Assembly (NCBI GenBank): GCA_030699455.1
Contig: JAUYMN010000005.1
Coordinates: 1 to 32,396 of the forward strand
Source: Nanobdellota archaeon
GTDB taxonomy: Archaea > Nanobdellota > Nanobdellia > SCGC-AAA011-G17 > UBA489
DNA length: 32,396 nt
Direction: 5' to 3'
The notes under the pieces were generated by a model that had not been told where the DNA came from, made no database searches, and worked only from the letters and a program-made list of their open reading frames with translations. A program made the position numbers and the translations under genes. Numbering within the stretch: the first letter of the stretch is position 1; every line of letters begins with the position of its first letter. Below are positions 1-32,396 of this stretch, in pieces.

Positions 1-193
1 ATAATATATAATAATTAATATATACATTAAACAATAAAACAATAAATATCAATAAAACTAAGTTTCTGAGCCATAAAATAAAGAATCACGATAATAACAA
101 TAACAATTTTTTATAAATTCTCTATAGGAAATCATGGTGTAGGGCTATAGCAAAATCAACAGATTTTTAATAGTATAATTTACTAAACATTCA

Positions 194-865
194 ATGGATA
201 TTATATTTTTTTTAATTATATTTTTAGTTTGTTCTTATATCATATTATATTTAATAACAAAAAAAATAAAAAAAACAATATTTTATACAATTATTATATT
301 AGGAATATTGATGACATTAACATTATTAATTGTTATAACAGATTCTCAACAATTAAAAAAGATGGAAACATCAAAATCATTATTTTTATATGAAAAAGAT
401 AATAATTATATATTAGGGGTTATTGTAAACTTTTCAAACTCAGAATCAAAATCATTATCAACTAAAGAGATAAAAGAAATAAAAACTATACTAAACACAG
501 ACAAAACTAAATTAAAAGAAAAATATTTTAAAATATTTATTTTTAAAGAAGAACCAATGGAGAAATTATTACCTAAACAAACAAGAATATCATCTAATGT
601 AAAGTTTCCGAAAAAAGTATTATTAGACGGTTTAAATAATGAAGATTTAAATTTGAGTAGTTCATATTTTATAACTATTGTATTAAGTATATTTCAAAAC
701 ATACAAAATAAGGAGGTTCTTTTAGTATTTTTAAATGAATATAAAGCAGATAACATAAAAATTTACCCACCTATAAAAGCAATATCCTTATTGTCAAGTA
801 TGCCGGAATCAATATTAAATAAGGTGGTTTTAAATATGCCTGAAAAAAAGGAAGAATATCCTTAA
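194..865 (+). CDS. Hypothetical membrane-anchored protein
   Basis: I do not recognise this 223-residue protein. The N-terminus has two closely spaced hydrophobic segments (about residues 3-20 and 28-48) separated by a lysine-rich loop. This suggests a membrane anchor followed by a soluble domain of about 170 residues rich in Lys, Glu and Asn. The soluble part has no motif I can name. The gene is very AT-rich, as is the 190-nt stretch before it, which holds several TATA-like runs and no other ORF. It lies upstream of the PRC-barrel/lonB pair but ends before their own TATA box, so it is probably a separate transcription unit. That it is coding is fairly sure from its length in AT-rich DNA; its function is unknown. 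Confidence 0.65.
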   Translation: MDIIFFLIIFLVCSYIILYLITKKIKKTIFYTIIILGILMTLTLLIVITDSQQLKKMETSKSLFLYEKDNNYILGVIVNFSNSESKSLSTKEIKEIKTILNTDKTKLKEKYFKIFIFKEEPMEKLLPKQTRISSNVKFPKKVLLDGLNNEDLNLSSSYFITIVLSIFQNIQNKEVLLVFLNEYKADNIKIYPPIKAISLLSSMPESILNKVVLNMPEKKEEYP

Positions 866-876
866 AAACAAGAAAA

Positions 877-888
877 GATTTATATATT
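877..888 (+). promoter_or_regulatory. TATA box for PRC-barrel/lonB unit
   Basis: The sequence GATTTATATATT is centred about 28 nt before the ATG at 912. That is the spacing expected for an archaeal TATA box driving a nearly leaderless mRNA. The same arrangement recurs before many genes in this window. Confidence 0.55.
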
Positions 889-911
889 ACTGGAGATTAA
901 ATTAACTGAAA

Positions 912-1175
912 ATGGCAGAAGAAGACAAGAACTATTCAAAATCGCTTTTAGGAAAGACAGTAGTCACCAAAACAGGAAAGAGATTTGGAGAAGTGGGTAA
1001 TATCTCATTTGAAGTAAGAACTGGTGAATTAATGCAGATAATATTAAAAAACCCAACAGCATATACAGAAGGCATGGATTTGGAAAGAGACGATAACAAC
1101 CAGCTTTTGATACCTTATTCATCTGTAATAGCAATTGGTGATTTTGTTGTTGTATCAGAAGAAGACATAGCTTAA
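912..1175 (+). CDS. PRC-barrel domain protein
   Basis: This 87-residue protein matches the short archaeal stand-alone PRC-barrel proteins. It opens with LLGKTVVTKTGKRFGEVG, then shows the typical alternation of beta strands and the segment LLIPYSSVIAIGDFVVV near the C-terminus. PRC-barrels occur in photosynthetic reaction centre H subunits and RimM; the archaeal single-domain forms are thought to mediate protein or RNA contacts, but their role is not settled. Its ATG is nearly leaderless after the TATA box at 877-888. The gap to lonB is 21 nt, so the two are probably co-transcribed, and a link to membrane proteolysis or cell division is possible. The family call is firm. Confidence 0.85.
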   Translation: MAEEDKNYSKSLLGKTVVTKTGKRFGEVGNISFEVRTGELMQIILKNPTAYTEGMDLERDDNNQLLIPYSSVIAIGDFVVVSEEDIA

Positions 1176-1196
1176 TTTTCTTTCAAACTCAAAAAA

Positions 1197-3077
1197 ATGA
1201 CTACAACAGACTATAAAAATTATAAAACAACTAAGGACATTTCTGTTAGTAAATCCACAGTGGATCAGATTATTGGACAGGACGAAGCAGTAAATATAAT
1301 AAAAAAAGCAGCAAGACAAAGAAGAAATGTTTTATTAATTGGAGAACCAGGCACAGGAAAATCATTAGCAGGCCAGGGTCTCGCAGAACTAATACCTGAT
1401 GAAAGTTTAGATGATATTATATCAATGGATAATCCAGAAGACAACCACAAACCCCTAATAAAAATATTTCCTAAAGGAGAAGGGATAAAAACAATAAACA
1501 AAATTAAGTTAGAATCATTAAAACAGTTCAAAGGTCAGACAATTTTCTTTTATATTTTAATAATCATCACAATAGTTTCGCCGTGGTGGATAAGAAAAGG
1601 ATATGGGGATATTATGGCAGCAGCTTCATTAATTAGCTCAATGATGTTAGTTGCTTTATTTGTTTTGTTTATGAATTTGAATAAAAAAATGAATAAAAAA
1701 GCCATCAAAGTTCCAAAGATTTTAATTGATAACTCAAAAAAAGAAAAAGCACCATTTATAGATGCCACAGGATCACATACAGGAGCATTATTGGGTGATG
1801 TATTGCACGATCCTCTCCAAAGTGGGGGTCTCGGAACACCAGCATATGAAAGGTTGGTTCCAGGAATGATTCACAAGGCAAACAAAGGGGTTCTTTTTAT
1901 AGATGAAGTAGGTAACATGTCTCCAGCAACACAACAAGAGATACTAACATGTATGCAGGAGAAGAAATACCCAATAACCGGACAGTCAGAAAGATCATCT
2001 GGTGCAATGGTAAGGTCAGAAGACGTTCCAACGGACTTTGTATTGGTTGCAGCCGGAACATTAGACTCAATTAAAAAAATGAATCCAGCATTAAGATCTA
2101 GGATACGCGGTTATGGTTATGAAATAAACATGAACAGCCAGATGGAAGATAATTTAGAAAATAGGCACAAATTAGCAGTTTTTGTTGCACAGGAAGTAAA
2201 AAAAGACGGAAAAATTCCACATTTTACAAAACAAGCAGTCGACGAAATAATTCAAGAAGCTAAAATACGTGCAGGAGCATCAAAGAAACTAACATTACGT
2301 TTGAGGGAATTAGGAGGATTAGTTAGGGCAGCAGGGGATCTGGCATTAGAGGAAAATTCAAAAATAGTCCAGTCAATACACGTAAAAAAAGCAAAGATAC
2401 TAGCAAGAACATTAGAACAGCAAATTGTTGATAAATACATAAAAAACAAAAAAGACTACGAGGTTATTGTAACTACGGGGTCAAGGGTTGGACGGGTAAA
2501 TGGGCTTGCAGTAATGGGTTCAGACTCATACTATTCAGGATTAGTATTGCCAATAGAATCAGCAGTAACACCTGGTGGAAAAAGGGCAGAATTTGTTGCA
2601 ACAGGAAAACTAGGGGCAATTGCAAAAGAAGCGGTAAAAAATGTATCAGCAATAATTTTAAAATATTTTGGAGAAGATATCAAAGAAAAATATGATATTT
2701 TTATACAATTCCTACAAGTTGCCTCAGAAGGGGGAGGAGTGGAAGGCGATTCAGCATCAATAGCAGTGGCAACAGCAATAATATCAGCACTTAAAAAAAT
2801 TCCAATAAGACAAGACACAGCAATGACAGGATCCTTATCTGTCAGGGGCGAAGTAATGGCAGTGGGGGGCATAACACAAAAGATAGAAGCAGCAATCCAT
2901 GCAGGAATAAAAAGAGTCATAATACCAAGGACAAACGGCAAAGACATTTTACTAACAAGACAGCAACAATCAAAAATAAAAGTAATACTTGCAGATAACT
3001 TAACAGATGTTTTAAAAGAAGCACTTGTATGGAAAGGTCATGAAAAAATACTAAAAAAAATAACAGCCTCCAAATAA
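1197..3077 (+). CDS. lonB: ATP-dependent membrane protease LonB
   Basis: This is the archaeal LonB, a membrane-anchored AAA+ serine protease that degrades misfolded and regulatory proteins at the inner face of the cytoplasmic membrane. Walker A (GEPGTGKS) is near residue 50. Two hydrophobic helices (about 115-133 and 139-161) are inserted between Walker A and Walker B, which is the hallmark of LonB against bacterial LonA. Walker B ([10 protein letters not shown]) is near residue 235. The protease domain has the Ser-Lys dyad: Ser519 in EGDSAS and Lys562 in ITQKIEAA. The length of 626 residues is normal for the family. It follows the PRC-barrel gene by 21 nt. No lesion is seen. Confidence 0.96.
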
Positions 3078-3207
3078 GATTCTACAAATTTAAATAATAG
3101 TTTATAAATATTTTTTGAGTTGTAAACCCATTTGAAACCCACATATTTTACATTTAAAATAAGTCAAATCCCCCGACCACATTTTAATAAAATCCAAAAT
3201 AAAAACA

Positions 3208-3215
3208 CTTATAAT
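3208..3215 (+). promoter_or_regulatory. TATA box for the SecB-like gene
   Basis: CTTATAAT is centred about 27 nt before the ATG at 3239, which predicts a leaderless transcript. The preceding 130 nt after lonB are AT-rich with short T-runs and hold no gene. Confidence 0.45.
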
Positions 3216-3238
3216 CTCATATTTCTGATAAAATTAAC

Positions 3239-3685
3239 ATGATAGTAAACTTTACATTGGATAAAATTTCAATAGAAAAAACAGGGATATCCAAAGGCAC
3301 AATAGAGGCCAAAAATAGCATAAAATTCCTAGATGTGGCAGAGAGCACACTTCCAGAAACGATGAAAGACCAGCACCTCATCAAATTTAAATTTCAATAT
3401 AAAATTTCATATCTCCCAAACATAGCCACAACGGAAATCATAGGCCACATTCATTTTATGTCTGATAAACAAACAAAAGACAAAATATTAAAAGCATGGG
3501 ACAAAGAATCAAAAATAGACCAATCCTTATCAAGAGACCTGGTAAATTATTTATTTCAAAGATGTAGTGTGATGGCACTTTCACTTTCTCAACAGGTGGG
3601 ACTTCCACCACACATAGCCCTTCCAAAAATAGCCATAAAATCTAGGGGCGAAGAACCAAAAAAAGAAAAGCCAAGGGCCTCATAA
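3239..3685 (+). CDS. SecB-like small protein (tentative)
   Basis: This 148-residue protein has a SecB-like layout: an N-terminal beta-rich part, a strand pair around IIGHIHFMS, a helix with an aromatic/Arg pair (VNYLFQRCSVMALSLS), and then GLPPHIALPKI. The last part resembles the SecB end, where an FPYAR helix is followed by a G-x-(F/L)-P-x-(L/I)-x-L-x-P strand. SecB is a tetrameric export chaperone of Proteobacteria, and SecB-like proteins also occur as toxin-antitoxin chaperones and in some archaea. The C-terminus ends in a Lys/Glu-rich tail. A leaderless start after a TATA box supports the ATG used. The fold is my inference from pattern; the function in an archaeon is unknown. Confidence 0.45.
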   Translation: MIVNFTLDKISIEKTGISKGTIEAKNSIKFLDVAESTLPETMKDQHLIKFKFQYKISYLPNIATTEIIGHIHFMSDKQTKDKILKAWDKESKIDQSLSRDLVNYLFQRCSVMALSLSQQVGLPPHIALPKIAIKSRGEEPKKEKPRAS

Positions 3686-3715
3686 TTAAACACCTAAACT
3701 AAACTCCTACATAAA

Positions 3716-3724
3716 TTTATATAT
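3716..3724 (+). promoter_or_regulatory. TATA box that fixes the start at 3746
   Basis: The AATTTATATATT-like run just before 3725 is centred about 26 nt upstream of the ATG at 3746. The GTG at 3734 proposed by the ORF track would lie inside the expected untranscribed stretch. Confidence 0.45.
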
Positions 3725-3745
3725 TTCTTTGTAGTGCCCACAGTT

Positions 3746-4315
3746 ATGTACATCAGAACAAAATCTAGAAAAAATAAACAAGGAATCAAAAAAGAATATG
3801 CATATTTAGTAACATCTAAACGTCGCAAAAACAGCAAAAAGCCACCAAAACAAAAGATTATAGCATATTTAGGCCAGGTTATTCAGCTAAAAGATATACA
3901 ACAAACAACAACAAACAACAAACCATTAAAATCAATATTTAGAGACATGTTAAAAGAATTATTGATATTTAACGGCTTTAAACAGAAAAACAAAAACATC
4001 CTAACAAAAGGGGACATTCTCATTGATATATCAAAAAACAGAGTAATAAACATCAAAACAGCCAGAAAGATATGTTTAAGGGTAAATGAAGGCCATATAA
4101 CAGGTTATACCCTAAAGAAGCTTTTTAATTATAAGCCAATAGAAGCCACCAAAAAGGAGGTAGGCCTTGATTTTGCCAAAACATTGGTGTCTGCAGGTCT
4201 AAAACCTTCTAAGGAAGACTTTTTAACCTTATACTCAAAAATTTTAAGGTTTCCACAGGAAATGAAGGGGTTCACGCAACAACACGCAACAACACGCAAC
4301 AACACACAACGATGA
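3746..4315 (+). CDS. Hypothetical basic protein with repeat-derived C-terminus
   Basis: I do not recognise a function. The first 50 residues (MYIRTKSRKNKQ, then KKEYAYLVTSKR and KIIAYLGQV) resemble the N-terminal beta unit often seen at the start of IS1634-type transposases and in stand-alone archaeal relatives; the catalytic part of a transposase is absent. The protein is strongly basic and could bind nucleic acid. The last dozen residues (TQQHATTRNNTQ) come from four copies of a 10-bp DNA repeat that also occurs inside the next gene, in the same reading frame, just before the stop. I moved the start from GTG 3734 to ATG 3746 because of TATA spacing. It may be a domesticated fragment of a mobile gene. 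Confidence 0.6.
   Translation: MYIRTKSRKNKQGIKKEYAYLVTSKRRKNSKKPPKQKIIAYLGQVIQLKDIQQTTTNNKPLKSIFRDMLKELLIFNGFKQKNKNILTKGDILIDISKNRVINIKTARKICLRVNEGHITGYTLKKLFNYKPIEATKKEVGLDFAKTLVSAGLKPSKEDFLTLYSKILRFPQEMKGFTQQHATTRNNTQR
4271..4310 (+). repeat. 10-bp tandem repeat, four units
   Basis: Four units of ACRCAACAAC type (TTCACGCAAC, AACACGCAAC, AACACGCAAC, AACACACAAC) lie at the very 3' end of the preceding gene. The left flank, GGAAATGAAGGGGTT, is also similar to the left flank of the longer array at 4621. Confidence 0.85.
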
Positions 4316-4330
4316 CTAACAACAAGAAAG

Positions 4331-4344
4331 CTTAAATAATTCCA
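4331..4344 (+). promoter_or_regulatory. Promoter with motif CTTAAATAATTCCA
   Basis: This 14-nt string contains a TATA-like core centred about 33 nt before the ATG at 4368. Exactly the same 14 nt lie before the unrelated gene at 7241 (7199-7212), 42 nt from its ATG, so the two genes may share a promoter type or a regulator. Confidence 0.4.
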
Positions 4345-4367
4345 TAACCACCCACTCTTGATAACAA

Positions 4368-5048
4368 ATGGATGATAAAAACAGCTTATTTCAAGAAAAT
4401 ATACGCAATTCTTTCTCTAAAGTCAAATTAGACATAGATTTATTCTCAGAAAATCTAAATATCTTAAAAAAAGACATTGATAACTTAAAAAATGAAAATT
4501 CAGACTTAAAATTAAAAATAAATGAAATATTCGAGATTTTAAAGGAAATTAAGGCTAATATGGGTAATAACCACAATAGTGAAAATCCCATTTTTTTTGG
4601 TTCTACCGGAAATAATGGGGTCACGCAACAACACGCAACAACACGCAACAACACACAACAACACACAACAACAAACAACAACAAACAACAACACACAACA
4701 ACACACAACAACACACAACAAGCAAATCCTCGAGAATTATACCTCGAAAACATCTTCAAAAGCCTCACAGATCGCGAATTTTCTACATTTTTGGCAGCAT
4801 ACGAGATATCAAGGGAATACGGAGAAGTCACCTTTCAACAGCTCGCAGAGCGTTTAAAGCTTACAGAAGCGTATTTAAGAGGTTTAGTAAGAACAATTAT
4901 TAACAAAAAGGTACCCCTCGAGAAAGAAAGAGTCATGCACGGCAGAGTCTCTATTTTTATCAGAAAAGACTTCGACGTATCTACCCTAGAAAAAATAATG
5001 CGTAGGAGACTGGGAGATAGCTCCGAACAAATGAAACTTGGTAATTAA
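4368..5048 (+). CDS. Coiled-coil / low-complexity / winged-helix protein
   Basis: This 226-residue protein has three parts. Residues 8-65 form a coiled coil starting with the motif NSFSKVKLDI, which is shared with the genes at 5729 and 10159. Residues 85-118 are a Thr/Gln/His/Asn-rich linker with a 10-residue period (QQHATTRNNT, QQHTTTNNNK, QQHTTTHNNT), encoded by ten copies of a 10-bp DNA repeat. Residues 125-215 look like a winged helix (SLTDREFSTFLAAYEISREYG, then QLAERLKLTEAYLRGLVRTI). It is probably an oligomeric DNA-binding protein. A change of one repeat unit would shift the frame and remove the DNA-binding part. The target and role are unknown; the CGTCGACG array 400 nt downstream is one candidate target. 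Confidence 0.7.
   Translation: MDDKNSLFQENIRNSFSKVKLDIDLFSENLNILKKDIDNLKNENSDLKLKINEIFEILKEIKANMGNNHNSENPIFFGSTGNNGVTQQHATTRNNTQQHTTTNNNKQQHTTTHNNTQQANPRELYLENIFKSLTDREFSTFLAAYEISREYGEVTFQQLAERLKLTEAYLRGLVRTIINKKVPLEKERVMHGRVSIFIRKDFDVSTLEKIMRRRLGDSSEQMKLGN
4621..4720 (+). repeat. 10-bp tandem repeat, ten units, inside a gene
   Basis: Ten consecutive units, mostly ACACACAACA or ACACGCAACA with two ACAAACAACA, run without interruption. The unit length is not a multiple of three, yet all forward frames stay open, so the array codes for a 10-residue peptide period. The unit is also close to one DNA helical turn. Confidence 0.9.
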
Positions 5049-5056
5049 AATGGGAT

Positions 5057-5302
5057 TTATCCCTCACTTTTCAAAATTCTTTCGATTTTTGGGCTTTTTA
5101 TAAAAACCATGTTTACTTTTAACCCTAATTCAACTATTAGATACCTCTTTTTCACAGAAACCCATAGTTTAAAATTATTCAACAATAAAAAGCTCACTTT
5201 CTCAAAATTAAACTAAAAAAGAACGTATATTTTCAAAGCCACCACCACAAAAACTCCCTTTTTATGTTTTACATGATCAATAACCTTTTTATTTTTACTC
5301 AC
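5057..5302 (-). pseudogene. Possible decayed minus-strand ORF
   Basis: Between the two winged-helix genes the plus strand is strikingly poor in G. Read on the minus strand, one frame runs from a GTG at 5302 to a stop at 5057 (82 codons) with a single internal TAG. The two halves read VSKNKKVIDHVKHKKG... and ...KKRYLIVELGLKVNM...IERILKSEG, which look coding-like in composition. No good TATA box stands at the right distance and I recognise no family. It could be a relic gene or chance in AT-rich DNA. Confidence 0.2.
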
Positions 5303-5451
5303 TTTTTATAAATAAACCCTTTTTCAAAGCCCACACTACCTCTAACCAATAATTTATGATGCTAACCCACCATCATGGCTACCATTTCTATCCTCTAATT
5401 TTAGAAAATAGTAAAAATTCACACTTTTTTTCAAAATATTTTTATTTTTTT

Positions 5452-5676
5452 AGACGTCGACGGATCATAACCACAATAGATTATATTTTAACAGCATCCT
5501 AAAAACACGTCGTAGACGTCTACAAAATTACTGTTTATTTATAAAAGGCGTCGACGAGCTTTATAAAAGGCGTCGACGAACCTGTCGATAACGCGTCGAC
5601 GACGCGTCGACGACGTCTACGAACCGTCGACGACACGTCTGTAGACGTCTACGACACGTCGTAGAATCCTACGACG
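5452..5676. promoter_or_regulatory. Array of CGTCGACG / GTAGACGTCTAC palindromes
   Basis: Within 225 nt there are six exact copies of the self-complementary octamer CGTCGACG (starting at 5455, 5549, 5571, 5594, 5605 and 5625). There are also two exact copies of the 12-bp palindrome GTAGACGTCTAC (5512 and 5641) and an inverted pair CGTCGTAG-N4-CTACGACG (5657-5676). Start-to-start spacings in the core are 22, 23, 11 and 20 bp, close to whole helical turns. This is GC-rich in a very AT-rich intergenic region of 680 nt and sits just before the coiled-coil/winged-helix gene at 5729. It looks like a cooperative binding array: an operator, a partition site or part of an origin. The stretch from 5303 to 5450 holds nothing else I can name. 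Confidence 0.75.
5538..5579 (+). repeat. Two 20-nt direct repeats, TATA plus palindrome
   Basis: TTTATAAAAGGCGTCGACGA occurs twice exactly (5538-5557 and 5560-5579) with a 22-bp period. Each copy joins a TATA-like box to one CGTCGACG site. Neither box is at leaderless distance from the gene at 5729, whose nearer TATA-like run is GTTTATAAAGG at about 5697-5707. Confidence 0.85.
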
Positions 5677-5728
5677 CATTACCAAACAAACAGTATGTTT
5701 ATAAAGGAAAACAGCCTTAAAACACCCC

Positions 5729-6361
5729 ATGGGCTTTCTATTCTTCCGGAAAAAAAGGTCAGAGTCTGATGAAGCGTTAGAAAAAGTAAATCAGATATCC
5801 AATAATTTAAAAAATTCATTTAACAGAATAAAATCAGACATAAAAGTAATTCGTGACTGGCTTTCCTTTTTCAAAACTAAAAATGAGGAATACAATCAGA
5901 ATTTTAAGAATATAGAATCTAGGCTGGATGAAATGGGGGAAGTCCTCGCATACTTAACTGAAAAGGATCAAATTATACAAAAAGCCCAAATATCACCAAA
6001 AGCACCAAAAGAAGCCCAATACTATGATTATGAAGAACCAAGATCTACAAAAATAACACCATTAGACCACCTCACAGATACTCAAAAAGCCATATTTTTT
6101 CGTTTAGGGGCATTTCAAAGAGAGTCTGGTCAAGAATGGACACCACTAAAAACACTTGCACAGGACATATACCCTGGAAAAACATATGATAAGGTTCGTT
6201 CAACCATCTCTGAATACATTGGAATTTTAGTGGATGTAAGTCTAATCAAAAAAAATCGCAAAGGCAAACAAACATACATAGGGATTACAGAAAAAGGACA
6301 AGAATACCTCCAACAAAACGCTCCAAAGAATACAAAAAAACCACTTCAAAAAGGAAAATAA
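5729..6361 (+). CDS. Coiled-coil winged-helix DNA-binding protein
   Basis: This 210-residue protein has a short hydrophobic/basic N-terminus (MGFLFFRKKRS) and then a coiled coil (about residues 17-85). The coil starts with NSFNRIKSDIKVIRDWLSFF, the motif shared with the genes at 4368 and 10159. After a linker, residues 110-200 resemble a winged helix-turn-helix (LTDTQKAIFFRLGAFQRES, then TLAQDIYPGKTYDKVRSTIS and YIGITEKGQEYL). The C-terminus is basic. The closely placed palindrome array upstream makes autoregulation or architectural DNA binding attractive, but this is inference. Its size and layout match the 4368 protein without the Thr/Gln-rich linker, so the two are probably paralogues. I cannot name a characterised family. 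Confidence 0.75.
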   Translation: MGFLFFRKKRSESDEALEKVNQISNNLKNSFNRIKSDIKVIRDWLSFFKTKNEEYNQNFKNIESRLDEMGEVLAYLTEKDQIIQKAQISPKAPKEAQYYDYEEPRSTKITPLDHLTDTQKAIFFRLGAFQRESGQEWTPLKTLAQDIYPGKTYDKVRSTISEYIGILVDVSLIKKNRKGKQTYIGITEKGQEYLQQNAPKNTKKPLQKGK

Positions 6362-6591
6362 GGACATATTAAAACAATAAATGATTGATCTACCCATATT
6401 CACAAAATTTAGTCAATTTTTTTCTCAAGGGCACTAAAAAAGGAGCATTACCATCAATTAATAATAGCAACTAAACGTTTATATGATTTTGTGGTAAAAT
6501 TATAATACATAAAAATTACCTAAGATTAAAATATATAAACAATAAAAACCAATCATTTATAAATAGATATATTATCTCAGTTGCCTAAAAA

Positions 6592-6978
6592 ATGAGTAAT
6601 GAAGTGACAACAAAGATAGGAACTTACTTTCCAAGTGATGCTGGAAAAGTAGATGTAGTATACTCACAAAAGGCAGGCAGATCTCCTTCAAGAGACCAAA
6701 AAGTAAATCCCAAATGGGGCATTGATCGCAGAGCAAATGATATGCCACCATATCTAGTTTTAATAAAAGACAGAAAGGGCAGTAGTGGGGTTGTTTTTGG
6801 TTCAGAAGAACCAATTAATCCAGAACATCTAACAGAATTGAGTACATTAATAACTGAATCAATAAGACCATTAGAAAGAAGACCAACATTTTCAGAAATT
6901 GCAAGAATACTGGAAAAAAATTTAGAAGGAAACTGGAATTACAAACCGGTAAAAACTGAATTGACATCTATAGAATAA
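6592..6978 (+). CDS. Hypothetical soluble protein
   Basis: I do not recognise this 128-residue protein. It has no membrane segment or signal peptide. The N-terminal half is rich in charged and small residues (KAGRSPSRDQKVNPKWGIDRR), followed by a beta-like PPYLVLIKD, and the C-terminus looks helical (PTFSEIARILEKNLEG). A TATA-like ATTTATAAAT at about 6556-6565 stands 30 nt before the ATG, which supports the start. The 230 nt before it (6362-6591) are AT-rich with no gene. It is a single-gene unit. Confidence 0.6.
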   Translation: MSNEVTTKIGTYFPSDAGKVDVVYSQKAGRSPSRDQKVNPKWGIDRRANDMPPYLVLIKDRKGSSGVVFGSEEPINPEHLTELSTLITESIRPLERRPTFSEIARILEKNLEGNWNYKPVKTELTSIE

Positions 6979-7007
6979 TTTTTAACTAATACCACCCCTA
7001 TTAATTT

Positions 7008-7139
7008 ATGAAACATACAGACATCTGTCCAAGTTGTAAAACTAAACTTCATAAAGGAGAACACAAATATTCTGACGGGATTTATGAAGTGAACTATTGT
7101 AAAAAGTGTGGTTATCGCCGAGAAGAACCAGCAGAATAA
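7008..7139 (+). CDS. Small zinc-ribbon protein
   Basis: This 43-residue ORF is too short for the ORF track. It encodes two cysteine knuckles, CPSC at residues 7-10 and CKKC at 31-34, with a basic middle: a classic mini zinc ribbon. The ATG follows an AT-rich TATA-like run near 6976-6985 at about 26-28 nt, and ends in TAA. Zinc ribbons this small usually bind nucleic acid or act as subunits of larger complexes; no more specific role can be given. It sits 29 nt after the preceding gene on the same strand. Confidence 0.6.
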   Translation: MKHTDICPSCKTKLHKGEHKYSDGIYEVNYCKKCGYRREEPAE

Positions 7140-7198
7140 TACTGATTAAAACTTTTAAGTATTAACTATAATTTTATTGTGACCATAAAAAGGCTAAA

Positions 7199-7212
7199 CT
7201 TAAATAATTCCA
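7199..7212 (+). promoter_or_regulatory. Second copy of promoter motif CTTAAATAATTCCA
   Basis: The string is identical over 14 nt to 4331-4344 and lies 42 nt before the ATG at 7241. The TATA-like core CTTAAATAA makes it a likely promoter element. Confidence 0.4.
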
Positions 7213-7240
7213 CTTAGTCGATTAACTGCCTTAACACAAA

Positions 7241-8062
7241 ATGACAAGATATACATTCACACCCAAACAAGGCTATTTAATTACTGGTGAGGACAATATG
7301 GATATTTCACCAACATTAAGGTTCAATACAAGAGGTGTAATAAGGCCAAAAAACAACTATTTGCTCAAATTAAAAGTTTTAGACAGTATAGACCCGGATA
7401 AAGACATACTACACCCACTATTAACAAATCTGGCAAGACATGATGAGTCAAGCGTCCACTATGTAACATTTACAGCCCACTGCGATGATGTATGCCATGA
7501 AGGTACAATAGAAGCAATAGTAACAAACAAAGGAGAGGTTAGTTATGAGGCCAAAAATATTAGGCTATCACCCAATGGATTCCCAGATTTAAGGGCCATA
7601 AGAACAAAGTGGCATGCAAATATAACAAATAATCCCGACCTGCAAAACAAAAAAGGTCTATCCCTAGATGAGTTTATAACCATTTATAATGACATATTTG
7701 ATGAAGAAGTGTCTTTTTATGATGCATCCTCATTCGGATCTAGAAGCAACTTTTTAGAATCTTTTAGTATTTTCCTAAATTGTGCCTCAAAGAAGCAACA
7801 ATGGGACGTTTGCATACAGTACGAGGGTTACTCAACAAAACAGACAGAAGAAAGAGATGTTATTAGAGTATACACTCCATTTTTAACATCCAGATCGGGA
7901 AAATCAAGAGTAACAAAGGATAAGGCTCTTATGGATGAGATGATAGCACACCTCCGGATGTATATGGACACATTTGTCAAAATCCAAGTGCCAAAAAGTA
8001 AAATCCCTGTGATGTCTGAAGAAGAATATGCTATCCTACAGGCAAGAAGGGGTACCAACTAG
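7241..8062 (+). CDS. Hypothetical soluble protein
   Basis: I recognise no family in this 273-residue protein. It has no membrane helix or signal peptide. The N-terminal half looks beta-rich and contains a His/Cys patch (FTAHCDDVCHEGTIEAIV) that could bind a metal, though a functional site is not proven. The C-terminal third is more helical (KALMDEMIAHLRMYMDTFVKIQV). It stops with TAG. Its promoter shares 14 exact nucleotides with that of the coiled-coil gene at 4368. It lies in the run of small accessory-looking genes and appears to be transcribed alone. Confidence 0.65.
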   Translation: MTRYTFTPKQGYLITGEDNMDISPTLRFNTRGVIRPKNNYLLKLKVLDSIDPDKDILHPLLTNLARHDESSVHYVTFTAHCDDVCHEGTIEAIVTNKGEVSYEAKNIRLSPNGFPDLRAIRTKWHANITNNPDLQNKKGLSLDEFITIYNDIFDEEVSFYDASSFGSRSNFLESFSIFLNCASKKQQWDVCIQYEGYSTKQTEERDVIRVYTPFLTSRSGKSRVTKDKALMDEMIAHLRMYMDTFVKIQVPKSKIPVMSEEEYAILQARRGTN

Positions 8063-8117
8063 GGTATAAGTAACCCAGAAGTGCAAAATAACAGCCTGAG
8101 ACCTAAAGGCTCAAGAT

Positions 8118-8151
8118 TCATATGAGTTCATATAATACACATTATATGAAC
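8118..8151. promoter_or_regulatory. Inverted repeat before the membrane gene
   Basis: GTTCATATAAT-ACAC-ATTATATGAAC (8126-8151) is a perfect 11-bp inverted repeat. It is preceded 10 bp upstream by another TTCATAT. It lies between the gene ending at 8062 and the TATA box (about 8168-8178) of the gene at 8207. It may be an operator for that gene or a hairpin at the end of the previous transcript. Confidence 0.5.
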
Positions 8152-8206
8152 TTTTAGTGATACGAAAGTTATAAATATAAAGGCTATCATATAAAATATT
8201 ACAAAG

Positions 8207-8554
8207 ATGGCGATAAAACTTAATAGACCCGGAGTAGTCTGGATTTATTCTGTTATAGTCGCTTTTAGCGTGTTGTTCTCAATCTTTGACTTGGTCGGCG
8301 CATTAGCCTCCTCTGACTACCTTGTTGTAATATTTTCATTATTAATGATAGTCTCACAAGCAATATTCCTTTATTTATTCTTTATGTTAAGCAGAAAATC
8401 ATTAATGTGGTTATACATCTCTTTGGGTGTAGGTTTTGTCTTTAGCCTAATAGCTCTAGACTGGCTAATTGTTATTATAATCCCTATCTTTGGATGGATT
8501 GTGTGGGATTATATTTCGCATAAAAAAGTCAAAGGAAAACCTATTTTTGTATAG
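8207..8554 (+). CDS. Small four-helix membrane protein
   Basis: This 115-residue protein is almost entirely hydrophobic, with four predicted transmembrane helices (about 11-30, 37-58, 66-82 and 86-103) and a basic C-terminal tail (SHKKVKGKP) that should be cytoplasmic. No family motif is visible. A TATA-like box (GTTATAAATATAAAGG at about 8168) is 26-30 nt before the ATG, and an inverted repeat just upstream may be its operator. It ends in TAG. Confidence 0.65.
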   Translation: MAIKLNRPGVVWIYSVIVAFSVLFSIFDLVGALASSDYLVVIFSLLMIVSQAIFLYLFFMLSRKSLMWLYISLGVGFVFSLIALDWLIVIIIPIFGWIVWDYISHKKVKGKPIFV

Positions 8555-8589
8555 TGTTTGTATCTTTTCTCGATTGAATTAACCCCAAA

Positions 8590-8815
8590 TTTTAGCCTTA
8601 TCTGCACCGTATAGGGTGCAGTCTTATACACATAGCCTTACAGGAACATTACTCGCTTTGCTGTGTGATGTACGCAGACAATAAAATGCATGTAGCATGA
8701 AAAGCTTTGAACTCTTCGGGCACATAATACCCGCGTTGCAAATTTTTTCTTCGAAAAAGTCAAGCTTCGTCGTGTGTTGGCTCGACTCGGTCGCAAAGTT
8801 TTGCATTATATGAAG
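8590..8815. other. Structured, GC-richer intergenic segment; possible ncRNA
   Basis: The 309-nt gap from 8555 to 8863 contains a stretch with clearly more G+C than its flanks. It has a perfect hairpin CTGCACC-GTATAG-GGTGCAG (8602-8621), a near-palindrome around TTTTTTCTTCGAAAAAG and a 7-bp imperfect pairing GTCAAGC/GCTCGAC. A 60-codon minus ORF (8624-8806) covers part of it but matches no family I know. I read it as a candidate structured RNA or the remains of a mobile repeat. The final part (8820-8840) holds the TATA box of the next gene. Confidence 0.3.
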
Positions 8816-8863
8816 TTTTGGAAAATTTTATAAATTATGTTTTAAAAAACATTTTTGAACAAA

Positions 8864-9325
8864 ATGACTTACGAAAGACATTTAGAAATTGCAAGAAGGA
8901 TAGGTCCTAGGTTAAAAGAGAGGGTACTGTATGTTTTTGGAAACGTCCCCAATGCAGGCAATGCTTTTGCACGGCACATAGGTGTAAGCAGAAATACAGG
9001 GCTTACTATGATAAGAAGATACATAAATGGGGATCTTCGCAATATATCACCATTTGTTAAAGCGGCAAATGAAACTCAGAGGAAAAATAGACTCAATCAA
9101 ATAGTACATCTTTATGATATTCTTGGCATAAAGTATGATGATCCAATTGTTAAGGATACCCAAAGAATAAATCCTAATTTTGTAATGCCTAGTGATTCAA
9201 CAGACTCAAACAGGCTGGATTTGGAGAGTTCTTTACTTGGCGACATAAAAAATCTAGAAATTGATGAAATTGTACACTTAAAGAGACTCGCTGAAATATA
9301 TATCCGCTCAAGAAATAATTCTTAA
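8864..9325 (+). CDS. HTH-like hypothetical protein
   Basis: This 153-residue protein has a central segment that looks like a helix-turn-helix: AGNAFARHIGVSRNTGLTMI followed by a basic RRYINGDL. It is therefore probably a DNA-binding protein, but I cannot name the family. The C-terminal half is helical and acidic/basic mixed (LLGDIKNLEIDEIVHLKRLAEIYIRSR). I moved the start from the TTG at 8855 to the ATG at 8864, because the TTTTATAAATT box at 8826 is about 30 nt upstream of it. It is convergent with the DUF981 gene, with 2 nt between them. Confidence 0.6.
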   Translation: MTYERHLEIARRIGPRLKERVLYVFGNVPNAGNAFARHIGVSRNTGLTMIRRYINGDLRNISPFVKAANETQRKNRLNQIVHLYDILGIKYDDPIVKDTQRINPNFVMPSDSTDSNRLDLESSLLGDIKNLEIDEIVHLKRLAEIYIRSRNNS

Positions 9326-9327
9326 AA

Positions 9328-9918
9328 TTAGGAAGAGGCGTTCAACAAACTTCCAAGGTGCCCAAACTGTGCACTAAATCCCGAATACAACGCCAATAAC
9401 CCACATAGGACAAAAGCTAGCACAGTAAGGGTAATTAAAATTCCAGGTATATCTTTTAATTTTCTAGAGCCAAAAAAGTAGCTCCCCATGCTTCCCAAAC
9501 CAGCAAAAGCAAAAATTGCAGTTGTTCCTAAAGGTGATTTTGACATTGAATAGCTGTAGATGTTTCTGGCAGTCCATAACAAAATAACACCAGAGACTAA
9601 CGCAAGATAGGATGCAGGCCGTTTATCAAGTCTTTTATATAAGATTGTGCCTGAAACAATCATAAGTATCGAAAACATAAAATAACCCACACCATAAACC
9701 TCAATATACTGTTTAGGTATTGGTTCAGTAAAATACATAATAAATGCAAATAATGATGTTATTATTCCAATAATGATAAACATCAAGCCATAGGTCTTTT
9801 CACCACCAAAACTTAACTTCTTTTTATGATATTGGTGTAAACAAGAACCAAACAGCAATGCGCCAACACCAACGATCATCAGACCAAAAGCAAGCGGATT
9901 ATATGAAATAGCTATCAC
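9328..9918 (-). CDS. DUF981 family membrane protein
   Basis: This 196-residue integral membrane protein has about six helices. It matches the archaeal DUF981 family by length and by the middle signature: a charged pair followed by P-x-P-x-x-Y (EPIPKQYIEVYG), then a long hydrophobic run with ARNIYSYSMSKSPLG. The function of the family is unknown. The gene is alone on the minus strand, and about 240 nt of AT-rich DNA without genes lie upstream (9919-10158). The family call rests on remembered pattern and is moderately sure. Confidence 0.65.
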   Translation of the reverse strand: MIAISYNPLAFGLMIVGVGALLFGSCLHQYHKKKLSFGGEKTYGLMFIIIGIITSLFAFIMYFTEPIPKQYIEVYGVGYFMFSILMIVSGTILYKRLDKRPASYLALVSGVILLWTARNIYSYSMSKSPLGTTAIFAFAGLGSMGSYFFGSRKLKDIPGILITLTVLAFVLCGLLALYSGFSAQFGHLGSLLNASS

Positions 9919-10158
9919 CTCTCAAGATAATAAAGTTTTTCTAAATTTATAAAGCTTTTTAATAATTTTTTAGTGGTTTATGCCTCTTTGTTTATTTCTT
10001 GAGACCATATTAACTAAATTAAACTTATAGTTTTTTCTTAAATGTTTTAAGATATTAATATTACTAAAATTATTAGGCATATCTTATATATTTTAATAGT
10101 TAATACTATTATAACTTTTAATTTTTAATTAAATATTTTATTTCAAACAACAACAACA

Positions 10159-10473
10159 ATGTTTATAAATAAAAAATATTCTTATTTATCCCAACAGAGG
10201 TGGTTAAATATAGCAATAGGTGATTGGATTTTAGCAAGAAGTGATTCTTTCAAAGATTTGCTGGCTAATCTAAGAGATCATAAAATAAACACAAAGAATT
10301 CTTTTGGAAGAGTTAAGGATAAGCACAGAGATTACGAAGCAAAACTTCGCGAACAGGACGCAAGAATAAGAGAATTAGAAGGAATTATTAGTTCAATTCA
10401 GATGGTTGGAGAAATTCCGGTGCCTACACCCAGATTCAAGAAAGCAAACAAAAAAAACAAAAGAAAACGTTAA
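10159..10473 (+). CDS. Short coiled-coil protein of the NSF-x-(R/K)-(V/I)-K group
   Basis: This 104-residue protein contains TKNSFGRVKDKHRDYEAKLR in the middle of a coiled coil (about residues 45-80). The motif matches the coiled-coil starts of the genes at 4368 (NSFSKVKLDI) and 5729 (NSFNRIKSDI). It lacks the C-terminal winged helix of those two and ends in a strongly basic tail (FKKANKKNKRKR). It could form mixed oligomers with the longer members. The start codon is preceded by CAACAACAACA, recalling the CAACAA repeats elsewhere. Function unknown. Confidence 0.6.
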   Translation: MFINKKYSYLSQQRWLNIAIGDWILARSDSFKDLLANLRDHKINTKNSFGRVKDKHRDYEAKLREQDARIRELEGIISSIQMVGEIPVPTPRFKKANKKNKRKR

Positions 10474-10559
10474 AGAAAAATAAATTCCTGCTAAATCTGT
10501 TAATAATTTATAAAAATTAATATCTTCAAAGATATCCATAAAATCTTACTACTTAAATA

Positions 10560-11393
10560 TTACAGATTGTCCATTGGACTTTGCACTTTTTTTAGTTGTT
10601 CTGTAGACACCTTAGTATATCTCTGGGTTGTAGATATATCTGAGTGTCCCAATAGCTCTTGTATAATTCGTATATCTGTTCCGGTTTCCAACAGGTGTGT
10701 TGCAAAAGAGCTTCTTAATGCATGACAAAAAATCCGTTTTTTAATCCCTGATTCAACAGCAGCTTCATTGACAATCTTCTGTGCCATCCTTGTCGTTATA
10801 TGGCCTTTGTAGGAATTAAATATATAATCAGAATCATGTTTCCTATTTTTCAGATAATTTTTCAAATTTCCAATAAAACCGTTGGACAGTATTATGTTTC
10901 TATCTTTTTTGCCTTTTCCAGACCGAACAATGCCCATTTTTTCATGCAAATCCAAATCATTGACCTTTAATTTTACAGCCTCAGAAACTCTTAAACCAGA
11001 AGAATACAACAATTCAATCAATAACCGGTGTTTGGTATTTTTTGGAGCATCAAGCAACTGTCTTATTTCCAATTTAGTTAAAACTGTTGGCAATTTTTTC
11101 TCAATTTTTGGAGCTTTAACTTCTGTAAAAATATTCTTCTTTAGTATATTTGTAAAATAAAATTTTATAGAAGATAATGCCAAGTTAATTGAAGCAGGCT
11201 TATGTTTTTTTGACATAAGGTGAGCAATGTATTTTTTTACATCCTGTTCATTAACGCCCTTTACAGGCTTATTTACATAACTTAAAAAATCATTATTGTG
11301 CCTCAAATAACTTTTTATAGTTGCATCAGAATACCCTCTTATTTTTAATTCTGTTTTCAAATTATCCAAAACAACACCACCTTTTGTTCGCAT
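10560..11393 (-). CDS. xerA: XerA-type tyrosine recombinase
   Basis: This 277-residue tyrosine recombinase has an N-terminal SAM-like core-binding domain (residues 8-90) and a C-terminal catalytic domain with the full catalytic set: Arg135 (SGLRVSE), Lys160 (SGKGKKDR), His224 and Arg227 (CHALRSS), His250 (LLGHSD) and nucleophile Tyr259 (TQRYT). Archaeal XerA resolves chromosome dimers at dif; integrases of small elements look similar. The start was moved from TTG 11429 to ATG 11393, because the reverse-strand box ATTTAAGC is about 26 nt upstream of that ATG. It borders a run of accessory genes, so a role as an element integrase is an alternative. No att or dif site was recognised nearby. Confidence 0.88.
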   Translation of the reverse strand: MRTKGGVVLDNLKTELKIRGYSDATIKSYLRHNNDFLSYVNKPVKGVNEQDVKKYIAHLMSKKHKPASINLALSSIKFYFTNILKKNIFTEVKAPKIEKKLPTVLTKLEIRQLLDAPKNTKHRLLIELLYSSGLRVSEAVKLKVNDLDLHEKMGIVRSGKGKKDRNIILSNGFIGNLKNYLKNRKHDSDYIFNSYKGHITTRMAQKIVNEAAVESGIKKRIFCHALRSSFATHLLETGTDIRIIQELLGHSDISTTQRYTKVSTEQLKKVQSPMDNL

Positions 11394-11445
11394 AATATGG
11401 AGTAGATAAGAGCTTAAATATGTTTCCAACTTAAATAAAATTGCA

Positions 11446-11727
11446 GTGAACAGAAGAAGTAATATCTTACCTAAAAAATTATCTATTGGCTTGGAAAGCT
11501 TTATGCTTGGATTAGCTATGCTGTCTCCATCTAGTCATAATCAATTTTCAAGTAGACATGGGACGGCAGTTGGAACAGTAAACAATTACACATACAATTG
11601 TAAGTATGCTAACAATAATATCACAACAGCTGAGCCAAGGGGATACCACGAGATAAGTAGGTTAAGGAAATATGGCAAAACAGATCATGCACCAAGACAA
11701 GTTTATACAGAATCTAATAGGGTTTAA
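11446..11727 (+). CDS. Hypothetical small protein
   Basis: I do not recognise this 93-residue ORF. A moderately hydrophobic stretch near the N-terminus (SIGLESFMLGLAMLSPSS) could be a weak signal or membrane segment; the rest is Asn/Thr/Arg-rich (NNYTYNCKYANNN). It starts with GTG at 11446, divergent from xerA, with a TATA-like ACTTAAATAAAA only about 15 nt upstream, so the true start may be further in (for example ATG 11503). The frame stays open to 26 nt before the next gene. Coding status is uncertain. Confidence 0.4.
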   Translation: MNRRSNILPKKLSIGLESFMLGLAMLSPSSHNQFSSRHGTAVGTVNNYTYNCKYANNNITTAEPRGYHEISRLRKYGKTDHAPRQVYTESNRV

Positions 11728-11753
11728 TTGAAACAATATAACAGATTGCAATA

Positions 11754-12089
11754 ATGGCAAGAAGGGAAGGTATGGAAAAAGTATGTCAAGCCCTTAAGGT
11801 CGATGGGGCTATAAGGTTTGACAAACCCAAATCAGGCATAGAAGTATTAGTTACAGACATTCAATCTAAAAGTGGAGATAGAATTGGGAGTTTTGAGGTT
11901 TTCAAAAGAGGCAGCCACAGGGTCAATGATGCCTTATCTGGAAAATTTAAATTAAATCCAGGGGATGGAATCAATTTAGGTGGTGGCATCATCATAAAAG
12001 CATTAAGAAGAACTATTTTTGGGCAGGGCATTTACATACTGTGTAAATATCCAAAAAGTTATAGAGTTACACATATCATATACTCATAA
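11754..12089 (+). CDS. Hypothetical beta-rich protein
   Basis: This 111-residue protein is unrecognised. After a short helical start (MARREGMEKVCQALKV) it is dominated by alternating hydrophobic and Gly-rich strands (GIEVLVTDIQ, GDGINLGGGIIIKAL, GIYILC), suggesting a small beta-barrel. It has no membrane anchor. A TATA-like run (GTTTAATTG at about 11721) stands about 30 nt before the ATG. It may be transcribed with the small ORF upstream. Confidence 0.5.
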   Translation: MARREGMEKVCQALKVDGAIRFDKPKSGIEVLVTDIQSKSGDRIGSFEVFKRGSHRVNDALSGKFKLNPGDGINLGGGIIIKALRRTIFGQGIYILCKYPKSYRVTHIIYS

Positions 12090-12127
12090 CATTTAGATTT
12101 AATAAATTCACAATTAAGATTAATCAA

Positions 12128-12529
12128 TTATATATTAAAGATAAACTTCTTGCCAATATCATCGGTGTTAAAGGTATCTCTGTTAACTTCCAAAACATAT
12201 TTCGCATTTGCCTGAGGGATATACTGTTTGCAAGGATCTTCGCTACACGGATCAGCTTTTAACACATCAACAATCTTAAAATCAGCGTCAATAAAAACCA
12301 TGTCAAGTGGAATCAAGGTATTTTTCATCCAGAAATTTTGTGCCATCTCTTCAGGAAAAACAAACAACATCCCACAATTATCACATAGATTATCCCTGTT
12401 CATCAAACCAGTAGTCATCTCACTATATTCATCAGCAATCTCAACATGTATTTTTTTATCTTCCATTTTGACATAAGGAGAACTACATGCAACAGCAAGC
12501 AATAACAAGGCAAAGAGAATTTTTTTCAT
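12128..12529 (-). CDS. DUF192 family lipoprotein
   Basis: This 133-residue protein has a lipoprotein signal (LLLLAVAC, with Cys15 as the likely lipidated residue) followed by a DUF192 domain. The family signatures are clear: TTGLMNRDNL, GMLFVFPEE, FWMKNTLIPLDMVFID and, near the end, AKYVLEVNRDTF. DUF192 proteins are small beta-rich extracytoplasmic proteins of unknown function, widespread in bacteria and archaea. The start overlaps the stop of the PAC2 gene by 4 nt, so the two are translated from one mRNA. Two extra Cys pairs (CDNC and CSEDPC) might form disulfides outside the cell. Confidence 0.88.
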   Translation of the reverse strand: MKKILFALLLLAVACSSPYVKMEDKKIHVEIADEYSEMTTGLMNRDNLCDNCGMLFVFPEEMAQNFWMKNTLIPLDMVFIDADFKIVDVLKADPCSEDPCKQYIPQANAKYVLEVNRDTFNTDDIGKKFIFNI

Positions 12530-13227
12530 CCAAAATAAGTTTGATTCCTCTTTTCGGCTTTTGTTGAAAATTCCTGCGACTTGGAAATTACACCCTTCAG
12601 CCGTTTCTCAAACATCTCCGCTTTTTTCAGCAAGGGGGAATAATCCAAATTTAATTTTAGATACTCATCAAGTACACATAATATTTTTGCAGCGGCTCTT
12701 GAATCTGGCAGAGAAGAATCAGTCTCAGCAAATATGCCAGTACTCAGAATATCATCCCTTAACATTAATGCACCAGTAACACCAACAAGTATGCCTTCAA
12801 CTAATGGCTCTCCATGTTTTGATTTAAACTTTTTTGAATCAGAAAGATAATATGCTTTTGGCTCTTTTGAGGTATTTATTGCTTGACTTCCAACACCTTC
12901 TAAGCTGATTATTTCTTTTGCCTTAAGTTCTTTTGCAATTTTTACTAGTACATCGGATATTTCCCATTCAAACCCCTGCATGTTTGCAAGAGCATGCAAA
13001 ATAACAATATTCTTCTTTTTAGAATAAAATATTCCGAGGGGATCAACAGGCCTGCTCGCATGAACTGCAACAACAGGGGGTATTTCCTCCATCCGTATAT
13101 AGCCTATCTTGGTAGCACCAAGATGTTCAATCAAAAATTCAGTAGCAATCGTACCAACAAGTCCAAATCCGGGAAATCCTTCAATTATAACTGGACTTTT
13201 TGGTTTAACTTTAAGTTTATACCTCAT
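12526..13227 (-). CDS. PAC2 family proteasome-assembly chaperone-like protein
   Basis: This 233-residue protein has the PAC2 fold signature: PVIIEGFPGFGLVGTIATEF at the N-terminus, then EIPPVVAVH and ISLEGVGS, and a second-half motif EGILVGVTGALM. Archaeal relatives (PbaA/PbaB group, COG2047) bind the proteasome or assist its assembly. The C-terminus is a helical Lys/Glu-rich tail ending in QTYFG, and related archaeal proteins use a C-terminal HbYX-like tail to dock on the proteasome. Here the Tyr precedes the Phe-Gly end, so such docking is only possible. The promoter ATATTTAAAC is about 28 nt upstream. It is the first gene of a two-gene unit with the DUF192 lipoprotein. Confidence 0.85.
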   Translation of the reverse strand: MRYKLKVKPKSPVIIEGFPGFGLVGTIATEFLIEHLGATKIGYIRMEEIPPVVAVHASRPVDPLGIFYSKKKNIVILHALANMQGFEWEISDVLVKIAKELKAKEIISLEGVGSQAINTSKEPKAYYLSDSKKFKSKHGEPLVEGILVGVTGALMLRDDILSTGIFAETDSSLPDSRAAAKILCVLDEYLKLNLDYSPLLKKAEMFEKRLKGVISKSQEFSTKAEKRNQTYFG

Positions 13228-13446
13228 GTGTTAAACAAATAACATTTGGTTTAAATATCTTTTCTTTATGGTGTATCATTGAAAAGATATTTTAGATTGT
13301 CATAACAGTAATATTATGCCACTATATTCTGGGAAAAATATCCCAATTACCTGCAGAGGAATTTATTATCTATAAATGAAGAGGTTTTTAACAGCCCCAA
13401 ACCCAACATAAACTTTTTTAAACAGGTTTTCAATCCAAACAATCAC

Positions 13447-13521
13447 GGGTCCATAGCTCAGCCTGGTCGGAGCACTTGGCTCTTAACCAAGGGGTCGGGG
13501 GTTCAAATCCCTCTGGATCCG
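13447..13521 (+). tRNA. tRNA-Lys (CTT anticodon)
   Basis: The sequence folds as a normal cloverleaf. The acceptor stem GGGTCCA pairs with TGGATCC with one G-T, and the D stem is GCTC/GAGC. The anticodon stem CTTGG/CCAAG carries the loop CTCTTAA (anticodon CTT), and the T arm is GGGGG-TTCAAAT-CCCTC. The discriminator is G and the CCA end is not fully encoded. There is no intron. A TTTTTTAAAC box lies about 30 nt upstream. Confidence 0.95.
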
Positions 13522-13546
13522 CATTTAAAATTCTTCCAGGAATAAA

Positions 13547-14374
13547 CTATTTTGCCAGCAGATATTCCTTATGGATGAACAAGCTTCGCATAAACCAATA
13601 CATTGCATAAAGCTCAAGAGCAAAAGGAAAATACCCAAGATAGCCGAGGATTGGCATTTCAAATATCTTAAAAAATCCAACAAAGGGAACATTGTAAGTC
13701 CATTTAGGGATAGCCCAATAGTTCCAAAATTCCCAGAAAAATCCTAAGATAATACCTGCAAATAAAAGTGAAAGCGGTATTGCTAATTTTCCATCACGTA
13801 AATGTTGAATAACACTCGGTTGTTTGTGGAGGTAATTGATGGGATCAAGAATAAAGAAAAGGCTCAGCCATACCAATGGGAATGTATAAACTGGAAAAAT
13901 AAATGGCAATATAAAACAAGCAACACCAACACCAATTAAAACATAAAGAAAAGATTTTGTTATTTTATATTTTTTATGTAACATCTTTTTTTCAAAAATA
14001 TTAAAAGACCTGATTAATTCAGCAGTTTCAAAAAGTGCAGGAAGCACAGTAGCAAAAGAAATAGAACCAAAAAGATTTCTGAAGTTGCCATGTCCTTCCA
14101 GCCCCATATAACTCCAATTGCTTACACTGACATTTAGAAATTCAAAAATCCACCAAAATATCATAGATAGTATGGCCATGCCAATTAACTGTGAAAATCT
14201 ATTGCTAATGAGTGAATTTTTTCTTAGTTTGTAAACTAAGGCATCAATTACAAGGATATAACCAAGCCATACAAGCGGAAAATACCAGTTAGCAAAAGGC
14301 TGTAGTTTAAAAAAGAAATTAAGTTCCACCAGAACAATAAGAACAATTCCTATAATTCCATATTTTTTAAACAT
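13547..14374 (-). CDS. Polytopic membrane protein with internal duplication
   Basis: This 275-residue protein has about eight transmembrane helices and no family I can name with certainty. It appears to be two related halves. Half one has WYFPLVWLGYILVIDALVY, then FWWIFEFLNVSVSNWSYMG; half two has YTFPLVWLSLFFILDPINYL, then FFWEFWNYWAIPKWTYNVP. Each half thus pairs an FPLVWL helix and acidic Asp with a W-x-(I/F)-(W/F)-E-F motif in the next helix. The ending IFEMPILGYLGYFPFALELY slightly recalls lycopene-cyclase-like proteins, but that is weak. It is divergent from the small gene at 14413 and has a TATA-like CTTTAAATATTATA about 30 nt upstream. Confidence 0.7.
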   Translation of the reverse strand: MFKKYGIIGIVLIVLVELNFFFKLQPFANWYFPLVWLGYILVIDALVYKLRKNSLISNRFSQLIGMAILSMIFWWIFEFLNVSVSNWSYMGLEGHGNFRNLFGSISFATVLPALFETAELIRSFNIFEKKMLHKKYKITKSFLYVLIGVGVACFILPFIFPVYTFPLVWLSLFFILDPINYLHKQPSVIQHLRDGKLAIPLSLLFAGIILGFFWEFWNYWAIPKWTYNVPFVGFFKIFEMPILGYLGYFPFALELYAMYWFMRSLFIHKEYLLAK

Positions 14375-14412
14375 ATTGCCAAAAAAATGATTATAATATT
14401 TAAAGATGACGG

Positions 14413-14751
14413 ATGAATTATTGTAAATTTGAAGAAAGACAGCGAAGAATCCAATGTTATATCAGGTTAATAGGATCAATATGTGGTCAGTTAGAGAGAG
14501 TAGATTATGAAGAGTCAATAATAATGCTTGATCCACACCTATCTGTTAGCTATCATTCAAGAGATATCGCGAGACCAGAGATAGTGAATGATCCAATTAT
14601 TCTTTCATATCTTGGCCAGCCGGTAGGAATGCACCCCGTTGAAAAAAAAGAGATAGAAAGATATGTGGAAGAATACAAAAGGGACTTTTCTACAGCACTT
14701 ACTCAAAGAGAAAAAGCGCTTTCTGAGATTTTAGACCATAATAAAAATTAA
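14413..14751 (+). CDS. Hypothetical small protein
   Basis: I do not recognise this 112-residue protein. It has no membrane segment. The first half could be a small beta domain (YIRLIGSICGQLERVDYEESIIML) with a Cys near the start, and the C-terminal 40 residues look helical and charged (VEKKEIERYVEEYKRDFSTAL). It shares an AT-rich divergent promoter region with the membrane-protein gene on the other strand, and its TATA-like run at about 14386-14396 is close to the expected distance. Confidence 0.5.
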   Translation: MNYCKFEERQRRIQCYIRLIGSICGQLERVDYEESIIMLDPHLSVSYHSRDIARPEIVNDPIILSYLGQPVGMHPVEKKEIERYVEEYKRDFSTALTQREKALSEILDHNKN

Positions 14752-14863
14752 CATAAATCTAATCCCACACAGTATTCCTTAATTTTTACCAGCATCATCC
14801 ATAAAATTTCTTAAAACACTTTTCAAATACCTTAATTTTAAACAATCTCAAAACTCCACGAAG

Positions 14864-15718
14864 TTAATTTCGCAGCACTTCATAAATAGAATCAAAAATG
14901 GGTTGATCAGTGGAAAAACTATAAAATCCGGCGCCAAAAGAACCGGCAATCCATTTTAATTTTGCATTGTGTTCATCCTTTCTTTTAAAATAAACTTTTT
15001 TAGCAACATTATCCATAAAAGCTCTTACAACTTCACTTGTTTCAAGATCTCTTAATTTCAAATCACCTTTAAGGTTCATCTTCTGTTCAACTTCATCCAA
15101 GACCTGTATTAATTTTATTTCACAATTTTTAAATCTTCCAAGACTTCTTTCAATTTCTTTAATATCATAAAAAAAATCACTGATGACAATAATCATACTC
15201 CTAGAGCCTATTTTTTTTACATAACCAACTAAAGATTCTTCAAAGTTACTCTTACCTTTGGCCTCTTTGGTCTTTAAATAATCTATTACCTTTACAAACT
15301 GTCTTTTGCCCCTTCTCGGAGTAAACATCTCCAAGCTGTCTGAAAACGTGCTTAAAACAAACTTTTCATTCTTTTTCATTGCCATGTATGCAAACGCAAG
15401 CCCAATCATAGAAGCATAATCAAACTTTTCAACTTTTCCAGAGGCATACCCCATTGATTTGCTTGAATCTATGATGATATGCACAGTAAGGCTTTTATCT
15501 TCTTCATATTTTTTTACATGTAACTTGTCCGTCCGTCCATACACTTTCCAGTCAATATCTCTAAAATCATCACCAGAAGAATATATTCTGTGATCTTTGA
15601 ACAGATTTCCCTTGCCAGTGTGGAAGCTCCTTCTTTCACCAATGTAATTGGAAGAAATCCTTTTTTGAATCAGCAGGCTCATTCTATCCAGATGTTTAAG
15701 AAAATCATCTTCAATCAT
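14864..15718 (-). CDS. DUF58 (vWA-like) protein, MoxR partner
   Basis: This 284-residue protein carries the DUF58 signature: a GDDFRDIDWKVYGRTDKL block, then VKKYEEDKSLTVHIIID. The MIDAS-like DSSKSM of a von Willebrand A fold follows at about residue 88. DUF58 proteins accompany MoxR ATPases and are thought to act as adaptors, with the MoxR-DUF58-vWA set serving in chaperone-like maturation of metal or membrane complexes. The start overlaps the moxR stop by 4 nt, making it the last gene of the operon. No membrane anchor is visible. The biological target is unknown in archaea. Confidence 0.9.
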   Translation of the reverse strand: MIEDDFLKHLDRMSLLIQKRISSNYIGERRSFHTGKGNLFKDHRIYSSGDDFRDIDWKVYGRTDKLHVKKYEEDKSLTVHIIIDSSKSMGYASGKVEKFDYASMIGLAFAYMAMKKNEKFVLSTFSDSLEMFTPRRGKRQFVKVIDYLKTKEAKGKSNFEESLVGYVKKIGSRSMIIVISDFFYDIKEIERSLGRFKNCEIKLIQVLDEVEQKMNLKGDLKLRDLETSEVVRAFMDNVAKKVYFKRKDEHNAKLKWIAGSFGAGFYSFSTDQPIFDSIYEVLRN

Positions 15719-16665
15719 TTTAAGAGATATTTAACTACATCATCTCCATCAAAATTATTTCTCTCAGCTTCAAAATTCAAAATAATTCTGTGCCTCAATA
15801 TAGGCAAGGCCATTTCTTTAATATCTTCTTTGCTAACATAATTTCTTCCCTCAATAAGCGCTTTTGCTTTTGCAGCCATTAACAAACCTATGCTTGCTCT
15901 CGGGCTTGCACCGTACTCAATTAATTCTTTGTGACTTCTTGTTTTTTGCACAAGTCTAACAACATAATCTTTTATATCATTTGCAACTGGAATTTTTCTT
16001 ACCATATTCTGCATCTGGATTATTGTATTTGCATTTAGGAGTGGTTTAAGCTCATCATTGCTTCTATTTTCTTCGGCATATCTGTTTAATATTTCAGCTT
16101 CAGCTTCTTTGCTTGGATAATCTGTCTTAATCTTAAATAAAAATCTGTCGCTCTGTGCTTCCGGCAACGGATAGGTACCCTCCTGCTCAATAGGATTTTG
16201 TGTAGCCAAAACAAAGAATGGCTGATCCATTTTAAAAACCTGCGTGCCAACTGTAACCTGCTTCTCCTGCATCGCTTCAAGAAGGGCGCTTTGTGTTTTT
16301 GGCGTTGCCCTGTTTATCTCATCCATCAAAACCATATTTGCAAATAGCGGTCCTTTCTGAAATACAAAATCTCTCTTGCCATTCATTTCTTCTAGGACAT
16401 ATGTTCCAATAATATCTGATGGCATTAAATCAGGAGTTCCCTGTATTCTGCTGAAACTTAAATTCATAAGCTTGGCTAAAGTGTTTACTGTAAGTGTTTT
16501 AGCCAGTCCAGGATAACCTTCCAACAATGCATTTGCTCCACATAAGATAGAAATTATAACTTGCTTTAAAACATCTTCCTGACCAACAACAATATACTCT
16601 GCATGGTCAAGAACCTCATCAACAATTCTTTTTACATCTTGGACAGATTTTATATTTGAATCCAT
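15715..16665 (-). CDS. MoxR-family AAA+ ATPase
   Basis: This 316-residue MoxR ATPase has Walker A-like GYPGLAKT (about residue 40), a sensor region LMPSDIIGTYV, Walker B VLMDEINRA and the family segment ALLEAMQEKQVTVG. This is followed by ATQNPIEQEGTYPLPEAQSDRF and a C-terminal lid (GASPRASIGLL). All ATPase residues appear intact. MoxR proteins work with vWA proteins to remodel or insert metal cofactors into target complexes. It overlaps the DUF58 gene and follows a membrane-protein gene by 48 nt within a minus-strand operon. Confidence 0.95.
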   Translation of the reverse strand: MDSNIKSVQDVKRIVDEVLDHAEYIVVGQEDVLKQVIISILCGANALLEGYPGLAKTLTVNTLAKLMNLSFSRIQGTPDLMPSDIIGTYVLEEMNGKRDFVFQKGPLFANMVLMDEINRATPKTQSALLEAMQEKQVTVGTQVFKMDQPFFVLATQNPIEQEGTYPLPEAQSDRFLFKIKTDYPSKEAEAEILNRYAEENRSNDELKPLLNANTIIQMQNMVRKIPVANDIKDYVVRLVQKTRSHKELIEYGASPRASIGLLMAAKAKALIEGRNYVSKEDIKEMALPILRHRIILNFEAERNNFDGDDVVKYLLK

Positions 16666-16713
16666 TTAACATACTCCTCACTGCAACCCATCACCCCGCA
16701 ACTAACAAAAATT

Positions 16714-17493
16714 TCACTGTTTATTAAGATTATTGTAAAAGTTCTCTACTATTTCCATCTCATCTACATTTATACTTTCACTGTATGAAGAATCCTGTTT
16801 TCCACCAATCACGCCAGTGAATTTCTTGCCGTTAGAACTGCCTTCTCCAAGTTCGCCATTTTTGTCAAGATCCAGCTCATTTGCTTCAGTAGCTAATTCA
16901 AACTCAAGTTCCCTTTTTCCTACATTGATATCACTTTCTTCCCCATATATATCACCAGTTTTTCTTCCAGGAGTATTGCTTTCATCATCAAGAAACAGCC
17001 CAGTAATTCCACTGATACCCCTATCAAATCCGTCAGATTTTACGGCACTAACAAGATTAAATCCACTAAACTGCATGTAGAATATCAACATACCAATGGC
17101 AAAAATACCACCAACCCTTTTTAATGTTCTCTTGCCACTAAGTAAATCATAAATTCCAACGAAACCAATTTTCTCAGCAACTTCCAAGTTTAATCTTTCT
17201 ATTATTTCATTTGTTCTTTCAGAATTATCAGATGCAGTCCTAAGCTGCCATTCAAGATCAGGTATTTTCTTCTCAATTTCTCCCAAACTGGCTTTCTTTG
17301 CAGATTTAAGGAATCCAAAGACAAGATAACCCCCACCTATGATTATTGAATACATGAAGGATATGCCAAATAAAAGTAGCGCACCAGATACTATCAGGCT
17401 GATTAATATGCTGTCCAAAAAACAATCAAAGAACTTAGTATAAACAAGCCCCCTTTTCAAACGGGAGATATCCCCCCTAATATTTACCATCAT
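16714..17493 (-). CDS. Membrane protein of the MoxR/vWA operon
   Basis: This protein of about 260 residues has two N-terminal transmembrane helices (SILISLIVSGALLLFGIS and a second, ending in VFGFL). A short helical cytoplasmic-type segment with EKKIPDLEWQLRTASDN follows, then a third membrane helix (GGIFAIGMLIFYMQFSGF), then an acidic Gly/Asp/Glu-rich tail. The EWQLRTA block recalls DUF4175-like or BatD-associated proteins often found in MoxR operons, but this is weak. I prefer ATG 17493, which shares one base with the upstream stop (TAATG), over the track's TTG at 17511. The acidic tail should lie outside the membrane and may bind partners or metal. Confidence 0.7.
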   Translation of the reverse strand: MMVNIRGDISRLKRGLVYTKFFDCFLDSILISLIVSGALLLFGISFMYSIIIGGGYLVFGFLKSAKKASLGEIEKKIPDLEWQLRTASDNSERTNEIIERLNLEVAEKIGFVGIYDLLSGKRTLKRVGGIFAIGMLIFYMQFSGFNLVSAVKSDGFDRGISGITGLFLDDESNTPGRKTGDIYGEESDINVGKRELEFELATEANELDLDKNGELGEGSSNGKKFTGVIGGKQDSSYSESINVDEMEIVENFYNNLNKQ

Positions 17494-18059
17494 TACAAGT
17501 ATGGTGAACAAACACTCAAACTCATGTCAATATCGCCATTGTCATCAGTTATGCATAGCTTGTATGCATCAACAAGTTCCCTCTGAGTAATCAAATCATC
17601 TTCTAATCCTTTAATTTGGCTTTTTAGCTCCTTAATATCTCCGTCAAGCTCGGTTTTTTCTTTTTTTAAAATATCATTAATATCTTTAAGGTCATCATTC
17701 TCTTTGTTTAGTTCACTTTCACTATTCTTTTTTTCCTCTACCTTTTGTGCTAGGTCATTAACATTACCACTCAAATTTTCCAGTTCAGAAGTTTTCAATG
17801 CAAGCTGGTCACTCAAGACCTGATTACCTTTTTCCAATGAACTGACCCTTGAAAAATACACAAAAACGCCGGCAACCAAAACAATAACAAGCACCAAAGA
17901 AACAACCTTCAGCCCATTGCCACTTTTGTGGACATGCCTGACATCATAATCACCTTTTTTTTCAAACTGCAAACCACTCTCTTTCAGCTTTGTGAGCTCC
18001 TTGTTAACTCTCTCCAAATCTTTTTCTCTTTTTTTTGCTCTCCACTCTTCTATGCCCAT
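17493..18059 (-). CDS. Single-pass membrane coiled-coil protein
   Basis: This 188-residue protein has a basic cytoplasmic N-terminus (about residues 1-48), one transmembrane helix (VVSLVLVIVLVAGVFVYF) and a long coiled coil (about residues 72-160) rich in Glu, Lys, Leu and Asp. The C-terminus carries two Cys (YKLCITDDNG and LSVCSPYL). The coil should face outside and could be a scaffold for the vWA proteins of this operon. There is no named family. It ends one base into the next start codon and lies 26 nt after the large vWA gene. Confidence 0.7.
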   Translation of the reverse strand: MGIEEWRAKKREKDLERVNKELTKLKESGLQFEKKGDYDVRHVHKSGNGLKVVSLVLVIVLVAGVFVYFSRVSSLEKGNQVLSDQLALKTSELENLSGNVNDLAQKVEEKKNSESELNKENDDLKDINDILKKEKTELDGDIKELKSQIKGLEDDLITQRELVDAYKLCITDDNGDIDMSLSVCSPYL

Positions 18060-18085
18060 GATGTTTATTTCAAAATAAATCCAGT

Positions 18086-20386
18086 TTAAATATTTTTGCG
18101 TTCCTGAATAGTCCTAAGCCACACATCCATTATAAAAATAATCATGGCAAGGGCAATAAACGGCCATATAAACAATTCCTCATCCACGCTTAAAACATTG
18201 GCCTTTTCTTTAAGATAATTTGAAATATCTCCAAGCTCTTCAGCCCCGCTGAATATTTTCCCGCCACTTATATGAACAATATTCTCCAGTTCTTCATTAA
18301 TTCCCAAGAATTCAAATTCATCATTATAATTTACATCATATTTATCATCTCCAAAATCATAAAATCCAGGACTTTCAGCACGAGTCAAAGCCATATACGC
18401 CCCATCAGCCCTCTTTTCAAACTTTAGATTGCTTCCAGAAGGTTTCTCTCCTTTTATTATGAGCCTGATATCCTCACCAACCCTTGCATTTTCAACAGAG
18501 AAAAAATATGGTTTTTTTCTTTCGGCATCTCCAGCACCCCAACTTATAATTCTGCTAACTAATTTTGAGTCCTGTCCTTTATACATATCTCCTGCCCAAA
18601 AATCTCCATTGTCTGTTGAAAGAACGGCAATTCTCCCAAGCCCCTGTCTCCATACACTTAGAACAGGATCACCCTTGCCAGAGGTAACTAAAAGCTGAGC
18701 AGAATTTTTTGGCAAAACTTGGTTAGTTCCATAAACATCCCCAGTAATCACCATTTTCTCAGTTATGAAATGTTTTGCATCTTCAATCTTTAACCCAGAA
18801 GAATCAGCCTTCGTTTCCTCAGGATCACCAAATTCAAATGCCAGCTGATGTGCCTGACTTGCCAGATAATATTGCCCTCCGGTGAAATCACTGATTCTTT
18901 CTAAAACTGAGTTTGGATTGTTTCCCACACCAACAGAATAGATTTTAACACCATTATCAAACGCGTTATTAATAATAGGCATCCAATCTCCCTGGCTTGC
19001 ACCGTCACTAATTAATATTATATTTTTTCCACCACCCTTCCCATTTAGCATCTCAAGGGCAGTGTTTATCCCAGCACCAATATTGGTGTATCCCTCGGCT
19101 TTAAGTGATGCAATTTTGCTTTTTATTTCAGTCTTATCTTTGTCTTCAAGAAGTCCAAGTTCTTCAATAACAACACCATCTGAGCTGAATGCAACAGCAC
19201 CAAGGTTATGCTGATCCGCAATATTATCCACAACACTCATCGCAAGAGCCTTCGCAACTTCTGCTCCTGTACTCACACCATAATCCGTACCAGTACTGCT
19301 TGATATATCAATAACAATTACTACATTTACATTACCTGATTTTTTCCCGACACCTTCAACTTTCACAGGAAGCAAATCTTCAAAATCACTTCCAGAATAT
19401 CCGCCATATTCAAAAGAATTCTTTCCACCAACAACAACAAGACCATTTCCATTTTCCACATAAGACTTTAACAGTTTTACATTATTTTCAATCTCAGAGA
19501 TACCCCTGTTGTCAATGACGACTGCATGATATCTATCAAGATTGTATAATCCACCAATACTAACATCATATAACTTAAGCAGTGTCTGATGTAGTGGACT
19601 CCCTTCTCCCCCAACCAGCAATATTTTTGGCTTCTCAACAACCTTCAGGCTGTGGTAATAAACATTGTTTTCTTCAAAGAAGTCCTTATCTAAAATTCTT
19701 GCAGTAATCTCATGGTACCCTTCACTGAATTTAGTAGTATATTCAAGATTTGTAGAGCTTCCACCCATAACCTCTTTCCCATCAACAAGCAGTTCCAAAA
19801 TTCTTTCAGAATCATCTGTGCCATCCACAAAAACATTGAATGTAGCTTCGCTGTTAGAGCCAACCTTTGATGGGCCAACAATAGAAACAGAGTAATCATC
19901 TTCTTCAGGCTCTTTTTTCAGAAGGCTTATGCTGAGATTTTCTATGACTGCAATTTCTTTTGCTTTCTCCAACAGCTCTCCATCATTAACATTCCCATCA
20001 CTTAGCAGCACAATATTCTTTCCATCTTTCATAGATGAAATTAAAGCATCCCCTACATTGGAAACCAAACCTTCTCCAAAAACATCAAAATTAACTCTTC
20101 CATTTCCCTTTAGCTTGTCATAAACAGTTTGTCCAAGATTTTCACCAAACACATCATAGGATGAACTGTTATCTTCTAGAACTGCCAGTTTTGATACCCC
20201 TCCACCAAACATATTAAATGGAGAGTATAATCCTGCAAGTGCAAGCACCAACATTAGTAAGATAATACTTCTTGTAAAAAACAACCTTTTATTTGTATGC
20301 ATCAATACAAGCATGACCAGTAGTACCACTAATATCAAAGTAAGATATCCAGGTGATACAAAATAATTGTTCAGGAAATCAAACAT
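18086..20386 (-). CDS. Large membrane vWA protein with GATase1-like domain
   Basis: This 766-residue membrane protein has two N-terminal helices (about 13-52). An extracytoplasmic region with a Rossmann-like segment (VVVGGKNSFEYGGYSG) follows, as in the glutamine-amidotransferase-like half of related vWA proteins. A full vWA domain starts at VVIVIDISSST, with the MIDAS at Asp360, and includes SDGASQGDW and FTGGQYYLA. A final helix (WPFIALAMIIFIMDVWLR) anchors the C-terminus. A second, N-terminal vWA-like or Rossmann part is suggested by IVLLSDGNVNDGE. It overlaps the BatA-like gene by 8 nt. The architecture matches archaeal and bacterial vWA proteins linked to MoxR; ligand and function are unknown. 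Confidence 0.87.
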   Translation of the reverse strand: MFDFLNNYFVSPGYLTLILVVLLVMLVLMHTNKRLFFTRSIILLMLVLALAGLYSPFNMFGGGVSKLAVLEDNSSSYDVFGENLGQTVYDKLKGNGRVNFDVFGEGLVSNVGDALISSMKDGKNIVLLSDGNVNDGELLEKAKEIAVIENLSISLLKKEPEEDDYSVSIVGPSKVGSNSEATFNVFVDGTDDSERILELLVDGKEVMGGSSTNLEYTTKFSEGYHEITARILDKDFFEENNVYYHSLKVVEKPKILLVGGEGSPLHQTLLKLYDVSIGGLYNLDRYHAVVIDNRGISEIENNVKLLKSYVENGNGLVVVGGKNSFEYGGYSGSDFEDLLPVKVEGVGKKSGNVNVVIVIDISSSTGTDYGVSTGAEVAKALAMSVVDNIADQHNLGAVAFSSDGVVIEELGLLEDKDKTEIKSKIASLKAEGYTNIGAGINTALEMLNGKGGGKNIILISDGASQGDWMPIINNAFDNGVKIYSVGVGNNPNSVLERISDFTGGQYYLASQAHQLAFEFGDPEETKADSSGLKIEDAKHFITEKMVITGDVYGTNQVLPKNSAQLLVTSGKGDPVLSVWRQGLGRIAVLSTDNGDFWAGDMYKGQDSKLVSRIISWGAGDAERKKPYFFSVENARVGEDIRLIIKGEKPSGSNLKFEKRADGAYMALTRAESPGFYDFGDDKYDVNYNDEFEFLGINEELENIVHISGGKIFSGAEELGDISNYLKEKANVLSVDEELFIWPFIALAMIIFIMDVWLRTIQERKNI

Positions 20387-22178
20387 GGTAGGTCTCGCTC
20401 CTTAATTTTTTATTTCCGACAATCCACTCTATTATAACAAGAATCATTGCAGTAATAATAAGCCATTCCCATATACTTTTTTTTACTAATTCATCTTTAT
20501 TGATAACAGATATATTTTCACCTTCACCACTAGTAGCACTTTCTTCAAGACTAGACTCTCTTTCATTCAGAAGATTTGCAGAATATATCCTGCCTTCAAT
20601 TTTATAAAAGCCCGCCTCATCAAATAATATAATATTACTTTTCATGTTTCTTCCTGATGGTTTTTCAAATGAAACCTCATCTCCGAAGGATATTGTGCTT
20701 CCAGTAAGGAGATTCATGGTGCCAATACTCCTCACACCACCAAGATGTTTTACAAACCTTGTCCAAAATAGCGGATAATCTGGCCTGTTTTGGAATCCCT
20801 CATTCTCATTAGGAATCCCATAGTAACCTATCAATCCACTGCCAGATGGTTGCACCATAATCAAAGGCTGATCTCCAGAAGTAACATAAACTCCGTCGCA
20901 TTTTCCTTGACATTTTATCTGTCGGACAGTATCCTGCCTTCCAAAATCAAGCCCCTGCGTAAATGATGCATCAGTGGTTATTGAAGAATCCCCTCCTCTT
21001 ACTTCGCTTCCGATATCAAAATTCAGCAGTCCTGCATAATTGCCAGATATGCCATCTTCAGCAAAGACAATTATGCTTTTCCCGGAGTTCAATTCTTCAC
21101 TTAGCATTTCTGAGAGCTTGCTGTTTATGCTCTTGATTTCACTTAAAATATAAACATCGTAATTACCTTTTTTTGCACTGCTTGGATTCTTCACGGAAAG
21201 GTCTATCTCACTTGATGCCTCAAGTGCAGCTTGAAGGTATTTGTTTTCTCCGCCAGTTATCAAAAGAACTTTTGCATTTTCATCCTGCTGGTTTGAAATG
21301 TGAACATTGTTATCCCCTCTAATTTCATCATCCAAAAGAAGCTTAATAGTGCTACTTCCAAAGACAGTATCAAACTTATAGCTATAGGTCTCACCTTCAT
21401 TAAGAGTAATAACTTCATTTTTTCCATCATAGTTAATAGATACCTCTTTATTGCCACAGCAAAAATTCTTTACTACTGCAACACCATTTGTCTTTCCAAG
21501 AATTAATGAGATAAATCCAGCATTATCTTTGTTTTTTGTATTGATATTTATAAGATTAACAGGAATGCCCATGTCTTTTATGGTCTTTATTTCCCCATCA
21601 ATGTTTTCACCTTCAGTTTCTAAAAAGTCACTTATAACTACTATTGCTTTATCGCCAGAAACATCTTCTGCAATTTCCCTTGCAGCTTTCAGGCTTTCCG
21701 TTATAGCAGATCCAGTATCCTTTTCCGTCAGGCCTTTTATCTCCTTTCTTGCTTGATTTTCATCACCCTCTTCAAGAAGGATATTTGGCTTGCTTCCAAC
21801 GAGGATTATTGTGTTTTTATCGCCTATGTTGTTAAGTGCAGACTCTTTTAGATTATCAAATTTATTTCCACTAATGCTTGCACTTGTATCAAGAACCAAA
21901 ACAACAGTGCCACTGCTAACATTGCTCACAGTTATATATGGCGCGGCAAAAAATAATGCTATCAATCCAAGGATTAATATTTGCAACAACAACAACCAGT
22001 CCTTTATCATTCTCCTGAAAAATCCAGATTTGCTTTTGAATTCCCTTGACTTGTTTAGAAAAATGAGGGAAGGAATAACAACCTCTTTTGGTTTTGGTCT
22101 TATGAAATAAAGAATAATAAATGGCAGTAATGCCAATAGCCCAAATAATCCTACCAAGTTGCCAATGCCAATATTCAT
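20379..22178 (-). CDS. BatA-like membrane vWA protein
   Basis: This 599-residue protein begins with the BatA/aerotolerance N-terminal layout: two helices flanking a P-x-P-x-x-(V/I)-x-(I/V)-P-S-L-x-F-L segment (RPKPKEVVIPSLIFLNKS), then a vWA domain with MIDAS DTSAS near residue 93 and VVISDFLETEG. A long extracytoplasmic region and a C-terminal helix (WEWLIITAMILVIIEWIVG) follow. It is the first gene of the operon. A box TATTTAAG is about 27 nt before its ATG, so it has its own leaderless promoter downstream of the winged-helix gene. Its role is likely to organise a MoxR-driven membrane complex. Confidence 0.88.
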   Translation of the reverse strand: MNIGIGNLVGLFGLLALLPFIILYFIRPKPKEVVIPSLIFLNKSREFKSKSGFFRRMIKDWLLLLQILILGLIALFFAAPYITVSNVSSGTVVLVLDTSASISGNKFDNLKESALNNIGDKNTIILVGSKPNILLEEGDENQARKEIKGLTEKDTGSAITESLKAAREIAEDVSGDKAIVVISDFLETEGENIDGEIKTIKDMGIPVNLININTKNKDNAGFISLILGKTNGVAVVKNFCCGNKEVSINYDGKNEVITLNEGETYSYKFDTVFGSSTIKLLLDDEIRGDNNVHISNQQDENAKVLLITGGENKYLQAALEASSEIDLSVKNPSSAKKGNYDVYILSEIKSINSKLSEMLSEELNSGKSIIVFAEDGISGNYAGLLNFDIGSEVRGGDSSITTDASFTQGLDFGRQDTVRQIKCQGKCDGVYVTSGDQPLIMVQPSGSGLIGYYGIPNENEGFQNRPDYPLFWTRFVKHLGGVRSIGTMNLLTGSTISFGDEVSFEKPSGRNMKSNIILFDEAGFYKIEGRIYSANLLNERESSLEESATSGEGENISVINKDELVKKSIWEWLIITAMILVIIEWIVGNKKLRSETYHV

Positions 22179-22250
22179 GAGTAAATAAAATTTTTACAAC
22201 TTAAATAAATATAGAAACAACAGTAAATATTAATATAGTAAATAAAAAAA

Positions 22251-22526
22251 TTAGAGTATATCTCTAATCTTTTCTATGTGCTCAGCCACCCTATGACCCG
22301 TATCAGTAAGCTTGATTGTTTTTATTCTGCCATTCTTTGCAAACTCTACTAACTTAGCAGTTTCCATTTCCTGGAGAATCTTTACCGCATGGCTGTAAGT
22401 ACAGTCTACTTCCTTTGCCAGCACTGAGCCATATCTGCTCTTGTTGCTATTCCGTAAAGCTACCAACATCATTGCTGGTTTTGATCTAAAGAAAACTTCA
22501 AAAATTTCCTTTTCAGTCTTTTTCAT
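22251..22526 (-). CDS. Winged-helix transcriptional regulator
   Basis: This 91-residue protein has a MarR/TrmB-like winged helix: VLAKEVDCTYSHAVKILQEM as helix-turn-helix and LVEFAKNGRIKTIKLTDTGH as wing and last strand. It is a DNA-binding domain without a ligand domain. Unlike its neighbours it has a Shine-Dalgarno-like GGGGGGAG 6 nt before the ATG and a TATA-like TTTAAATAGG some 90 nt upstream, which predicts a leader of about 60 nt. Its place just before the MoxR/vWA operon suggests it controls that operon or itself; this is not proven. Confidence 0.8.
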   Translation of the reverse strand: MKKTEKEIFEVFFRSKPAMMLVALRNSNKSRYGSVLAKEVDCTYSHAVKILQEMETAKLVEFAKNGRIKTIKLTDTGHRVAEHIEKIRDIL

Positions 22527-22681
22527 TAATTGCTCCCCCCGTTAAAATTTTGAAAATGTGAATTTTATTCTCAATTTTCCTTATGTCAACTTTATTTTTT
22601 TCAGTCCTATTTAAACCTTTGCTTCCAATAGTATACATTTGAGACTATATTTAAATAGTAATGGAGAAAACCAAAAAGGCT

Positions 22682-22689
22682 TTATATAT
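22682..22689 (+). promoter_or_regulatory. TATA box that fixes the serS start
   Basis: TTTATATA starts exactly 26 nt before the ATG at 22708. This shows that the ORF-track start at 22639 lies upstream of the promoter and cannot be the real one. Confidence 0.6.
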
Positions 22690-22707
22690 TCTCCTCAAAA
22701 TTTATGT

Positions 22708-23979
22708 ATGCTAGACATTAAATTTATCGTTGAAAATTCAAATTTAGTAAAGGACAATTTAAAAAAGAGATTTAAAAAAGACAGGATATGGATGATTGAT
22801 GAGCTTGTGAAAGATTATGAGCATCAAAAAATATTGCAGAAGAAGGTAGAAGACATCCGCGCAAGAAGAAATTATATTTCTAAGGAAATAAATCAGCTGA
22901 AAAAGAAAAAGCAGGATGTTTCAAAACAGCTTAAAGAAGCATCATCTATCCCACAGAAACTGGCTGAATTCGAAGAGGATTTGGAATTGCTCAGGGAAAA
23001 GATAAATGAGAAGATGCTGCAGATTCCAAACATGCTTCACGAAAAAGTTCCAATTGGGGAAGATGCTTCAAAAAATCAGGAAGTAAAAAAAATAGGCACT
23101 CCCAAAAAGTTTTCTTATGAGCTTGTTAATCATGAAGACCTTGCAGAAAAACTTAACATTGCAGATTTTGATGCAGGAAGAACAGTTTCCGGACAGGGAT
23201 TTAATTATATATTTGGAGAACTTGCACAGTTAGATAATGCACTTCAAAGATATGGAATAGACTTTCTCATAAAAAAAGGTTTTACGCTGGTAGTTCCCCC
23301 GCTTATGTTAAATAAAAAATATTTGTCAGGAACAGTTAACCTTGCAGACTTCGAAGAAGTAATATACAAAATAGAAAATGAGGATTTATTTTTAATTGGC
23401 ACAGCAGAAAATCCATTGGTCGCAATGCTCCATAACAAAACACTAAACACAAAAGATCTGCCAATAAAATTATGTGCAGTTACGCCATGCTTCAGGAAGG
23501 AAATAGGTGGTCATGGCGTGGATTCAAAAGGATTATTTAGGATGCATCAGTTCAACAAGGTTGAGCAGGTAATGCTGACCGCCCCAAAAGATTCATTCAA
23601 GGAGCTGGAAAACCTGCAGAAAATCTCAGAGGATTTTTTTAAGAGTCTTGAAATACCCATAAGGGTTATTGAAATATGCTCAGGAGATCTAGGAGACAAA
23701 CAAGCAAGGCAGTATGATATTGAGGCATGGTTCCCAAGACAAAAAGCTTACAAGGAAGTTACCTCTGCAAGCAGTTGCACAGATTACCAGTCAAGAAAAT
23801 TAAATATAAAACTTGCAGATGAAAATGATTATGTCCATATTTTGAATAACACAATGGTTGCAACTTCAAGAGCAATGGTTGCGATTCTTGAAAACTTTCA
23901 ACAAAAAGATGGCTCAGTAAAAGTACCAAAGGTATTGCATAAATACTTAAATTTCACAGAAATCAAGTCAAAAAATTAA
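22708..23979 (+). CDS. serS: Serine--tRNA ligase
   Basis: This is a class II aminoacyl-tRNA synthetase of 423 residues that charges tRNA-Ser. The N-terminal tRNA-binding domain holds a long antiparallel coiled coil (about residues 30-100, with KISKEINQ... rich in Lys and Glu). Motif 2 is CFRKEIGGHGVDSKGLFRMH and motif 3 is MVATSRAMVAILENFQ, followed by VPKVLHKYL. This is the common (bacterial-type) SerRS, not the rare methanogen type. The start was moved to ATG 22708 because of the TATA box; the first residues then read MLDIKFIVENSNLVKDNL, the usual SerRS beginning. Its 3' end overlaps the convergent gene by 4 nt. Confidence 0.96.
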   Translation: MLDIKFIVENSNLVKDNLKKRFKKDRIWMIDELVKDYEHQKILQKKVEDIRARRNYISKEINQLKKKKQDVSKQLKEASSIPQKLAEFEEDLELLREKINEKMLQIPNMLHEKVPIGEDASKNQEVKKIGTPKKFSYELVNHEDLAEKLNIADFDAGRTVSGQGFNYIFGELAQLDNALQRYGIDFLIKKGFTLVVPPLMLNKKYLSGTVNLADFEEVIYKIENEDLFLIGTAENPLVAMLHNKTLNTKDLPIKLCAVTPCFRKEIGGHGVDSKGLFRMHQFNKVEQVMLTAPKDSFKELENLQKISEDFFKSLEIPIRVIEICSGDLGDKQARQYDIEAWFPRQKAYKEVTSASSCTDYQSRKLNIKLADENDYVHILNNTMVATSRAMVAILENFQQKDGSVKVPKVLHKYLNFTEIKSKN

Positions 23980-24209
23980 GCAGTACGAACAAATCTATTT
24001 TCACTTACACGATACTTTGCATTACATTCTTCAGAGCATTTGATAACAAAATTTAACAAGGTTTTACTATCAACTTCTATTACAAAAGGAGATAATTTTC
24101 TAAAGCTACCTATGTCTTTTACCCTCCCACTGTTTCCAAGAACGCTTTTTATTCTTTTATTCATCCATTTAACAATGGCCTTGTCTTTGAATTCAATAAT
24201 GTAACTCAT
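23976..24209 (-). CDS. Hypothetical small protein
   Basis: This 77-residue protein is unrecognised. It looks like a compact alpha/beta domain (MSYIIEFKDKAIVKWMNKRIK, VIEVDSKTLLNFVI) with two Cys in CSEECNAKY, and is basic overall. It has a good reverse-strand TATA box (CTTATATATT) about 27 nt before the ATG, which is evidence that it is expressed. It is divergent from topA and convergent with serS, overlapping the serS stop by 4 nt. Confidence 0.55.
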   Translation of the reverse strand: MSYIIEFKDKAIVKWMNKRIKSVLGNSGRVKDIGSFRKLSPFVIEVDSKTLLNFVIKCSEECNAKYRVSENRFVRTA

Positions 24210-24288
24210 AAAATTAAGAATAAACCATAATATATAAGTTTTATTAATCCAAAATTTTTATAAACTCTATCCAAATTATCCAAAATAT

Positions 24289-26406
24289 ATGACTGAACTG
24301 ATATTTACAGAGAAGCCAGCCCAGGCTGAAAAGATAGCATTTGCCCTAGCAGATACAACTCCAACAAAAAAGACCATCGGAAAAGCACCTTATTATGAAT
24401 TAACCCATAATGGAAAAGAGATTATTGTTGGTTGTGCAGTTGGTCATTTATACGGATTAAAAGAAGAAAAGAAAAAAAAAGCAGGCTGGACATATCCGGT
24501 GTTTGATGTGTCATGGATAGAGGCGCACACAATAAGAAAATCACAGGCATTTTCAAAAGATTATTTATTAGCACTAAAGCAGTTGGTAAAGAAAGCAGAT
24601 AGTTTTGTAGTTGCTTGTGACTTTGATTCAGAAGGTTCAGTCATTGGATATAACTGCGTTAGGTTCATAGCAAAGAAGAAAGATGCAAAGAGAATGAAAT
24701 TCTCAACACTAACAAAAGATGAATTGATAGAATCATACAAAAATGCTTCAAAACACCTCGATTTTGAAATCATAGAGGCAGGTGAAACAAGGCATTACCT
24801 CGATTATTTCTGGGGCATATCCCTTTCAAGGGCATTAACATTGGCAATCAAATCAACAGGAGCCTTTAAGCTTATGACTTCAGGTCGTGTTCAAGGCCCG
24901 ACATTAAAGGTAATTGTAGATAAAGAAAAAGAAATTGCAAAATTCAAGCCAGAACCTTATTGGGAAATACTTCTTGAAGGAACTGCAAATGGCTCCCAAA
25001 TAAACGCAAACCACAAAGAAGGAAAAATATTTGATAAAAAACGTGCAGAAGAAATAATAAAGAAAACAAAGGATAAAAAAGCAACAATCACAAGTGTTAC
25101 AGCAAAAGAAGTAAATAAAGCAGCACCAAACCCATTTAATTTAACAAATTTACAAACAGAAGCATATTCATTATTTGGCATAACTCCCAAGGATACATTG
25201 TCAATTGCACAAGATCTTTACTCTTCAGGTTATATCTCATATCCAAGAACATCCTCACAAAAATTGCCTCCAGCCTTAGGTTACAAAAAGATAATTGAAA
25301 AATTAAGCAAGCAAAAAGAATATTCTGAATTATGTAAAAAACTATTATCCAAAAAATCTTTAAAACCAAATGAAGGAAAGAAAACAGATTCAGCACACCC
25401 TGCAATTTTTGCAACAGGTGAAAAAGGGAGAATGACAGATAAGCAAAAGAGAATTTATGATTTGATTGTAAGGCGATTTTTGGCAACATTTGGGGAAGAT
25501 GCAGTAAGAAAGACAGTTACAGCAGAGATAGATGTTAATTCTGAAATATTCTTTGCAAAAGGAACAACAACAATAAAGAAGGGGTGGCATGAGTATTATG
25601 GTCCGCACGTAAGATTAAAAGAAGAAGAGCTCCCGCCATTAAAGGAATCACAGGAAATAAAAAATCCAAAAATAAAAAGAGAAGACAAGCAAACAACACC
25701 ACCAAACAGGTATTCTCAGGCATCAATTATAAAGCAGATGGAAAACCTCAACATAGGAACAAAAGCAACAAGATCGGCGATTTTGGATGCATTATACCAG
25801 AGGAGCTATATAACAGACAATTCAATAACTGCAACATTGCTGGGCATGGAGACAGTAAACTCTCTTGAAAAATATTGCCCTGAGATTCTTGACACAGATT
25901 TGACAAGACATTTTGAGGAAGAAATGGATCAGATTCAGGAAGGGAAAAAAAAGCAGGGCGAAGTTCTCGAAGAAGCAAAGGAGACATTGATCAAAATATC
26001 AAATCATTTTAGAAAACATGAAAAAGAGATTGGTGAAGTATTAATAAAAGCCTCAAGAGAAACAGAATACAAGCTGAACACTATTGCAGAATGTCCAAAA
26101 TGCAAAAAAGGAGTTATACAAATACGTAACGGAAGATTTGGAAAATTTGTTGCATGCAACCAATATCCTGAATGCAAGACCACGTTTTCATTGCCAAGCA
26201 ATTCATTAATAAAAACATCAGATGTTAAATGCAAGGAATGTGGATTTTATACGGTGCTGGCAATTCGTGCGGCAAAAAGGCCATTCAACTATTGCTTAAA
26301 TCCTGAATGCCCTCCAAAGGTTGAGTGGAAAAAGCAACAGGAAGCAAAAAAATTAGAAGCAGGAATTCTTCCAAAGAAAACAGCTAAAAAAAGAATTAAA
26401 AAATGA
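24289..26406 (+). CDS. topA: DNA topoisomerase I (type IA)
   Basis: This 705-residue type IA topoisomerase relaxes negative supercoils through a covalent 5' phosphotyrosine. The Toprim domain is at the N-terminus (TEKPAQAEKIA with its conserved Glu; DFDSEG with Asp111, Asp113 and Glu115). The nucleophile is Tyr318 in GYISYPRTSSQKLP. The C-terminus carries a canonical zinc ribbon (CPKC at 602, then RFGKFVACNQYPEC) and a second Cys-rich unit (CKEC at 648, then CLNPEC), before a Lys-rich tail. TTTTTATAAAC stands about 28 nt before the ATG. The stop overlaps the next start by 4 nt (ATGA), so it is co-transcribed with the glycosyltransferase gene. Confidence 0.95.
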   Translation: MTELIFTEKPAQAEKIAFALADTTPTKKTIGKAPYYELTHNGKEIIVGCAVGHLYGLKEEKKKKAGWTYPVFDVSWIEAHTIRKSQAFSKDYLLALKQLVKKADSFVVACDFDSEGSVIGYNCVRFIAKKKDAKRMKFSTLTKDELIESYKNASKHLDFEIIEAGETRHYLDYFWGISLSRALTLAIKSTGAFKLMTSGRVQGPTLKVIVDKEKEIAKFKPEPYWEILLEGTANGSQINANHKEGKIFDKKRAEEIIKKTKDKKATITSVTAKEVNKAAPNPFNLTNLQTEAYSLFGITPKDTLSIAQDLYSSGYISYPRTSSQKLPPALGYKKIIEKLSKQKEYSELCKKLLSKKSLKPNEGKKTDSAHPAIFATGEKGRMTDKQKRIYDLIVRRFLATFGEDAVRKTVTAEIDVNSEIFFAKGTTTIKKGWHEYYGPHVRLKEEELPPLKESQEIKNPKIKREDKQTTPPNRYSQASIIKQMENLNIGTKATRSAILDALYQRSYITDNSITATLLGMETVNSLEKYCPEILDTDLTRHFEEEMDQIQEGKKKQGEVLEEAKETLIKISNHFRKHEKEIGEVLIKASRETEYKLNTIAECPKCKKGVIQIRNGRFGKFVACNQYPECKTTFSLPSNSLIKTSDVKCKECGFYTVLAIRAAKRPFNYCLNPECPPKVEWKKQQEAKKLEAGILPKKTAKKRIKK

Positions 26407-27104
26407 AAGCATCAGTACTCATTGGGACACCAACACATGAAGAAGATAAAATTTTCTTTGAAAGTTATTTTAACTCCATAAAAAACCAGGATTACCCATG
26501 CAAATTAATAGTAGCAGACAATTCAAAATCAGATGATTACTCAAATGAGCTAAAGAAAAAAAATATAGATGTAATAAAGGTTAGTTGGATTGATTCAAAA
26601 TATGATAGGGTTTTAGAATCAAGAAAGGAGATTACAAAAAAATTCCTTGAGGGAGATTATACACATTTATTTTGGGTTGATTCAGACATAATTCTGCCAA
26701 AAAAGGCCATCTCAGTGCTTTTGGAAGCGAATAAAGACATAATCTCGGGAGTATATCTAAGTTCTTTCACATATCCACAGTTCAAATTGATACATCCTGT
26801 CGCATATAAGCTCACACATGATGAAAATCTAAGGCTACCATTGCAGGCCGGAGAAATAAGAATAAACCATGTAAAAGAAATGCATTCTGTCGGATTTGGA
26901 TGCTGTCTGATAAAAAAAGAGGTTGCAGAAAAAATAAGATTAAGAAGAATCCCAAATACATCTTCAACAGAGGACATTTTATTTTGTTCAGATGCAAGAA
27001 AAAATAATTATAAGACATTCATACATGCAGGCGTATTATGCAAACACGGGCATAAGATGGATGATGGAATACACTACCTCGATGCAAACAACTACATAAA
27101 ATAA
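26403..27104 (+). CDS. GT-A fold glycosyltransferase-like protein
   Basis: This 233-residue protein resembles family 2 type nucleotide-sugar transferases: SVLIGTPTHEED at the N-terminus, LIVADNSKSDDY, and the metal-binding DxD-type motif in HLFWVDSDIIL. A Cys- and His-containing C-terminus (AGVLCKHGHKMDDG) follows. It lacks membrane helices and is shorter than most full enzymes. Acceptor and sugar cannot be told. It overlaps topA by 4 nt and its 3' end runs 13 nt into the convergent radB gene. Confidence 0.75.
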   Translation: MKASVLIGTPTHEEDKIFFESYFNSIKNQDYPCKLIVADNSKSDDYSNELKKKNIDVIKVSWIDSKYDRVLESRKEITKKFLEGDYTHLFWVDSDIILPKKAISVLLEANKDIISGVYLSSFTYPQFKLIHPVAYKLTHDENLRLPLQAGEIRINHVKEMHSVGFGCCLIKKEVAEKIRLRRIPNTSSTEDILFCSDARKNNYKTFIHAGVLCKHGHKMDDGIHYLDANNYIK

Positions 27105-27700
27105 AAACCATCATCAGAAAGACTGAATTCTTTTGAAATTTCTTTTGGTTTTAATATTTTTATTATTCTTTTTCCATTAGATTCATCCAGAAATATAATA
27201 TTATCACACCATTTTTTAACATAATTTTTTCCAACTGGTTCTGCTTTGTTTTCTTTAATGTCTTGGTAAACTTGATTGCAGACAATTATTGGTTTATTCC
27301 TGCTTATTTCCTTTAATATTCTCATCTGCCTTGCCAGTTCATTATTGCTTTTGTTATAATCTACTTTGCTAACTTCTCTGTAATGTTTTCCAACAGTATC
27401 AAGACCAATCACATCAAACAATTTTTCATTGTCTAATATCTTTCCTATCATTTCAGCCTGTTCACTAAAATTTTTTGGTTTTATAACAATCAGACTGCTC
27501 AATTCTGTTTCTTCTGATATTTGTTTGAACCTCTCAATGCTGAACCCATTTTCGGAATCTATGATAAATACCTTTCCTTGTGATAGCTTAGCAATCTCCA
27601 TCAAGAACGTTGTTTTTCCAACTCCTGCTTTTCCATAGACTAAAAACAGCCCCCTTTCCAGCTTAATGCCACTATTTTCCAGAAATTCTTTGAGATTCAT
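27092..27700 (-). CDS. radB: RadB-like RecA-family ATPase
   Basis: This 202-residue single-domain RecA-fold ATPase has Walker A GKAGVGKTT near residue 24 and Walker B VIGLDTVGKHYRE near residue 100, with an L2-like VCNQVYQD segment. It lacks the N-terminal helix-hairpin-helix domain of RadA, which fits RadB, the archaeal recombination mediator paralogue. The length is slightly short for the family. The start is an ATG with a TTTAATAAAC box about 29 nt upstream. A KaiC-like protein is the alternative. Confidence 0.78.
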   Translation of the reverse strand: MNLKEFLENSGIKLERGLFLVYGKAGVGKTTFLMEIAKLSQGKVFIIDSENGFSIERFKQISEETELSSLIVIKPKNFSEQAEMIGKILDNEKLFDVIGLDTVGKHYREVSKVDYNKSNNELARQMRILKEISRNKPIIVCNQVYQDIKENKAEPVGKNYVKKWCDNIIFLDESNGKRIIKILKPKEISKEFSLSDDGFYFM

Positions 27701-28203
27701 GTGAATTATAATTTGATGCCGTTTATTAAATTAAGCATATTATTTCATAGAAATATTATCAAATAAATCTTAAACTTCAGAATACTTTCGGAAATAATTG
27801 GGAACAGCATTTAAACCGAAAATTCTGGAAGATTTTTATGAAAATTCCACTAAAACTGGTAAGAAGGATACTGTATATCACTCTGATTTTTATAAGATAT
27901 TTGCAGATAAGAAAGAAAAGGATAGATACTGAGTGTAGTTGTGATAATCTGGTAAGAGATAGATAGGTTGTTTAAAGAAGAGCTGAACTTCGTTGGGTTT
28001 GTAAATAAATGGTTGATATTATTCTAAGATATTTATATAGATATTACATGGGTATTACAAAAGACATAAAATGAAACACAAGATTTAATTCTACAATTTA
28101 CACAGATATGATTTTCACATTAAATGAACGTTTTATTGTTAAAAAAATAAAAGCATCATTTGTAATTTAACTACCATTACAAAATAGCAAAGCTCAAAAA
28201 AAC
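27701..28203. other. Intergenic region between radB and the accessory block
   Basis: About 500 nt without a long gene. It contains the 42-codon ORF at 27838, a short coding-like stretch in another frame of the same place (ending KKEKDRY), and a strong TATA-like run GATATTTATATAG near 28028 that precedes only tiny ORFs. It may hold gene relics or a small RNA; nothing further can be supported. Confidence 0.4.
27838..27966 (+). CDS. Possible 42-aa hydrophobic/basic peptide
   Basis: This short ORF reads MKIPLKLVRRILYITLIFIR and then a basic stretch with CSC. A TATA-like GCATTTAAACC is centred about 26 nt before the ATG, the spacing seen at leaderless genes here. The first 25 residues could be an amphipathic membrane helix, as in small toxins. 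Another frame is open over the same bases, so this could equally be a relic. Confidence 0.25.
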   Translation: MKIPLKLVRRILYITLIFIRYLQIRKKRIDTECSCDNLVRDR

Positions 28204-28241
28204 GGCTTTGCACAAAAACTAGCTGTCTTTTTGTGCAAAAT
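28204..28241. repeat. Hairpin and left copy of the 17-nt inverted repeat
   Basis: TTTGCACAAAAA (28207-28218) and TTTTTGTGCAAA (28228-28239) form a perfect 12-bp hairpin with a 9-nt loop over the stop of the next gene. The string GGCTTTGCACAAAAACT (28204-28220) is the exact reverse complement of 32246-32262, about 4 kb away. It may be a terminator, a terminal repeat or both. Confidence 0.8.
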
Positions 28242-28935
28242 CAAAAGTTTTATACTTTTCAAGAGTATACTTTTCAAAATTAGAAATACTTTCTTTATTT
28301 CCAGATTTCAACTCTTTTATGTACTTGTAAAAATCCTGAGAGATTATACCCAAGAATTTGCAAGGGTTTATCAAGATAGTTCTTTCTTTCGTACCAGTCT
28401 CTCTTAAATAAAGAGCAGCATCAAAATCCCTAGACACAACCACATCTTTTTTTATCATACCATCATGAAACAAGCCGCATCTAACTTGATCATAAAAATG
28501 TTCGAGTCTTTTTTCTGAGATTATGTTATTGGAAATTTTAAAGATTCTTCTAAATCCGCGAATAAAACATTTTTTAGAACTATTTCGACTTGGTTTTCCT
28601 TCCCTATACTGCTGATTTCCTTCTATATAGCTAATTGCAATTTGAAGTACAACCAAATCATTATTTTTATCCTTCATTAACTTTTTTGCAACATCTAAAA
28701 ACCAACCATTTACTTGGTCTTCATAAATTAGTATTCGTGTTTCTATTTTATTAATATCATATTCATTAAACCAATCAGGTTTATTTAGGTCTAGCCATTT
28801 TCTTTTATTTATTGTAACTTCTTTTCCTTTTATCAATAGCTGGTAAAAATTTTTACTTACTGCCTTTTTTTGATATTTCCATTTTAATTGATTCCTAAAT
28901 ATTTTGTAGTAGTTTTTCATTTTATTTTTATACAA
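28219..28935 (-). CDS. HEPN-like protein, possible defence ribonuclease (A)
   Basis: This 238-residue helical protein has VRCGLFHDGM near residues 151-160. Arg152 and His157 fit the Rx4H catalytic motif of HEPN ribonucleases, found in toxins, abortive-infection proteins and CRISPR effectors. An upstream helix with SYIEGNQQYREG precedes it, as expected for the first acidic/polar helix of such folds. It has no membrane segment. The start overlaps the neighbouring HEPN-like gene by up to 8 nt (an inner ATG at 28920 would avoid this), so the two are translated from one mRNA. It ends inside a perfect hairpin. The fold is inferred from pattern; an RNase role is likely but unproven. Confidence 0.6.
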   Translation of the reverse strand: MYKNKMKNYYKIFRNQLKWKYQKKAVSKNFYQLLIKGKEVTINKRKWLDLNKPDWFNEYDINKIETRILIYEDQVNGWFLDVAKKLMKDKNNDLVVLQIAISYIEGNQQYREGKPSRNSSKKCFIRGFRRIFKISNNIISEKRLEHFYDQVRCGLFHDGMIKKDVVVSRDFDAALYLRETGTKERTILINPCKFLGIISQDFYKYIKELKSGNKESISNFEKYTLEKYKTFDFAQKDS

Positions 28936-29716
28936 AATTTCTTTCTAGTTCCTCGATTTTGGTTTTAACTTCATTATTTGAAAGGTCTAGCCACGGAAGC
29001 AGATGATATACTAATGCTGTATTTTCAACACTATGCATACTTAGTATTACAGTATGTACATCTTTTAGTTTTTCATAAATTTCTGCAACACTATACCTCG
29101 CAATTTCTTTCGGTTTGACTTTTTTAGTGTCTCTAAAGACTATCGTTGCTGGAGGCTCAAAATATGTGCCTTCGTGGTCAACACTGTTTCTTAATGTTGA
29201 ATCTACAAAAGATTTGATATTGTCTAATTTCAATGAATATTTTTTTTCTAGTTCTGATAGACAGTTTAATAGTCTTGGAATGCTCAACTGGTTTTCATTA
29301 GGATTTAGTCCACATAAATAAACAACCCTTTTCAGCTTTTTCCAAAAGATTTCACAAGTGGAAGCATAAGCTCTTCCAAGTTTCAAAGCAGTAATCTCAT
29401 TTACATCTTGGTGTAATTCCTTGACCATCTCAGCCTGTTCTTTTAGCCGTTGTATAATTCCAAGACCCTCGACATGGTCTTTGAGTATTGTAAAATTTAT
29501 CCATATTTGTTCTTTCCAGATTTCTCCAATAACTTTAGCATATTCTCTATTTATTTGAAGAAATAAGTTGAGTCTATCAGGTCTTCCCCTAAAAATAGGC
29601 AAGAAGGGTAAGTCTTTACATTGTTTTTCGTTTATTTCTTTCAAATTTCTTATCGCTTTTTTTGGGTCTTTCAAAAAATCTTTCTGCATATCTTTAATAT
29701 CTTGTAATGTAACCAT
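28928..29716 (-). CDS. HEPN-like protein, possible defence ribonuclease (B)
   Basis: This 262-residue all-helical protein contains STLRNSVDHEGTYF; Arg176 and His181 again form an Rx4H HEPN motif. Its N-terminal 100 residues are a long helical region (QDIKDMQKDFLKDPKK through RLKEQAEMVKELHQD) that may be a recognition or partner-binding part. It is the promoter-proximal gene of the pair: a reverse-strand TTTATATA lies 27 nt (centre) before ATG 29716, so I use that instead of the track's TTG at 29725. The two proteins share the motif but no obvious overall similarity, so they may form a heteromeric complex or effector/regulator pair. Confidence 0.58.
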   Translation of the reverse strand: MVTLQDIKDMQKDFLKDPKKAIRNLKEINEKQCKDLPFLPIFRGRPDRLNLFLQINREYAKVIGEIWKEQIWINFTILKDHVEGLGIIQRLKEQAEMVKELHQDVNEITALKLGRAYASTCEIFWKKLKRVVYLCGLNPNENQLSIPRLLNCLSELEKKYSLKLDNIKSFVDSTLRNSVDHEGTYFEPPATIVFRDTKKVKPKEIARYSVAEIYEKLKDVHTVILSMHSVENTALVYHLLPWLDLSNNEVKTKIEELERNFV

Positions 29717-29793
29717 TTTGAACAATTAGCAATCACTTGTATATAAAGAATAGTTCCATTACCCGAAGGCTCTGTAGAAAGTTAAAGATTTAA

Positions 29794-29809
29794 GGAGGCT
29801 TGCGCCTCC
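29794..29809 (+). repeat. GC-rich hairpin at the edge of the transferred segment
   Basis: GGAGGC-TTGC-GCCTCC is a perfect 6-bp stem with a 4-nt loop, unusual in this AT-rich DNA. It stands between the divergent HEPN operon and the plus-strand nuclease/methylase genes, and marks the point where G+C content rises. Confidence 0.65.
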
Positions 29810-29837
29810 ACCCCAGTATCAAGCAAGATATGAGGTG

Positions 29838-29963
29838 ATGAGAATGGTGCAGTTTAATTATAATAAACTTGTGGCAGAAGCCCACAAGGTCATCGCAGAG
29901 GAACATGTTCCTCTGCATTGGAGCAAGACAAAAAATGAATTGTTTGATATACATACCATATGA
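29838..29963 (+). CDS. Possible 41-aa ORF (relic or leader)
   Basis: The peptide starts MRMVQFNYNKLVAEAHKVIA and contains VPLHWSK. Its codons use more G and C than the neighbouring genes. The sequence ATGAGGTGATG just upstream looks Shine-Dalgarno-like. It is in the same frame as the nuclease gene 40 nt downstream. It may be a truncated gene brought in with this segment; I recognise no family. Confidence 0.3.
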   Translation: MRMVQFNYNKLVAEAHKVIAEEHVPLHWSKTKNELFDIHTI

Positions 29964-30002
29964 ATATTGTTCGTGCTTTTTCCAGGTTGAGCAGAAGGAT
30001 TA

Positions 30003-30659
30003 TTGTCAATAAATGTAATGCTTGAATGCGAGAGGTGTTTCTGGCTTCAGCTCATTAAGAAAATAAAGAGACCATCAGGGGCATTTCCTTCACTTCCTGG
30101 AGGCATGGACAAGATTCTTAAGTAGCATTTTGATAGGTTCATGGAGAAGGACGAGCTTCCGCCAGAAATTAGAAAGCAAGGCGTTGCCAACGGCTATAAA
30201 TTGATTGATGACAAAGCAATATTAGAAATTTGGAGAAAAAACAGAAAAGGCGTTCAGTATAAAGATAAGACATCAGGAATAATCTTGATGGGTGCCGTCG
30301 ACAATATCCTATCCAATGGCAAGAAGCTTGTCGTATTGGACTACAAGACAAGAGGTTATCCTCTCAAGGAAGATACAGCAGAGCATTATCAGGCACAGCT
30401 AGACATCTACAATTTCCTCCTGAGAGAGAATGGTTATGACACCGTAGATTACGCTTACCTTTTATTTTACCATCCTGAGAAAGTGCTGGATAATGGTGAT
30501 GTAGTATTTAATACAGACTTGGTAAAAATAAATACAAATGCCGAAAATGGTTCGAAAGTTTTCAGGAAAGCTATAAAAATATTGGAGTCTAATAAAGCTC
30601 CTGAGTCGAGTCGAGATTGCAAGTTTTGTAAGTACCTTAAAGAAGGAGGTAGCTCTTAA
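30003..30659 (+). pseudogene. PD-(D/E)XK nuclease (Cas4/RecB-like) with in-frame TAG
   Basis: The frame from TTG 30003 (MSINVMLECERCFWLQ...) runs through GAFPSLPGGMDKILK to a TAG at 30123-30125. It then continues without any shift as HFDRFMEKDELPPEIRKQG to 30659. The downstream part has the nuclease core, with Asp in MGAVDNIL and the D-x-K of VVLDYKT, and ends in CKFCKY. With the N-terminal CERC these Cys recall the iron-sulfur cluster of Cas4-like nucleases. The family is PDDEXK_1. The ORF track gives only the part from ATG 30141, which would lose CERC. The lesion is one nucleotide from a sense codon, so it is a young pseudogene, a sequencing error or, less likely, readthrough. Confidence 0.7.
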
Positions 30660-30660
30660 A

Positions 30661-30828
30661 ATGGGTGGTGGAAAGCGCAATTATCGGACTATGAGGTCAC
30701 AGTTTAGAAAAAAAGCAAAAAAAGATGAATCACAAGATAAGGTTGATGAACCTAAGAAAAAACCAAGCGATGAAGACGTAAATAAACTTTTGGAGTTGTT
30801 TAAGAAAAAAGATGATGAAAAAAATTGA
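30661..30828 (+). CDS. Small charged protein between nuclease and methylase
   Basis: This 55-residue protein is too short for the track. It starts MGGGKRNYRTMRSQFRKKAK and ends in an acidic/basic helix (EDVNKLLELFKKKDDEKN). It has a perfect Shine-Dalgarno-like GGAGGT (30645-30650) 10 nt before the ATG, inside the end of the nuclease frame, and it overlaps the dam start by 17 nt. The tight packing suggests one operon. The function is unknown; it may be a small DNA-binding or regulatory subunit. Confidence 0.55.
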   Translation: MGGGKRNYRTMRSQFRKKAKKDESQDKVDEPKKKPSDEDVNKLLELFKKKDDEKN

Positions 30829-31642
30829 CAGGCCTACATTTGTGAAGTGGGCTGGTGGGAAAAAACAATTGATAGAACAATTTAAACAATTTTTTCCACA
30901 AGAAGCAGAAAGATACTTTGAACCATTTGTTGGTGGCGGTGCAGTTGCTTTCTATGTTATACAAAAGAACCACCTGAAAGAAATTTACCTGTCAGATATA
31001 AATGAAGAATTAATCAATTGTTATGAAGTGATACGGGGCAATGTTGAAGAATTAATAGACAAACTGAAACAACACCGAAACAATCATAATAAGGAATATT
31101 ATTATGCTATAAGAGAATTGACACCAGAAATTTTATCGAAAGTAGAAAGAGCCTCAATATTTATTTACTTAAATAAAACTTGTTTTAATGGTTTATACAG
31201 GGTAAATTCAAAAGGAAAATTTAATGTTCCAATGGGGAGCTATAAGAACCCATCAATCTTCCACGAAGATGATTTAAGAGAACTATCAAAAATACTGAAA
31301 AATGTAAAAATCTTAAAAATGCATTTTGAGAAAGTATCAGAATATGCAAAAAAAGGAGACTTTATTTATTTTGACCCGCCTTATTACCCTCTTCAAAAAG
31401 GGAAAAGCTTCACATCATATACAAAAAATAATTTTTCAGAAAAAGACCAGATAAGATTAGCAGAGGTATTTCGAGAGCTAGACAAGAAAGGTTGTAAGGT
31501 TATGTTATCCAACAGCGACACAAAATTTATCAAAGAATTATACCAAGGATACAATATTCACATTGTTAAAGCAAAAAGAATGATAAATTGCGATGCCACA
31601 AAACGAGGGGCTATAAATGAGGTCGTCGTAACAAATTATTAA
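30812..31642 (+). CDS. Dam-family DNA adenine-N6 methyltransferase
   Basis: This 276-residue enzyme transfers a methyl group from S-adenosylmethionine to adenine N6 in DNA. The SAM-binding motif FEPFVGGGAV is at about residue 35 and the catalytic DPPYYPL near residue 190, in the order of alpha-class D12/Dam enzymes. WAGGKKQL at the N-terminus is also typical. The sequence specificity (often GATC) cannot be read from motifs. The ATG at 30812 or 30815 lies inside the end of the 55-aa gene. It is convergent with the gene at 31639-32169 (4-nt overlap), an arrangement common in restriction-modification pairs. Confidence 0.93.
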   Translation: MMKKIDRPTFVKWAGGKKQLIEQFKQFFPQEAERYFEPFVGGGAVAFYVIQKNHLKEIYLSDINEELINCYEVIRGNVEELIDKLKQHRNNHNKEYYYAIRELTPEILSKVERASIFIYLNKTCFNGLYRVNSKGKFNVPMGSYKNPSIFHEDDLRELSKILKNVKILKMHFEKVSEYAKKGDFIYFDPPYYPLQKGKSFTSYTKNNFSEKDQIRLAEVFRELDKKGCKVMLSNSDTKFIKELYQGYNIHIVKAKRMINCDATKRGAINEVVVTNY

Positions 31643-32169
31643 CCACCAATTTGAGTTGCTTTGCTTACAATAACAAATATTTCTTTCTCTTGCAATATAC
31701 TATCCATTAATTCCTTAAAAACTCTTGCTGGCTTTTCAGGAGGCATATTTTTCTCCATTTTTATCATTAATTCAATTAGATGTCCAATAAACTCAACAGA
31801 ATACTCGCCATATTTATTAAGCTCATTAAACTCCTCAAGCTTCTCTGGAGTTGTTTCTCTCAATTCACATTTGGCTCTGTCTTCTTTACTACAAAATCCT
31901 TCTACACGTTCATACATATCTCTTAAATATTTTAAGAATTTCATAGTAAGTTCTTTATCATGCTCTTTTTTAACCAAAATATCTATAACCCAATGAATAT
32001 GTTTTGGCGTTCTAACTCTCTTTCCATCTTCTTTGTATTTAATTAAAATGTCGTGGTCTGGATTATGCCCTCTACTTCCTTCAAAGACACCAATAGTAAC
32101 CCCATCCAATTTGATCTCTTTGATTGATTTAGCTTTTCTACCTGTTCCATCTCTTGGAGAGTATTCCAT
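31639..32169 (-). CDS. Unknown protein, candidate restriction partner of the Dam enzyme
   Basis: This 176-residue protein is unrecognised. It contains a charged block (SRGHNPDHDILIKYKEDGKR) and RTPKHIHWVIDILVKKEHD, then a Cys pair (EGFCSKEDRAKC) and a helical end. The PD...(E/D)-x-K spacing of a restriction nuclease might be hidden in the first block, but it is not clean. I use ATG 32169 instead of TTG 32181, because a reverse TTTAAATA box is centred 26 nt upstream of it. Three TTTTGTGCA units at about 20-bp spacing lie upstream of that box. Position, facing the dam gene tail to tail, is the main hint of function. Confidence 0.55.
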   Translation of the reverse strand: MEYSPRDGTGRKAKSIKEIKLDGVTIGVFEGSRGHNPDHDILIKYKEDGKRVRTPKHIHWVIDILVKKEHDKELTMKFLKYLRDMYERVEGFCSKEDRAKCELRETTPEKLEEFNELNKYGEYSVEFIGHLIELMIKMEKNMPPEKPARVFKELMDSILQEKEIFVIVSKATQIGG

Positions 32170-32206
32170 AACTTTGGGCAATACCTTCTGTTATTTAAAG
32201 AATCCG

Positions 32207-32262
32207 ACTTTTTGTGCAACACACCTACATTTTGTGCAGAAAGTGAGTTTTTGTGCAAAGCC
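32207..32262. promoter_or_regulatory. Three TTTTGTGCA repeats and right copy of 17-nt inverted repeat
   Basis: TTTTGTGCA starts at 32210, 32230 and 32249 (spacing 20 and 19 bp), upstream of the TATA box of the minus-strand gene. The last copy is part of AGTTTTTGTGCAAAGCC (32246-32262), the exact reverse complement of 28204-28220. The even spacing suggests binding on one DNA face: an operator, iteron or element end. Confidence 0.7.
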
Positions 32263-32277
32263 CAAAAAAACATAACA

Positions 32278-32314
32278 TTTATATACAAGACATGTATACA
32301 CAGACGTATACACA
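32278..32314 (+). promoter_or_regulatory. TATA box and direct repeats before the last gene
   Basis: TTTATATA (32278-32285) is followed by two exact 9-bp repeats GTATACACA (32294-32302 and 32306-32314, 12-bp period), the second touching the ATG at 32315. Each contains the palindrome GTATAC. The position over the expected transcription start fits a repressor site. Confidence 0.55.
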
Positions 32315-32396
32315 ATGAAATCAATCAATGAAGCCTCAATAATCTGTAATAATTGTAATACACATACAACCAAAACATGTATAATAAAGAACGGTT
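32315..32396 (+). CDS. Start of a Cys-containing protein, cut by window end
   Basis: The first 27 residues, beginning MKSINEASIICNNCNTHTTK, contain CNNC and a later Cys, as in a zinc-binding protein. The TATA box at 32278 and the ATG spacing support expression. The rest lies outside the window, so no family can be given. Confidence 0.45.
   Translation, partial: MKSINEASIICNNCNTHTTKTCIIKNG

Follow-up and report, generated by a model that had tools for sequence, protein, structure and literature searches.

A probable transposase-less member of a promoter-register, defence-cargo transposon family in a Nanobdellota archaeon

Analysis of a 32,396-nt stretch of DNA from a Nanobdellota archaeon (the window) revealed that the block at 28204-32262 (4,059 bp, or 4.06 kb) is very probably a transposase-less member of a DDE (IS5/IS903-like) transposon family with a fixed promoter register and defence-type cargo; mobilisation in trans, guidance to promoters and the action of the cargo are presumptive parts of this reading. 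At the sequence level, the element and its relatives display terminal repeats, target duplication, empty sites, an autonomous family, a cargo bias and the fixed promoter register. The family represents previously unremarked archaeal transposons, which are widespread in this DPANN phylum, and in the open-licence literature no account was found of a family of this kind or of archaeal targeting by promoter register. The original prediction had taken the block for a compact defence or mobile module. A mobile module is well supported by the paired ends, the duplicated target, the empty site and the autonomous family; a compact defence system of six genes is not supported.

Borders and insertion site

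The 17-nt repeat AGTTTTTGTGCAAAGCC, which had been predicted to frame the block as an exact inverted repeat, was indeed found exact (17/17) at both ends in opposite orientations (28204-28220 on the minus strand and 32246-32262 on the plus strand), with GG...CC as its outer ends and with arms of 25 nt at 88% when mismatches are allowed. A common terminator hairpin had been raised as a possible objection; the genome-wide check found two copies in 770 kb, both at the block ends, which rules out a terminator or scattered repeat. Since a fair share of the simulations of AT-rich sequence like that of the window contained inverted 17-mer matches, the 17-nt repeat by itself is weaker evidence. Directly outside both repeats lies the 9-bp sequence CAAAAAAAC, identical at 9/9 positions (both copies are A-rich, although nine bases would agree by chance at a given place with a probability of only about 1e-5). 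An unbiased scan for terminal-repeat pairs with an exact flanking 9-bp duplication returned only this pair from the whole window. In 570 kb of archaeal DNA, window included, 10 such pairs were found at the true offset and none when the duplication was sought at five shifted offsets.

To the right of the element, 134 bp run on into contig C27 (141-bp contig overlap), which continues with an AbrB-like gene and then a VAT/Cdc48 ATPase (names from our own sequence reading). Comparison of related genomes with and without the block, proposed in the original prediction, revealed the empty site in two genomes of the same genus (G001 and G004), where no more than about 100 bp separate the left neighbour, an AAA-ATPase gene, from the same promoter and gene; the element is absent and the target promoter intact. 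The site is occupied in G002 and G003 by different sequence, which bears a related terminal repeat and stops at the identical base, with 15 bp left to the TATA box. The left borders of these two insertions were looked for and not found, so they are taken as partial or old elements. The sequence occupying the site in G003 contains HEPN-like genes (L153, 1270-2778). The 141-bp overlap between contigs C14 and C27 (window 32256-32396) begins 7 bp inside the element end, which suggests strain variation at the junction. Elsewhere in the window, there are an inverted repeat GTCGTAGACGTCTACA with arms about 130 bp apart (5509-5656) and an XerC/D-like tyrosine recombinase (10560-11429), possibly a chromosomal Xer or part of an integrated element.

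Genes carried by the element

Table 1. Features of the window element and its flanks (positions in the window)
Feature	Position	Strand	Remark
AGCTTTGC, probable relic end of older element against target duplication	28187-28194	-	End consensus of family 6/7, right beyond the 9-bp duplication; several other elements alike
Left target duplication CAAAAAAAC	28195-28203		Exact copy at 32263-32271
Left end, transposase-proximal type GGCTTTGCACAAAAACTAGCTGTCTTTTTGTGCAAAA: terminal repeat and inverted subterminal copy	28204-28240	+	Dyad layout as in proximal ends of L051, L093, L099
HEPN1, HEPN-like, R-x4-H (RCGLFH)	28219-28935	-	Stop codon inside terminal repeat
HEPN2, HEPN-like, RN-x3-H (RNSVDH)	28928-29725	-	Motif kept in sole homologue found
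Relic of unrelated IS, end GGCTCTGTAGAAAG... and possible start of transposase ORF	29768-29963	+	
PD-(D/E)XK (Cas4/RecB-like) nuclease pseudogene	30003-30659	+	PF12705 E=2.6e-10
55-aa lysine-rich ORF	30661-30828	+	
Dam-family (D12) adenine-N6 DNA methyltransferase, GATC type by family	30812-31642	+	TIGR00571 E=5.5e-98
P6, uncharacterised protein, conserved partner of GATC-type methylases	31639-32169	-	
TTTAAATA, likely P6 promoter, inward-facing from right end	32192-32199	-	About 22 bp before P6 ATG; similar box likewise placed in other distal ends
Right end, transposase-distal type: terminal repeat and two further direct GCACAAAA copies, 19-20 bp apart	32204-32262	-	Layout as in distal ends of L049, L093, L094
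Right target duplication CAAAAAAAC	32263-32271		
Target promoter of AbrB-like gene (start 32315): BRE-like ATAACA 32272-32277, TATA box TTTATATA 32278-32285	32272-32285	+	Intact in empty sites G001, G004; family-wide register

The gene content described in the original prediction largely stood (Table 1), with corrections: among others, the Cas4-like gene is a pseudogene, and ATG at 32169 is a more likely start of P6 than TTG at 32181. R152 and H157 of HEPN1 are invariant in six homologues. Homologues of HEPN1 occur in 6/371 genomes of the phylum and HEPN2 is present in 2/371, and a search for the HEPN genes in viral contigs gave no match. Within the IS relic, which sits before the Cas4-like gene, 107 bp (29768-29874) are 92% identical to G000:C23:35308-35414. 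The Cas4-like gene lacks its 5' end with the start region and has an in-frame TAG at 30123-30125; intact counterparts carried by elements L049 and L093 share 55-56% identity with it, and a similar gene is present in L171. Assignment to CRISPR Cas4 was rejected on a TIGR00372 score of 40.5 (cut-off 65) and the broken state of the gene. The 55-aa ORF had no family match above cut-off.

P6 was found in 15/371 genomes of the phylum, adjoining a Dam-like or DpnA-like methyltransferase in every copy except one truncated (the DpnA likeness is our own sequence reading), and its named relatives were found only in DPANN archaea (Pacearchaeota, Woesearchaeota and Aenigmatarchaeota). P6 with a GATC-type methylase is the sole conserved pair among the six window genes, and the core of the window cargo is this restriction-modification-type pair of Dam-like methyltransferase and P6. 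Since the neighbouring methylases are either Dam-like or DpnA-like, a GATC-related role of P6 is suggested. Of a type II restriction-modification system for GATC, the Dam-type methylase is present in the element (TIGR00571), and P6 might be its cognate restriction endonuclease with a new fold, a tentative reading which we consider quite possible, short of probable, and which is compatible with the transposon explanation. The placement of P6 convergent with or adjacent to Dam-like and DpnA-like methylases, interchangeably and in nearly all copies, speaks for such an enzyme. However, no PD-(D/E)XK, HNH or GIY motif was recognised in P6, its structure model (pLDDT 75) had no usable PDB match, and fold and motif give no enzyme class. 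Furthermore, at locus L114 a separate PD-(D/E)XK-like gene lies between Dam and P6, which would leave P6 a possible role as regulator or accessory protein. With this gene at 954-1532 and P6 flanked on its far side by a DpnA-like methylase, L114 shows a fuller GATC-type restriction-modification layout. Searches for P6 in phage, plasmid and viral collections gave no match; with this result and that for the HEPN genes, a viral or plasmid origin of the cargo was dropped. Within the archaeal DNA examined, the window element is the only member of the transposon family that contains P6.

Transposon family and promoter register

Matches to the 17-nt repeat were detected in 17/371 genomes of the phylum (0 for the reversed control), some of them by chance and others bounding complete elements. 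L049 encodes a 360-aa DDE_Tnp_1 transposase which is closest to NCBIfam IS5_2 (NF033579) and falls under its cut-off. As the best transposase score is 137.5 against a cut-off of 140, the family is called 'IS5/IS903-like' and is not placed as an IS5 member. A profile of two L049-type transposases had matches in 53/371 genomes of the phylum. One fixed rule, which favoured 9/9 duplications without requiring them, delimited 13 complete elements at first and then 7 more independent ones; these 20 are 3.9-9.1 kb long, and all 20 have an exact 9-bp duplication. L172 and L177 (weak boundaries) and L160 (duplicate of L104) were left out of the count. Gene-less miniatures were found as well (L032, L022 and, on a viral-collection contig, L040). 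Exact 15-mer matches of the repeat in L042, L044-L047, L053 and L054, with neither mate nor promoter, were taken as chance. The transposases of L094, L104, L106 and L175 have an N-terminal SWIM-like zinc motif (CxCx..CxH) and that of L096 a zinc ribbon; these variable N-terminal domains might be relevant to targeting.

At the proximal end of autonomous members, the transposase gene ends in or beside the terminal repeat, and the end consists of the repeat, often CTAG, and an inverted copy; at the distal end, direct repeats stand at intervals of about 19-20 bp, and an inward TATA-like box often comes next. The window element shows the same asymmetry, with the proximal type at the left and the distal type at the right, which would put the missing transposase on the left side. 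HEPN1 reads into the left end, and its stop is the same in-repeat codon as in several family transposases. No transposase was found in the block, or in the window's genome (83% complete), including by the profile. Because the family's asymmetric ends are present and the transposase is absent, the window element, with its cargo and its autonomous relatives, is by sequence a non-autonomous 'mobile insertion cassette'. It would be mobilised in trans, for which the MITE-size relatives L032 and L022 provide indirect support.

Outward from the element, the 9-bp duplication is followed by GAAANN or similar and then, from base 16, by TTTATATA or close variants. The promoter is on one side, which can be at either element end; among the first 13 elements this holds for 12 (the exception is L099), and the single register (element end, 9-bp duplication, BRE, TATA at bp 16) is found in 18/20 complete elements and in the window's; L099 and L176 have no promoter, and L056 is off by one. 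The promoter belongs to the target, since the duplication does not include it and the empty sites have it intact. A matrix was built from 15 flanks that did not include the window's (13 from transposase-bearing elements and 2 from miniatures). When it was applied to 15 further flanks, position 10 (10-25) ranked top of 51 or 102 offsets in 13 of these held-out flanks, window included (background P-value for the window = 6e-5). For the two exceptions, L056 scored best one base earlier and L176 failed. G002 and G003 have the window's promoter and do not count as independent promoters, and chance 15-mer matches had background-level scores. In 6/19 elements (window included), compared with 0.7% expected, the duplication is bordered on its promoter-distant side by a second end resembling those of the family, as repeated insertion at one and the same base would produce.

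The register upstream of TATA might be caused by selection only, if insertion were random and survivors were those where promoters stay intact; streamlined genomes purge disruptive insertions, and BRE/TATA is left intact here. However, selection would give a spread of distances, while the offset is base-exact in 18/20 complete elements and ranked first of 102 in held-out cases. The excess of second ends at the same duplication and the occupation of G002 and G003 at the same base as the window also stand against it, and we consider it very unlikely. The pattern points instead to promoter targeting, possibly through contact with TBP/TFB or through a DNA motif.

In the transposon explanation, the element inserted directly upstream of the BRE/TATA of the AbrB-like gene with a 9-bp target duplication and has lost its transposase gene, which makes it a mobile insertion cassette. 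A cognate transposase in trans would bind the terminal and subterminal TTTTTGTGCA repeats and be guided to the promoter by BRE/TATA DNA or by bound TBP/TFB, and insertion just upstream would spare the core promoter of the neighbour gene. The cargo (Dam-like methyltransferase with P6, and the HEPN proteins) would act as independent defence or addiction genes. Yeast Ty1 and Ty3 integrate in a fixed window beside Pol III promoters, which are spared, under guidance by TFIIIB/Pol III. The family is alike in its fixed window beside promoters that are not destroyed, although it is an archaeal DDE DNA transposon and they are retroelements. By analogy, the family could be an archaeal Ty1/Ty3 counterpart guided by general transcription factors (TBP/TFB on BRE-TATA), which adds one defence cassette after another at a single promoter and so creates islands of defence genes where a minimal genome can safely hold them; we give this nearly an even chance.

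Family cargo and known systems

The 47 cargo proteins of the first 13 elements include about 11 DNA methylases of various classes (Pfam), while the flanks of these elements have at least one among the matches listed for 81 proteins (P-value = 6e-5 with 1 in the flanks and 1e-3 with 3 assumed, Fisher test). The cargo, which is rich in restriction-modification genes, includes type I, IIG and III-like restriction-modification, a cytosine methylase with Vsr, an EcoRI-type methylase with GmrSD-like genes and a DarT-macro fusion, for all of which a defence function is presumed from sequence. The fusion of a DarT ADP-ribosyltransferase to a macro domain is encoded at L099:4170-5435, in the element without the usual promoter flank.

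The six window genes are transposon cargo and not one conserved system: a dedicated six-gene defence system moving as a unit with the repeats as its borders, a reading which the RNase-like, DNase-like and methylase genes within one bounded block had invited, is scarcely credible and largely refuted, as the co-occurrence check proposed in the original prediction placed homologues of HEPN1, HEPN2 and P6 in separate genomes and contexts with only the window's genome in common, relatives of the Cas4-like gene likewise occur apart from the others, the nuclease is a pseudogene, and other elements have the same ends and different cargo.

The IS903 subgroup of IS5 has a 9-bp duplication and GGCTTTG ends. 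The family shares both features and has a DDE_Tnp_1 transposase closest to NF033579, but it is much larger, has cargo, subterminal repeat arrays and promoter targeting, and scores below the curated cut-off. Mobile insertion cassettes (MIC231) and transporter IS combine IS ends, target duplication and passenger genes, with the transposase absent from the former and present in the latter (PMC3129680; PMC2266710). The family is alike in these three features and differs in being IS5/IS903-like rather than IS4/IS231, archaeal, usually loaded with defence-type cargo and fixed in promoter register. Tn7-like transposons with defence cargo, most commonly restriction-modification, also have repeat arrays at asymmetric ends and a site preference, and are reported absent from archaea (PMC8649781); in contrast, the family has a single DDE_Tnp_1 transposase and a 9-bp instead of 5-bp duplication, and no TnsABC-like genes were seen in its elements.

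Restriction-modification is reported to be underrepresented in DPANN archaea (PMC12988326). With its exact borders, the family provides a well-delimited vehicle that bears on how minimal DPANN genomes gain defence, and its cargo can be mined for new defence genes, P6 being one candidate. If the register is transposase-directed, this would be a rare instance in prokaryotes of a transposon directed at the machinery that starts transcription, and it might be put to use for safe-site integration in archaea. Two contigs of G169 (L050 1-5463 and L051 877-2187) have the common duplication TGGAAAAGA and may be one element, in which case the radical-SAM, nitroreductase and pyrB-like genes of L050 would be cargo.
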